Shown here: piece by piece, positions 1-46,685 of the stretch
Position numbering within the stretch: the stretch's first letter is position 1
Layout of the letters: each line of letters starts with the position of its first letter
Source: Clostridia bacterium
GTDB lineage: Bacteria; Bacillota; Clostridia; Christensenellales; CAG-138
Direction: 5' to 3'
NCBI GenBank assembly: GCA_030526995.1
Contig: JAUNBP010000009.1
Coordinates: forward strand, 1 to 46,685
Length of the DNA stretch: 46,685 nt
Program-made: the position numbers and the translations under genes
Notes under the pieces: model-generated
The model's input: only the letters and a program-made list of their open reading frames with translations
Database searches by the model: none
What the model was told of the DNA's origin: nothing

Positions 1-2568
1 GAGTTCGCTGATGTTGCTAAGGCCTACAACATAGCGGAGTATCAGCGAGGCGTCGTTTGCGTCAACCTCGTTGTCGCAGTTTGCATCGCCGTACAACAAT
101 GCAGTGTAAAGAGCCGTTACCTCGTAGTCCTGTTTTATCGCAAGGTTCAATAGGTCTTTGTCCCAGCCTACGGTGATGTGATGGGGTTTGGTGGGGACGG
201 CGGGGATAGTTTCAAGGGTTTCGTTCCAGTTTATTGTGTATTCTGCAGCCGTCTCGCCGTCTGCTGTGTAGGTTACGGTGTAGGTGTTTATCGTGTAGAC
301 CGCCGTAACATCGTAATCCTGCTTGATTGCAACGTCCGTAAGGTCAACGCTCCATGTGGGTGTAACTTGGTCGTAGCCCTCCTTGGCGGGGATGGCGGGA
401 ATCTCGGTCAGCTTATCGCTCCATTTGACATTATAGGTTCCCACGGTTTCCCCGTCCGCAACGTAGGTTACCGTATAGGTGTTTATCGTGTAGACGGCAT
501 TGACGGTGTAATCCTGCTTGATTGCAACGTTCGCAAGGTCGGTGTCCCATGTGGGCGTTACTTGATCGTAGCCCTCCTTTGCGGGGACTTCAGGGATCTC
601 GGTCAGCTTTTCGCCCCAGTTTACATTATAGGTTCCCACGGTCTCACCGTCCGCAAGGTAGGTTACCGTGTAGGTGTTTATCGTGTAGACGGCGTTGACG
701 GTGTAATCCTTCTCTATCGCAACGTCCGTTAGGTCGATGTCCCATGCGGGTGCAACTTGGTCGTGTCCCTCTTTGGCGGGGACTTCGGGGATAGTTTCGA
801 GCGTGTCGCCCCAGCGCACCGTGTATTGTGCAACCTGCACATTGTCCGCCATGTAGGTTACGGTACAATCGGCGTGTACGGTGACGGTGGTGGTAGCCGT
901 AAAGGCGCCGTCCTCGGTGGTCGTAGTTATGGTGGCAGTACCCTCCGAAACGCCTGTTACCACGCCCGTATCGCTAACCGTGGCTACGCTTTCGGCAGAC
1001 GAAGTAAAGCTGACGTTTTGGTTGTCCGCATTGGAAGGCGTAATGGTGTATTCTATCGTATCCGTGCCGCCGATGCCAAGCTCCATGCTTTCCGTAGCCG
1101 TAATGCCGCTCACCGCAAAAACGTGCTTAAGCTCGTAAAGCTCGGCGTATAGATAGTTGGAATTGCCCGCCATTGTCCAAACGGGATCGATATTTTCATT
1201 CGGCGAACCTATAAAGTCAAAGCCGCCATAGTTGGAACCATTGCAAAGCTCTCCGTCGGCGAGGGCGATTACATTGGTAATGGTTTCGGTTCCTCCGCCT
1301 TCGCCGTTTGTTGCGCCTACGGCTGCGCCACAGGAGTCGAGATAGTAGCAGTTTGCAATACTTGCGGTTCTCCTCGTCTCCGCTATGTTACAACCTGCCA
1401 CGCCGCCTGTATATAGGCTCGTGCTTTCTATAGTCCCCACATTGTAGCAGGTGCTGACGCGGGCATTGAAATTATATCCTGCAACCCCGCCGACCCAGTT
1501 TGCACCGTTTACTGCTCCCGTATTATAGCAGTTTGTGATTGAACCGTTTTCATTCCGTCCCGCCACACCGCCGACAGCGCTATTGCCGTCTACTGCGCCT
1601 GTGTTATAGCTTTTTGTGATGACGCAACCCAAACTGTGCCCTGCTATGCCGCCGACACCGTTATTGCCGTTTACCGAGCCGAGATTGTAACAGGTTTCGA
1701 GGTTGCAAGATATACTATATCCGACTATACCTCCTACATCGTCTCCTATGCCGATTACCGCACCTGCGTTATAGCTTTTTGTGATTGATGCATAACAACA
1801 CCCAATTATGCCGCCGACATGCCGAACGCCGTTTACTGCACCTGTGTTATAGCAGTTTGTGACGGAAGCATAGCATTGACCAACCACGCCGCCGACATAT
1901 TGATTTCCGCTTACCGTGCCTGTGTTATAGCAGTTTGTAATAGGAGCCTGAATATAGCCAACCACGCCGCCGACACAGTATCCGGTTCCGCTTACCGTGC
2001 CCGTGTTGTAACAGTTTGTGATGGTGGAATTCTCGCAATTCCCACACACGCCGCCGACATAGACGGTTCCCCTTATATAAGACACCTCTACGCCGACAGC
2101 CTTAATTTTAGCATCTTGGCAATAGCCAAACAAACCCAGCTCCCTTGCGCCGTTGATGTAGATTCCGCTGACGACCTTGTTGTTTCCGTCAAAGTTGCCT
2201 TGAAAGGTCTTTCCAAATATGCCTATCGGCGTCCAAGCGTTGGCGGGGGCTATGACTTCGTCGTTGCCGTCAAGGCTGCCCCAGCTTCCCCAATTCGAGG
2301 TGTCGTTCAAAACTATATCCGCGGTCAGCTTAAAATACTTGTCGGCGGAATAGCCCGTGACGGTATTTGTCTGCTCTGCAAGATAGGCAAGCTGCGCCCC
2401 GTTTGCAATCAGATAGGGGCTTTCTTCACTGCCGTCGCCTCCCGCATAACCCGAGGCAATCGTGCCGTCCCAAATTTCGGGCTCCGCCTTTGTTTCCTCG
2501 GGCGGGACAAAAGAAACCAGAGCCAAAACCATCAATGTTGCCAAAATGACTGATAAAAACCTTTTCAT
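1..2568 (-). CDS. Secreted GLUG/Ig-like/InlB-type repeat protein with dockerin, partial at its 3' end
   Basis: The frame is open for 856 codons from ATG 2568 (AGGAGG seven bases upstream) and leaves the window at base 1 without a stop. Seen: an N-terminal signal peptide (MKRFLSVILATLMVLALVSF); about nine GLUG-type repeats of the form VGGVxG...ITNCYNTGxVxG (roughly residues 150-400); a bacterial Ig-like (Big_2-type) stretch after them (SGITATESMELGIGGTDTI onward); four copies of an InlB/Listeria-Bacteroides type repeat (TYTVTYxADGETVGTYNVxW); and, at the very edge, the first half of a type I dockerin (YGDANCDNEVDANDASLILRYV). GLUG and InlB-type repeats are usual in adhesins and surface proteins, and a dockerin binds a cohesin on a scaffold or cell-surface protein. 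No catalytic domain is seen. Function is inferred as cell-surface or substrate attachment. Conceptual ORFs on the opposite strand here are shadows of the repeats. Confidence 0.85.
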   Translation of the reverse strand, partial: MKRFLSVILATLMVLALVSFVPPEETKAEPEIWDGTIASGYAGGDGSEESPYLIANGAQLAYLAEQTNTVTGYSADKYFKLTADIVLNDTSNWGSWGSLDGNDEVIAPANAWTPIGIFGKTFQGNFDGNNKVVSGIYINGARELGLFGYCQDAKIKAVGVEVSYIRGTVYVGGVCGNCENSTITNCYNTGTVSGTGYCVGGVVGYIQAPITNCYNTGTVSGNQYVGGVVGQCYASVTNCYNTGAVNGVRHVGGIIGCCYASITKSYNAGAVIGIGDDVGGIVGYSISCNLETCYNLGSVNGNNGVGGIAGHSLGCVITKSYNTGAVDGNSAVGGVAGRNENGSITNCYNTGAVNGANWVGGVAGYNFNARVSTCYNVGTIESTSLYTGGVAGCNIAETRRTASIANCYYLDSCGAAVGATNGEGGGTETITNVIALADGELCNGSNYGGFDFIGSPNENIDPVWTMAGNSNYLYAELYELKHVFAVSGITATESMELGIGGTDTIEYTITPSNADNQNVSFTSSAESVATVSDTGVVTGVSEGTATITTTTEDGAFTATTTVTVHADCTVTYMADNVQVAQYTVRWGDTLETIPEVPAKEGHDQVAPAWDIDLTDVAIEKDYTVNAVYTINTYTVTYLADGETVGTYNVNWGEKLTEIPEVPAKEGYDQVTPTWDTDLANVAIKQDYTVNAVYTINTYTVTYVADGETVGTYNVKWSDKLTEIPAIPAKEGYDQVTPTWSVDLTDVAIKQDYDVTAVYTINTYTVTYTADGETAAEYTINWNETLETIPAVPTKPHHITVGWDKDLLNLAIKQDYEVTALYTALLYGDANCDNEVDANDASLILRYVVGLSNISEL

Positions 2569-2649
2569 GTAATACCTCCTAAAATGAACGCAAGGGGGGG
2601 AAGAGAAACAAACACTATCGGGGTTCAAAAGAAACATTTATACAACCTA

Positions 2650-2678
2650 ATTGTATAAAATTCCCAAACAAATGTCAA
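2650..2678 (-). promoter_or_regulatory. Sigma-A type promoter of the dockerin surface protein
   Basis: Read on the minus strand: TTGACA, 17 bases, TACAAT. It lies about 80 bases upstream of ATG 2568 and leaves a roughly 75-base leader with no obvious structure. Confidence 0.75.
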
Positions 2679-2795
2679 CCCCAATCGCCAAATAATATAA
2701 AAGCCCCAGCCATTTTGTCGCCTGTCTGCGGCAAAATGGCGCACTCAAATATCTATCCGTAAATTGAAAATCTCCCTCTTTACCGCTTTTCTTTG

Positions 2796-2825
2796 CTGCT
2801 TTCTTTTCTCGCGAAAAGAAAGCAG
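2796..2825. repeat. Perfect 13-bp inverted repeat with TCGC loop
   Basis: CTGCTTTCTTTTC (2796-2808) pairs perfectly with GAAAAGAAAGCAG (2813-2825) around a 4-base loop. There is no T-run on either side that would make it a standard terminator, and it sits far from either flanking gene end. It may be a small dispersed hairpin element. Confidence 0.6.
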
Positions 2826-2856
2826 AGAAAGCCCCCCGAAGGGATAATAAAGAGCA

Positions 2857-2885
2857 CGGCGGGCGGATGATATCCGCCCCTACGG
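2857..2885 (+). repeat. Interspersed palindrome, copy 1
   Basis: Core GGGCGGATGATATCCGCCC at 2861-2879, preceded by CGGC and followed by CTACGG. Arms GGGCGGAT and ATCCGCCC pair perfectly around a GAT loop. Further copies are at 17131-17159, 35241-35267 and 35275-35297, all in the same orientation and all intergenic. Confidence 0.8.
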
Positions 2886-2922
2886 GTGGTGCCCATGTGG
2901 GGTGGGTGATGCGTTCAAAAGA

Positions 2923-2955
2923 GAAAAAAACGGAGGGCGTATAAGTCCTCCGTTT
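2923..2955 (-). terminator. Rho-independent terminator after rpsI
   Basis: On the minus strand ACGGAGG and CCTCCGT form a stem followed by a run of seven T. It starts about 20 bases after the rpsI stop and ends the rplM-rpsI transcript. Confidence 0.85.
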
Positions 2956-2975
2956 GGTTTGTTTGCGATATAAGA

Positions 2976-3368
2976 TTATCTCTTGCTGAACTGGGGTGCG
3001 CGTCTTGCTGCGTGCAGGCCGTACTTTTTGCGCTCCTTCATTCTCGGGTCACGGGTCAGGTAGCCTGCCTTTTTGAGGGCGGGACGGAGCTCGGGTTCGG
3101 CTACGAGCAGGGCACGGGAGATACCGTGGCGGATTGCGCCCGCCTGACCGGTTGTGCCGCCGCCATAGACGTTGACGAGCACGTCATACTTTTCGACGTT
3201 GTTGGTGAGAACCAAGGGTGCACGGACTATCATCTTCAGCGTTTCGAGACCGAAGTAATTGTCCAAATCACGCTTGTTGATGGTGATTGTGCCGCTTCCG
3301 GGAAGCAAGCGAACACGGGCGATGGACTTTTTGCGTCTGCCGGTTGCCATAAAAGCTGTCTTTGCCAT
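2976..3368 (-). CDS. rpsI: 30S ribosomal protein S9
   Basis: The 130-residue product is the normal length for bacterial uS9, which sits in the head of the small subunit with its C-terminal tail reaching toward P-site tRNA. Seen: the [14 protein letters not shown] start of the conserved core, [19 protein letters not shown] in the middle, and the basic C-terminal end [10 protein letters not shown] that defines the family. It lies 16 bases downstream of rplM in the standard rplM-rpsI order and ends at a strong terminator. It has no promoter of its own and is presumably co-transcribed with rplM. Confidence 0.98.
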
Positions 3369-3384
3369 ATCGTCTACTTCCTCC

Positions 3385-3816
3385 TTAGTTCAAGTTCAGC
3401 ACTTCGGGCTTTTGCGCCTCATGCTCATGTTCCGCACCTGCATATACACGCAGCTTCTTGAGCATTTGCGAACCCAAGGGGCCCTTCGGCATCATGCGGC
3501 GGATGGACTCGTAAACTGCAAACTCGGGCTTCTTTTGAAGCAGGGTGCGGTACGAGACCTCACGGATTCCACCCGGATAACCGGTGTGGTGAATGTACTT
3601 CTTATCATCAAGTTTCTTACCGGTCAAGCGAACCTTGGCAGCGTTCACGATGATAACGTGATCGCCCGTGTCCACGTGCGGTGTAAAAATAGGCTTATGC
3701 TTACCTCTGAGTATTGCTGCTACTTGCGATGACAGACGGCCCAAGACCATGTCGGTAGCATCGACAACGTACCATTTACGCTCAACGGTTTCGCCCTTTG
3801 CCATATAGGTATTCAT
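3385..3816 (-). CDS. rplM: 50S ribosomal protein L13
   Basis: The product is 143 residues when started at ATG 3816, which has GGAGG seven bases upstream. An upstream in-frame ATG would add 14 residues that do not belong to the family. uL13 is an early assembly protein of the large subunit. Seen: the [20 protein letters not shown] start, the [10 protein letters not shown] segment, [18 protein letters not shown], and the [20 protein letters not shown] signature near the C-terminus. First gene of the rplM-rpsI operon, behind a strong promoter (3910-3938) and a structured leader. Confidence 0.98.
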
Positions 3817-3844
3817 GGCGATTCCTCCATATAAAGTAAATAAT

Positions 3845-3903
3845 AAACTTGCTGCCACTGCGCTTTGCAGCCGGGGCTGTGGCGCACTCCACCCAATGGC
3901 ACA
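3845..3903 (-). ncRNA. Candidate L13 (rplM) autoregulatory leader
   Basis: Between the rplM promoter and start codon the minus strand contains GTGCGCCACAGCCC, GGCTGC and GCGCAGTGGCAGC blocks that can pair (GCGC with GCGC, GCCAC with GTGGC). The position and the paired blocks resemble the L13 leader family of Firmicutes, in which the ribosomal protein represses its own operon. Assignment is from position and partial sequence memory, not a covariance search. Confidence 0.5.
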
Positions 3904-3909
3904 TCGGAT

Positions 3910-3938
3910 ATAGTAACAAAATCAAATCGCCTTGTCAA
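3910..3938 (-). promoter_or_regulatory. rplM-rpsI promoter
   Basis: Minus strand TTGACA, 17 bases, TACTAT. The -35 region lies in GCTTGACAAGGCG, a 13-mer repeated at the infC promoter. Confidence 0.85.
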
Positions 3939-4019
3939 GCAATTTTTTCAGATTCTTTCGGATTAATTTTCATTTTTTCGGTCAATAATATCCCCATGAA
4001 AGGTTTTAGGAGGTCATCT

Positions 4020-4136
4020 ATGCCACACAGAACAAAATTTTACGAGATTGCCCACTTCGGAACGGGTGGGATGCAGCTTCCCGCCGACCGTGAGGTCTAC
4101 TTCAAGCCCGCACCCGAGAAGGAGCGCAAGGAATGA
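4020..4136 (+). CDS. 38-residue ORF of unknown function, coupled to spoVAC
   Basis: ATG 4020 follows AGGAGG (4008-4013) at a six-base spacing, and the stop overlaps the spoVAC start as ATGA, a translational-coupling arrangement. The product (MPHRTKFYEIAHFGTGGMQL...) is hydrophilic, ends in a charged KPAPEKERKE tail, and has no membrane segment or signal peptide. I do not recognise a family. Strong SD and overlap favour real translation. A degraded end of an earlier gene is the alternative. It may be expressed with spoVAC in the developing spore. Confidence 0.55.
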   Translation: MPHRTKFYEIAHFGTGGMQLPADREVYFKPAPEKERKE

Positions 4137-4582
4137 ACCGCTTTGATGCACAGGCCTATCAAGCCGAGGTCAACGCCGCAGCACCCCGCTCAAAAACGCT
4201 CCGAATGTGCATCCGAGCCTTCGTTGTGGGCGGGCTAATCTGCTGCTTGGGTCAGGGCATCTCCGACCTCGGCAAGCTCTGGTTCGACCTTGACACCAAG
4301 GCAGCAGGCACGCTGACGGCCATCGTCCTCGTCTTTTTGGCAGCGCTGTTTACCGCCATCGGCATCTTCGACAAGCTCGCCTCGTTTGCGGGCGCCGGTA
4401 CCGTCGTGCCGATAACCGGCTTTTCCAACTCCATCACCGCCCCCGCAATAGAGTTCCGTGCCGAGGGCCTCGTCATGGGTGTGGGCGCAAAGCTGTTTAC
4501 CATAGCCGGGCCCGTCCTCGTCTACGGCATCTCCGCCTCGATAATCGTCGGGCTTACTTATCTTGTGTTGGGGTTGGTTTAG
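4133..4582 (+). CDS. spoVAC: Stage V sporulation protein AC-like membrane protein
   Basis: 149 residues, matching SpoVAC length. Seen: an N-terminal hydrophilic segment, then hydrophobic segments near residues 25-45 (AFVVGGLICCLGQGISDLG), 60-78, 115-135 and at the C-terminus, with the family block GTVVPITGFSNSITAPAIEF and VGAKLFTIAGPVLVYG. In Bacillus SpoVAC is part of the inner-membrane channel that moves Ca-dipicolinate into the forespore and out at germination. It normally lies in a spoVAC-spoVAD-spoVAE run. Here no spoVAD follows: an SD sequence comes after the stop but leads nowhere. SpoVAE-type paralogs share much of this sequence, so the subtype is less certain than the family. Confidence 0.85.
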   Translation: MNRFDAQAYQAEVNAAAPRSKTLRMCIRAFVVGGLICCLGQGISDLGKLWFDLDTKAAGTLTAIVLVFLAALFTAIGIFDKLASFAGAGTVVPITGFSNSITAPAIEFRAEGLVMGVGAKLFTIAGPVLVYGISASIIVGLTYLVLGLV

Positions 4583-4640
4583 GAGGAATCCTTTTGTTGA
4601 GCGCGCTTTATATTTGACGCTTGGCATTCTAATCAAAACG
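4583..4640 (+). other. Orphan Shine-Dalgarno after spoVAC, probable truncated next gene
   Basis: Directly after the spoVAC stop comes AGGAGG (4583-4588) with TTG codons 8 and 11 bases on, but the TTG reading frames close within a few codons. The site is where spoVAD would be expected to start. It looks like the left breakpoint of an insertion or deletion. Confidence 0.4.
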
Positions 4641-4668
4641 TGAATTCAAATATTTTCTTGAACTCATT
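4641..4668. repeat. Left flanking hairpin of the AAA/TOPRIM module
   Basis: TGAATTCAA (4641-4649) and TTGAACTCA (4658-4666) are near-perfect inverse repeats (one mismatch). The 12-mer CTTGAACTCATT (4657-4668) recurs exactly at 6777-6788 beyond the module, where it is also the right arm of a TGAGTTCAA hairpin. Confidence 0.6.
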
Positions 4669-4720
4669 GTCGAATATTCGTAAAATATCATATTTTTCTG
4701 CTCAAAAATCAAACTTTTTG

Positions 4721-4749
4721 TTGACTTTGTTTTTATATCGGGATATACT
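4721..4749 (+). promoter_or_regulatory. Promoter of the AAA/TOPRIM module
   Basis: TTGACT, 17 bases, TATACT, about 25 bases upstream of the SD (AAAGGAGA) and ATG 4773. Confidence 0.75.
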
Positions 4750-4772
4750 TGCATTGAAAAGGAGATGCTTAC

Positions 4773-6101
4773 ATGAAGCTGAAAAGTATTTCAATCGGAA
4801 ATTTCAAAAACGTTGCGGATACCACCTTGGATTTGTCAAGGATGATTGCTTTGGTATCTACGAACAACTATGGCAAATCGAATCTGCTGGAAGCGATTCG
4901 TTTCGGTTTCGATTTTATAGCGGGATCGGCAAGGCAGCGTACAAACATGATGCACTGGACTCGAGGGATTCCCCTCTCCCCCTCTCTCGCCGAAAAGGAC
5001 TATTTTTTCTCAATCGAATTTGACGAGCCACAGCTTGAACAATACAGGTATGTGAAGTATTCTTTCAGCTTTTCATGGTTTAACGATAACAACACCGGAG
5101 CCGTTATAACCGACGAATCCATAGAAGTGCGTGCAAGCGAAAGCGTCCGCTACACCGCTTATCTTAAAAGGGATTTGGGGGAGTATCGGGCAAAAAAAGA
5201 CACCAAGGCGTTCCGCAAAATATCACTTGCAAAGGATGTCTTGGCAATCGACGTTCTCTCCTCTGTGGACGATATCGAAATTGGCGATGTAATCTCCTCG
5301 ATAAAGTCCTTGAGCTATAGGATATGTAAGACCCTTGAATTGGACAAGCCCTTCCTGCCGGTGCCGATTGAGTTTGACTTTGGCACTTCGTCGGAGCTTT
5401 CCTTTGTTGACAGCGATCTCCCCAAGGCTCTAAGTATGCTTATAAAGGAGAAACCGAAACAATACAATTTATTTGTTGAAACGATTCTTGACCTGTTCCC
5501 TGAGTTTGAACGGATTGAGCTGCAATACTATACCTTGAACAGCGAAGATATTGTCGAGACCCAGAGTATCATGCTCTCATCGAAAGACGACGCCCCCTCT
5601 GCAAACGATAATATCAAAATACCTTACCGCATTAAAGACGAATTGTATCGCTTGGTTATTCATAGCAAGTATTTGAATCAACCGATAAGCATGGAACACA
5701 TGTCAACAGGCACAAAGCGTATCTTTTGGCTCATAGCCAATGCCGTTCTCGGCAGTTGCTACGGAATAAATCTAATCGGTGTTGATGAAATTGAAACAAG
5801 CATTCACCCTAAAATGATTAGCAAGCTTTTAGAGTCACTTAATCATATTTCGGAAGATACCTCTATGATATTGACAAGCCATTCTCCATATCTGATTCAA
5901 TATTTAAAGCCTGAAGCGCTTTATGTCGGAGCACCTAAAGACGATGGGGTTGCATATTTTAGGAGGATTCAAAAAACAAAGACCAAGTCCCTGCTCAAAA
6001 CAACCCGAAGCTTGGAAACCACAGTGGGAGAGTATTTATTCGAGCTGATGGCGGGCGATGAAGATTCCGCTTCAATTCTTTCGGCCTATCTGGGTGATTG
6101 A
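4773..6101 (+). CDS. OLD/AAA_15-type SMC-like ATPase, probable defence protein
   Basis: 442 residues. Seen: an SMC-like start (MKLKSISIGNFKNV), a Walker A variant STNNYGKSN at about residues 29-37, a MSTGTKR signature-like segment, a Walker B region ending IGVDEIETSIHP, and the H-loop LTSHSPYLIQYLKP near the C-terminus. This is the layout of AAA ATPases paired with TOPRIM nucleases (OLD, Gabija-like, PARIS-like). The next gene overlaps it and encodes the TOPRIM-like partner, so the two probably form one complex. The protein has no nuclease domain of its own. The gene is visibly more AT-rich than its neighbours and sits between spoVAC and a ribosomal operon, suggesting transfer. Antiviral action is inferred from family and context. 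Confidence 0.8.
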   Translation: MKLKSISIGNFKNVADTTLDLSRMIALVSTNNYGKSNLLEAIRFGFDFIAGSARQRTNMMHWTRGIPLSPSLAEKDYFFSIEFDEPQLEQYRYVKYSFSFSWFNDNNTGAVITDESIEVRASESVRYTAYLKRDLGEYRAKKDTKAFRKISLAKDVLAIDVLSSVDDIEIGDVISSIKSLSYRICKTLELDKPFLPVPIEFDFGTSSELSFVDSDLPKALSMLIKEKPKQYNLFVETILDLFPEFERIELQYYTLNSEDIVETQSIMLSSKDDAPSANDNIKIPYRIKDELYRLVIHSKYLNQPISMEHMSTGTKRIFWLIANAVLGSCYGINLIGVDEIETSIHPKMISKLLESLNHISEDTSMILTSHSPYLIQYLKPEALYVGAPKDDGVAYFRRIQKTKTKSLLKTTRSLETTVGEYLFELMAGDEDSASILSAYLGD

Positions 6102-6103
6102 TT

Positions 6104-6613
6104 ATGGAGCATGATTTTTCAAACGGTTACACCTTTATTCTTGAAGGTGAAACCGAGAAGGAATTTTACATGGCTCTTTTGGAGCATCTTTGCCGAAAAC
6201 ATTCCGCTACCATGACTCGAATTGAGGACAATGTAAGCCCCGATATTGTGTATCACCTGAAAACCGAATCAAGCACTGATTTGATAAAGTTTAATGTTGT
6301 TAATACTGTGACGCAAATGCCTCGTGCAGGCAAGTGGTTTACCTCTCAATGTGTCGCCAAGTACGGAGCGGGCCATATCTGGTACGTCTTTCTGTGTTAT
6401 GACACGGATGACTATAAAAATGACATCACAAAGTTTCATGAGGGGGACTGGGCAATGCTTCGTTCCTCGCTGAAAAAAGCAGGTGCCGTTATTGATATGG
6501 CCGCAGCAGCCGATATTGAGGACGTTATGCTTGGCGATTTGAACGGCATCTGCAAGTTCTTATCGTGCGACGCGGATATGCCGCTGAAAGGGCGAAAGGG
6601 GAAAATAAAATGA
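6104..6613 (+). CDS. TOPRIM-like nuclease partner, main part
   Basis: 169 residues from ATG 6104, with GGGTGA six bases upstream. A TTG at 6098 overlapping the ATPase stop is an alternative. Seen: an N-terminal FILEGETEKEFYMALL segment with the glutamate expected of a TOPRIM fold, then WYVFLCYDTDDYKND with the acidic DxD-type motif, then an ADIEDVMLGD segment. The frame closes at 6611-6613 right after KGRKGKIK, while a plausible natural C-terminus continues in the -1 frame (6610-6753). Proteins of this type probably cleave nucleic acid when the ATPase partner is triggered. A RloB or DUF4435-like relative is possible, but the subfamily is not assigned. Confidence 0.65.
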   Translation: MEHDFSNGYTFILEGETEKEFYMALLEHLCRKHSATMTRIEDNVSPDIVYHLKTESSTDLIKFNVVNTVTQMPRAGKWFTSQCVAKYGAGHIWYVFLCYDTDDYKNDITKFHEGDWAMLRSSLKKAGAVIDMAAAADIEDVMLGDLNGICKFLSCDADMPLKGRKGKIK

Positions 6614-6753
6614 GAAATCTGTTTCGAAGCTGTGGAATAGCCTATCATTCGGGCAAACGTGCAAGAAACGTTATCGATGCTCTTGATATGGAGCTTTTGA
6701 TTCGCACAGGACTTGTGCCATTAAGCCAAATCGAAGAGCTGATTTTTAAATGA
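6610..6753 (+). CDS. Displaced C-terminal part of the TOPRIM partner (47 codons)
   Basis: Starts with ATG 6610, overlapping the previous stop as ATGA in GAAAATAAAATGA. The peptide MRNLFRSCGIAYHSGKRARN...LVPLSQIEELIFK reads like the continuation of the preceding protein: basic, helical, with the YHSGKRARxxIDAL pattern common at the end of such proteins. Three explanations fit: a frameshift mutation, ribosomal -1 slippage or stop-restart coupling on the A-rich run, or an assembly error. No separate SD is present beyond the A/G-rich stretch. Confidence 0.5.
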   Translation: MRNLFRSCGIAYHSGKRARNVIDALDMELLIRTGLVPLSQIEELIFK

Positions 6754-6788
6754 GTTCAAACTTTTGGGCGCCAAAACTTGAACTCATT
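6751..6788 (+). terminator. Right flanking hairpin, probable terminator of the AAA/TOPRIM module
   Basis: TGAGTTCAA (6751-6759) pairs with TTGAACTCA (6778-6786), and TTTTGG (6762-6767) with CCAAAA (6771-6776), with a GCG loop. T-rich DNA follows. The left arm includes the last stop codon. The right arm plus flank repeats the 12-mer found at 4657-4668. Confidence 0.65.
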
Positions 6789-6882
6789 TCTGTTTTTATT
6801 CGGTTTTTGCCCTCTTTTCAAAACGAAATGCCGTAATTTTATTACTTTGTATGTTTCCTCGTTGCTGCATCAAGGCATAAAA

Positions 6883-6913
6883 CATCGGCAGGCTTGCGCC
6901 TGCCGAGATTTTT
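6883..6913 (-). terminator. Terminator of infC-rpmI-rplT
   Basis: TCGGCAGGC (6885-6893) and GCCTGCCGA (6898-6906) form a perfect 9-bp stem with a 4-base loop (GCAA on the minus strand). T-runs lie on both sides, so it can also stop rightward transcription from the AAA/TOPRIM module. Confidence 0.8.
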
Positions 6914-6923
6914 GACGAATCAT

Positions 6924-7280
6924 TTATGCTCTTGCTTTCATTGCTACGTCGACGAGGGAGCGGAAGGCTTCCATGTCGTTGACGGCGAGGTCGGCCAAGA
7001 CCTTGCGGTTCACGTCTACGTTGGCGAGTTTCAGTCCGTTGATGAGGCGGCTGTAGGTCGTTCCGCAGATGCGGGCGCCGGCGTTGATTCGGGCTATCCA
7101 CAGCTTGCGATATTCACGCTTCTTGTGCTTTCTGCCCACGAACGCATAAGCCATGGAACGCATAACCTGCTGCGATGCGGCACGGTACTGCTTGCTCTTG
7201 GCACCGTAATATCCCTTTGCCAACCGCAAAACCTTGCGGCGCTTCTTCAATGCATTTACTGATCTTTTAATTCTTGCCAT
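6924..7280 (-). CDS. rplT: 50S ribosomal protein L20
   Basis: 118 residues, the usual length. Seen: MARIKRSVNALKKRRKVLRL, a basic N-terminal extension that threads through 23S rRNA, the KGYYGAKSKQYRAA block, and RKLWIARINAGAR followed by YSRLINGLK. bL20 is essential early in large-subunit assembly and in many bacteria represses its own operon by binding the leader mRNA. Third gene of infC-rpmI-rplT, 11 bases after rpmI. Confidence 0.98.
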   Translation of the reverse strand: MARIKRSVNALKKRRKVLRLAKGYYGAKSKQYRAASQQVMRSMAYAFVGRKHKKREYRKLWIARINAGARICGTTYSRLINGLKLANVDVNRKVLADLAVNDMEAFRSLVDVAMKARA

Positions 7281-7291
7281 AGCTCTTCTCC

Positions 7292-7489
7292 TTACTTATA
7301 CGGAATCATCTCGCGCACTTTCTTGGCCTCGCACTCGGCTATGTAACCGGTTTGGCGCAGTCCGCGCAGACGCTTGGTGGTCTTTTTCGTCAAAATGTGG
7401 CTCTTGTAAGCCTTGCTGCGCTTAATCTTTCCGTTCTTTGTCACGGAAAAACGCTTTGCAGCTCCTCTGTGTGTCTTAATCTTCGGCAT
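7292..7489 (-). CDS. rpmI: 50S ribosomal protein L35
   Basis: 65 residues, the family size. Seen: MPKIKTHRGAAKRFSVTKNGKIKRSKAYKSH with the conserved KTHRGAAKRF start, and a C-terminal VREMIPYK end. Lies 9 bases after infC with a clear AGGAGG-type SD in the gap. Co-transcribed with infC and rplT. Confidence 0.98.
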   Translation of the reverse strand: MPKIKTHRGAAKRFSVTKNGKIKRSKAYKSHILTKKTTKRLRGLRQTGYIAECEAKKVREMIPYK

Positions 7490-7498
7490 AATTTCCTC

Positions 7499-8011
7499 CT
7501 AATTATTCTTTGGTGCAAGCACCATAAACATATTTCTGCCCTCTTGTTTGGGTTCGCGTTCCATCGTCGCTGCGCTCTCGACCATCTCGAAAAACGCTCT
7601 CATAACATCCAGCCCCAGACTCCCGTGCGCTATCTGCCTGCCTCTAAACCTTATCGACACCTTCGCCTTGTCTCCGTTTTGCAAAAACTTCACGCACTGC
7701 TTTGCCTTTATCTCCATGTCCCGCTTGTCTATCGTTGCCGACAGCCGAATCTCTTTAAGCTCTACCACCTTTTGATTTCTGCGCTGCTCCTTTTCGCGCT
7801 TCATCATGTCATAGCGATGCTTGCTGTAGTCCATGAGCTTGCAGGTAGGCGGCACGTTGCTCGACACCTTGACAAGGTCTAAGTCCCGCTCGTCCGCAAG
7901 GCGCTGCGCCTCGCGCACGTCCATAATACCGAGCTGGTTGCCGTTCTCGTCTATCAAACGAACCTCGGGATCCCGAATCTGCTCGTTTATCTGCTGGTCT
8001 ATATTAGCGAT
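7499..8011 (-). CDS. infC: Translation initiation factor IF-3, probable AUC start
   Basis: 170 residues if started at ATC 8011, which has GGAGG at 8020-8024 with an ideal 8-base gap. No ATG is available there, and the in-frame ATG at 8053 lies inside the attenuator stem upstream of the SD. IF-3 binds the small subunit and rejects non-standard starts. A rare start codon on infC is a known autoregulatory device (AUU in E. coli). Seen: the N-terminal QQINEQIRDPEVRLIDENGNQLGIM segment, the linker, and the C-terminal KELKEIRLSATIDKRD and FRGRQIAHGSLGLDV segments. First gene of the operon. Confidence 0.95.
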   Translation of the reverse strand: MANIDQQINEQIRDPEVRLIDENGNQLGIMDVREAQRLADERDLDLVKVSSNVPPTCKLMDYSKHRYDMMKREKEQRRNQKVVELKEIRLSATIDKRDMEIKAKQCVKFLQNGDKAKVSIRFRGRQIAHGSLGLDVMRAFFEMVESAATMEREPKQEGRNMFMVLAPKNN

Positions 8012-8123
8012 TGAAAACACCTCCAAAAAAATAGTGGGCGCAAATGCACCCACGTCTAACCAACCTATTAACCGTGCCTGACCTCATTGTCGGCAGGTGA
8101 GAAGCGGGTGCCTCTGCTTGAAC
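8012..8123 (-). promoter_or_regulatory. infC operon leader with attenuator (L20-leader type)
   Basis: The approximately 110-base leader contains a first hairpin (TGCCGAC ... GTCAGGCA around 8080-8097). A second hairpin, GTGGGTGC/GCGCCCAC (8034-8053), is followed at once by TATTTTTTT and then the infC SD. The second is a classic intrinsic terminator placed ahead of the gene. In Firmicutes this operon is controlled by attenuation in an L20-binding leader. The family match is inferred from position and layout. Confidence 0.7.
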
Positions 8124-8129
8124 AAACCA

Positions 8130-8158
8130 ATTATAGCGGGCGTTTTACGCCTTGTCAA
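8130..8158 (-). promoter_or_regulatory. infC operon promoter
   Basis: Minus strand TTGACA, 17 bases, TATAAT: a perfect consensus. The -35 lies in GCTTGACAAGGCG, as at the rplM promoter. Confidence 0.9.
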
Positions 8159-8222
8159 GCGCTTTTTTTGCTTTTTTCCGCTTCTTTGTCGTTAACCCTT
8201 TCGATTTTTCCTAAAAATTTTT

Positions 8223-8251
8223 TTGTAAAACATCGGATTATATGGTAAAGT
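8223..8251 (+). promoter_or_regulatory. Candidate promoter of the flavodiiron protein gene
   Basis: TTGTAA, 17 bases, TAAAGT. An extended -10 (TGTTATAAT, 8317-8325) lies closer to the gene but would leave a leader of about ten bases, so the distal one is preferred. Confidence 0.45.
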
Positions 8252-8341
8252 AATTAGGTGAGCCTTGCTTCTCGTAAGTCTTTGTTGGGGCATTCGCTCC
8301 TGACGGTCTCGCAAAATGTTATAATATGAAAGGACTTTACA

Positions 8342-10132
8342 ATGAAAATTTCAAACGACATAAGTTATATCGGAGTAAACGACCATCGGATTGACCTGTT
8401 TGAGGGGCAATATGTTGTTCCCAATGGAATGTCCTACAATTCCTATCTGATTTTTGATGAAAAAATCGCCGTGCTTGACACTGTGGACGCAAATTTCCTG
8501 CATGAATGGCTGGATAATCTGCAAAGCAAGCTAAGCGGTCGCGCCCCCGATTATCTTATCGTTTCGCATATGGAGCCGGACCATTCCGCAAATATTGCAA
8601 ATTTCACAAGGGTGTATCCCAACACAACGGTTGTTGCTACGGCAAAAGCGTTTGCGATGATGAAGCAATTCTTCGGTACTGATTATGCCGACCGTCGGGT
8701 TGTTGTCGGCGATGGCGACACTCTTTCGCTCGGCAGGCATACGCTGACCTTTGTAACCGCTCCTATGGTTCACTGGCCGGAGGTTATGGTAACCTACGAC
8801 AGTACGGACAAGGTATTATTCTCTGCCGACGGTTTCGGCAAATTCGGCGCACTCGACGCTGATGAGCCGTGGGATGACGAGGCGAGAAGATACTATATCG
8901 GTATAGTCGGCAAATACGGCGCTCAGGTGCAGGCCTTGCTTAAAAAAGCCTCAGCCTTGGATATTCAAACAATCTGCCCGCTGCATGGCCCTGTTCTTAA
9001 CGAAAACCTCGGTCACTATCTCGGACTGTATAACACATGGTCCTCCTACACCCCCCAAAGCGAAGGAATACTTATTGCATACACCTCGGTTTACGGGAAT
9101 ACAAAAAAGGCAGTCGAGCTGCTTGCAGACAGGCTTGTTGCCTCGGGATGCCCAAAGGTTGTTGTAACCGACCTTGCCCGTGAGGATATGTCAAAGGCAG
9201 TGGAAAACGCCTTCCGCTACAACAAATTAGTGCTTGCCACCACCACCTATAATGCCGATGTTTTTCCGTTTATGAGAAGCTTTATCGAGCATCTGACCGA
9301 ACGGAACTTCCAAAACCGCACCGTTGCCATAATAGAGAACGGCTCTTGGGCGCCGCAGGCGGCAAAGGTTATAAAAGGTATGCTTGAAAAAAGCAAAAAC
9401 CTCAACATCATCTCGCCCGTCGTATCTATCAAGTCCGCTCTTGACGAGGGCAGCTGCAAGCAGCTTGATGAGCTTGCCGCAGAGCTTTGTAGAGATTATA
9501 TTGCCCAAAGTTCCGACAAAGCGAACAAAAACGACCTGACGGCGCTTTTCAATATCGGCTATGGGCTTTATGTAGTAACCTGCAACGACGGTGTAAAGGA
9601 CAACGCTCTGATTGTCAATACCGTTTCGCAGGTGACAAACACGCCCAACCGCATCGCCGTGACGATAAACAAGCAGAACTATTCACACCATGTCATAAAT
9701 AACACAGGTAAGATGAATGTCTGCTGTCTGTCGATCGCCGCTCCCTTCTCGGTATTTCAGGCATTCGGCTTTGTCAGCGGTCGTAATACGGATAAGTTCA
9801 AAGGCTGTACGCCGCTTCGCTCGGATAACGGGCTGGTGTTCCTGCCAAAATATATAAACTCGTTTATGTCGCTGAATGTGGAACAGTATGTCGATCTCGG
9901 CACTCATGGGATGTTTATTTGTACGATAAGCGAAGCAAGGGTTATCAACGACGCCGAAACAATGACCTATACTTATTATCAAAATAATGTCAAACCGAAG
10001 CCTCAAACCGAAGGCAAAAAGGGATATGTCTGCAAGGTTTGCGGCTATGTCTATGAAGGAGAGGAGCTTCCCGAAGACTTCATCTGCCCGCTCTGCAAAC
10101 ACGGCGTCGCCGATTTCGAACCGATTGAATAA
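8342..10132 (+). CDS. Flavodiiron protein fused to flavin reductase and rubredoxin domains
   Basis: 596 residues. Domains in order: a metallo-beta-lactamase-like diiron domain (about 1-245) with the ligand motif HMEPDH at 76-81, MVHWPE and SADGFGKFG further on, and CPLHGP; a flavodoxin domain (about 248-390) starting GILIAYTSVYGNTKKA; a flavin reductase-like FMN domain (about 400-545); and a C-terminal rubredoxin (about 560-596) with CKVCGY and CPLCK. Flavodiiron proteins reduce O2 to water, or NO to N2O, in the cytoplasm of anaerobes. The extra domains let one chain take electrons from NAD(P)H or a partner and pass them to the diiron site. Monocistronic: own promoter, SD AAAGGA, and terminator after the stop. 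Its role is oxygen or NO protection. Confidence 0.93.
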   Translation: MKISNDISYIGVNDHRIDLFEGQYVVPNGMSYNSYLIFDEKIAVLDTVDANFLHEWLDNLQSKLSGRAPDYLIVSHMEPDHSANIANFTRVYPNTTVVATAKAFAMMKQFFGTDYADRRVVVGDGDTLSLGRHTLTFVTAPMVHWPEVMVTYDSTDKVLFSADGFGKFGALDADEPWDDEARRYYIGIVGKYGAQVQALLKKASALDIQTICPLHGPVLNENLGHYLGLYNTWSSYTPQSEGILIAYTSVYGNTKKAVELLADRLVASGCPKVVVTDLAREDMSKAVENAFRYNKLVLATTTYNADVFPFMRSFIEHLTERNFQNRTVAIIENGSWAPQAAKVIKGMLEKSKNLNIISPVVSIKSALDEGSCKQLDELAAELCRDYIAQSSDKANKNDLTALFNIGYGLYVVTCNDGVKDNALIVNTVSQVTNTPNRIAVTINKQNYSHHVINNTGKMNVCCLSIAAPFSVFQAFGFVSGRNTDKFKGCTPLRSDNGLVFLPKYINSFMSLNVEQYVDLGTHGMFICTISEARVINDAETMTYTYYQNNVKPKPQTEGKKGYVCKVCGYVYEGEELPEDFICPLCKHGVADFEPIE

Positions 10133-10152
10133 GGCACTCCCATGTATCCGAT

Positions 10153-10194
10153 AAAAAAGGGTTTGAATACAACGGCGAGCTTCCCTTTTTTCTT
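10153..10194 (+). terminator. Terminator of the flavodiiron gene
   Basis: AAAAAAGGG (10153-10161) pairs with CCCTTTTTT (10183-10191) across a 21-base loop, with T-rich DNA following. Confidence 0.6.
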
Positions 10195-10230
10195 TCGTTA
10201 AGTGCTTGAATATCCTTTCCGTTATGGTAT

Positions 10231-10264
10231 AACCCGACTTTTGCAAGCAAAAGTCGGGTTTTAA
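10231..10264. terminator. Strong convergent-region hairpin
   Basis: AACCCGACTTTTGC and GCAAAAGTCGGGTT are perfect 14-bp arms with a 2-base gap, lying between two convergent transcripts. Four T follow on the plus strand. Probably a two-way terminator for the flavodiiron gene and the sortase operon. Confidence 0.75.
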
Positions 10265-10266
10265 CA

Positions 10267-11094
10267 TTAACGCTTCTTTTTCGTAAAAATGCAGATTGCA
10301 ATTACAATCAGGCTGACGGCAACCACAAGTCCCGTCACGACTGCCCCGCCTTTGAGAATCGTTTGCAATATCCCAACGAGCTGGGTACGGTAGGGGGAGA
10401 CGGCTATGTTGAGCCTCTCGGTGTAGCCCTTTAGGATGAACACGAGCAGGGGCGCAAAGATTATCGAGCCGCCGCAAAAATAGCTGCCGAACAGGGCAAC
10501 AAGCCCGCTGCGAATCCTGCCTATGTACACGCAGAACACTATTACCGAAAGCCCCAGAGTCAACAGCAGAAGCAGGGTGAACAGGGCTGTAAGCTCGGTT
10601 ACGATGCTGCTGCTCTGCAAAAACGTTACGGAGTTTAGAATCATCTCCTGATTGACCGCCCACAGGTCGTTTTGCACCGCCTCGGCGCAATCGTAGGCAA
10701 AGTCCTCCGCCGCCTCAAAGCTGACGTTGGTATTCGACAGCACATAGTTCAAAAACGCATTGTACGGATACTCTGCGGGGGTGAACGTCTCGGAGGGGTC
10801 GCTCCTTGCAAACACCGCATCGATATACTCCGCCGTATAAGCCCTTATGTCCTCATCGGTGACAAGCTCGGAAACCTCCTGCTCGTCGAGCCCGTAAAGG
10901 ATGGCGATATAGCCCAAGTCATCGTTTAGATGCTCCTGCATCTCGGCGCAGTAGTCCTCGTCCGCCAAGTGCTTTTTATAATATTCGGGGTTTAGAACCG
11001 CAAAGCGCATCACGCCCGAAAACAGCGTCAGGGCGGTCGATACAACCAAGAGCGGCACCAATATTGCGGTTAAAATCGTTCTTACTGCCTTCAT
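10267..11094 (-). CDS. Membrane protein of the sortase operon, unknown function
   Basis: 275 residues. Seen: an N-terminal hydrophobic segment (TILTAILVPLLVVSTALTLF), a largely acidic region of about 130 residues that would be outside the cell, then three hydrophobic segments (about 165-190, 198-220 and 245-270), and a basic end FTKKKR. Its ATG overlaps the sortase stop by 4 bases, so the two are translationally coupled. I do not recognise a family. Context suggests a partner or substrate-handling factor for the sortase. Confidence 0.75.
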   Translation of the reverse strand: MKAVRTILTAILVPLLVVSTALTLFSGVMRFAVLNPEYYKKHLADEDYCAEMQEHLNDDLGYIAILYGLDEQEVSELVTDEDIRAYTAEYIDAVFARSDPSETFTPAEYPYNAFLNYVLSNTNVSFEAAEDFAYDCAEAVQNDLWAVNQEMILNSVTFLQSSSIVTELTALFTLLLLLTLGLSVIVFCVYIGRIRSGLVALFGSYFCGGSIIFAPLLVFILKGYTERLNIAVSPYRTQLVGILQTILKGGAVVTGLVVAVSLIVIAICIFTKKKR

Positions 11095-11744
11095 CCCACC
11101 AACTCCAATCCGCTTATTTTCTCACAGATAAGCGCACACCGCTCGGTTCTGCGGTGGCCCCCGTTATCCCTCGGATAGCAGGTATAGAGGATGAGCTGCT
11201 CGCCGTACAGCGTCGATGGGGTGAGAAGGCTCCTCTCCGTGCCCGAAAAGCTCCTCTTGTCCACAACCCTGTACTCATAGGGCCCGTACAGCGTTTCAAT
11301 CGTAACTACAGCTCCTATCGGCGTGTCCTCAAGCTCGGCAAACTCCCTTGTGACATGGCTTGAGATTATAACCCGCTGCCCCTGCCCCGGGAAGCCGCTT
11401 GCAAACGACATGCCCGCCGCCTTTTTCAGTATGCTCTTGTCGTTGCCGAGGTACACTGCGATATTTTTAATATCCCAGCCCTCGACATTGAGCTGCGCAA
11501 ACTGAGTGCCGTAGGCTATCTGAGGGAGCGTGTCCGTGGCAGCTCCGGGCACAAAGTCCCCCGCCTGCTCCTCAGAGTCCGCATAGACCCTCTCGCCTAC
11601 GAACAGCGAAAAGTACGCCGTTTCCTCCAACACCGTGTTGAACAGAAACAGCGAAAACAGTATCAATGCGCAGAAAAACAGGACAAAGGGCAGCAGTTTT
11701 AGCAGCCCTTCGCCAACTCTCTTACCCTTGCTTTTTTTGCTCAT
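11091..11744 (-). CDS. Sortase
   Basis: 217 residues. One N-terminal membrane anchor (about residues 15-37) precedes a sortase beta-barrel with H130 in ISSHVT, C189 in LYTCYP, and an arginine in GHRRTER (198-202), which make up the catalytic triad. Sortases cleave a C-terminal sorting motif and transfer the protein to peptidoglycan or a pilin lysine. The middle gene of three, with ATGA-type overlaps on both sides. No classic LPxTG substrate is seen in the window. The 188-residue upstream neighbour has a C-terminal hydrophobic segment and basic tail but no LPxTG. Class cannot be fixed from sequence alone. Confidence 0.88.
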   Translation of the reverse strand: MSKKSKGKRVGEGLLKLLPFVLFFCALILFSLFLFNTVLEETAYFSLFVGERVYADSEEQAGDFVPGAATDTLPQIAYGTQFAQLNVEGWDIKNIAVYLGNDKSILKKAAGMSFASGFPGQGQRVIISSHVTREFAELEDTPIGAVVTIETLYGPYEYRVVDKRSFSGTERSLLTPSTLYGEQLILYTCYPRDNGGHRRTERCALICEKISGLELVG

Positions 11745-12307
11745 ACCTTATTTGCCGTGTCCCGTCTGCGGAACACCACTACCGCAAGCACTATGGCTAT
11801 GACTACCAACACGCCACCGCCCACAAGGTACCATATCACGGGCCGGTTTACAACGTCGGTCTTGGCGTCACCGTCGATAACGCCCATCAGCTTGCCGTCC
11901 TTGTAGACGGAAATCGAGATATAGCCCTCCCTCTGCGAATCGTTGGAGGGGTCTATGTTGAAGGTGAGTCCTAAGATATCGCAGACCTCGTTTGCAAGGC
12001 GCATTGCGCTCGCCTGCTCCGAATCGGTGTACTCGCTCCACACTATGCCCTTGTACTCGACGTCTCCGAGCGCCTCGGAATAGTCTATCGCAAGCACGCT
12101 TGCAAGCTGATCGTCGCTCACCTCTATCTCGTCCCGCTGAATAATCTTTTCGACCTGATTATAGATATCAAGTCCCTCCTCGCCGTTGAGAACTTCCTTC
12201 AAACGAGCCAAGAGCTCGGTCTTGTTTTGTTGGGTATCCGCAGCGGCAGTTGCACAAAACGCCACGGTCAGCAGCACGGCAACAAGAACCGCAATAAATT
12301 TTTTCAT
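11741..12307 (-). CDS. Secreted, C-terminally membrane-anchored protein of the sortase operon
   Basis: 188 residues from ATG 12307 with AGGAGG just upstream. Seen: a cleavable signal peptide (cut near ATAAADT), an acidic extracellular region of about 120 residues, then a VIWYLVGGGVLVVIAIVLAV membrane segment and the tail FRRRDTANKV. That C-terminus resembles a sorting signal in layout but lacks LPxTG, the preceding residues being KTDVVNRP. First gene of the operon and coupled to the sortase. It could be a substrate with a non-standard motif or a simple accessory protein. I recognise no family. Confidence 0.72.
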   Translation of the reverse strand: MKKFIAVLVAVLLTVAFCATAAADTQQNKTELLARLKEVLNGEEGLDIYNQVEKIIQRDEIEVSDDQLASVLAIDYSEALGDVEYKGIVWSEYTDSEQASAMRLANEVCDILGLTFNIDPSNDSQREGYISISVYKDGKLMGVIDGDAKTDVVNRPVIWYLVGGGVLVVIAIVLAVVVFRRRDTANKV

Positions 12308-12395
12308 TTAGTCGACCTCCTTTATTCAAATCCCTTACAGTATAGACGGCAATTGCAACAAAGATGTGGCAAAACCATAGATTTTAGGAAAAATA

Positions 12396-12605
12396 TCAGC
12401 CCCGCTCCCAGACCTTTCGCGCCTCTGTATAATCGCATTTGCGGACGTACACGGCATAGAGATCCGCAGACTTGCCCTTTTGCTCGTTCCTGCGGGTCTT
12501 AATTTCGATACTGATGCCGGCGTTTTTCATCTTGGTCTTGGCCCTGACAAGCTCCTCCTTGGAGATGTCCACGAGTAAAAGCGCGCGATTGAAGATGGTG
12601 AGCAT
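12396..12605 (-). CDS. Small conserved-looking protein of unknown function
   Basis: 69 residues, soluble. Seen: MLTIFNRALLLVDISKEELVRAK, then ADLYAVYVRKCDYTEARKVW. The alternating pattern suggests a small ferredoxin-like alpha/beta fold, similar in feel to DUF2007-type proteins, but this is only an impression. An extended -10 (TGCTATAAT, -10 at 12638-12643) lies just upstream, so it is probably transcribed alone. SD GGGGGAAAGG precedes the ATG. Confidence 0.6.
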   Translation of the reverse strand: MLTIFNRALLLVDISKEELVRAKTKMKNAGISIEIKTRRNEQKGKSADLYAVYVRKCDYTEARKVWERG

Positions 12606-12699
12606 AGCCTTTCCCCCTTGCCCTTGAAGTAGCTAATATTATAGCACGCTTTTTGTGACAGCGATATGAACAATTATTTAATATTGCTTTACCCCTTGC

Positions 12700-14004
12700 T
12701 CACCTTGTCAAAGGTGGGATCAGCCGCTCCAAGTGCATACTGTGCGACGCCTTGACCAAAACCGTGTCCCCCGCCCTTACAAGCTCCGATATGGAAGGGA
12801 TGGCCTCCTCTATGCTCGAAAACCTATGCACGCCCTGCGTTTCGGTCGATAAAAAGCTGCTGCCTATCAGGATTATCTCATCTATTCCCATCTGCACGGC
12901 GGCTTTTACAACCTCCTCATGAAAGCGCAAAGAGTCCTCTCCGAGCTCGCCCATGTCGCCCAAGATGGCAACCGTCCTGCCCTCCGCCTTTTTCAAGCCC
13001 TCGAGCGCCGCCTTCATCGAGACAGGATTGGCGTTGTAGGCATCGTTTATCACCATGCAGTCCCTTCCCCTTACAAGCTGCGCCCTGCCCTCGCTCGGTG
13101 AAAAGTTTGAGAGGGCGGCCTGCGCCTGCTCTGCACTTATCCCAAGCTCAAAGCCTGCAGCTATTGCGGCAAGCGCATTGTACACCATGTGCCGCCCTGC
13201 AAGCGGGATGAAAAACTCGGAGCTTTTGCCTCCGTATTCCACCGTAAAGTCGGTGCCGAATATCCCCCGCTCCCTAAGCGAAGTGCAGCGCAGGGTGCAA
13301 TGTTTGGAAAATCCGTAGCTGATATCGTGTCTAAGTTCAATCAAAAGCTCGTCGTCGCCGTTTACTATGACGCACGCCCCCGACCTTGCGTATTTTAACA
13401 TCTCGCCCTTTGCCCTGAGCGTGCCCCTGCGATCCTTGAAAAACTCCATGTGTGCATCCCCGATGTTGGTGAACACGCAAACGGTGGGCTGAACCATCCT
13501 CGAAAGCGCTTCAATCTCGCCAAAGTGGTTGGTGCCCATCTCGATAACCGCCGCCTCGTGCTCCTTTGACAGCTTGAATATCACCTGCGGGACGCCGGTC
13601 TGATTGTTTAGGTTGCCGCTCGTTTTTAGGGTGTTGTACCGCTCGGAAAGCAGGGCTGCGGTCATGTCCTTGGTCGTGGTCTTGCCTGCGCTGCCCGTGA
13701 TGCCCACTATCGGTATATTAAACTGCTCGCGGTAGTCCTTTGCCAAGTCCTGAATTGCCTTAACCGTGTCCGAAACCTCGATGGAAGGCGGGGCTGTGGA
13801 CCTGCTCACAAGGCAGGCAGCGGCACCCGCTTCCATTGCGGCAGCGCAAAAATCGTGGCCGTCCATGGCCTTGCCGATTATCGCAACGTACAGCTCGCCC
13901 CTTTTTATCGTTCGGGTGTCTATCGAAACGCCCAAGACCCTTGCGTCGTCTCCGCTCAGCGTTCCGCCCGTTATCTCGGCTATCCTTGACAGGCTGTACT
14001 CCAT
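12700..14004 (-). CDS. murF: UDP-N-acetylmuramoyl-tripeptide--D-alanyl-D-alanine ligase
   Basis: 434 residues, near the family's usual 450. MurF adds D-Ala-D-Ala to UDP-MurNAc-tripeptide in the cytoplasm, completing the peptidoglycan pentapeptide precursor. Seen: the N-terminal MurF-type domain, the ATP-binding loop GITGSAGKTTTK, EMGTNHFGEIEALSRM in the central domain, and the C-terminal NDAYNANPVSMKAAL block with ILGDMGELG. It follows ddl, whose product is its substrate, with a single base between stop and start, so the pair forms an operon. Confidence 0.96.
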   Translation of the reverse strand: MEYSLSRIAEITGGTLSGDDARVLGVSIDTRTIKRGELYVAIIGKAMDGHDFCAAAMEAGAAACLVSRSTAPPSIEVSDTVKAIQDLAKDYREQFNIPIVGITGSAGKTTTKDMTAALLSERYNTLKTSGNLNNQTGVPQVIFKLSKEHEAAVIEMGTNHFGEIEALSRMVQPTVCVFTNIGDAHMEFFKDRRGTLRAKGEMLKYARSGACVIVNGDDELLIELRHDISYGFSKHCTLRCTSLRERGIFGTDFTVEYGGKSSEFFIPLAGRHMVYNALAAIAAGFELGISAEQAQAALSNFSPSEGRAQLVRGRDCMVINDAYNANPVSMKAALEGLKKAEGRTVAILGDMGELGEDSLRFHEEVVKAAVQMGIDEIILIGSSFLSTETQGVHRFSSIEEAIPSISELVRAGDTVLVKASHSMHLERLIPPLTR

Positions 14005-14005
14005 G

Positions 14006-15040
14006 CTACTTCTCCAGCGAGAGCTTGATTATCCGCTCGCAGAGCGAGGGGTAGTCTATGCCTGCAGCCGCAGCCTCCTGCGGCAAGAGCGAGGTTGGGG
14101 TCATGCCCGGCAGCGTGTTACCCTCCAAGCAAAACGCCCTCCCCTCGGGGGTTAGGATGAAGTCGAACCTTGCGTAGACCTGCAGTTTCAACGCCGCAAA
14201 GCCCTTTATCGCCATGGTTTGCAGCAGCTCCCTGTACTTGGGTTCGATGTTGGCAGGGCAGACTTCCCTTGTAAGCCCCGCAATGTATTTGTTTCTGTAA
14301 TCGTAAAAGCCCGCCTTGGGCAGAATCTCTATGACCGGTAGCGCCTCCTCGCCCAAAACGCCCACGGCAAACTCCCTGCCCTCTATAAGGTTTTCGACGA
14401 GAACCCTGTCCTCCTGCTTGAACGCAAGCTCTATCGCGGGCTGCAATAGGCTCCTGTCTCTGACTATCGTTGTGGCTATGGAGGAGCCGCCGCTGCACGG
14501 TTTTACAACGGCGGGCAGGGGCAGGGAATCGTATCTTATCGGCTCGCCCTTTTTAAGGAGCGCACCCCTCGGCGTGGTCACGCCGAACTCGTTGAATATG
14601 CGCTTGGACACCCATTTGTCCATCGCCATGCGGCAGCCCTCGGCATTGGTTCCGGTGTACCTTATGCCTCGGTTGTCGAAATAGCCCTGTATATCTCCGT
14701 TCTCGCCGCCGTTGCCGTGCAAGCCTATGTAGACGATGTCGGCATACTTGCAAAGGGCCACGACGTTTCTTCCTATTGTATCGGTATCGCCTTCGGCGGT
14801 GCGAAGGGCCTTAATCTTGGCAAGGTTCGGCTCCTCGGGGCTTACGGTGTAGGGCGGGAGCTTTTTTGCTCCTGCAAACAGGGCGTCAAAGTCCCCATCA
14901 AATTCGGGCAGACCCAAAAACGAATCGACCATTACCGCCCGATGCCCTCTGTCCAAAAGCGCATTGCACACCATCGTTGACGAGCTTATCGAAACCTCCC
15001 GCTCGGGAGATAAGCCGCCGCATAAAACTACAATGTTCAT
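14006..15040 (-). CDS. ddl: D-alanine--D-alanine ligase
   Basis: 344 residues from ATG 15040, which has GGAGGT just upstream. An ATG 11 codons earlier lies in the promoter -10 region and is not used. ATP-grasp enzyme joining two D-Ala. Seen: MNIVVLCGGLSPEREVSISS at the N-terminus, LHGNGGENGDIQGYFD, KPCSGGSSIATT, FYDYRNKYIAG, and LEGNTLPGMTPTSLLPQ at the C-terminus. The NKY motif carries the tyrosine typical of D-Ala-D-Ala rather than D-Ala-D-Lac ligases, which predicts ordinary vancomycin-type precursors. Heads the ddl-murF operon. Confidence 0.96.
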   Translation of the reverse strand: MNIVVLCGGLSPEREVSISSSTMVCNALLDRGHRAVMVDSFLGLPEFDGDFDALFAGAKKLPPYTVSPEEPNLAKIKALRTAEGDTDTIGRNVVALCKYADIVYIGLHGNGGENGDIQGYFDNRGIRYTGTNAEGCRMAMDKWVSKRIFNEFGVTTPRGALLKKGEPIRYDSLPLPAVVKPCSGGSSIATTIVRDRSLLQPAIELAFKQEDRVLVENLIEGREFAVGVLGEEALPVIEILPKAGFYDYRNKYIAGLTREVCPANIEPKYRELLQTMAIKGFAALKLQVYARFDFILTPEGRAFCLEGNTLPGMTPTSLLPQEAAAAGIDYPSLCERIIKLSLEK

Positions 15041-15063
15041 ATCTACCTCCAAGTCTATTCTAT

Positions 15064-15092
15064 AATATACCATAACCGACGGAATATGGCAA
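15064..15092 (-). promoter_or_regulatory. ddl-murF promoter
   Basis: Minus strand TTGCCA, 17 bases, TATATT. It diverges from the peptidase promoter. Confidence 0.6.
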
Positions 15093-15113
15093 ATTTAATT
15101 CACATTTATCGGC

Positions 15114-15142
15114 TTGTTATTTTTGTCGGTTTAGCGTAGAAT
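15114..15142 (+). promoter_or_regulatory. Promoter of the lipoprotein peptidase gene
   Basis: TTGTTA, 17 bases, TAGAAT, about 30 bases upstream of ATG 15173. Confidence 0.6.
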
Positions 15143-15172
15143 ATAGACAAATATGTAAGGGGAAATGAGATT

Positions 15173-17023
15173 ATGAAAAAGACTGCTCTAAAAACAGCCA
15201 TTATTGCTTTAATTCTCTGCGTTGCGCTCGTTGCGACCTCGTGCCGTGCCCTCGTGGACGTCGCCCGAGATTACCTTGGTTCCGAGGTCACCTCGGCTCC
15301 TACCGATCGGCCCACCGAAGTGCCCACAGAAGTACCTACCGAGCAGCCCGAGGAATCGGATGCTTCGGAGCCTCCCGCAGGGAACACGCCCACGCCTTCC
15401 GTCTCGGAGGAGATAGTGTTTCCGGATATAGAGCATGGAACCGTAAAGTTTTCGGACATGGTCTTTGTCATGCCCGACACCGATGCGCTGATTGCCGATA
15501 TCGAGCGGGTTCAGAGCGAGTACGGAGAGGGAGCGGACGCCGCCGCCTGCCTTGAAGAATATGAGAGCCTCTGCCAAAGATATACCGATGCAAGCTCCAT
15601 GGCATCGATTGCCTACATCCTCTACTGTCTCGACGTTACCAACGATGAGATGCAGCAGAACTACGAGGATTTGAACAACTCCTTGACCGACGTTAGCTGG
15701 AGGCTCACCGACCTCGGCATTGCGCTGATAGAGGATCCCGCTTCGGGTGCCTCCTACTCACAGGACTATATCGATATGCTCTACCTCGGGGATATGTTGA
15801 ACGACGAGTCGATTCAGGACTTGGTGAAGCAGGAAACCGAGCTTACAAGCCAATACGAGGAGCTTAACTCTACCTTCACGATAGAGTACAACGGGCAGCA
15901 GGTGAGCTATGACGATATCTCTTCCATCGACGATTCCACGCTCATCTACCGCTACTTCGATGAGTTCAATGCGGCAGCCGGTGAAATCTACATTCAGCTT
16001 GTGGACGTCAGAACCGAGATAGCGACCACCCTCGGCTACGACAACTATACCGACTATGCCTATGACAGCTACGACCGAGACTTCTCGCCCGAGGACTCGC
16101 TTGCGCTCGGGGATCGCGTCAAGGCCTATATTGCCCCGCTGTACTTTGAGCTGATTTTTGAGTACATTGCGGAATACTACGGCTTTATCGATAACGCTAC
16201 CGAATATGAACAGGCCTCGACGATGGAGTCCTTGCGCTCCAACATAGAGGCGGTATTCCCCGAACTGATTCCCGCATGGGACTACATGATTGAGTACGAG
16301 CTTTATAACTTCGATCTCAGTGACGTCAAGATGGAGGGCAGCTATTCCACGACGATTGAAAACCTGAACGCCCCGTTTATGTACTCCCACTGGGACGGCG
16401 ACGTTACTACGATAAGCACGATAATCCACGAGTTCGGCCATTACTCAAACTTCTATCTCAACCCCGACACGGGCTGGAACAGCGGCGGCAGTTTGGACCT
16501 TGCCGAGGTCGATTCACAGGGGCTTGAGCTTTTGATGCTCAACCGCGCCGAGCAGATTTACGGAGCGGAGAACGCCGACAGCGCCCGCGTCTATGCGATG
16601 ATGACCGCAATGTACGTACTGATTGCGGGCTGCATGGAGGATGAGTTCCAGCAATATGCCTACGCAAACCCCGATGCAACCTTGGAGGATTTGAACGCCG
16701 AATATTATCGCATAGCCCAAGAGTACGGCTTTGACTTCCTCTATGGCTACAGCGGCACCGAGTGGGCGATGATACACCATCACTTCCAGTCCCCGATGTA
16801 CTACATAAGCTACGCCACCTCCATGCTCGGCGCCCTGCAGGTCTTTGCCGCCGGCACCGAGGACTATGACGCCGCCTGCCACGCCTATCTTTCGATTCAG
16901 TCCCGCCCCCAATACAGCAAGTTCCGCGAGACCCTGATAAGCGCCGGCCTGTCCGACCCCTTCGACGAAACCCTGATAAATGAGATTGCAACGACTATTA
17001 GGAGTTACCTTGCAGGACTGTAA
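15173..17023 (+). CDS. Lipoprotein M3-family (PepF-like) zinc metallopeptidase
   Basis: 616 residues. Seen: a lipoprotein signal peptide with lipobox LVATSC and the modified cysteine at residue 24; a Thr/Pro/Glu-rich tether (TDRPTEVPTEVPTEQPEESD); a long helical, acidic domain; and the catalytic HEFGH in TIIHEFGHYSNFYL near residue 422. The length is close to that of oligoendopeptidase F (about 600). M3 peptidases are normally cytoplasmic oligopeptide-degrading enzymes. Here the enzyme is displayed on the outside of the membrane, presumably trimming peptides for uptake. Stands alone between its own promoter and terminator. Confidence 0.88.
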   Translation: MKKTALKTAIIALILCVALVATSCRALVDVARDYLGSEVTSAPTDRPTEVPTEVPTEQPEESDASEPPAGNTPTPSVSEEIVFPDIEHGTVKFSDMVFVMPDTDALIADIERVQSEYGEGADAAACLEEYESLCQRYTDASSMASIAYILYCLDVTNDEMQQNYEDLNNSLTDVSWRLTDLGIALIEDPASGASYSQDYIDMLYLGDMLNDESIQDLVKQETELTSQYEELNSTFTIEYNGQQVSYDDISSIDDSTLIYRYFDEFNAAAGEIYIQLVDVRTEIATTLGYDNYTDYAYDSYDRDFSPEDSLALGDRVKAYIAPLYFELIFEYIAEYYGFIDNATEYEQASTMESLRSNIEAVFPELIPAWDYMIEYELYNFDLSDVKMEGSYSTTIENLNAPFMYSHWDGDVTTISTIIHEFGHYSNFYLNPDTGWNSGGSLDLAEVDSQGLELLMLNRAEQIYGAENADSARVYAMMTAMYVLIAGCMEDEFQQYAYANPDATLEDLNAEYYRIAQEYGFDFLYGYSGTEWAMIHHHFQSPMYYISYATSMLGALQVFAAGTEDYDAACHAYLSIQSRPQYSKFRETLISAGLSDPFDETLINEIATTIRSYLAGL

Positions 17024-17045
17024 GCAAGGTGCCGTAAAGCTACTT

Positions 17046-17072
17046 AAGCCGCCTAAATCGGGCGGCTTTTAA
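17046..17072 (+). terminator. Terminator of the peptidase gene
   Basis: AAGCCGCC (17046-17053) pairs with GGCGGCTT (17061-17068), followed by TTTTAATT. Confidence 0.85.
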
Positions 17073-17130
17073 TTCGTTAAGCTGTGTTTTATCGGATGCT
17101 AACCGCAGCTTACCTGCATTGTGAGGTGGA

Positions 17131-17159
17131 CGGCGGGCGGATGATATCCGCCCCTACGG
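17131..17159 (+). repeat. Interspersed palindrome, copy 2
   Basis: CGGC, then core GGGCGGATGATATCCGCCC (17135-17153), then CTACGG. Identical to copy 1 over the whole unit. Confidence 0.85.
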
Positions 17160-17220
17160 AAAAATTCATTAATGACGTTATCGTCGCCAAGGGATGCTGT
17201 CCGTCCCTATGCTCGATGTT

Positions 17221-17880
17221 TTAGAGGGGCCTTCGTGTGGCGATTTCAAAGTGATATTTGACTATGCCGAGGTCGATTTTGGAGTAGAAGCCGCCTTTGT
17301 CCTTTATTGTGACCTTGCCGTCCTTCAAGCTTATCAAAAATCGCTGTTGATTTATGGCGGTGGGGGCGAGCATGGCTGCTTCTACGCCCGATAAAAACCA
17401 TTCGGGCGGTTCCGATTCCGCTGTGTAAAGCGCATGGAGCGGCTTGCTCTTTCTCGGCTTTCCCTGCGTTTTGCCGTAGCCTATCGAGATTACGGCTATG
17501 AGCTTTTCGCCGTCTTTAAGCCCGCTGTGCTTCCTTGCCTCGCTCTTGGAGTGGCTGCCCGCAACCCAGCATGTGTTAAGCCCGAGCGTCTGCGCCAAAA
17601 GCACGAGCCGCTCGCCGTAGTAGCCCACCCTCTCGCTCAAATCACGCCCGTCTTTGCCCGCAAGCGCAATATAGTTTTTGACGTTTTCAAACCTGCCGTA
17701 CCTTGCAATAAGCCCCGCAAACGCCCTCGGCTCGTCGGTAATTAGGCGGATGCTCAAATTGCCCTCGGCGTTGCATTTTGCAATCTCAAAATTCAGGGCG
17801 TCCCGCTTCTCCGCTTCGATAGCCCTGTCCAAGTAGCTGCGCACCGAATGCCGCTCCCGAATCGCCTCCAATACCGTCAT
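17221..17880 (-). CDS. Nitroreductase-family flavoprotein
   Basis: 219 residues from ATG 17880 with AGGAGG upstream. Seen: the N-terminal IRERHSVRSYLDRAI motif that binds FMN phosphate in nitroreductases, GYYGERLVLLAQTLGLNTCWVAG in the middle, and APTAINQQRFLISL near the C-terminus. The order and size fit the TM1586-type putative nitroreductases, which bind FMN within one chain. The natural substrate is unknown. Probably an NAD(P)H-dependent reductase of quinone-like or nitro compounds. Transcribed alone. The hairpin array lies directly upstream. Confidence 0.85.
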   Translation of the reverse strand: MTVLEAIRERHSVRSYLDRAIEAEKRDALNFEIAKCNAEGNLSIRLITDEPRAFAGLIARYGRFENVKNYIALAGKDGRDLSERVGYYGERLVLLAQTLGLNTCWVAGSHSKSEARKHSGLKDGEKLIAVISIGYGKTQGKPRKSKPLHALYTAESEPPEWFLSGVEAAMLAPTAINQQRFLISLKDGKVTIKDKGGFYSKIDLGIVKYHFEIATRRPL

Positions 17881-17919
17881 AATCGCACCTCCTAATTAGC
17901 ATTTAAGTAAGCGTTTTTA

Positions 17920-18120
17920 ATGAAATATTTCGCTTCGCTCAATGTGAAATACCTCGCTTGCGCTCGGCATGAAATATCTCACTTCGTTCGATATGAAATA
18001 AAATTTGCCCATATGTGCCGCAGCACATTTCATATTTGCAAGGCAAATATTTCATGGCGAAGCCATTTCACTTGCCCGCAGGGCAAATTTCATTGGAGCT
18101 GCCGCTCCTACGGCAGCTCC
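17920..18120. repeat. Array of short hairpins punctuated by ATGAAAT / ATTTCAT
   Basis: Left half: RTGAAAT at 17920, 17944, 17969 and 17993, spaced 24-25 bases. Right half: the complement ATTTCAY at 18027, 18049, 18065 and 18087. Between the right-hand copies lie small perfect stems with different sequences: TTTGCAAGGCAAA, GGCGAAGCC and TTGCCCGCAGGGCAA, preceded by TGTGCCGCAGCACA. A 9-bp stem, GGAGCTGCC/GGCAGCTCC (18095-18120), closes it and overlaps the end of the sigma-factor gene. No protein is encoded. It may stop both convergent transcripts. Confidence 0.8.
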
Positions 18121-20174
18121 TTCGCTTGCATCTCTGTTACAAGGCCGTTTTTTATTGTCATGGTTCCGAAGAACTCTGCGTCCTTATAGTCGTACTTGTC
18201 GAGCAATTCCCGATAGGCGTCGAGGCTTTGAAGCGGGAAGCTCGAGTAGGCGGAGCTGTCCGTAAGGCTGTGTTGAATCTTATATGTGGAAAGCTCCTCT
18301 GCCGTAAAGGTTGCCCCCTTCTCGGTTTCGATAAGCTCGGGGTGTTTTCTGTCGACGAGCTCGAGGTCGGCGTTGAACGCTATCAGCACCCTTTCCTCCT
18401 TATAGTATCGGCTGTCCCCAAACAGTACCACTCGCTCCGCATCGTCGCCCCTTAAAAGGCTTATCGCCTCCGCTTGGGTGATGCTTGTGCAGGTGTAGAC
18501 GAACATCCAGTATATGCCCTCCCCCTCGTGTATCTGTTCGTACTCGTCAAACCAAAAATAGTAGCTACCGTCGTCGAGCATGGAGCGGCTCACCTTATCG
18601 AAGCAGTCGCTGTGCATCCAGCAAAACGTTCCCCAGTGATTGACAAAGTACCAGTCGCCCCGCTTGCTCAATACCCCGAGCGTCTTGCCGGTCTCGAGCG
18701 TGCCGAGCTTTGTTGAGGTAGCGGCGGGAGCGGAGCGCATGTTGGAGCCGTCCTCGGCGGTCGTAACCACGAGATAGGGTTCGTCCAGCTCGTTTATGGG
18801 CTCGGTCAGGTCGTTAAGATAGGCGTTGGTGTTCTCCTCAAACATCCACACCGCAAAGCATAAGGCTCCCGAAGCCCAGCCCCATTTGCCGTCCTCGTAT
18901 TCCACCAAAAACCAGTTCGACTTTGCGGCGGCTGAGTTCATCCTCGTTCCGAACGGAACGGACTCCACTATATCGTAGTCAAGGGAGGGCCCCTTGCGAA
19001 TGTAAAGCCGCTCCTGAGCCGCTGCGGTGAGCTGCGATATTCCTCCAAGCCAATCCGAATCCGTAGGCACGTAGTCAAGCCCCGATGCGGCTATCGCCCC
19101 GTAAAGCGTATCGGCGTCGGGTACGGTCGTGGGGGCGGCGGTAGGCTCCTCGGTGGGCGCTTTGGTAGGCTCCTCTGTGGGCTGTTGGGTGGTAACGGTG
19201 GCGGTGAGCGTGGGCCGAGCCGTCTGCGGCTGTTGGCTGCTAACGGCGGAGGTGAGCGTGGGCTGAACCGTATGCGGCTCCTCCGTAGCTATGGTTGAAC
19301 TTGGCTCGGGTTCGGACAGGAGCAGCGCCTCCCCCGACTCGGGCTCCTTTTTTAATATCACTATCAGCATTGCGACAACGGCGCAGGCAGCTACCGTAAT
19401 CAGGGCGGGGACAAGCAGTCGCTTGTAGGGGAAGCTGCCCCTCTTTTTGGGGCTTAACTCCCTAACCTCCTCCTCGGGTTCGTATATCTTTGTATAGACC
19501 TGCTCGTCGAAATCGTCACGAAACATCAGCGCAGCGGGCGCCTCATAGCCGCTTGCAAGCGCCTTGATAAGCTCGAACACGTCCGCCATGGCAAGCACCT
19601 TGCCGAGCTTGTTTGCTTTCACCGCCTCCGCCATCTGCTTTTGCAGGTTTTCCCTGCCCAAGAACAAGCGGCTCTTTATTGCTGCCTCGCTGCAATTCAT
19701 GCGCTTGGCTATGGTCTCCACCTCTAAGCCGAGATAGAACCTGTACATCAGCGGCAGCCGCTGGGCGTCGGGAAGCCTGTCCACCATTTGCGAAAGCAAA
19801 AGCTGCGTTTGGTGGTCGCCCATATAATAGTAGCAGTAGCCCGTGTCCTCCTTCTCTCGAAAATCATACTCGACGTAGACCTTGGATTGGCGTTCAAAAT
19901 CCGAGAACAGCACGGGCTGACGGCTCTTTTGCAGCTTGCAGCAGAGGTTTTCGGCAATGAGTTCGAGCCACTCCAAAAAGGTTGACTCGTCCTCGAGCTG
20001 GGTAAGGTTGCGCATCGCCGTCAAAAAGCTCTCCTTGGCGGTGCTCAAGGCGAGCTGCCTGTCCGCCAACATTTTTTGGCACAGAAAATGAACCCTGCCG
20101 ATGCTCTCCCTGTAAAGCAGCTCTATCGCATCGGGGTCTCCGTTCCTTGCCAGCCGAACAGTCCTCATGTCCAT
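18108..20174 (-). CDS. ECF-type sigma factor fused to a membrane segment and extracellular SH3b domains
   Basis: 688 residues from ATG 20174. The promoter TATAAT at 20206-20211 rules out the upstream in-frame ATG at 20234. Domains: sigma region 2-like (about 8-80: NGDPDAIELLYRESIGRV ... FLEWLELIAENL); sigma region 4-like helix-turn-helix (about 132-182: LPDAQRLPLMYRFYLGLEVE, then IAKRMNCSEAAIKSRL); one membrane segment (about 253-275: LLVPALITVAACAVVAMLIV); a Thr/Pro/Glu-rich tether (about 290-355); two SH3b domains (about 388-437 and 470-525); and an unrecognised C-terminal domain. SH3b domains commonly bind cell-wall peptides. The layout suggests a wall sensor whose cytoplasmic sigma part acts at the membrane or after release. 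The sigma core is divergent, so it might instead be a non-catalytic relative. Confidence 0.82.
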   Translation of the reverse strand: MDMRTVRLARNGDPDAIELLYRESIGRVHFLCQKMLADRQLALSTAKESFLTAMRNLTQLEDESTFLEWLELIAENLCCKLQKSRQPVLFSDFERQSKVYVEYDFREKEDTGYCYYYMGDHQTQLLLSQMVDRLPDAQRLPLMYRFYLGLEVETIAKRMNCSEAAIKSRLFLGRENLQKQMAEAVKANKLGKVLAMADVFELIKALASGYEAPAALMFRDDFDEQVYTKIYEPEEEVRELSPKKRGSFPYKRLLVPALITVAACAVVAMLIVILKKEPESGEALLLSEPEPSSTIATEEPHTVQPTLTSAVSSQQPQTARPTLTATVTTQQPTEEPTKAPTEEPTAAPTTVPDADTLYGAIAASGLDYVPTDSDWLGGISQLTAAAQERLYIRKGPSLDYDIVESVPFGTRMNSAAAKSNWFLVEYEDGKWGWASGALCFAVWMFEENTNAYLNDLTEPINELDEPYLVVTTAEDGSNMRSAPAATSTKLGTLETGKTLGVLSKRGDWYFVNHWGTFCWMHSDCFDKVSRSMLDDGSYYFWFDEYEQIHEGEGIYWMFVYTCTSITQAEAISLLRGDDAERVVLFGDSRYYKEERVLIAFNADLELVDRKHPELIETEKGATFTAEELSTYKIQHSLTDSSAYSSFPLQSLDAYRELLDKYDYKDAEFFGTMTIKNGLVTEMQAKELP

Positions 20175-20205
20175 AATGTACGCCCCTGCCCTTTTCTTCA
20201 TCTTA

Positions 20206-20234
20206 ATTATACATAACTTACATACGGCTGTCAA
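20206..20234 (-). promoter_or_regulatory. Promoter of the sigma/SH3b gene
   Basis: Minus strand TTGACA, 17 bases, TATAAT. The consensus housekeeping form implies steady expression rather than dependence on its own ECF product. Confidence 0.85.
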
Positions 20235-20276
20235 CTTTTAAGAATGCTGCAAATAAGACTGCAACAGATAATTTGA

Positions 20277-20317
20277 TATCGATAAGACTTGACTTTTATG
20301 GGTTGAAAGGGCATAAT
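20277..20317 (+). promoter_or_regulatory. rex promoter with TATCGATA palindrome
   Basis: TTGACT (20289-20294), 17 bases, CATAAT (20312-20317). The 8-bp palindrome TATCGATA (20277-20284) ends four bases before the -35. A related pair of sites precedes the adhE promoter. Confidence 0.65.
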
Positions 20318-20348
20318 GGGGATATAAAGATAAAAGGTAGGTAAGGTT

Positions 20349-20972
20349 ATGAACAGATATGTCCCCATAAGCACGCTGAGGCGGCTGCCGGTGTATCTTC
20401 ACTATGTCCGTTCAATCAAGGGCGAGCGGAAGAACGTCTCCGCTGCGGTGATTGCGGAGTTTTTCGGGCTGAATCCCGTTCAGGTTCGCAAGGACTTGGC
20501 TGCCGTCAGCGGGACGGGCAAGCCCAAGACCGGCTATGACGTTGAGGAGCTTATTTGCCAGATTGAGAGCTGCCTCGACTGCAACAACGAGACCAAGTCG
20601 GTTTTAATCGGAGCGGGCAACTTAGGCAGTGCGCTTTTGAGCTACAACGGCTTTTCCGACTACGGCATAAACATAGTTGCAGCCTTTGACACCGACCCCG
20701 AAACGGTGGGCAAGAGCATAGGCGGCAAGCCCGTTTTACCGCTGTCCGACCTTGAGTCCATATGCCGCTTTTCCAAGATTCGCCTCGGCATCATCACGGT
20801 GCCCGCAGGCTCTGCACAGGAAATTTGCGACCGCCTCGTTTCCTGCGGAATAACTGCCGTTTGGAACTTTGCGCCAACGATACTCAAGGCCAAGGATGGC
20901 GTTTTGATTGAGAACGAGAACCTTGCGTCCTCGCTTGCAATCCTCTCCCGCCACCTGCTTTTTGAGAGGTGA
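20349..20972 (+). CDS. rex: Redox-sensing transcriptional repressor Rex
   Basis: 207 residues, the family size. Rex binds DNA when NADH/NAD+ is low and lets go when NADH builds up, turning on fermentative dehydrogenases and hydrogenases. Seen: an N-terminal winged helix (PISTLRRLPVYLHYVRSI ... FFGLNPVQVRKDLAAV), a Rossmann fold starting SVLIGAGNLGSALLSY, and a C-terminal AVWNFAPTIL segment. First gene of the redox island. Its neighbours lysR, adhE and the hydrogenases are typical Rex targets. The classic TTGTTAA-type Rex site is not seen upstream, so the recognised sequence in this organism may differ. Confidence 0.96.
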   Translation: MNRYVPISTLRRLPVYLHYVRSIKGERKNVSAAVIAEFFGLNPVQVRKDLAAVSGTGKPKTGYDVEELICQIESCLDCNNETKSVLIGAGNLGSALLSYNGFSDYGINIVAAFDTDPETVGKSIGGKPVLPLSDLESICRFSKIRLGIITVPAGSAQEICDRLVSCGITAVWNFAPTILKAKDGVLIENENLASSLAILSRHLLFER

Positions 20973-20976
20973 GCGC

Positions 20977-21900
20977 ATGAACCTATTGCACCTCAAATAT
21001 GCGATTGCAATCTCGGAAACCAACTCGATGACCAAGGCTGCCGAGAAGCTCTACACCGCCCAGCCCAACCTCTCCCGTGCCATGCGCGACCTTGAAAGCT
21101 CGCTCGGAATCACGATATTCAAGCGCACCTCCAAGGGCATATACCCAACGGATGAGGGCGAGGAGTTTTTAAGCCGCGCTCGGAAAATCCTTGCTGAGGT
21201 GGACGACCTCGAGGCCAAGTACAGGGACCGTCAGGGCAGGGCTATGCGCTTCTCCGTTTCCGTGCCCCGTGCAAGCTACATAGCCTGCGCCTTCACCGCC
21301 TTTATAGATAAGCTCGACCCCGAACTCAGTGCGGAGATATACTACAAGGAGACCAACGCCCTCCGTGCCATAAGCAACCTCCAAAACGCCGATTACAAAC
21401 TCGGCATCATCCGCTACCAAGCGACCTACGAGAAGAATTTTCGGGATATGCTGAAAGAAAAGGAGCTTTGCTCCGAGCTTTTGTACGAGTTCAACTACCG
21501 ACTTTTGATGTCCGAAAAGCACCCGCTTGCAGCCTGCGATAACGTTCGCCTTTGCGACCTGTCGCCCTACATTGAGATAGCCCACCCCGACCCCTTCGTG
21601 CCCTCCCTGCCCATGCCTACCGTCCTCAAAAACGAACTGATTGACGATACCGACAAGATAATCTACGTCTTTGAGCGGGGCAGCCAGATGGACCTTTTGA
21701 GCCAAAACCCCCTCACCTTTATGTGGGTGTCCCCGATTCCCCAAAGAATCCTCGACCGCTACGGGCTTACAGAGCGGAGCTGCGCCGAAAACACCCGCAA
21801 ATACCGTGACGTTTTAATCTATAAAAAGGATTATCGCCTCTCAAATCTCGATCACGCCTTCCTCGATGAGATTGTAAAAATAAGAGCCGTCCTGCCTTAA
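20977..21900 (+). CDS. LysR-family transcriptional regulator
   Basis: 307 residues from ATG 20977, with GAGAGGTGA upstream and 4 bases after the rex stop. Longer upstream starts would overlap rex without an SD. Seen: a LysR winged helix (MNLLHLKYAIAISETNSMTKAA ... AQPNLSRAMRDLESSLGITIF) followed by an effector domain of about 210 residues. The effector is unknown. Its gene faces adhE, and a palindrome centred about 60 bases upstream of the adhE transcription start fits the usual position of a LysR activator. The most likely role is control of adhE and the genes behind it. Confidence 0.92.
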   Translation: MNLLHLKYAIAISETNSMTKAAEKLYTAQPNLSRAMRDLESSLGITIFKRTSKGIYPTDEGEEFLSRARKILAEVDDLEAKYRDRQGRAMRFSVSVPRASYIACAFTAFIDKLDPELSAEIYYKETNALRAISNLQNADYKLGIIRYQATYEKNFRDMLKEKELCSELLYEFNYRLLMSEKHPLAACDNVRLCDLSPYIEIAHPDPFVPSLPMPTVLKNELIDDTDKIIYVFERGSQMDLLSQNPLTFMWVSPIPQRILDRYGLTERSCAENTRKYRDVLIYKKDYRLSNLDHAFLDEIVKIRAVLP

Positions 21901-21910
21901 TAGATAGCCG

Positions 21911-21977
21911 CATATCGATAAAGCTATATCGGTATGCGATTTGGGAATTTCACATTTCTGCCTTTTGGGGCTATACT
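21911..21977 (+). promoter_or_regulatory. adhE promoter with upstream palindromic operator
   Basis: Promoter TTCACA (21949-21954), 17 bases, TATACT (21972-21977). Upstream, GCATATCGATA (21910-21920) and TATCGGTATGC (21927-21937) are inverse repeats with one mismatch around a 6-base gap. Each arm contains TATCGRTA, as at rex. The imperfect -35 and the operator placement suggest activation. Confidence 0.6.
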
Positions 21978-22008
21978 TTGGGTAAAGAAAAGGCAAGGAG
22001 GAAATTCC

Positions 22009-24636
22009 ATGAATTTCGAAAAAAATCTTATTGTCAACAGCGTTGAGAGCCTTGAAGAATGCTTAAGGCGGGTCAAAAGGGCGCAGAGCGAGTATGCTTT
22101 GTTCAGCCAAGAGCAGGTTGACCGCATATTCTTATCGGCGGCAATTGCAGCCGACAAGGCGAGGCTTGAGCTTGCAAAGAGCGCTGTTTTTGAGACTGAC
22201 ATGGGCGTTGTCGAGGACAAGGTAATAAAGAACAACTACGCCGCCGAGTACATTTACAATGCCTACAAGGACGTTAAAACCTGCGGCGTTGTCGATGAGG
22301 ACCGTGTTTACGGCACGCAAAGAATCTTGGAGCCCGTGGGCGTTGTAGCCGCCGTCATCCCTACCACCAATCCCACCTCCACCGCAATATTCAAAACCCT
22401 GCTTGCGCTTAAAACCCGCAACGGCATGATAATAAGCCCCCATCCGAGGGCCAAAAACTGCACGATTGAGGCCGCCAAGCTCGTTTTGGAAGCGGCGGTG
22501 GCTGCAGGCGCACCCGAGGGCATCATCGCATGGATAGACGTGCCGAGCTTGGAGCTTTCCAACCTTTTGATGCGGGAGGCGGACTTGATTTTGGCAACCG
22601 GCGGCCCCGGCATGGTCAAGGCTGCCTACTCCTCCGGCAAGCCCGCAGTAGGCGTGGGTGCAGGCAACACCCCTGCGATAATCGACGACAGCGCCGACAT
22701 CGAGCTTGCGGTAAACTCCATTATACATTCCAAGACCTTCGACAACGGCATGATCTGCGCCTCCGAGCAGTCGGTAATCGTGCTCGACAAGGTCTATGCC
22801 AAGGTCAAAAAGGAGTTTGCAAGCCGCAACTGCTACTTCCTCGACCGAGATGAAACCGACAGGGTTAGAAAGACCATCATAATCAACGGTGCGCTAAACG
22901 CCAAGATAGTCGGGCAGAGCGCATACAAGATTGCCTCCCTTGCAAACGTTTCCGTTCCCGAAAGCACAAAGATTTTGATAGGCGAGGTCGTAAGCTCCGA
23001 ACTCTCCGAGGAGTTTGCTCATGAAAAGCTCTCCCCCGTGCTTGCGATGTACCGTGCAAAGGACTTCGACGAGGCGATAGAGAAGGCGTGCCGCCTCGTT
23101 GCCGACGGAGGCTACGGTCACACCTCCTCGATTTACCTCAACGAACTATCCGAGACCGATAAGCTGAGCAAGTTTACAAAGGCGATGAAAACCTGCCGCA
23201 TCCTCGTCAACACGCCCTCCTCGCAGGGCGGTTTGGGCGATCTCTATAACTTCAAGCTGACCCCCTCGTTGACCCTCGGCTGCGGAAGCTGGGGCGGGAA
23301 CTCCGTTTCCGAGAACGTAGGCGTCAAGCATCTTATGAACATAAAAACCGTTGCAATAAGGAGGGAAAATATGCTCTGGTTCCGTGCCCCCGAAAAGGTC
23401 TACATCAAGCGTGGTTGCCTGCCCGTGGCTCTCGATGAGCTTGGCAATGTTATGAACAAGAAGCGGGCGTTCATAGTTACGGACAGCTTTCTCTATGAGA
23501 GCGGCTGCACCAAGCCGATTGAAAACAAGCTCGACGAATTGAACATCCTGCACACCACCTATTCCCGAGTAGCCCCCGACCCGACCTTAGCCTGTGCCAA
23601 GGAGGGCGCAGCTCTTATGGCGGATTTCAAGCCTGACGTTATAATTGCCGTGGGCGGCGGCTCCGCAATGGACGCGGCAAAGATTATGTGGGTGCTGTAC
23701 GAACATCCCGAAGCGGACTTTATGGACATGGCAATGCGCTTTATGGACATTAGAAAGCGGGTCTACACCTTCCCGAAGATGGGTGAAAAGGCTTACTTTA
23801 TCGCAATTCCCACCTCGTCCGGCACGGGCTCGGAGGTAACGCCCTTTGCGGTAATCACCGACGAACGCAGCGGCGTAAAGTACCCGCTTGCCGACTACGA
23901 GCTGCTGCCGAAGATGGCAATAGTCGACGCAAACCTCATGGACAGCGCCCCCGCGGGACTTACAAGCTCCTCGGGCATCGATGCGGTCTCCCACGCCCTC
24001 GAAGCCTATGCCTCGATGATGGCCACCGACTACACCGACGGGCTTGCGTTGCAGAGCTTAAAGATGATATTTGAATACCTGCCCCGTGCCTATGACAGTG
24101 CAAAGAACAAGACCCCCGACCCCAAGGCACGTGAGAAGATGGCTGACGCCGCAACGATGGCGGGCATGGCCTTTGCAAACGCCTTCTTGGGCGTAATGCA
24201 CTCGATGGCGCATAAATTGGGTGCCTTCCACCACATTCCGCACGGCGTTGCCAACGCTTTGATGATGACGGAGGTGCTGCGCTTTAACTCCAAGGAGGCG
24301 CCGACCCGCATGGGCACCTTCCCGCAGTACGACCATCCACACACGCTGTCTCGCTATGCGGAGGTTGCGGACGCTCTCGGCGTAAAGGGCAAAACCGATG
24401 AGGAGAAGCTCGAAGGTCTGATTAAAAAGATTGAGGAGCTAAAGGCCTATATAGGCATCAAACCTACAATCCGAGACTATGTGACGGATGAAACCGACTT
24501 TTTGGCACGGCTCAACAGCATGGCGGAGCAGGCGTTTGACGACCAATGCACCGCAGCCAACCCCCGCTACCCGCTCATCGGTGAAATCAGGACGATGTAC
24601 CTAAACGCCTACTACGGCGAACACAAGGATATATAA
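22009..24636 (+). CDS. adhE: Bifunctional acetaldehyde-CoA/alcohol dehydrogenase
   Basis: 875 residues from ATG 22009, with AAGGAGG seven bases upstream. Family length is about 870. Converts acetyl-CoA to acetaldehyde to ethanol, using two NADH, in the cytoplasm, where it usually forms spirosome filaments. Seen: N-terminal aldehyde dehydrogenase with the catalytic cysteine C250 in DNGMICASEQ, the linker near residue 450, then an iron-type alcohol dehydrogenase with GGGSAMDAAKIMW, PTSSGTGSEVTPF and the metal-binding MAHKLGAFHHIPHG. It drains excess NADH, consistent with Rex and the upstream operator. Confidence 0.97.
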   Translation: MNFEKNLIVNSVESLEECLRRVKRAQSEYALFSQEQVDRIFLSAAIAADKARLELAKSAVFETDMGVVEDKVIKNNYAAEYIYNAYKDVKTCGVVDEDRVYGTQRILEPVGVVAAVIPTTNPTSTAIFKTLLALKTRNGMIISPHPRAKNCTIEAAKLVLEAAVAAGAPEGIIAWIDVPSLELSNLLMREADLILATGGPGMVKAAYSSGKPAVGVGAGNTPAIIDDSADIELAVNSIIHSKTFDNGMICASEQSVIVLDKVYAKVKKEFASRNCYFLDRDETDRVRKTIIINGALNAKIVGQSAYKIASLANVSVPESTKILIGEVVSSELSEEFAHEKLSPVLAMYRAKDFDEAIEKACRLVADGGYGHTSSIYLNELSETDKLSKFTKAMKTCRILVNTPSSQGGLGDLYNFKLTPSLTLGCGSWGGNSVSENVGVKHLMNIKTVAIRRENMLWFRAPEKVYIKRGCLPVALDELGNVMNKKRAFIVTDSFLYESGCTKPIENKLDELNILHTTYSRVAPDPTLACAKEGAALMADFKPDVIIAVGGGSAMDAAKIMWVLYEHPEADFMDMAMRFMDIRKRVYTFPKMGEKAYFIAIPTSSGTGSEVTPFAVITDERSGVKYPLADYELLPKMAIVDANLMDSAPAGLTSSSGIDAVSHALEAYASMMATDYTDGLALQSLKMIFEYLPRAYDSAKNKTPDPKAREKMADAATMAGMAFANAFLGVMHSMAHKLGAFHHIPHGVANALMMTEVLRFNSKEAPTRMGTFPQYDHPHTLSRYAEVADALGVKGKTDEEKLEGLIKKIEELKAYIGIKPTIRDYVTDETDFLARLNSMAEQAFDDQCTAANPRYPLIGEIRTMYLNAYYGEHKDI

Positions 24637-24648
24637 GGAGGCAGGAAG

Positions 24649-25398
24649 ATGAACGCAGACAGAATTATCGCTGTAAGAACCTCAAAGACCGTCTACCGTG
24701 ACGGCGACACGGTGCTGAAAGTCTTTGACGAGGACTATAAAAAGTCCGACATCCTAAACGAGGCGTTAAATCAGGCTCGAGTCGAAGAGGCAGGGCTTAA
24801 GGTGCCGAAGATTCTCGAGGTGCTGAAAACGGACGGCAAGTGGGCTATTCGATCGGAGTTTATCGCAGGCAAGACCCTGCAACAGCTCATGGACGAAAAC
24901 CCCGACAAGTTCGATGAGCTTTTGGAACGCTTTGTCGATATTCAGCTTGAGATTCTCTCGCACAAGGCGCCGCTTTTGAACAAGCTCAAGGACAAGATGA
25001 ACCGCAAGATAGGCGAAAGCGCCCTCGATGCCACGGCAAGATACGAGCTGCACATTAGGCTTGACGGGATGCCCACGCATCACAAGATTTGCCACGGCGA
25101 CTTCAACCCGTCCAACATAATAGTAACGCCCGATAACGAGGCCTATGTTTTGGACTGGTCGCACGTCACGCAGGGCAATGCCTCCGCCGATGCCGCCCGC
25201 ACCTACCTGCTGTTTTGGCTTTCGGGCGACATAGACGGGGCTGAAAAGTACCTCGACCTGTTCTGCAAAAAGAGCGAGACCGCCAAGAAGTACGTGCAGA
25301 GCTGGATGCCGATAGTTGCGGCAAGCCAATCGGTCAAGGGCAAGAAGGAGGAGCGGGAATTCCTGCTCCACTGGGCAAACGTAGTAGATTATGAGTAA
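24649..25398 (+). CDS. Small APH/choline-kinase-fold phosphotransferase
   Basis: 249 residues, SD AAGGAGG, 12 bases after adhE. Seen: an N-lobe with DGDTVLKVFDEDYKK (candidate ATP-binding lysine), IRSEFIAGKTLQQL, the catalytic loop HGDFNPSN at about 149-156, and the metal-binding LDWSHV. The fold is that of aminoglycoside phosphotransferases and choline kinases, but no resistance context is present. Sensory [FeFe]-hydrogenase loci elsewhere often include a Ser/Thr kinase along with a PP2C phosphatase. This protein occupies that slot and may be the kinase of the pair. A metabolite kinase is the alternative. Confidence 0.75.
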   Translation: MNADRIIAVRTSKTVYRDGDTVLKVFDEDYKKSDILNEALNQARVEEAGLKVPKILEVLKTDGKWAIRSEFIAGKTLQQLMDENPDKFDELLERFVDIQLEILSHKAPLLNKLKDKMNRKIGESALDATARYELHIRLDGMPTHHKICHGDFNPSNIIVTPDNEAYVLDWSHVTQGNASADAARTYLLFWLSGDIDGAEKYLDLFCKKSETAKKYVQSWMPIVAASQSVKGKKEEREFLLHWANVVDYE

Positions 25399-25410
25399 AG
25401 GAGAATTCTA

Positions 25411-25653
25411 ATGAAAATCACGGTATGTATCGGCAGTTCCTGCCACATCAAGGGCTCGCGTCAAGTCGTTGAGCAGCTTCAGTCCCTCATTGCGGAGCAT
25501 GGGCTCAAGGAGGAGATAGACCTTGCAGGTACCTTCTGCATGGGCAAGTGCCAAAGCGGAGTCAACGTCACCGTTGACGGCGAATGCTTTTCGGTAACCC
25601 CCGAAAGCACCCACACCTTCTTTTCGGAAACGGTTTTGCCCCGCTTGAAATAG
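25411..25653 (+). CDS. Thioredoxin-like [2Fe-2S] ferredoxin
   Basis: 80 residues. Seen: CIGSSCHIKG near the N-terminus and GTFCMGKC in the second half, four cysteines in the spacing of thioredoxin-fold [2Fe-2S] domains (NuoE/HydC-like C-terminal part). It carries single electrons. Lies between the kinase and the sensory hydrogenase, with SD GGAGAA. The likely job is electron exchange with one of the two hydrogenases, possibly linking NADH chemistry to them, although no flavin subunit is present here. Confidence 0.88.
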   Translation: MKITVCIGSSCHIKGSRQVVEQLQSLIAEHGLKEEIDLAGTFCMGKCQSGVNVTVDGECFSVTPESTHTFFSETVLPRLK

Positions 25654-25669
25654 CGGGCGGGAGTGAACG

Positions 25670-27346
25670 ATGGCGGATTATTTGAGGTTTCAAAAGTCGA
25701 GCTGCAAAAGCTGCTACAAGTGTATTCGGCACTGCCCCGTAAAATCTATCAGGTTTTCGGGCAATCAGGCCAACGTCATTCCCGACGAGTGCATACTCTG
25801 CGGTCAGTGCTACGTCGTCTGCCCGCAGAACGCCAAGGTCATGTTCGACGAGAGCGAGATAGTAGGCGTCCTTTTGCAAGGGGACGCTCCCGTTGTTGCG
25901 AGCATTGCGCCCTCGTTTGCCGCCTACTTCCCCGACGTTGGCATAGAAGCCCTGTCCGAAGCCATGCGAAAATTGGGCTTCCACTCCGCCGAGGAAACCG
26001 CCCTCGGCGCAACCATAGTCAAGCGTGAGTACGAAAGGCTTACAAAGAGCTCGGAGATGGATGTAATCATTACCTCCTGTTGTCATACGGTAAACCTCCT
26101 GATTGAGAAATACTATCCCGAGCTCTGCGGGTTTTTAGCCCCCGTCGTAACCCCGATGAAGGCGCACTGCGACGATATCAAAAGGCGCATACCCACCGCC
26201 AAGACCGTCTTTGTAGGGCCCTGCCTCTCCAAGATGGATGAGGCTGAAAAGGAGGGCATCGATGCGGTTTTGACCTTTGATAAGCTCGAAGCCATGTTTG
26301 AAAGGGCAAATATCACGCTCCACAAGGGGCGCAGGGTAGCCGAGGACGGGCTTGCCCGCCTCTTCCCTACCGACGGCGGCATCTTAGGCACGCTCAAATA
26401 CAAGAATCCCTCCTACACCTACCTTTCGGTGGACGGACTTGAAAGCTGCAAAAGGACGCTCGACGATATCCGTGACGGCGGGGTTCGCCGCTGCTTTATC
26501 GAGATGTCCGCCTGCGTGGGCAGCTGCATAGGCGGGCCCATCATGGAAAAGCGGCACAGCTCCCCGATTAAAAACCTCGTAAACGTCCGAACCTATGCGG
26601 GCGAAAACGACTTTGACATAGCCCAGCCCGCAATCGAAAAGATCCGCTGCGAGCGTCCTGCCCTCTTCTGCGACAGGGCTATGCCCTCCGAGGCTGCGAT
26701 AAACGAAATCCTTCGCAAGATGGACAAGTTCAAGCCCGAGGACGAGCTGAACTGCGGAAGCTGCGGCTATGAGACCTGCCGCAAAAAGGCCATTGCCATA
26801 TATCAGGGCAAGGCGGAGATAACGATGTGCCTGCCCTACCTCATGGAAAAGTCCGAGAGGTTTTCAAACAACATCTTGGACAACACGCCGAACGGAATCT
26901 TGGTCGTCAACGAGGCCTACGAGGTTCAGCAGATAAACCCCGCCGCCATGAAGATGCTGAGGGTGCGCTCAAGAGCCGATGTTGTGGGCTGCCCCGTCGT
27001 AAGGCTCATGGACCCGCTGCCGTTTATCGAGGTTTTGGAGCATAAAAAGCGAGTGGCGGGCAGGCTCGACTACTATGCGGAGTTTGACAGGTACCTTGAG
27101 CTTACGATAGCAACCGACAGGGTATCGGGCAACATGATAGCGATATTTCGGGACGTGACCGATGAGCAGACCGCCAAGCAAAAGAAAGCGGAACTCAGCC
27201 GCCAGACCGTTGAAACCGCCGACAGGGTCGTAGACAAGCAGATGCGCATCGTTCAGGAGATAGCCTCCCTCTTGGGCGAAACCGCTGCCGAGACCAAGAT
27301 TGCCCTATCCAAGCTCAAGGAGTCGATAAAAGATGATGACGAATAA
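25670..27346 (+). CDS. PAS-containing sensory (group C-like) [FeFe]-hydrogenase
   Basis: 558 residues. Order: two [4Fe-4S] ferredoxin motifs (CKSCYKCIRHCP at 12-22, CILCGQCYVVCP at 41-51); an H-cluster domain with TSCC (136-138), GPCLSK (184-188) and ACVGSC (281-286), whose four cysteines match the ligand positions; a further Fe-S motif NCGSCGYETC (361-370) with a later cysteine at 387; a PAS domain (about 400-500, FSNNILDNTPNGILVVNEA); and a C-terminal coiled coil. Group C enzymes (HydS) have low turnover and are thought to sense H2 or redox state, passing the signal through PAS to a kinase or phosphatase. The downstream PP2C gene overlaps it by 14 bases. HydEFG maturases are not in the window. 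Confidence 0.9.
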   Translation: MADYLRFQKSSCKSCYKCIRHCPVKSIRFSGNQANVIPDECILCGQCYVVCPQNAKVMFDESEIVGVLLQGDAPVVASIAPSFAAYFPDVGIEALSEAMRKLGFHSAEETALGATIVKREYERLTKSSEMDVIITSCCHTVNLLIEKYYPELCGFLAPVVTPMKAHCDDIKRRIPTAKTVFVGPCLSKMDEAEKEGIDAVLTFDKLEAMFERANITLHKGRRVAEDGLARLFPTDGGILGTLKYKNPSYTYLSVDGLESCKRTLDDIRDGGVRRCFIEMSACVGSCIGGPIMEKRHSSPIKNLVNVRTYAGENDFDIAQPAIEKIRCERPALFCDRAMPSEAAINEILRKMDKFKPEDELNCGSCGYETCRKKAIAIYQGKAEITMCLPYLMEKSERFSNNILDNTPNGILVVNEAYEVQQINPAAMKMLRVRSRADVVGCPVVRLMDPLPFIEVLEHKKRVAGRLDYYAEFDRYLELTIATDRVSGNMIAIFRDVTDEQTAKQKKAELSRQTVETADRVVDKQMRIVQEIASLLGETAAETKIALSKLKESIKDDDE

Positions 27347-28514
27347 GCTCTGCGCCGATATAGGTTGCCTCTCGATAAATCATGCGGGCGAGCAGCTCTG
27401 CGGCGATCATTACGAGGTTGTAGAGACCGAGGACGGCAAAAGCACCGTCTTGGTGCTTGCCGACGGGCTTGGCAGCGGCGTAAAGGCCAACATTCTCTCA
27501 ACGCTCACCGCAACGATTCTCTCAACGATGCTATCGGCAAACACCCGCTTGGAGGACGCCGTGGAAACGCTTGCAGCCACGCTTCCGGTCTGTTCGGAGC
27601 GCGGGGTGGCGTATTCGACCTTTACGATAATCAAGGTGACCAACAACTCCCGTGCCGAGATAATTCAATACGACAACCCCCGTGTCGTGTTGCTTAGAAA
27701 CGGCGAAAACTTAGAGCTTGCGTTCACCGAGACCGTAATCTCCAACAAGCGCATCCTAAAGGCGGAGACCGAGATATTTGAAAACGACGTGTTCTTGGCC
27801 TTTTCGGACGGCGTTGAACACGCAGGCGTCGGCGTGAGCTACAACTTTGGCTGGGAGAGGGATAACATCATAGACTTCATCTCGCCCTTTTTGGATGCGG
27901 GCTTTACCGCAAAAACGCTCTCGACGCTTTTGATAGACAAGACCAATGAACTGTACGGCGGAAACCCCGGCGACGACGCCACGGTCTGCACGCTCAGGAT
28001 AAGAAAGCGGGAGCCCGTAAACCTCATAATAGGCCCGCCCGCAAACAGGGACGATCTAAACCGCATGATGGCGCTGTTCTTCTCCAAGGAGGGCAAGCAC
28101 ATAGTCTGCGGCGGCACCACCTCCTCCCTTGCGGCAAAGTATCTGCACAAGGAGCTTGTGCCGAGCCTCGACTTTTTCGACCCGGAGATACCGCCCACCG
28201 CCTCCATCGAGGGCGTAGACCTCGTTACCGAGGGCGTTGTGACGATAAACCGAGTTCTAAGCTATGCCCGTGACTGCCTTGCAGACAACAAGAACTTTGA
28301 CCGCTGGGGAAGTAAGCACGATGGGGCATCACTCATCGCCCGTGCGCTGTTTGAGGATGCCACCGACATAAATTTCTTCGTAGGAAAGGCGGTAAATCCC
28401 GCCCATCAGAACACCGATCTTCCGATTAATTTTACGATAAAGATGCAGCTCGTAAGGGAGCTTGCCGCCTGTCTTGAAAAGATGGGCAAGAAAATCAAAG
28501 TCAGCTATTTTTAA
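27333..28514 (+). CDS. SpoIIE/PP2C-type protein serine phosphatase
   Basis: 393 residues. ATG 27333 has AAGGAG eight bases upstream, inside the end of the hydrogenase gene. A second ATG follows at once. Seen: the metal-binding motifs LADGLGSGVKA, FSDGVEHAGVG and GDDATV in a PP2C (SpoIIE-like) domain (about 1-225), then a C-terminal domain of about 165 residues with VCGGTTSSLAAKYL. No membrane segment, so not a true SpoIIE. PP2C genes next to group C hydrogenases are a recognised pattern, and the phosphatase is the probable output of the hydrogen sensor. The target phosphoprotein is unknown. Confidence 0.88.
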   Translation: MMTNKLCADIGCLSINHAGEQLCGDHYEVVETEDGKSTVLVLADGLGSGVKANILSTLTATILSTMLSANTRLEDAVETLAATLPVCSERGVAYSTFTIIKVTNNSRAEIIQYDNPRVVLLRNGENLELAFTETVISNKRILKAETEIFENDVFLAFSDGVEHAGVGVSYNFGWERDNIIDFISPFLDAGFTAKTLSTLLIDKTNELYGGNPGDDATVCTLRIRKREPVNLIIGPPANRDDLNRMMALFFSKEGKHIVCGGTTSSLAAKYLHKELVPSLDFFDPEIPPTASIEGVDLVTEGVVTINRVLSYARDCLADNKNFDRWGSKHDGASLIARALFEDATDINFFVGKAVNPAHQNTDLPINFTIKMQLVRELAACLEKMGKKIKVSYF

Positions 28515-28523
28515 GGAGGGCTT

Positions 28524-29972
28524 ATGCGTAAATTCGATACCAAGGTACAGCACCTGAAATACAAGGTTTTGCTCCACGTTGCCCGTCACGCATGGGAGGG
28601 CAATCTTATGGAGCATCTTTTGGACATTCCAAAGGAGATAATCCCGGGCAAGACCCCGAGTATGCGCTGCTGCGTTTACAAGGAGCGGGGCATCCTGTCG
28701 GAAAGGGTCAAGCTCGCCTGCGGCGGCGACAAGCACAACCCGAACATCATCGAGGTTTTGGACATCGCCTGCGACGACTGTCCCGCCGGCGGCTACACCG
28801 TAACCGACACCTGCAGGGGCTGCCTTGCCCACCGCTGTGAGGACGTATGCCCGAAAAATGCGATAACCTTTGACGAGCATCAAAAGGCGCACATCGACAA
28901 GTCCAAGTGCGTAAACTGCGGAAAGTGCGCCTCCGTCTGCCCATATGCGGCGATAATCGACCGCAAGCGTCCCTGTGAAAACGCCTGCAAAATAAAGGCC
29001 ATTTCCCCCGACGAGGACGGCAGTGCAAAGATTGACAACGAGCGTTGCATACAGTGCGGCGCCTGCGTCTATCAATGCCCGTTCGGGGCGATTGCCGACA
29101 AGTCCTTTATCATCAACGTTATCGACCTTCTAAAGCGCAGCGAAAACGGCAAAAACTACAAGGTCTATGCGGTGGTGGCACCGAGTATCTCAAGCCAGTT
29201 CCGCTATGCAAAGCTCGGGCAGGTCATCACCGCAATAAAAAAGCTCGGCTTCTACCACGTCATAGAGGCTGCCTTGGGTGCGGACATGGTGGCATACTCC
29301 GAGTGCAAGGAGCTTTTTGAACGCAAGTTTTTAACCAGCTCCTGCTGCCCCGCCTTTGTGCGCTACATTGAAACACAGTTCCCGGAGCTTGAAGGCGCAA
29401 TCTCGCACAACCCCTCGCCCATGGCTGCAATATCCGAGTACATAAAGTCCACCGACAAGACCGCCAAGGTAGTGTTCATAGGCCCCTGCACCGCAAAGAA
29501 GGCGGAGTTTTTGAAGCCCTCGGTGCGCCCTTACGTGGACAGCGTGATAACCTTTGAGGAATTGCAGGCGCTGTTCGACAGCCGTGACTTTGACATAGCC
29601 TCGTTTTCGGAGGATGTGCTTGACAACGCCTCATATTTTGGTAGAATATTTGCACGAAGCGGCGGACTTTCCGATGCGGTGGCACAGGGACTCAAAGAGC
29701 GCAACCTCGACAAGGACTTTGAGCTTAAAGCCGTGCGCTGCGATGGCATAGAACAGTGCCGAGCTGCACTTATGAAGGCAAAGCTGAGCCGTTTGGACGG
29801 CAACTTCATCGAGGGCATGGCGTGCGTGGGCGGCTGCATAAACGGGGCGGGCTGCTTAACCCACGGCGAAAAGAACCGTGCCGAGGTCGATGCCTACGGC
29901 AGGGAGGCGCTCGAAAAGACCATTTCAGACGCCGTTTCGATTCTAAATATCGTGAAAATGGAGGAAGCATGA
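28524..29972 (+). CDS. Group B-like monomeric [FeFe]-hydrogenase
   Basis: 482 residues. Seen: an N-terminal region with CRGCLAHRCEDVCP (about 97-109), then ferredoxin-type motifs CVNCGKCASVCP and CIQCGACVYQCP, then the H-cluster motifs TSSCCPAF (about 271-278), GPCTAKK (320-326) and ACVGGCINGAGC. The alanine after SCCP and this third motif fit group B rather than the bifurcating group A enzymes. Makes or uses H2 with ferredoxin in the cytoplasm. SD GGAGGG, 9 bases after the phosphatase gene. It may be the enzyme whose expression or activity the sensory branch controls. Confidence 0.92.
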   Translation: MRKFDTKVQHLKYKVLLHVARHAWEGNLMEHLLDIPKEIIPGKTPSMRCCVYKERGILSERVKLACGGDKHNPNIIEVLDIACDDCPAGGYTVTDTCRGCLAHRCEDVCPKNAITFDEHQKAHIDKSKCVNCGKCASVCPYAAIIDRKRPCENACKIKAISPDEDGSAKIDNERCIQCGACVYQCPFGAIADKSFIINVIDLLKRSENGKNYKVYAVVAPSISSQFRYAKLGQVITAIKKLGFYHVIEAALGADMVAYSECKELFERKFLTSSCCPAFVRYIETQFPELEGAISHNPSPMAAISEYIKSTDKTAKVVFIGPCTAKKAEFLKPSVRPYVDSVITFEELQALFDSRDFDIASFSEDVLDNASYFGRIFARSGGLSDAVAQGLKERNLDKDFELKAVRCDGIEQCRAALMKAKLSRLDGNFIEGMACVGGCINGAGCLTHGEKNRAEVDAYGREALEKTISDAVSILNIVKMEEA

Positions 29973-30415
29973 CAAAAATTTTATTCGTCTGCCACGGCAA
30001 CATCTGCAGAAGTCCGATGGCGGAGTTCATTATGAAAGACCTTGTAAAAAAGGCGGGAAGAAGTGAGGACTATTACATAGAGTCCGCAGCAACGAGCGAC
30101 GATGAGACGGGCAACCCGGTCTACCCGCCCGCAAGGCGCAAGCTCGAAGCCCTCTCCATAGACTGCTCGAAAAAGCGGGCGAGGCGGCTTGTCCCCTCCG
30201 ACTACGAGAAATTCGATTACATCATAGGCATGGACGAAGAAAACCGCAGAAACATGAAAAGGCTCTTTTTGGGCGACCCCAAGAACAAGGTCTCGCTGCT
30301 TTTGGACTTTACCCTTCCCCCTCGGCAGGTTGCCGACCCTTGGTACACCGGCGACTTCGACGCAACCCTAAAGGACGTGCTTGAAGGCTGCAAACATCTC
30401 TTAAAAACTACTTAA
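29969..30415 (+). CDS. Low-molecular-weight protein phosphatase
   Basis: 148 residues from ATG 29969, which overlaps the hydrogenase stop as ATGA, with GGAGGAAGC upstream. Seen: the active-site loop CHGNICRSPMAEF near the N-terminus (C-x5-R plus S) and the general-acid DPWY near residue 118. The family removes phosphate from tyrosine or, in the YwlE branch of Firmicutes, from arginine. The sequence does not decide which. Last gene of the redox island. A second phosphatase in the same transcript strengthens the impression of a phospho-signalling locus. Confidence 0.93.
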   Translation: MTKILFVCHGNICRSPMAEFIMKDLVKKAGRSEDYYIESAATSDDETGNPVYPPARRKLEALSIDCSKKRARRLVPSDYEKFDYIIGMDEENRRNMKRLFLGDPKNKVSLLLDFTLPPRQVADPWYTGDFDATLKDVLEGCKHLLKTT

Positions 30416-30422
30416 ATTCCTG

Positions 30423-30486
30423 TTGTATTTTTATGCCCGATATGTTAATATAAATTCGGACGGTATCGTCTGTCTGAATTTATTTT
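30423..30486 (+). promoter_or_regulatory. Promoter of the 1549-residue nucleotidase, overlapping a terminator-like hairpin
   Basis: TTGTAT (30423-30428), 17 bases, TAATAT (30446-30451). It is followed at once by TAAATTCGGAC (30451-30461) and GTCTGAATTTA (30472-30482), an 11-bp stem with one G-U pair and a TTTT tail. The hairpin probably ends the redox-island transcript. It would also lie at the very 5' end of the new one. Confidence 0.55.
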
Positions 30487-30501
30487 ACATGGAGGAACGC
30501 T

Positions 30502-33500
30502 ATGAAAAAAATCTTTGCTTTAATCCTGTCCCTTATGATGGTCCTCGCACTTTTGCCTGCGATATCATTGGCACAGGAGCCTGTCGTTATCGACATTATT
30601 GAAGTGACGGACTTCCACGGTGCGCTCGTAACCTCGAGCAATCAGCCCGTGGGCGCCGTTTTGACACGACACATTAAGGAGATTAGGGAGGACAATCCCA
30701 ACGGTACGCTGCTGCTCGGCGGCGGCGACATGTATCAGGGCACGAGTGTTTCCAACATTCTAAAGGGCGTGCCCGTATCCGACTGGATGGATTACACCGG
30801 CTTCGATGTAATGGCAGTCGGCAACCACGAGTTCGACTGGGGCTTGGATACCTTTGAGTACACCACAGCCGCAAACGCAACCTACGACATCCTTGCCAAC
30901 AACATCTACTGGCTTGAGGACGGGACGGACTCGGCAGGCAAGGAGCATGTGGCGGGCGAAACCCGCTTTGACAGCTATGGCGTGTACGAGAAAAACGGCG
31001 TGAAGATTGCGGTCATCGGCTCCATTGCAGACGGGATAGAGTCCGCCATTGCGATGAACTGCCTGACCGACTATGAGCCCTTCGGTGACGTTGCGGAGGC
31101 CTTTAAGAATACCGTGGCTCAGATGAATGCGGACGGCGTTGAGTACGACTGCATCATAAGCCTCGTTCACGGCGCAGGCAGCTCGCTCACCGACATCTGC
31201 GCCCTTGCCGACGACTACCCGATAGTGGCGGTGTTCGGCGGGCATTCCCACGGCACCAACACCCTAAATTACACGACCGAAGGCGGCAAGAACGTCCCCT
31301 ACTACGTGGCCGCCTCCAACGGCTACGGCTACGTTCACATTCAGATTGAGGTGGACGCCGAGGGCAACATCACGGTTCCCGAAGCCACCTCTGCCGACTA
31401 TGTTTCCATCAGCACCCGAGGCGACGAAAACGGCTATAACTGCACCAACCCCATCTACGATGAGGGCGCACAGCAGATAGTCCTCGACGCCCTCGCCTCC
31501 GATGCGTACACCGCAATTGCCAACGAGATAGTGGGCTTTAGCTCGGTGGACCTTCCGAGAAGAACCCACGGCTTGAACGACTGGACCTGCGAGGCCATTG
31601 CAGCCTCTGTAGGTGCGGACGTTGCCTTTACCAACAGCGGCGGCCTGCGCTGCAACCTCGATATCGACGAAACGATACAGGATGCTTCGGTGGGCAACAT
31701 TCCGTACAGCCTCATCTATCAGTACATGCCGTTTGACAACTTCATCTACACGGTGGACTTGAGCTATGCCGAATTTGAAGCCCTGATGAAGGATATTGCG
31801 GCCAACTACACGAGCCTGCTCTCCTCGGGCGTTTACTACGGCTATGACAGCACCCAAGAAGACCCTGCGAACCGCCTCGTGTACTTCACAAAGGAGGACG
31901 GAACGCAATGGCAGGAGGGTGACACGATAAGGATTGCCGTGCCCGACTTCGTTCTAAACGGCGGCGACAACTTCCTCTGCTTCCGCAACCTTATGTTGGA
32001 GCGCAACGGCGTAACCGTTTCCTTGGAGCAGTATGCCATGGATAACGGCTACAGCGGCGTGGTTTTGCGCGAGGCGCTTGCGGACGATTTGCGCAACGCC
32101 AAGGAGGAAAACGGCGACTTTACAGACCTGTCCACAAGGCTCGACTACACCCCGCGCTCGGTGAACTTAAGACCTTTAGCTACTGCACTCTATTACTTGT
32201 TCAACACCACCGAAGCCATGGACGGAAGCGAAGTGAACTGCTATGAGCAATGGGCCCAGCCGGACGATTTTGTCGCACTTGAAACCGCAATGACTGCCGT
32301 GCTGACTGCCGTAGGCGACAAGTCCCATACCGAGGTCATAGAGGCGATGACAGCCCTTTCCGAAGCCATCGAGGTCTTTGAAGCCTCCTTAAAGTACGGC
32401 GATGTAGGCGCGGTTGAATTTGCCGTCATGTCCACTACCGATATGCACGGAAGATCCACCGAGCTTGACGCTGCCACGGGCAGGGCGAGCACGAACTCCA
32501 TGCCCCGCATTGCAAGCCTTGTAAAGGACGTTCGTGCGGAGTATGAGAACACGATTTTGATAGACAACGGCGACACGATTCAGGGAACCTTGGTAGCCAC
32601 CTATTGGATTACCAAGGAGACCGCCAAGCTCAACCCGATGATAGATGCGATGATTGAGCTGGACTATGACGTTTGGAACATGGGCAACCATGAGTTCAAC
32701 TACAATCCTTTGCAGCGTGACACGCAGGTTGCCTTTGCCGAGGCTGCGGGGCTTAACGTGCTGTCTGCAAACCTCGTGCTTAAGACCGAGGGCGAAAACT
32801 TTGCGGGTGATACCGTAGAAGCGGGCGAGCCCTACTACAAGCCCTATATCATAAAGCAGTTCACCGCCGATAACGGAAACGCAGTCAACGTTGCGGTGAT
32901 AGGCATAGGCAATGCCAAGAACGCCGACTGGGACGTTTCGACCAACTATCCCAATATGCAGTTCTCCTCCCTCGACAACCCCACGGGCGACATCGTATTC
33001 GAGGTCAATAAGTGGGTGGACTACATCAACAACAACGAGAGCGCCGACATAATCATAGTTGCGGCGCACTCGGGAGCGCAGGATACCTATGAGGACGGCA
33101 CTTTCAACCTTGAAAGCCAAGCCATCCGCATAATCACCGAGACCACGGGCGTCGACCTCGTCATTGCGGGTCACGACCATTACGCAGTATGCCGAACCTA
33201 TCAAAACGCAGACGGCGAGGACGTCTACCTTGTCAACGGCGGCGGCTATGCCCTTACAAACGTCGTGTTCAAGGCGAACTTCGATGCAGACGGCGCCTTT
33301 ATGGGCTATGAAATCGTCAGGGCGCTAAACCTCAATGCCGCAACGACGACGAACGATGTCGACATGGTTGAAAAGATGCAGCCCTACTATGACGCAGCCG
33401 AGGAGTGGGTTTTGACCCCGCTTGGCAACCTTGCGGGCGAATGGGTGCATTCCTCCAACACCAACGACCACGTTCTGTATCAGACCGACACCCTCGACCT

Positions 33501-35151
33501 CGTGCACAAGGCTCAGATTTGGGCTACTTGGCTCAGCTATGAGTCCGAGGGCATAGAGGGCGCAACCGTCTCGCTTGCCTCCCCGGTGTTCAACAACTTC
33601 CAGACCACGCCGAGAGAGGTCAATATGCGGGATATGATATCCCTCTACCGCTACGAGAACACGCTCTATGCGATAGATATGACCGGAGCGGAGCTCAAGG
33701 CATGGCTCAACACGCTGGCAAACAACTTTGAGATAAATGCCTCGGGCAGCATCGTCAAAAAAGCCTCCGCCAACATCTTTGGCATGGACTCCGTCTACGG
33801 CGTAGACTACCTGTTCGACATCTCAAGACCCGAGGGCGAACGCCTCGTCTACTGCTACTATAACGGCGAACTCCTCGAGGACGACACGGTTATACGTGTT
33901 GCCATCAACAACTACCGTCTCTCGGGCGCCTACGGCTGGAACGAGAACGTCGGCATCGACGACACCGAAGCGGTCTGGAGCGCAGCCTACTCGCTCGGCT
34001 CCGACAGGAGCCAAGTCAAGGTTCTCTTGGGCGAATACTTCACCTACATGGAGACCGTAACCGCCGACGACGCCCCCTACAAGGGCACCGATTCCGAGTG
34101 GGCGATGACGACCACCGCCCTCTACGGCGACGTTGACCGTGACGGAGATGCGGATTCGGCAGACGCTGCCTTCATCCTGCAAGTGGTTGTCAGCCTCAGA
34201 AGCGCAGACAAGACGCAGCAGTTCTTGGGCGATGTCACCGATGACGGCTCCATGGACTCCGCCGACGCCGCCGCCATCCTCCGCTACGTCGTTCAGATTA
34301 TCACCGAGTTCGAAGCGGAAAGGGAGTACAAAACCTATGAGGTGACCTATGAATCGAGTGTGCGTGAAGGCGTTGAAATCCCCGCCGTTGTCACCGTTCC
34401 CAAGGACTCTGCCAACTATCCGTTCGTAATTTTAGCGCACGGACACGGCGGCAACAAGGACGAGGGCGTGGGCTATGCCCGCCTTGCCATGGACTTGGCG
34501 GAGCAGGGAATCGCCTCTATCCGCATGGACTTCCCCGGCTGCGGCGACTCCACCGAATCGTTCAAGCTGAACACGATGACCAACATGAAAAACGACGTTG
34601 TGGATGCGATAGCCTACATGATCGAAACCTATGACGTCGAAGACTACTGCCTCGGAATCGTCGGCTATTCGATGGGCGGCAGAATTGCGCTCGAACTCGT
34701 AGCCGAAGAGAAGGCGAGCTTTGACACGATGGTGCTGCTTGCCCCCGCCGCCGACACCGAGGACCTTAAAGCCCTATTCGGCGGAGCCGACAACTGGGAA
34801 GTGCTCAAAGCCAAGGCGGAAACGGACGGCTTTGCAACCTTCACAACCATATACGGGCAGGTGCAAGACCTCTCTATCGAGTGGTTCAACGACTTGGAAG
34901 CCTATCCGAACCGCTCACTGATAGATGCTGCAGCCGCAAAGTGGGATTGGGCCTCCACGGTGCTGTACAACGATGAAGATGTTGCGGTTTCCCCCGCCGT
35001 ATCGCAGGCAGTGGCAGCGGCACTCGACTCGGATATTGTTGTCGTCCCAAGCGGCGGGCATGACTTTGGCTTCTACAGCGCCGACGAAGAGCGGCTGTCC
35101 TTCGTGTCCGACGCTGTCCTTGACGCCATCCTCACCGCCTACAGCTACTGA
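30502..35151 (+). CDS. Secreted tandem 5'-nucleotidase with internal dockerin and alpha/beta hydrolase
   Basis: 1549 residues. Signal peptide cut near residue 24 (ISLA-QE). Module 1 (about 25-545): UshA/CpdB-type metallophosphoesterase with TDFHG (36-40), GGGDMYQGT, GNHEFDW (107-113) and GGHSHG, plus the C-terminal nucleotidase domain. Module 2 (about 635-1190): a second copy with TDMHG (646-650), DNGDTIQGT, GNHEF (728-732) and AGHDHY. Then a complete two-repeat type I dockerin (about 1207-1272: YGDVDRDGDADSADAAFIL ... GDVTDDGSMDSADAAAILRY). Then an alpha/beta hydrolase (about 1285-1549) with HGHGGNKD, nucleophile GYSMGG (S1390) and a C-terminal SGGHDF histidine. All metal and catalytic motifs look intact. 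Likely job: extracellular release of phosphate and ester groups from nucleotides or esters while docked on a cohesin. SD GGAGGAACGC. Confidence 0.9.
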   Translation: MKKIFALILSLMMVLALLPAISLAQEPVVIDIIEVTDFHGALVTSSNQPVGAVLTRHIKEIREDNPNGTLLLGGGDMYQGTSVSNILKGVPVSDWMDYTGFDVMAVGNHEFDWGLDTFEYTTAANATYDILANNIYWLEDGTDSAGKEHVAGETRFDSYGVYEKNGVKIAVIGSIADGIESAIAMNCLTDYEPFGDVAEAFKNTVAQMNADGVEYDCIISLVHGAGSSLTDICALADDYPIVAVFGGHSHGTNTLNYTTEGGKNVPYYVAASNGYGYVHIQIEVDAEGNITVPEATSADYVSISTRGDENGYNCTNPIYDEGAQQIVLDALASDAYTAIANEIVGFSSVDLPRRTHGLNDWTCEAIAASVGADVAFTNSGGLRCNLDIDETIQDASVGNIPYSLIYQYMPFDNFIYTVDLSYAEFEALMKDIAANYTSLLSSGVYYGYDSTQEDPANRLVYFTKEDGTQWQEGDTIRIAVPDFVLNGGDNFLCFRNLMLERNGVTVSLEQYAMDNGYSGVVLREALADDLRNAKEENGDFTDLSTRLDYTPRSVNLRPLATALYYLFNTTEAMDGSEVNCYEQWAQPDDFVALETAMTAVLTAVGDKSHTEVIEAMTALSEAIEVFEASLKYGDVGAVEFAVMSTTDMHGRSTELDAATGRASTNSMPRIASLVKDVRAEYENTILIDNGDTIQGTLVATYWITKETAKLNPMIDAMIELDYDVWNMGNHEFNYNPLQRDTQVAFAEAAGLNVLSANLVLKTEGENFAGDTVEAGEPYYKPYIIKQFTADNGNAVNVAVIGIGNAKNADWDVSTNYPNMQFSSLDNPTGDIVFEVNKWVDYINNNESADIIIVAAHSGAQDTYEDGTFNLESQAIRIITETTGVDLVIAGHDHYAVCRTYQNADGEDVYLVNGGGYALTNVVFKANFDADGAFMGYEIVRALNLNAATTTNDVDMVEKMQPYYDAAEEWVLTPLGNLAGEWVHSSNTNDHVLYQTDTLDLVHKAQIWATWLSYESEGIEGATVSLASPVFNNFQTTPREVNMRDMISLYRYENTLYAIDMTGAELKAWLNTLANNFEINASGSIVKKASANIFGMDSVYGVDYLFDISRPEGERLVYCYYNGELLEDDTVIRVAINNYRLSGAYGWNENVGIDDTEAVWSAAYSLGSDRSQVKVLLGEYFTYMETVTADDAPYKGTDSEWAMTTTALYGDVDRDGDADSADAAFILQVVVSLRSADKTQQFLGDVTDDGSMDSADAAAILRYVVQIITEFEAEREYKTYEVTYESSVREGVEIPAVVTVPKDSANYPFVILAHGHGGNKDEGVGYARLAMDLAEQGIASIRMDFPGCGDSTESFKLNTMTNMKNDVVDAIAYMIETYDVEDYCLGIVGYSMGGRIALELVAEEKASFDTMVLLAPAADTEDLKALFGGADNWEVLKAKAETDGFATFTTIYGQVQDLSIEWFNDLEAYPNRSLIDAAAAKWDWASTVLYNDEDVAVSPAVSQAVAAALDSDIVVVPSGGHDFGFYSADEERLSFVSDAVLDAILTAYSY

Positions 35152-35169
35152 TATAAAAACATCAACCCC

Positions 35170-35191
35170 TATGGGGCTGCTACGGCAGTCC
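35170..35191. repeat. GGGGCTGC...GCAGTCCC hairpin
   Basis: Eight-base arms (one G-U pair) around TACG, 20 bases after the nucleotidase stop. The same arms recur in the mglB/mglA intercistronic hairpin (37052-37073). No T-run follows, so it is a weak terminator at best. The whole 215-base gap to rpmE holds this and two copies of the dispersed palindrome. Confidence 0.45.
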
Positions 35192-35240
35192 CGTAGGGTC
35201 GTCAAAAAACTATGTTTTCGCCGGAAGCTAACTATGTAAT

Positions 35241-35267
35241 CGGCGGGCGGATGATATCCGCCCCTAC
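35241..35267 (+). repeat. Interspersed palindrome, copy 3
   Basis: CGGC, core GGGCGGATGATATCCGCCC (35245-35263), then CTAC, matching copies 1 and 2. Confidence 0.85.
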
Positions 35268-35274
35268 ACACGGT

Positions 35275-35297
35275 CGGCGGGCGGATGATATCCGCCC
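35275..35297 (+). repeat. Interspersed palindrome, copy 4
   Basis: CGGC and the same core (35279-35297) but without the CTACGG tail. It lies 15 bases after copy 3, in direct tandem. Confidence 0.85.
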
Positions 35298-35307
35298 GCT
35301 GTCAAAA

Positions 35308-35340
35308 AGGTACAACAAACGAGGCCGCAAATGCGACCCC
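35308..35340 (-). terminator. Candidate rpmE terminator
   Basis: Minus strand GGGGTCGC and GCGGCCTC pair (two G-U) around ATTT, followed by a moderately T-rich stretch, 26 bases after the rpmE stop. Confidence 0.4.
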
Positions 35341-35366
35341 GAGCTGCAACCTTTTAGGTTTTGTCC

Positions 35367-35564
35367 TTACAGACCGTAGCGCTTCTTGAAGCGATCTACT
35401 CTTCCGCCGCTGTCAACCAGCTTTTGTCTGCCCGTAAAGAACGGATGGCACTTGCTGCAGATTTCAACCTTTAACTCGCCCTTTGTGGAGCCGGTGATAA
35501 AGGTCTCTCCGCACGCGCAACGCACGACAGACTCGCCGTAAGACGGATGAATATCTTTCTTCAT
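35367..35564 (-). CDS. rpmE: 50S ribosomal protein L31, zinc-binding form
   Basis: 65 residues. Seen: [22 protein letters not shown] and [31 protein letters not shown]. Cysteines in CAC and CSKC mark the C+ form that holds zinc; the C- form made under zinc starvation lacks them. Single-gene unit with its own promoter and SD AGGAGTG. Confidence 0.97.
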
Positions 35565-35609
35565 GTAATATCACTCCTTTTCTTGCAGTGTATTGCATTA
35601 CCGTTAGCT

Positions 35610-35637
35610 ATTATAGCACTCAAATCCCAAAAAGCAA
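35610..35637 (-). promoter_or_regulatory. rpmE promoter
   Basis: Minus strand TTGCTT, 16 bases, TATAAT with an extended TG (TGCTATAAT). Confidence 0.75.
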
Positions 35638-35774
35638 GCGTTTTTTTCGGTATTTTCAAACTTTTTTTGGGAATTTTACCGCTCGGCTGCAAGGAGCATG
35701 ATGCGCCTTGGGTTTTTGGGGGTTTTCAAGCGGACAAGGGGTGAATTATGAATATTTATGAGCTTTTCGGAATA

Positions 35775-35841
35775 TTTCAAAGTTTTTTCAAGAATGTTGA
35801 AAAGATATTCTATCGAAATTCGCCCTTGCCTTCTATACAAT
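35775..35841 (+). promoter_or_regulatory. mgl promoter with upstream TTTCAA repeats
   Basis: Candidate promoter TCGAAA (35813-35818), 17 bases, TACAAT (35836-35841). Upstream, TTTCAA occurs at 35775-35780 and 35786-35791, 11 bases apart (one helical turn), followed by the inverse TTGAAAA at 35798-35804. Tandem half-sites on one DNA face suit an AraC/YesN-type activator such as the one encoded at 39797. Confidence 0.45.
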
Positions 35842-35927
35842 GTAGGTGTCACTTGGGCGTATGCCCGACATTGCCCGTATTAGGACGATGTTTGAACAAA
35901 AACAAACAAAAAAATGGAGGAGAAAAA

Positions 35928-37004
35928 ATGAAAAAGAAGCTCGCAATCATTTTGGTCATTGCACTGGCGTTTACCGCATTTGTCGGTTGCGGCGGCGGAA
36001 ATGACGAAGGAGAGTCGGCAGATCTCAACGTTGCCGTATTCTACTACAACTATTCGGACGTCTACATTTCGAGCGTCCGCACGAACCTCGATGCAGCCTT
36101 GGATGGACTGGGCGTAACCTACAACAACTATGACGCCGCAGGCAACCAAGCATCTCAGACCGACCAGATTAGCACCGCCATCACCAACGGTGCAAACCTG
36201 CTGATTGTCAACATCGTTGAAACCTCGTCCGCAGATGCTGCACAGAACGCAGTCGAGGCGGCAAGGGAAGCGGGAATCCCCATCATCTTCTTCAACCGTG
36301 AGGTTGCCGATGAGGTCGTCAACAGCTATGAGCAATGCGCCTTCGTCGGTACCGACGCACCGGAAGCGGGCCATATGCAGGGCGAACTCATTGGAAATTA
36401 CCTTGTTGCAAACTATGATGCAGTCGACCTCAACGGCGACGGCGTTATCAGCTACGTAATGTTCAAGGGTCAAGAGGGCAATGCAGAGGCCGAAGCCCGT
36501 ACCCAGTACGGCGTTGAGGATGCGAACACCGTCCTCGTAGGAGCGGGCTTTCCCGAACTCTCGTTCTACGATGCAAACAATGCCTCCAAGTACCTCGTTG
36601 ACCAGAACGGCACTTGGTCGGCAGCGGCAGCCACCAACTACATGGATACGATCCTTGCAGAGTACACCGAGGCGAACGGCAACATGATAGAGCTTGTCAT
36701 AGCCAACAATGACGATATGGCGCTCGGCGCAATCTCGTCTTTGCAGACCGCAGGCTACAACGTTGAGGGCGGCACGACAATCCCCGTATTCGGCGTTGAC
36801 GCAGTTGCAGCGGCACAGCAGGCAATCGATGAAGGCACGATGACCGGTACCATTATGCAGGATGCAGTAGGTATGGCAGACACCATTGCAGCCCTCGTAA
36901 CCAACGTACAGGGCGGCGCAGAGCTTATGGCAAACACCTCTTCCTACAATGTAGACTCCGGCGTTGCCAAGATCCGCGTACCTTACGGCGTATATACCGC
37001 ATAA
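35928..37004 (+). CDS. mglB: Galactose/glucose-type ABC transporter substrate-binding lipoprotein
   Basis: 358 residues from ATG 35928 (GGAGG upstream). A longer in-frame ORF upstream would precede the signal peptide and is not used. Seen: lipoprotein signal with lipobox FVGCGGG, a Peripla_BP_4-type fold, IIFFNREV, the EF-hand-like calcium loop DLNGDGVISY typical of galactose-binding protein, and ELVIANNDDMALGAI near the C-terminal lobe. Binds sugar outside the membrane and delivers it to MglAC. First gene of mglB-mglA-mglC. The sugar is inferred as galactose or glucose from the MglB-like loop. Confidence 0.9.
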   Translation: MKKKLAIILVIALAFTAFVGCGGGNDEGESADLNVAVFYYNYSDVYISSVRTNLDAALDGLGVTYNNYDAAGNQASQTDQISTAITNGANLLIVNIVETSSADAAQNAVEAAREAGIPIIFFNREVADEVVNSYEQCAFVGTDAPEAGHMQGELIGNYLVANYDAVDLNGDGVISYVMFKGQEGNAEAEARTQYGVEDANTVLVGAGFPELSFYDANNASKYLVDQNGTWSAAAATNYMDTILAEYTEANGNMIELVIANNDDMALGAISSLQTAGYNVEGGTTIPVFGVDAVAAAQQAIDEGTMTGTIMQDAVGMADTIAALVTNVQGGAELMANTSSYNVDSGVAKIRVPYGVYTA

Positions 37005-37047
37005 TTTAGGTCGGAAACATGCCCCGTAAAAGAACATAATCGGCGTT

Positions 37048-37084
37048 ATGCGGGGCTGCCACAAGGCAGTCCCGCATTCTTTAT
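37048..37084 (+). terminator. Intercistronic attenuator between mglB and mglA
   Basis: ATGCGGGGCTGCC (37048-37060) pairs with GGCAGTCCCGCAT (37065-37077), 13 bp with one G-U, 4-base loop, followed by TCTTTAT. Partial termination here would give more binding protein than transporter. Confidence 0.75.
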
Positions 37085-37127
37085 AAAAGAGCGCTTCCAA
37101 GCGGCGTTCTTAGAAAGGAGAAAGCAA

Positions 37128-38627
37128 ATGGAACAAGCTGTATTGCTGCAAATGCAAGGCATAAGCAAGGAGTTCCCCGGCGTAAAGGCGCTGGACGACG
37201 TTTCCCTTACCGTCAGGCCCGGGACGGTTCACGCCCTGATGGGCGAGAACGGCGCAGGCAAGTCCACGCTGATGAAGTGCCTGTTCGGAATATACTCCAA
37301 GGACAGCGGCACCATCACGCTTGAGGGTAAGGAAGTAAATTTCAAAAGTTCCAAAGAGGCCTTGGAAAACGGCGTTGCCATGGTTCACCAAGAGTTGAAT
37401 CAGGCGCTGACCCGCAGCGTTCAAGATAACCTGTGGCTCGGAAGATATCCCAAGACCGCCGGCTTTGTCGTAAGCGAAGCCAAGATGAAAAAACGCACCA
37501 AAGAGATTTTTGAGGAGCTTGAAATCGATATAGACCCCTCTACAAGGATGTCCACGATGCCCGTTTCCCAACGGCAGATGGTGGAGATTGCCAAGGCGGT
37601 GTCCTACAACTCCAAAATAATCGTATTCGACGAGCCGACTTCCTCGCTCACCGAGGCGGAGGTTGCTCACCTGTTCAAGATAATAAACATGCTGCGCGAC
37701 AATGGCTGCGGCATTATTTACATAAGCCATAAGATGGAGGAGATACTCAAAATCTCCGACGAGGTTACCATAATGCGCGACGGAAAGTGGGTTGCAACCC
37801 GCCCCGCCTCGCAGCTGACGATGGAGGAGATTATTCGCCTCATGGTAGGCCGAGAGCTTACCAACCGTTTCCCGCCCAAGACCAACCAGCCCAAGGAGGT
37901 AATTTTGGAGGTCTCCGATCTCTCGGGCAGGTACACCCGCCTCAAGAACGCCTCGTTCAGCCTCAGAAGCGGCGAGATTTTGGGCATTGCGGGGCTTGAC
38001 GGTTCGGGCAGAACCGAGGTCTTGGAAAACCTGTTCGGCTCCATGACCCGCGATACCGGCACGATAATGTGCAGGGGCAAGCAGATACGCAACCGCAGCC
38101 CCAAGGACTCCATCAAAAACGGCTTTGCCCTCCTTACGGAGGAGCGCAGGGCTACGGGAATCTTTGCCATTCGAGACGTGCGCGAAAATACCGTAATCTC
38201 AAACCTGAAAAGCTACCTTGACTGGGGCATATGCCTCAACAACAAGCGCATGAAGGAGGATACCGACTGGTCCATCCGTGCCATGAGGATTAAAACTCCG
38301 AGCCAGAAAACGCAGCTCCGTGCGCTCTCGGGCGGCAACCAACAGAAAGTTATCATCGGCAGGTGGCTTTTGACAAAGCCCGATATCCTGCTGCTTGACG
38401 AGCCGACAAGGGGTATTGACGTCGGCGCAAAATATGAAATTTACCAGCTTATAATCGACTTGGCAAATGAGGGAAAGGGCGTAATCATGGTGTCCTCGGA
38501 GATGCCCGAACTGCTCGGCGTATGTGACAGAATCCTTGTCATGTCCGGCGGTCAGCTTGCGGGCGAGGTGGACGCAAAGAATACGACTCAAGAGGAAATC
38601 CTGACCCTTGCCGCCAAGTACGCATAA
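37128..38627 (+). CDS. mglA: Sugar ABC transporter ATP-binding protein, two ATPase domains
   Basis: 499 residues, the size of MglA/RbsA. Domain 1 (about 5-240) has Walker [10 protein letters not shown], an intact Walker B ([11 protein letters not shown]) and H-loop. Domain 2 (about 255-495) has the degenerate P-loop [18 protein letters not shown] and [13 protein letters not shown], as usual in this family, where the second site is catalytically weak or altered. Powers sugar import through MglC on the inner face of the membrane. SD AAGGAG, 123 bases after mglB across the attenuator. Confidence 0.94.
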
Positions 38628-38644
38628 GGATAGGAGGAAGCTAA

Positions 38645-39691
38645 ATGAACAGAATTAAAAGCTATTTTGCACAGCCATGGACGCCGAGACGGGTAGGCAA
38701 CATCCTGCTGAATAATGCGCTGTACATCGTTTTGGGCATTGCGGTCATCGTGATAGCGGTGGTTAATCCGAGATTTATCAAGATTCCCTCGCTAATCAAC
38801 ATCCTTTCACAGACGGCAGCCTACCTGCCTGCCGCCCTCGGAATCGGCGGCTGCATCGTGCTTACCGGCACCGACCTCTCGGCAGGCCGTGTCGTGGGTC
38901 TTACCGCCTGCATCTCGGCCTCGCTGCTGCAGGGAACCGCAAACCTTGCCAACAAGATGTGGCCCGGCATGGAGACCTTTCCGATAATTGCGGTCATTCC
39001 GATAGCCATGATAATCGGTGCGCTGATTGGCAGCTTTAACGGCTTCTTCGTTGCCAAGTTCAAGCTGCATCCCTTCATCGTAACGCTCGGCACCCAGCTG
39101 ATTGTCTACTCGCTGCTGCTGCTCTACGTTCAGATGGGCAACAACCACGGCACCGCAATTTCCAACCTCGACGCAAGCTACACCAACTTCGTCAAGGGCT
39201 CCTTCCTATCGATAGGCGGCACCTCAATTCCAAACTACGTGTGGTTTGCAATTGCGCTCACGATTATAATGTGGTTCGTATGGAATAAAACGACCTTCGG
39301 CAAGAACATGTTCGCCCTCGGCGCCAACGAGGAGGCAGCCAAGGTCTCGGGCGTCAACGTGTTTATGACGACCATCATGGTGTTCGCACTTGCAGGTGCC
39401 ATGTACGGCTTTACGGGCTTTATCGAGGGCGCCAGAATCGGCTCGAACACGGTCAACACCGGTCTCAACTACGAGCTTGATGCGATAGCTGCCTGCGTTA
39501 TCGGCGGCGTATCCTTCGTCGGCGGCATCGGTAAGATAAGCGGCATTGTCATAGGCGTTTTGATGTTGCGCTTAATCTTCGTTGGCCTTAGCATGATGTC
39601 GATTGACCCGAACCTTCAATATCTAATCAAGGGTGGAATCATCCTCTTTGCCTGCGCCCTTGATATGAGAAAATATCTCGTTAAAAAGTAA
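38645..39691 (+). CDS. mglC: Sugar ABC transporter permease
   Basis: 348 residues, about nine or ten hydrophobic segments from residue 20 to the end (for example ALYIVLGIAVIVIAVV). Seen: the GGCIVLTGTDLSAGRVVGLTA motif near residue 75, a BPD_transp_2-family hallmark, and GANEEAAKVSGVNV, the coupling loop toward the ATPase. Forms the membrane channel as a dimer. Follows mglA by 18 bases with SD AGGAGG. The operon ends at the terminator at 39706. Confidence 0.94.
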   Translation: MNRIKSYFAQPWTPRRVGNILLNNALYIVLGIAVIVIAVVNPRFIKIPSLINILSQTAAYLPAALGIGGCIVLTGTDLSAGRVVGLTACISASLLQGTANLANKMWPGMETFPIIAVIPIAMIIGALIGSFNGFFVAKFKLHPFIVTLGTQLIVYSLLLLYVQMGNNHGTAISNLDASYTNFVKGSFLSIGGTSIPNYVWFAIALTIIMWFVWNKTTFGKNMFALGANEEAAKVSGVNVFMTTIMVFALAGAMYGFTGFIEGARIGSNTVNTGLNYELDAIAACVIGGVSFVGGIGKISGIVIGVLMLRLIFVGLSMMSIDPNLQYLIKGGIILFACALDMRKYLVKK

Positions 39692-39705
39692 CTCTCCTAA
39701 TGTGA

Positions 39706-39740
39706 GGGGGTGCGTCTTTAGGGCGTACTCCCTTTGCTTT
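39706..39740 (+). terminator. Terminator of mglBAC
   Basis: GGGGGTGCG (39706-39714) pairs with CGTACTCCC (39724-39732, two G-U), followed by TTTGCTTT. The tail overlaps the next promoter's -35. Confidence 0.7.
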
Positions 39741-39762
39741 AGGGATTAATCTGTGTTATACT
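39734..39762 (+). promoter_or_regulatory. Promoter of the sensory operon
   Basis: TTGCTT, 17 bases, TATACT with an extended TG (TGTTATACT), 34 bases before ATG 39797. Confidence 0.65.
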
Positions 39763-39796
39763 CAAGATGGAAAAAGTTTTTCAAAGAGGAATCGCT

Positions 39797-41383
39797 ATGG
39801 ACCCTTATCGTGTATTGCTCGTCGATGACGAAGAGGATATTCGGGTCGGCATAAGCCGCAAGATGCCGTGGGCCGAGCTCGGCTTTGAACTCATAGGCGA
39901 GGCCGAGAACGGCAGCGACGCCTTGGAGCTTGCCGAGCAGCTTCGTCCCGACGTCGTGCTGACCGATATCAAGATGCCCTTTATGGACGGCTTGGAGCTG
40001 TGCAGGCTTCTCTGCCAGCGCTTGCCCGCCGCCAAGTTTGTAATATTCTCCGGCTTTGACGATTTTGAATATGCCAAGCAAGCGATAAGGCTAAACGTGT
40101 CCGAATACATATTAAAGCCCATAAACGCAGCCGAGCTTTCGCTCGTACTCGAGCGGATTAGAAAGCAGCTTGACGAGGAGCGGGTGCAGCGGCGGGATGC
40201 GGAGATGCTTAAAAAAAGATATGAGGAGAGCCTGCCGCTCCTACGCGAGTCCTTCCTTGCCCGCCTTTTGGAGGGCAACATATCGAGGCAGGAGCTTGAC
40301 GAGCGTGCCATTGGCTTGGACGTCTGCCTTGACGGTGCGTCCTACGTCGTTGCTCTGACCCATTTCGACGCCCCGCCTTCCGAGAAGGAGCTTACCTCCC
40401 TCTCGGTAAAGCAGCTCCTTTCGGACAGCCTAAATTCGGAGCTGTTCTCCTTTAGGGTGTTCTTCTTCCGTGATTCGGTGGCGATTCTTGCAGCCTTCCC
40501 GTTTCAGAATGCGCCCATGTACGCCTTTATCGAGGAGATGAACCGAGTATGTATGCTCGCCCGCAGCTACCTCGGAATAAGGCTCACGATAGGCATAGGC
40601 ACGCCCCGCTCCTCGGCGGTTGAGCTTGCCCAATCGGCGGACGGCGCCCTCTCCGCCCTCGGCTATCGGGTGCTTGCAGGCACCGGACGGGCGATATACA
40701 TAGGCGACGTTGAGCCCAACGCACAGACGAGCCTGAGCTTTGACGAGACCGACGAGCGGGAGCTTTCCGATGCGGTTAAGCTCGGCAGCGAGGACGATAT
40801 CCGCCTTGCGGTTGAATCCATAGTAAACAAGCTGCGCCGCACAAACCTTGCGCTTGCCCAATGCCAGCTCTTCTTTTTGGAGCTTTTGACCTGCCTTCTC
40901 ACGCTTGCACGCAAGGCGAACATCGAGCCGGAGGAGGTCTTTGGTGAGGACTTTTTAGGCTCGCTCAAGATTTCCGATTTCAACTCCACCGAGGACTTTG
41001 GCAACTGGTGCCAAGAACGCTGCCTCCGCATAAGAACGCTAATCGGCAGGCAGCGCACGGACTCCGCATGGCGAACCGTTGAACAGGCAAAGAGTTTTAT
41101 CTCTGCCAACTACGCCCGCTATGACCTTGCCGTGGAGCTGCTCTGCGACCATCTTCACCTGAGCCCCGCCTACTTTTCGACGCTGTTCAAGCGGGAGACC
41201 GGCATGAGCTTTACCGCCTATGTCACGAGCGTTCGCATGGAAAAGGCCTCGGAGCTGTTGAAAACCACCGACGAAAAAACCTATCGCATAGCCGAGCTTA
41301 TCGGGTTTTCCGACCCCAACTACTTCAGCTATGTGTTCAAAAAATACTATGGCATGACCCCCACAAAGTTTAGGGGGAACTGA
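39797..41383 (+). CDS. YesN-type response regulator with AraC DNA-binding domain
   Basis: 528 residues from ATG 39797 (SD AGAGGAA). An in-frame ATG ten codons earlier overlaps the region between the -10 and the SD and is less likely. Seen: receiver domain (about 1-120) with acidic LLVDDEEDI, phospho-acceptor aspartate in DVVLTDIKMPFMDG, and a lysine in YILKPI; a long central region; and a C-terminal AraC double helix-turn-helix (about 425-525: LHLSPAYFSTLFKRETGMSF ... IAELIGFSDPNYFSYVFKKY). Partner of the kinase gene 22 bases downstream. Expected to activate mglBAC. Confidence 0.93.
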   Translation: MDPYRVLLVDDEEDIRVGISRKMPWAELGFELIGEAENGSDALELAEQLRPDVVLTDIKMPFMDGLELCRLLCQRLPAAKFVIFSGFDDFEYAKQAIRLNVSEYILKPINAAELSLVLERIRKQLDEERVQRRDAEMLKKRYEESLPLLRESFLARLLEGNISRQELDERAIGLDVCLDGASYVVALTHFDAPPSEKELTSLSVKQLLSDSLNSELFSFRVFFFRDSVAILAAFPFQNAPMYAFIEEMNRVCMLARSYLGIRLTIGIGTPRSSAVELAQSADGALSALGYRVLAGTGRAIYIGDVEPNAQTSLSFDETDERELSDAVKLGSEDDIRLAVESIVNKLRRTNLALAQCQLFFLELLTCLLTLARKANIEPEEVFGEDFLGSLKISDFNSTEDFGNWCQERCLRIRTLIGRQRTDSAWRTVEQAKSFISANYARYDLAVELLCDHLHLSPAYFSTLFKRETGMSFTAYVTSVRMEKASELLKTTDEKTYRIAELIGFSDPNYFSYVFKKYYGMTPTKFRGN

Positions 41384-41405
41384 TTCTTGCGGAAAGGCGG
41401 TACCC

Positions 41406-43220
41406 ATGCGCAACCCTTTTAACTTCATAGTGCGCAAGTGGAAGTCTTTTTACAGCCGTTCCAGCATCCAGCTCATACTCTCCCTCTCGTTCACCGCCTC
41501 GGCGGTCGTGGGAATGATATTTTTGGGGCTGGCCCTGTTCTTGCGCCTCTCCGTCACGAGCAACAATCAGCTTGCCGAGAACAGCAGCCGCATAATGGCT
41601 CAGGTCAATCTCAACATGGACAGCTACCTTCGGCGCATGATGAGCATATCCGACACGATGTACTACCGAGTCATTAAAAACGCCGACCTTGCCGAGGATA
41701 ATATCGATTCCGAGCTTGCCCTTCTGTACGAAAACGGCGGCAACTCCCTAATCTCTATAGCCCTCTTTACGGAGCAGGGCGAGCTTTTGAGCGCAACCCC
41801 GCTCACCGCCCTCAAAAGCGGGGCGAACCCGAGCCAAGAGGGCTGGTTCGTCTCCGCCATAAACCGCATTGAAAACCTCCACTTCTCAACCCCCCACGTT
41901 CAAAACCTCTTTGACGACCCCGATAACCGCTATCGCTGGGTCGTTTCGCTGAGCCGCTATGTCGAAATCATGCGCAACGGCGTTACCGAGGGCGGCGTGC
42001 TGCTCGTCGATATGAGCTTTGCGGGCATTGAGCAGATTTGCGAGGACGTCCTCTTATCGGATTCGAGCAGCTATCTCTTCCTCATCGACGGGAACGGCGA
42101 GATTATCTACCACCCCCGCCAACAGCTCATATATGCGGGCCTGCTCGACGAGAACAACTTGACGGCGGCGGACTATACCGACGGCAACCACACCGAGACC
42201 TTCAACGGCAGCAGGCGGCAGGTGACGGTCAAGACCGTGGGCTATACGGGCTGGAAGCTGATAGGCGTAGCCTATGAGAGCGGAATCACCTCCTATTACG
42301 GGCAGCTCCTCCTGTTCTTCCTCTTCGTCATCCTGTTTTCAATCTTCCTGCTGATATTCTTAAACCTGCGCATGTCGGAACGCATATCCGTGCCCATCAA
42401 ATCGCTCGACAAGGCGGTAAAGGCGCTTCAGGCGGGGCAGCAGGATGTGAGCTTTGATGTCAGCGGCCCCTACGAGATAGAGTACCTCGGCAACTCCATA
42501 CGCTCCCTCGTGCAAACGATGAGAAAGCTCATGGACGACGTCGTTGAAAAGGAGGCGCAAAAGCGGCGAAGCGAGCTGGACGTGCTGCAATCCCAGATAA
42601 ACCCGCACTTCCTCTACAACACCCTCGACTCGGTCGTGTGGATGACCGAAAGCGGCAGAACCCGTGAGGCGGTTGAGATGATAACTGCGCTTGCACGCTT
42701 CTTCCGCCTGTCGCTTAGCGGTGGGTACAGCGTTATCCCGATTTTTGACGAGCTTGAACACGCCAAATACTACCTTGCGATACAGCAGATGCGCTACAAG
42801 AACAAGTTTGAGACCGAGATTACCATGGACGAGGCTCTGAACGGGCTTTATACCATCAAGCTCATCGTTCAGCCCATCTTGGAAAACGCCATCTATCACG
42901 GGGTTGCCGTGGGCGATGACGACGGAAAGATTACGGTTCACGCCTTCCTCGAGGGCGACGCCGTCATTATTGAGATTGCCGATAACGGCTCGGGAATGCC
43001 GCCCGAAACCGTTGCCCGCCTGCTCGATGAGAGCAGCGAGCCCTCCCCTGCCTCGGAGGGTTCGGGCATTGGGCTTAAGAACGTGCACAGGCGCATTCGC
43101 CTCGCCTTCGGGGATGAGTACGGCGTTTCGATATCCAGCGAGCCCGACGTTGGCACAACGGTCAGGATACGCCTGCCGCAGCTGCACGAACGGGCTGCCC
43201 ACGAGACTGAAAGGAGATAG
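41406..43220 (+). CDS. YesM/LytS-type sensor histidine kinase
   Basis: 604 residues. Seen: membrane segment 1 (about 20-46), an extracellular sensor region of about 240 residues (Cache-like), membrane segment 2 (about 297-320: LLLFFLFVILFSIFLLIF), a HAMP linker, the His_kinase block with QSQINPHFLYNTLDSVVWM whose histidine is the phosphorylation site, and an HATPase domain with ENAIYHGV, DNGSGMP and GSGIGLKNVHRR. The adjacent genes encode extracellular sugar-binding-like proteins, which probably present the signal, as shown for XylFII with LytS in Clostridium. SD GGAAAGG, overlapping operon spacing. Confidence 0.94.
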   Translation: MRNPFNFIVRKWKSFYSRSSIQLILSLSFTASAVVGMIFLGLALFLRLSVTSNNQLAENSSRIMAQVNLNMDSYLRRMMSISDTMYYRVIKNADLAEDNIDSELALLYENGGNSLISIALFTEQGELLSATPLTALKSGANPSQEGWFVSAINRIENLHFSTPHVQNLFDDPDNRYRWVVSLSRYVEIMRNGVTEGGVLLVDMSFAGIEQICEDVLLSDSSSYLFLIDGNGEIIYHPRQQLIYAGLLDENNLTAADYTDGNHTETFNGSRRQVTVKTVGYTGWKLIGVAYESGITSYYGQLLLFFLFVILFSIFLLIFLNLRMSERISVPIKSLDKAVKALQAGQQDVSFDVSGPYEIEYLGNSIRSLVQTMRKLMDDVVEKEAQKRRSELDVLQSQINPHFLYNTLDSVVWMTESGRTREAVEMITALARFFRLSLSGGYSVIPIFDELEHAKYYLAIQQMRYKNKFETEITMDEALNGLYTIKLIVQPILENAIYHGVAVGDDDGKITVHAFLEGDAVIIEIADNGSGMPPETVARLLDESSEPSPASEGSGIGLKNVHRRIRLAFGDEYGVSISSEPDVGTTVRIRLPQLHERAAHETERR

Positions 43221-43223
43221 CTT

Positions 43224-44171
43224 ATGAAGCGCAGAATCAAAAAAAGAACGTTGATGCTCATGTCGGTTCTGTTCCTTTTGGGACTTGGCGTGCTGTTCTC
43301 GCTGGTGACCTTTGACAGGCTCGGCACCGAGTCCGAAGCCCTGATAGAGCTGTCCGTTATAGTTCGGGACTCCGACAGCGGGCTTTGGACCGCCTCCCGC
43401 TACGGCATGGAGCAGGCGGCTGCGGACTACGGCGCAGAGCTTAGATTTTTAACGCTTACGACCTCCAACAGCTCGGACAGCCAGCAGACGCTTTTGGAGC
43501 GTGAAGTATCCAACGGTGCCGATGCGATAGTCTTGGTGCCGGCGGATCCCATAGCCATCGGGGAGTCCGTACGTGCCGCCTCCGCCTCCGCCTCCATCGT
43601 AACCATGGAATCCGATATGTCCGACTACGGCGCTTCGGCCTGCATATGCGTGGACGGGGCGGAGCTGTCTCGGGCCATCGGAGCCTCGGTAATCGAGGGC
43701 ACGCTCGACGGGGACAGCGTGATTATCACCTACTCCTCCCAAGCCAACTTTCAATCGCAGCTTCGTGTCACCGAGACCGCAGCCACGCTCAGGGAGAACG
43801 GGCGGCGGGTAACCCTCTGCTCGGTGGAACGCATAGGAATGTACCTGAACTTCTCGCCCCCCGATGCGGTTATTGCCCTCGATTCCGCCGCATTGGAGCG
43901 GGTGGCGCAGCTCGTTATTAATCGTGAGGAACGCCCCAAGATATACGGCACCGGCGCAACCTCAGATATAGTTCACTACCTTGAGATAGGCATAATAGAG
44001 GTGATTGCGGCAAAGAACGAGTATGCCGCAGGCTACTTGGCGGTTCAAACGGCAGTGCAGAAGGCTCGGCATGAGAAAACCGAACCGATAGATTACCTGC
44101 CCTTCTACCTTATAACCTACGAAACGATGTATGAGCCGGACAACCAAAAGCTGCTCTTCCCCGTATCCTGA
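43224..44171 (+). CDS. Membrane-anchored periplasmic-binding-like protein, probable sugar co-sensor
   Basis: 315 residues. An N-terminal basic patch and a single uncleaved-looking membrane segment (about 9-28: TLMLMSVLFLLGLGVLFSLV) precede a Peripla_BP_4-type domain (SVIVRDSDSGLWTASRYGME ... GADAIVLVPADP). No lipobox cysteine. Starts 3 bases after the kinase stop with SD AAAGGAGA. In the described XylFII-LytS-YesN system a similarly anchored binding protein associates with the kinase. The gene order here fits the same arrangement. Domain conservation is low, so ligand binding is not assured. Confidence 0.8.
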   Translation: MKRRIKKRTLMLMSVLFLLGLGVLFSLVTFDRLGTESEALIELSVIVRDSDSGLWTASRYGMEQAAADYGAELRFLTLTTSNSSDSQQTLLEREVSNGADAIVLVPADPIAIGESVRAASASASIVTMESDMSDYGASACICVDGAELSRAIGASVIEGTLDGDSVIITYSSQANFQSQLRVTETAATLRENGRRVTLCSVERIGMYLNFSPPDAVIALDSAALERVAQLVINREERPKIYGTGATSDIVHYLEIGIIEVIAAKNEYAAGYLAVQTAVQKARHEKTEPIDYLPFYLITYETMYEPDNQKLLFPVS

Positions 44172-44193
44172 CCACAAAAAAGGAGGCGATTAT

Positions 44194-45237
44194 ATGAAAA
44201 AATTTGTTCTTAGGGCTGTGGCCATCCTGCTTTTATTAAACCTTATATTTCCGCTTGCCGCCTGCGGGGGCGCCGAGGACGACGTTACGACGATTCGCAT
44301 AGGCGTGGCGCTCTACAAGCAGGACGACACCTTCATCTCCCTCGTCTCGCAGGAGCTTGAGAAGTATGCGATGGAGAAGGAGGCGGAGCTTGGGATAAAG
44401 ATTAACCTCTACATTTCGGACGGAAACGGAAGTCAGTCCGCACAGAACGAGCAGATAGACCGCTTTTTGGACAGGGGCTACGATATAATCTGCGTCAACG
44501 TCGTGGACAGAACCGCCGCCGCCGTGTTGATAGACAAGGCGCAAAACGCCGAGGTGCCTATCATCTTTTTCAATCGCGAACCGGTCTATGAGGATATGAT
44601 GCGCTGGCATAACGTCTACTATGTAGGTTCCGACGGCGCAGGGTCGGGCGTCCTACAGGGGCAGATAATTTTGAATGCGATTGAAAACGGCACCGTTATC
44701 GACCGCAACGGGGACGGGGTCTTGCAATACGTAATGCTCGAGGGCGAGCCCGGGCATCAGGACGCCCTGCTTCGAACCGAAAACAGCGTTCGTGTGCTGA
44801 CCGCCTCGGGCATAGCCGTTGAAAAGCTCGCCGGCGACAGCGCAAACTGGCAGCGGGGGCAGGCGCTTGAAAAGATGCGCACCTGGCTTAGGGATATGGG
44901 TGAGAGCATTGAGCTTGTCATAGCCAACAACGACGATATGGCGCTTGGCGCAATCGACGCCTGCACCGAGCTTGAGATGGCCGTTGAGGATATGCCCTTT
45001 ATCGTGGGCGTGGACGCAACGCCTCCCGCCCTTATCGCCTTGCAGGACGGAACGCTGAAGGGCACCGTCTTGAACGATGCCGAGGGTCAGGCCCATGCGA
45101 TGATAAACCTCTCCTGCGCCCTCGCCTTCGATGAGCCGATAAGCGCCGCCGTTGAGCTTGTGGACGGCAACTACATATGGCTGCCCTATGTCACCGTGAC
45201 GCTCGACAACATCGAGGATTTTTTGGAGGAGGAATGA
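44194..45237 (+). CDS. Second galactose-type substrate-binding lipoprotein
   Basis: 347 residues from ATG 44194 (AGGAGG upstream). The in-frame ATG at 44131 lies inside the previous gene. Seen: lipobox LAACGG, IIFFNREPV, the calcium loop DRNGDGVLQY, and ELVIANNDDMALGAI, the last identical to the stretch in the mglB product at 35928. A clear paralog of that protein with no permease of its own, last in the sensory operon. It may feed the same MglAC transporter or supply the ligand-bound form read by the kinase complex. Confidence 0.88.
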   Translation: MKKFVLRAVAILLLLNLIFPLAACGGAEDDVTTIRIGVALYKQDDTFISLVSQELEKYAMEKEAELGIKINLYISDGNGSQSAQNEQIDRFLDRGYDIICVNVVDRTAAAVLIDKAQNAEVPIIFFNREPVYEDMMRWHNVYYVGSDGAGSGVLQGQIILNAIENGTVIDRNGDGVLQYVMLEGEPGHQDALLRTENSVRVLTASGIAVEKLAGDSANWQRGQALEKMRTWLRDMGESIELVIANNDDMALGAIDACTELEMAVEDMPFIVGVDATPPALIALQDGTLKGTVLNDAEGQAHAMINLSCALAFDEPISAAVELVDGNYIWLPYVTVTLDNIEDFLEEE

Positions 45238-45266
45238 GCCTTCCCTTAAAGGGTTTGGGCAGGGTT

Positions 45267-45284
45267 CCCCGTACTTCGGGTTTT
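45267..45284 (+). terminator. Weak terminator of the sensory operon
   Basis: CCCG (45268-45271) and CGGG (45277-45280) around TACTT, followed by TTTT, in the short gap between convergent genes. Confidence 0.35.
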
Positions 45285-45289
45285 AGAGG

Positions 45290-46393
45290 TTAAAAATCGT
45301 GCTTGGACTTTTTTGAGAATATGCGTTTGCTTTCCATCGCAATCTCCTTGTTGCGGAGGTTCTTTTCCCGCAGAAACTCGCTCTTGCTCTGTGCAAAGCT
45401 CGCTTCTTGGGTAATCTTTTGATAGCTCTCCCAGCGTTCCCTTGACAGCTCCCCTCTCTCTATCGCAGCCTTTATCGCACAGCCCGGTTCGGTGCGGTGG
45501 CGGCAGTTTGAAAACCTGCACAGGCCGATATAGCCCTCCACGTCCGCAAAGGCCTCAGCCGTTCCGCTGTTGGCGTCCCACATTCCGATTTCTCGCATAC
45601 CCGGGGTGTCGATTATCATGGCTCCGCTTTTTAGCATTATGAGCTGGCGGCGGGTCGTCATATGCCTGCCCTTTGAATCGTCCTCCCGAATCTCCTTGAC
45701 CGCCATCACCTCCTCGCCCGCAAGCGTATTGACCAAGCTCGACTTGCCCACGCCCGAGGAACCCAAGAACACGCTCGTCGTTCGAGGCAGGAAATAGCCC
45801 TCGATTTTGTCCATGCCGTAGCCCGTCCTCGTGCTTATCGCATGGACGCTTGCGCCCATAGCTGCCGCCTTGGCAGCGTTTAGCTGCTCGCTGCAGTCCC
45901 CTACAAGGTCCGCCTTTGTCAGCAGCACTATCGGGCGTGCGCCCGAGCCGAACGCAAGCGTTAGATACCGCTCGAGTCGCTTTATGTTCATATCATGGTT
46001 GAGCGACTGCATTATGAACGCATAATCGAAGTTTGCCGCCACCACCTGCTCCTTGACCGTCTTGACATAGCCCACCGCATGGCCGGAAAAATCGTTGCGC
46101 GAAAACTTTGTCCTGCGCTCGAGGGTTTTCAATATACGGCTGTCCCCGCTCGGGTTGTACTCCATAAGCACAAAATCTCCCGTCGCAGGGTACTGCTCGG
46201 CACCGTCACCGTAGTATGCGCCCGCCTTCAGCCGTGCAAAGGTCTCGCCGTAGCTGCAGATTATTCCGCACCGCTCCCCGTACACCGCAGTCACCCTCGC
46301 AGGCTCGCCCTTGGCGTCCTGGGGCAGCATTTCGGGTAAAAACCCGTAATCTTCAATAGTTATCGTCTCTTCCTCCCAATGTTTGCCCTTCAT
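45290..46393 (-). CDS. rsgA: Ribosome small-subunit-dependent GTPase A
   Basis: 367 residues from ATG 46393. Longer in-frame starts add 61 residues that do not look like RsgA. The circularly permuted GTPase order is visible: G4 TKAD, then G1 GSSGVGKSSLVNTLAG, then G3 DTPGMRE, with an N-terminal OB-type domain and a C-terminal zinc knuckle (CRFSNCRHRTEPGCAIKAA). RsgA checks late 30S maturation near the decoding site. Its start overlaps the stop of an upstream remnant as ATGA. The SD (GGTGG) is 12 bases away, so translation may depend on what precedes it. Confidence 0.94.
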   Translation of the reverse strand: MKGKHWEEETITIEDYGFLPEMLPQDAKGEPARVTAVYGERCGIICSYGETFARLKAGAYYGDGAEQYPATGDFVLMEYNPSGDSRILKTLERRTKFSRNDFSGHAVGYVKTVKEQVVAANFDYAFIMQSLNHDMNIKRLERYLTLAFGSGARPIVLLTKADLVGDCSEQLNAAKAAAMGASVHAISTRTGYGMDKIEGYFLPRTTSVFLGSSGVGKSSLVNTLAGEEVMAVKEIREDDSKGRHMTTRRQLIMLKSGAMIIDTPGMREIGMWDANSGTAEAFADVEGYIGLCRFSNCRHRTEPGCAIKAAIERGELSRERWESYQKITQEASFAQSKSEFLREKNLRNKEIAMESKRIFSKKSKHDF

Positions 46394-46572
46394 GAGGGCA
46401 ATATACCACCTTTGCCGCCCATGGAATCGGAAAAGGAATACATATCCCCGCTGCCGTAAAGATACAGCATGCCGTCCTCGTACTCCCATGTAATCTTGTC
46501 CCCGCACGTGCCCGAGGTTTCGGGCGAAATGAGGCCAAAAATGCAGCCAAGAGTTTTTCGCTCCTCCTTTAC
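46390..46572 (-). pseudogene. Remnant of a BspA/LRR-type surface protein domain
   Basis: An open frame of 60 codons without a normal start, ending in TGA that overlaps the rsgA ATG. It reads SGTCGDKITWEYEDGMLYLY then GSGDMYSFSD, the typical opening block (SGTCG...W...G.L.I.G.G.M) of secreted leucine-rich-repeat proteins in gut Firmicutes. No signal peptide, no LRR. It looks like a captured or decayed fragment. Confidence 0.5.
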
Positions 46573-46601
46573 TCATGCGTCCCGTAATTTTAATAGAATT
46601 T

Positions 46602-46685
46602 TTATACGCAGTTCTCGCCTATCAGCATCAGTATGTAGATTATGCCGCCGACAATCATAAGGATAATCGACCACTTGAAAAAGCC
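46602..46685 (-). CDS. C-terminal end of a membrane protein, partial
   Basis: The last 27 residues (GFFKWSIILMIVGGIIYILM, then LIGENCV) before TAA at 46602-46604. One hydrophobic segment. The rest lies beyond the window, and too little is visible to name it. Confidence 0.55.
   Translation of the reverse strand, partial: GFFKWSIILMIVGGIIYILMLIGENCV

Follow-up and report, generated by a model that had tools for sequence, protein, structure and literature searches.

The stretch of DNA analysed here (46,685 nucleotides, hereafter the window) corresponds to contig 39 of its source genome (1.79 Mb, 80% complete) and carries a densely packed run of genes, in which a sensory-type hydrogenase (HydS) and a SpoIIE-type phosphatase (PP2C) are found together with adhE, regulators and a second hydrogenase. 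The genes and features are the following:

20349..20972, + strand: Rex, redox-sensing repressor at the cluster flank (NCBIfam Rex, 249.6 bits, cut-off 130)
20977..21900 (approximate), + strand: LysR-family regulator (PF00126, 1.4e-17; ATG 20977 chosen, open reading frame listed from 20908)
21913..21934, + strand: candidate regulator site TATCGATA-N6-TATCGGTA before adhE, given as a lead only
22009..24636, + strand: adhE, bifunctional acetaldehyde/alcohol dehydrogenase (NF010378, 1341.7 bits, cut-off 951)
24649..25398, + strand: APH-fold kinase (PF01636, APH, 9e-12)
25411..25653, + strand: thioredoxin-like [2Fe-2S] protein (PF01257, 2Fe-2S_thioredx, 7e-7)
25670..27346, + strand: HydS (PF02906, Fe_hyd_lg_C, 8e-42; FeS, 3e-10; weak PAS_8)
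27212..27325, + strand: HydS C-terminal tail, aa 515-552, proposed PP2C-docking helix
27333..28514, + strand: PP2C, SpoIIE-type phosphatase (PF07228, SpoIIE, 7e-15)
28017..28511, + strand: PP2C C-terminal domain (CTD), aa 229-393, matching no described family
28524..29972, + strand: HydB, monomeric group B [FeFe] hydrogenase (TIGR04105, FeFe_hydrog_B1, 575.4 bits, cut-off 450)
29969..30415, + strand: LMW protein-tyrosine-phosphatase family gene (PF01451, LMWPc, 1.8e-29)

The first-pass annotation had described the genes from the kinase to the LMW phosphatase as six tightly spaced or overlapping members of one hydrogen-sensing island, and all six are indeed present at these coordinates, intact and tightly packed on the + strand, with open frames and matched domains. 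The kinase starts 12 nt after the adhE stop codon and is followed after another 12 nt by the [2Fe-2S] gene, which lies 16 nt before HydS; HydS and PP2C overlap by 14 nt, PP2C and HydB are separated by 9 nt, and HydB overlaps the LMW phosphatase gene by 4 nt. For the latter, ATG 29969 is taken as start, the listed open reading frame opening earlier at a GTG. The run itself extends further upstream through adhE, LysR and Rex.

A HydS/HydA2 cluster of R. albus 7 was reportedly treated already by Zheng et al. in 2014. A protein search of a plasmid collection yielded a HydS of 57% identity on pRUMAL01 of this strain, located in a run of LysR, Rex, adhE, phosphotransferase, [2Fe-2S] protein, HydS, SpoIIE phosphatase and hydrogenase. 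Hence, the same gene set is found in one run as in the window, with the differences that LysR precedes Rex, that two [2Fe-2S] genes are present and that no LMW phosphatase is annotated. For R. albus 7, an eight-gene cluster on this plasmid is reported to be 111-fold down when a partner organism removes H2 (Greening et al. 2019, PMC6776011). The R. albus hydrogenase was called group A1 by the same authors, whereas the one in the window matches the B1 model. The occurrence of this arrangement in R. albus 7, together with a reported H2 response, supports the earlier proposal that a group C-like HydS and a PP2C act as H2-sensing unit beside adhE and a hydrogenase. At the same time, the novelty implied by that proposal is reduced because the cluster is already in print for R. 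albus; what stands as an addition is the anatomy of tail, CTD and kinase. In HydDB, [FeFe] group C3 is listed as 'phosphatase-linked (putative)' with its role given as undetermined, and it shares with the window a sensory-type HydS with adjacent serine/threonine phosphatase, while the available part of the text mentions neither the HydS tail nor the PP2C CTD nor their pairing (PMC5037454). Judged by its sequence, the window system is to be regarded as a member of this group and not as a new system. New are the HydS tail and the PP2C-CTD as a unit, the reassignment of the kinase to adhE and the removal of the LMW gene.

Which of the neighbouring genes belong to the sensor was assessed by gene order in the best 80 of 582 confirmed loci, with each neighbour counted over testable loci only. 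Among these best 80, PP2C lies directly 3' of HydS in 78/78 loci, contrary to what a hydrogenase occurring without its phosphatase would give; the [2Fe-2S] gene lies directly upstream of HydS in 70/77, HydB follows PP2C in 60 of 74, and adhE, LysR and Rex are encoded upstream in 34/64, 29/48 and 17/44 loci, respectively. An overlap of 8 nt between the HydS and PP2C frames is found in 69 of 79 loci, a set which includes the window with its 14 nt. As gene order is conserved in other genomes, a chance arrangement is excluded. Elsewhere in the family to which the window belongs, the HydS-PP2C pair precedes HydABC-type genes instead of HydB. An LMW phosphatase gene, in contrast to its assignment as a part of the island by the first-pass annotation, was found downstream in none of the 60 testable loci among the best 80 of 582 (20 being untestable), i.e., never with the hydrogenase. 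The gene was thus rejected as a system part and is a local passenger, incidental to the cluster.

The same pairing emerges when whole genomes are surveyed. The PP2C-CTD profile alone matches 59 of 196 class genomes, and a tail-bearing HydS was likewise detected in 59 of these 196 (seven best candidates scored per genome), 58 genomes being common to both. The corresponding Fisher p of ~1e-47 is inflated by kinship and operon linkage, and operon linkage alone would yield most of this co-occurrence. With the own genome excluded, 55/58 CTD matches are located directly after HydS, and in a further case (G102) the pair is split across contig ends. The sole genome with HydS but no CTD is G122, in which the contig ends ~300 bases past HydS; in another exception (G181), the PP2C and [2Fe-2S] genes remain and HydS is missing. 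Unlinked cases number two: the HydS of Acetoanaerobium has the tail and no adjoining PP2C, a PP2C-CTD being encoded ~880 kb away in the same record, and in G156 both proteins are kept ~15 kb apart. HydS and PP2C form a near-obligate pair and are the probable sensor unit.

The catalytic residues of both proteins are intact. In HydS, the H-cluster cysteines C138, C185, C282 and C286 are present in 81/81 sequences, as are C362, C365, C370 and C387 of a C-terminal Cx2Cx4Cx16C motif. This cluster motif of sensory hydrogenases is described in the accessible part of PMC8163306. The PAS match is weak (PAS_8, PF13188, 8e-5, 22.8 bits against a cut-off of 21.8). According to PMC10055695, HydS from T. 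maritima resembles the window type in H-domain and PAS as well as in Gly and Ser at the motif-matched positions of CpI M353 and M497; unlike in T. maritima, where the C299-equivalent is Ala, a Cys is found there in 80/81 window-type sequences, a residue occurring in 17% of sensory sequences in that source. The best conserved of the compared parts of HydS is the tail (aa 515-552) with a mean identity of 95% over 81 sequences, compared with 93% for the N-terminal ferredoxin part, 79% for the H-domain and 72% for PAS. This tail is amphipathic, with a moment of 0.456 against a shuffle mean of 0.22 (0.15% of shuffles as high). Longer HydS proteins (open frames of 765-919 aa) occur in 9 of 196 genomes, and their profile match stops before the tail. 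The tail motif is absent in all seven of these nine that were read, which carry another C-terminal extension (Sigma54_activat of Pfam confirmed in one, the other six similar by eye). Of the nine genomes, six are without a tail-bearing HydS, and all six lack the CTD as well.

On the phosphatase side, the metal-binding residues D25, D44, G45, D159, G160, D214 and D215 are conserved in 51/51 rows. Of the 69 PP2C relatives of the same length, 50 were aligned; L060, a row with a wrong frame, and L035, which is nearly a duplicate, were excluded from alignment A5. Residues 4-223 of the PP2C align with the final quarter of the SpoIIE model; the protein begins at the catalytic domain and lacks an N-terminal regulatory helix. 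The CTD is as well kept as the catalytic domain, with mean identities of 83% and 79%, respectively, over 51 rows. No significant Pfam or NCBIfam match was obtained for the CTD family. TrbC and RACo_C_ter, each matched weakly by one of 19 members (NCBIfam 0.011 and Pfam 0.032), were rejected, as was a phosphoheptose isomerase fold, for which the best PDB profile match (3trj, E 0.0099) is unconvincing.

In B. subtilis SpoIIE, the phosphatase domain is contacted at its switch helices by a long regulatory helix, and a similar helix is present in RsbP, as outlined in the available part of PMC5468089. The window pair shares with these proteins the SpoIIE-type catalytic domain and, as proposed here, helix control from a sensor domain (PAS in RsbP), and it differs from them in that sensor helix and phosphatase reside on two proteins and that an extra CTD is present. 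The helix control of SpoIIE and RsbP, a PP2C starting at its catalytic domain and the pairing with the tail together led to the proposal of a split RsbP/SpoIIE. In this scheme, H2 would react at the H-cluster of HydS, and the resulting redox change could reach the PAS domain by way of the C-terminal four-cysteine cluster, thereby rotating the tail helix. The tail is predicted to dock on the switch helices of PP2C, turning dephosphorylation on or off in trans. Once dephosphorylated, a target may then increase adhE and HydB expression when H2 is high, and flux would shift away from acetate towards ethanol, a shift observed in R. albus. We assign a probability of about 60% to this full model of a two-protein H2 switch embedded in a fermentation operon. 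The six genes, in any case, are not one phospho-relay. Literature on a HydS-PP2C signal path was not found in a search whose coverage mostly left subscription papers outside. By this comparison, the question of how group C [FeFe] hydrogenases pass on an H2 signal is narrowed down to HydS and PP2C, with a defined and conserved tail on the one and a new domain on the other, both easy to delete. The proposed switch bears on the choice of gut fermenters between acetate plus H2 and ethanol.

The Rex operator consensus is TTGTTAAN4TTAACAA. Boxes with at least 11 of 14 positions were found upstream of adhE in 10/29 loci, including a perfect one in L141, compared with 1/62 upstream of HydB and 3/80 upstream of HydS. 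Since the adhE of relatives often has such a box, the effect of H2 could be mediated by NADH and Rex. A tenable though doubtful alternative is therefore that H2 control runs via Rex sensing NADH/NAD+, with HydS-PP2C acting on something else, and the encoding of Rex within the cluster fits this as well. However, the best box in the window reaches 9 of 14 against this consensus (the window Rex may bind another sequence). In R. albus 7 and 8, 9 is also the best value before LysR, Rex or adhE, despite the 111-fold response of R. albus 7 to H2 removal. The TATCGATA/TATCGGTA pair before adhE in the window is the sole match in the source genome (reversed control, 0), and a similar pair is present in the same-genus locus L039.

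The kinase, which the first-pass annotation joined to the H2-sensing hydrogenase, requires a separate treatment. Its active-site residues K24, E38, D151, N156 and D169 are complete in 37/37 rows, and its profile matches with more than 250 bits in 47 of 196 genomes; weaker matches (7 genomes of 54) and a second fragment in G099 were dropped. In 42 of 48 matches it lies directly after adhE, and among the other six, G068 and G243 are cut by contig ends. Its presence also tracks the AdhE type: it accompanies 42 of 54 AdhE of at least 71% identity, none of 11 in the next group (including the partial G068 copy) and none of 26 at 47-50%. On account of this position and this tracking, the kinase is assigned to adhE as its partner, as an enzyme distinct from the sensor. 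An exclusive role as H2-sensor partner is not supported in view of the 27 of 47 strong-kinase genomes in which no PP2C-CTD was detected, as the kinase directly follows adhE in 27/27 of them (one being G122, where HydS is present at a contig end). As the kinase belongs with adhE, AdhE or its metabolites are candidate substrates, and a role in the sensor is not assumed. Literature on an adhE-linked kinase was sought and not found, subscription papers being again mostly outside coverage.

Kinase and sensor are nevertheless often neighbours, and the opposite extreme, a hydrogenase never accompanied by the kinase, is equally contradicted: among the best 80 of 582 loci, 51 of the 72 testable ones encode the kinase no more than 1.5 kb upstream of HydS and 21 lack it there, and in 11 of the former adhE was tested for and is absent. 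Together with the complete active site, this could indicate that kinase and H2-gated PP2C oppose each other on a common target (AdhE, LysR or Rex), the one adding phosphate and the other removing it. We consider this rather unlikely, though, since beside the strong-kinase genomes lacking a detected CTD (G122 counted as a contig-end case), 39/59 PP2C-CTD genomes have no kinase, and the association of the two is weak (OR 2.1, p 0.044, uncorrected for kinship). Moreover, no Ser/Thr column was found that separates 49 kinase-linked from 20 unlinked AdhE sequences. The kinase is hence better placed with adhE.

It is quite improbable that HydS-PP2C feeds a partner switch of the HydABC island, in which an RsbW-like HATPase would phosphorylate a DRTGG protein and PP2C would reverse this. 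Such a split SpoIIE/RsbP would be opposed by the HATPase of a PAS-less, M2e-type sensor, with DRTGG replacing STAS and the CTD recognising the DRTGG partner, an elaboration that is just as much of a long shot; if true, two H2 sensors would push one phospho-switch in opposite directions, balancing HydB and bifurcating hydrogenases. In its favour, the CTD gene of G156 heads such an island in the order PP2C(-CTD)-DRTGG-HATPase-hydrogenase-like-DRTGG-PHP-HydABC, and an island of this type lies divergently beside HydS-PP2C in L092. These are, however, two loci only, L092 being the only such case among the best 80 of 582, and co-occurrence is weak, with DRTGG1 in 37/59 CTD genomes (22 lacking it) against 61/137 genomes without CTD (OR 2.1, p 0.029, uncorrected; 7 of 105 DRTGG genomes with weak matches only were dropped). 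Unlike partner-switching SpoIIE, RsbU and RsbP, the window locus has no STAS or anti-sigma gene, no STAS match being found within the locus and no HATPase_c_2 match over the cut-off within the window. HATPase_c_2 matches over the cut-off are located on contigs 77 and 42 of the own genome, and the one STAS match lies on contig 77 beside a HATPase other than that of the island. This lone STAS match and the presence of an own island on contig 42 speak for the reading, while the 80% completeness of the genome weighs against it. The island on contig 42 comprises HydABC, two DRTGG proteins, an RsbW-like HATPase and a further hydrogenase-like protein that has no PAS domain; it resembles the T. mathranii M2e locus as far as described in the accessible part of PMC8163306.

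The cysteine equivalent to C299 of the reference hydrogenase CpI, C137 in the sensory group C-like hydrogenase HydS (window 25670-27346), is retained in 80 of the 81 aligned relatives, although published accounts describe this position as poorly conserved among sensory hydrogenases (PMC10055695, PMC8163306; both in the excerpts available).

In a locus from another genome (L285:2245-4890), a HydS-like part, PAS, sigma-54 activator and HTH are combined in one protein, as confirmed by Pfam for this locus only, and the long HydS frames of L286-L290 and L292, judged by eye, appear to be of the same fusion type. Such a fusion would link a group C-like hydrogenase directly to transcription; it is absent from the C1-C3 outputs tabulated by HydDB, as far as the available part of PMC5037454 extends. 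Elsewhere, HydS, a [2Fe-2S] gene and a further HydS are arranged in tandem, followed by a single PP2C (L206:6287-11254).

A second putative H2-sensor island is located on contig 42 of the window's own genome (L063:9986-18083), comprising NuoE, DRTGG, HATPase, a PAS-less hydrogenase-like protein, DRTGG, PHP, a ferredoxin-like protein, HydB and HydA.

Two further window genes flank the cluster, their translated frames being judged by eye:

18108-20234 (-), sigma-70-like N-terminal part with long C-terminal extension
30502-35151 (+), putative secreted protein of 1549 aa

The former lies upstream of rex in divergent orientation, and the latter apparently combines a pair of 5'-nucleotidase units with a dockerin-like segment and an alpha/beta hydrolase (likewise by eye).
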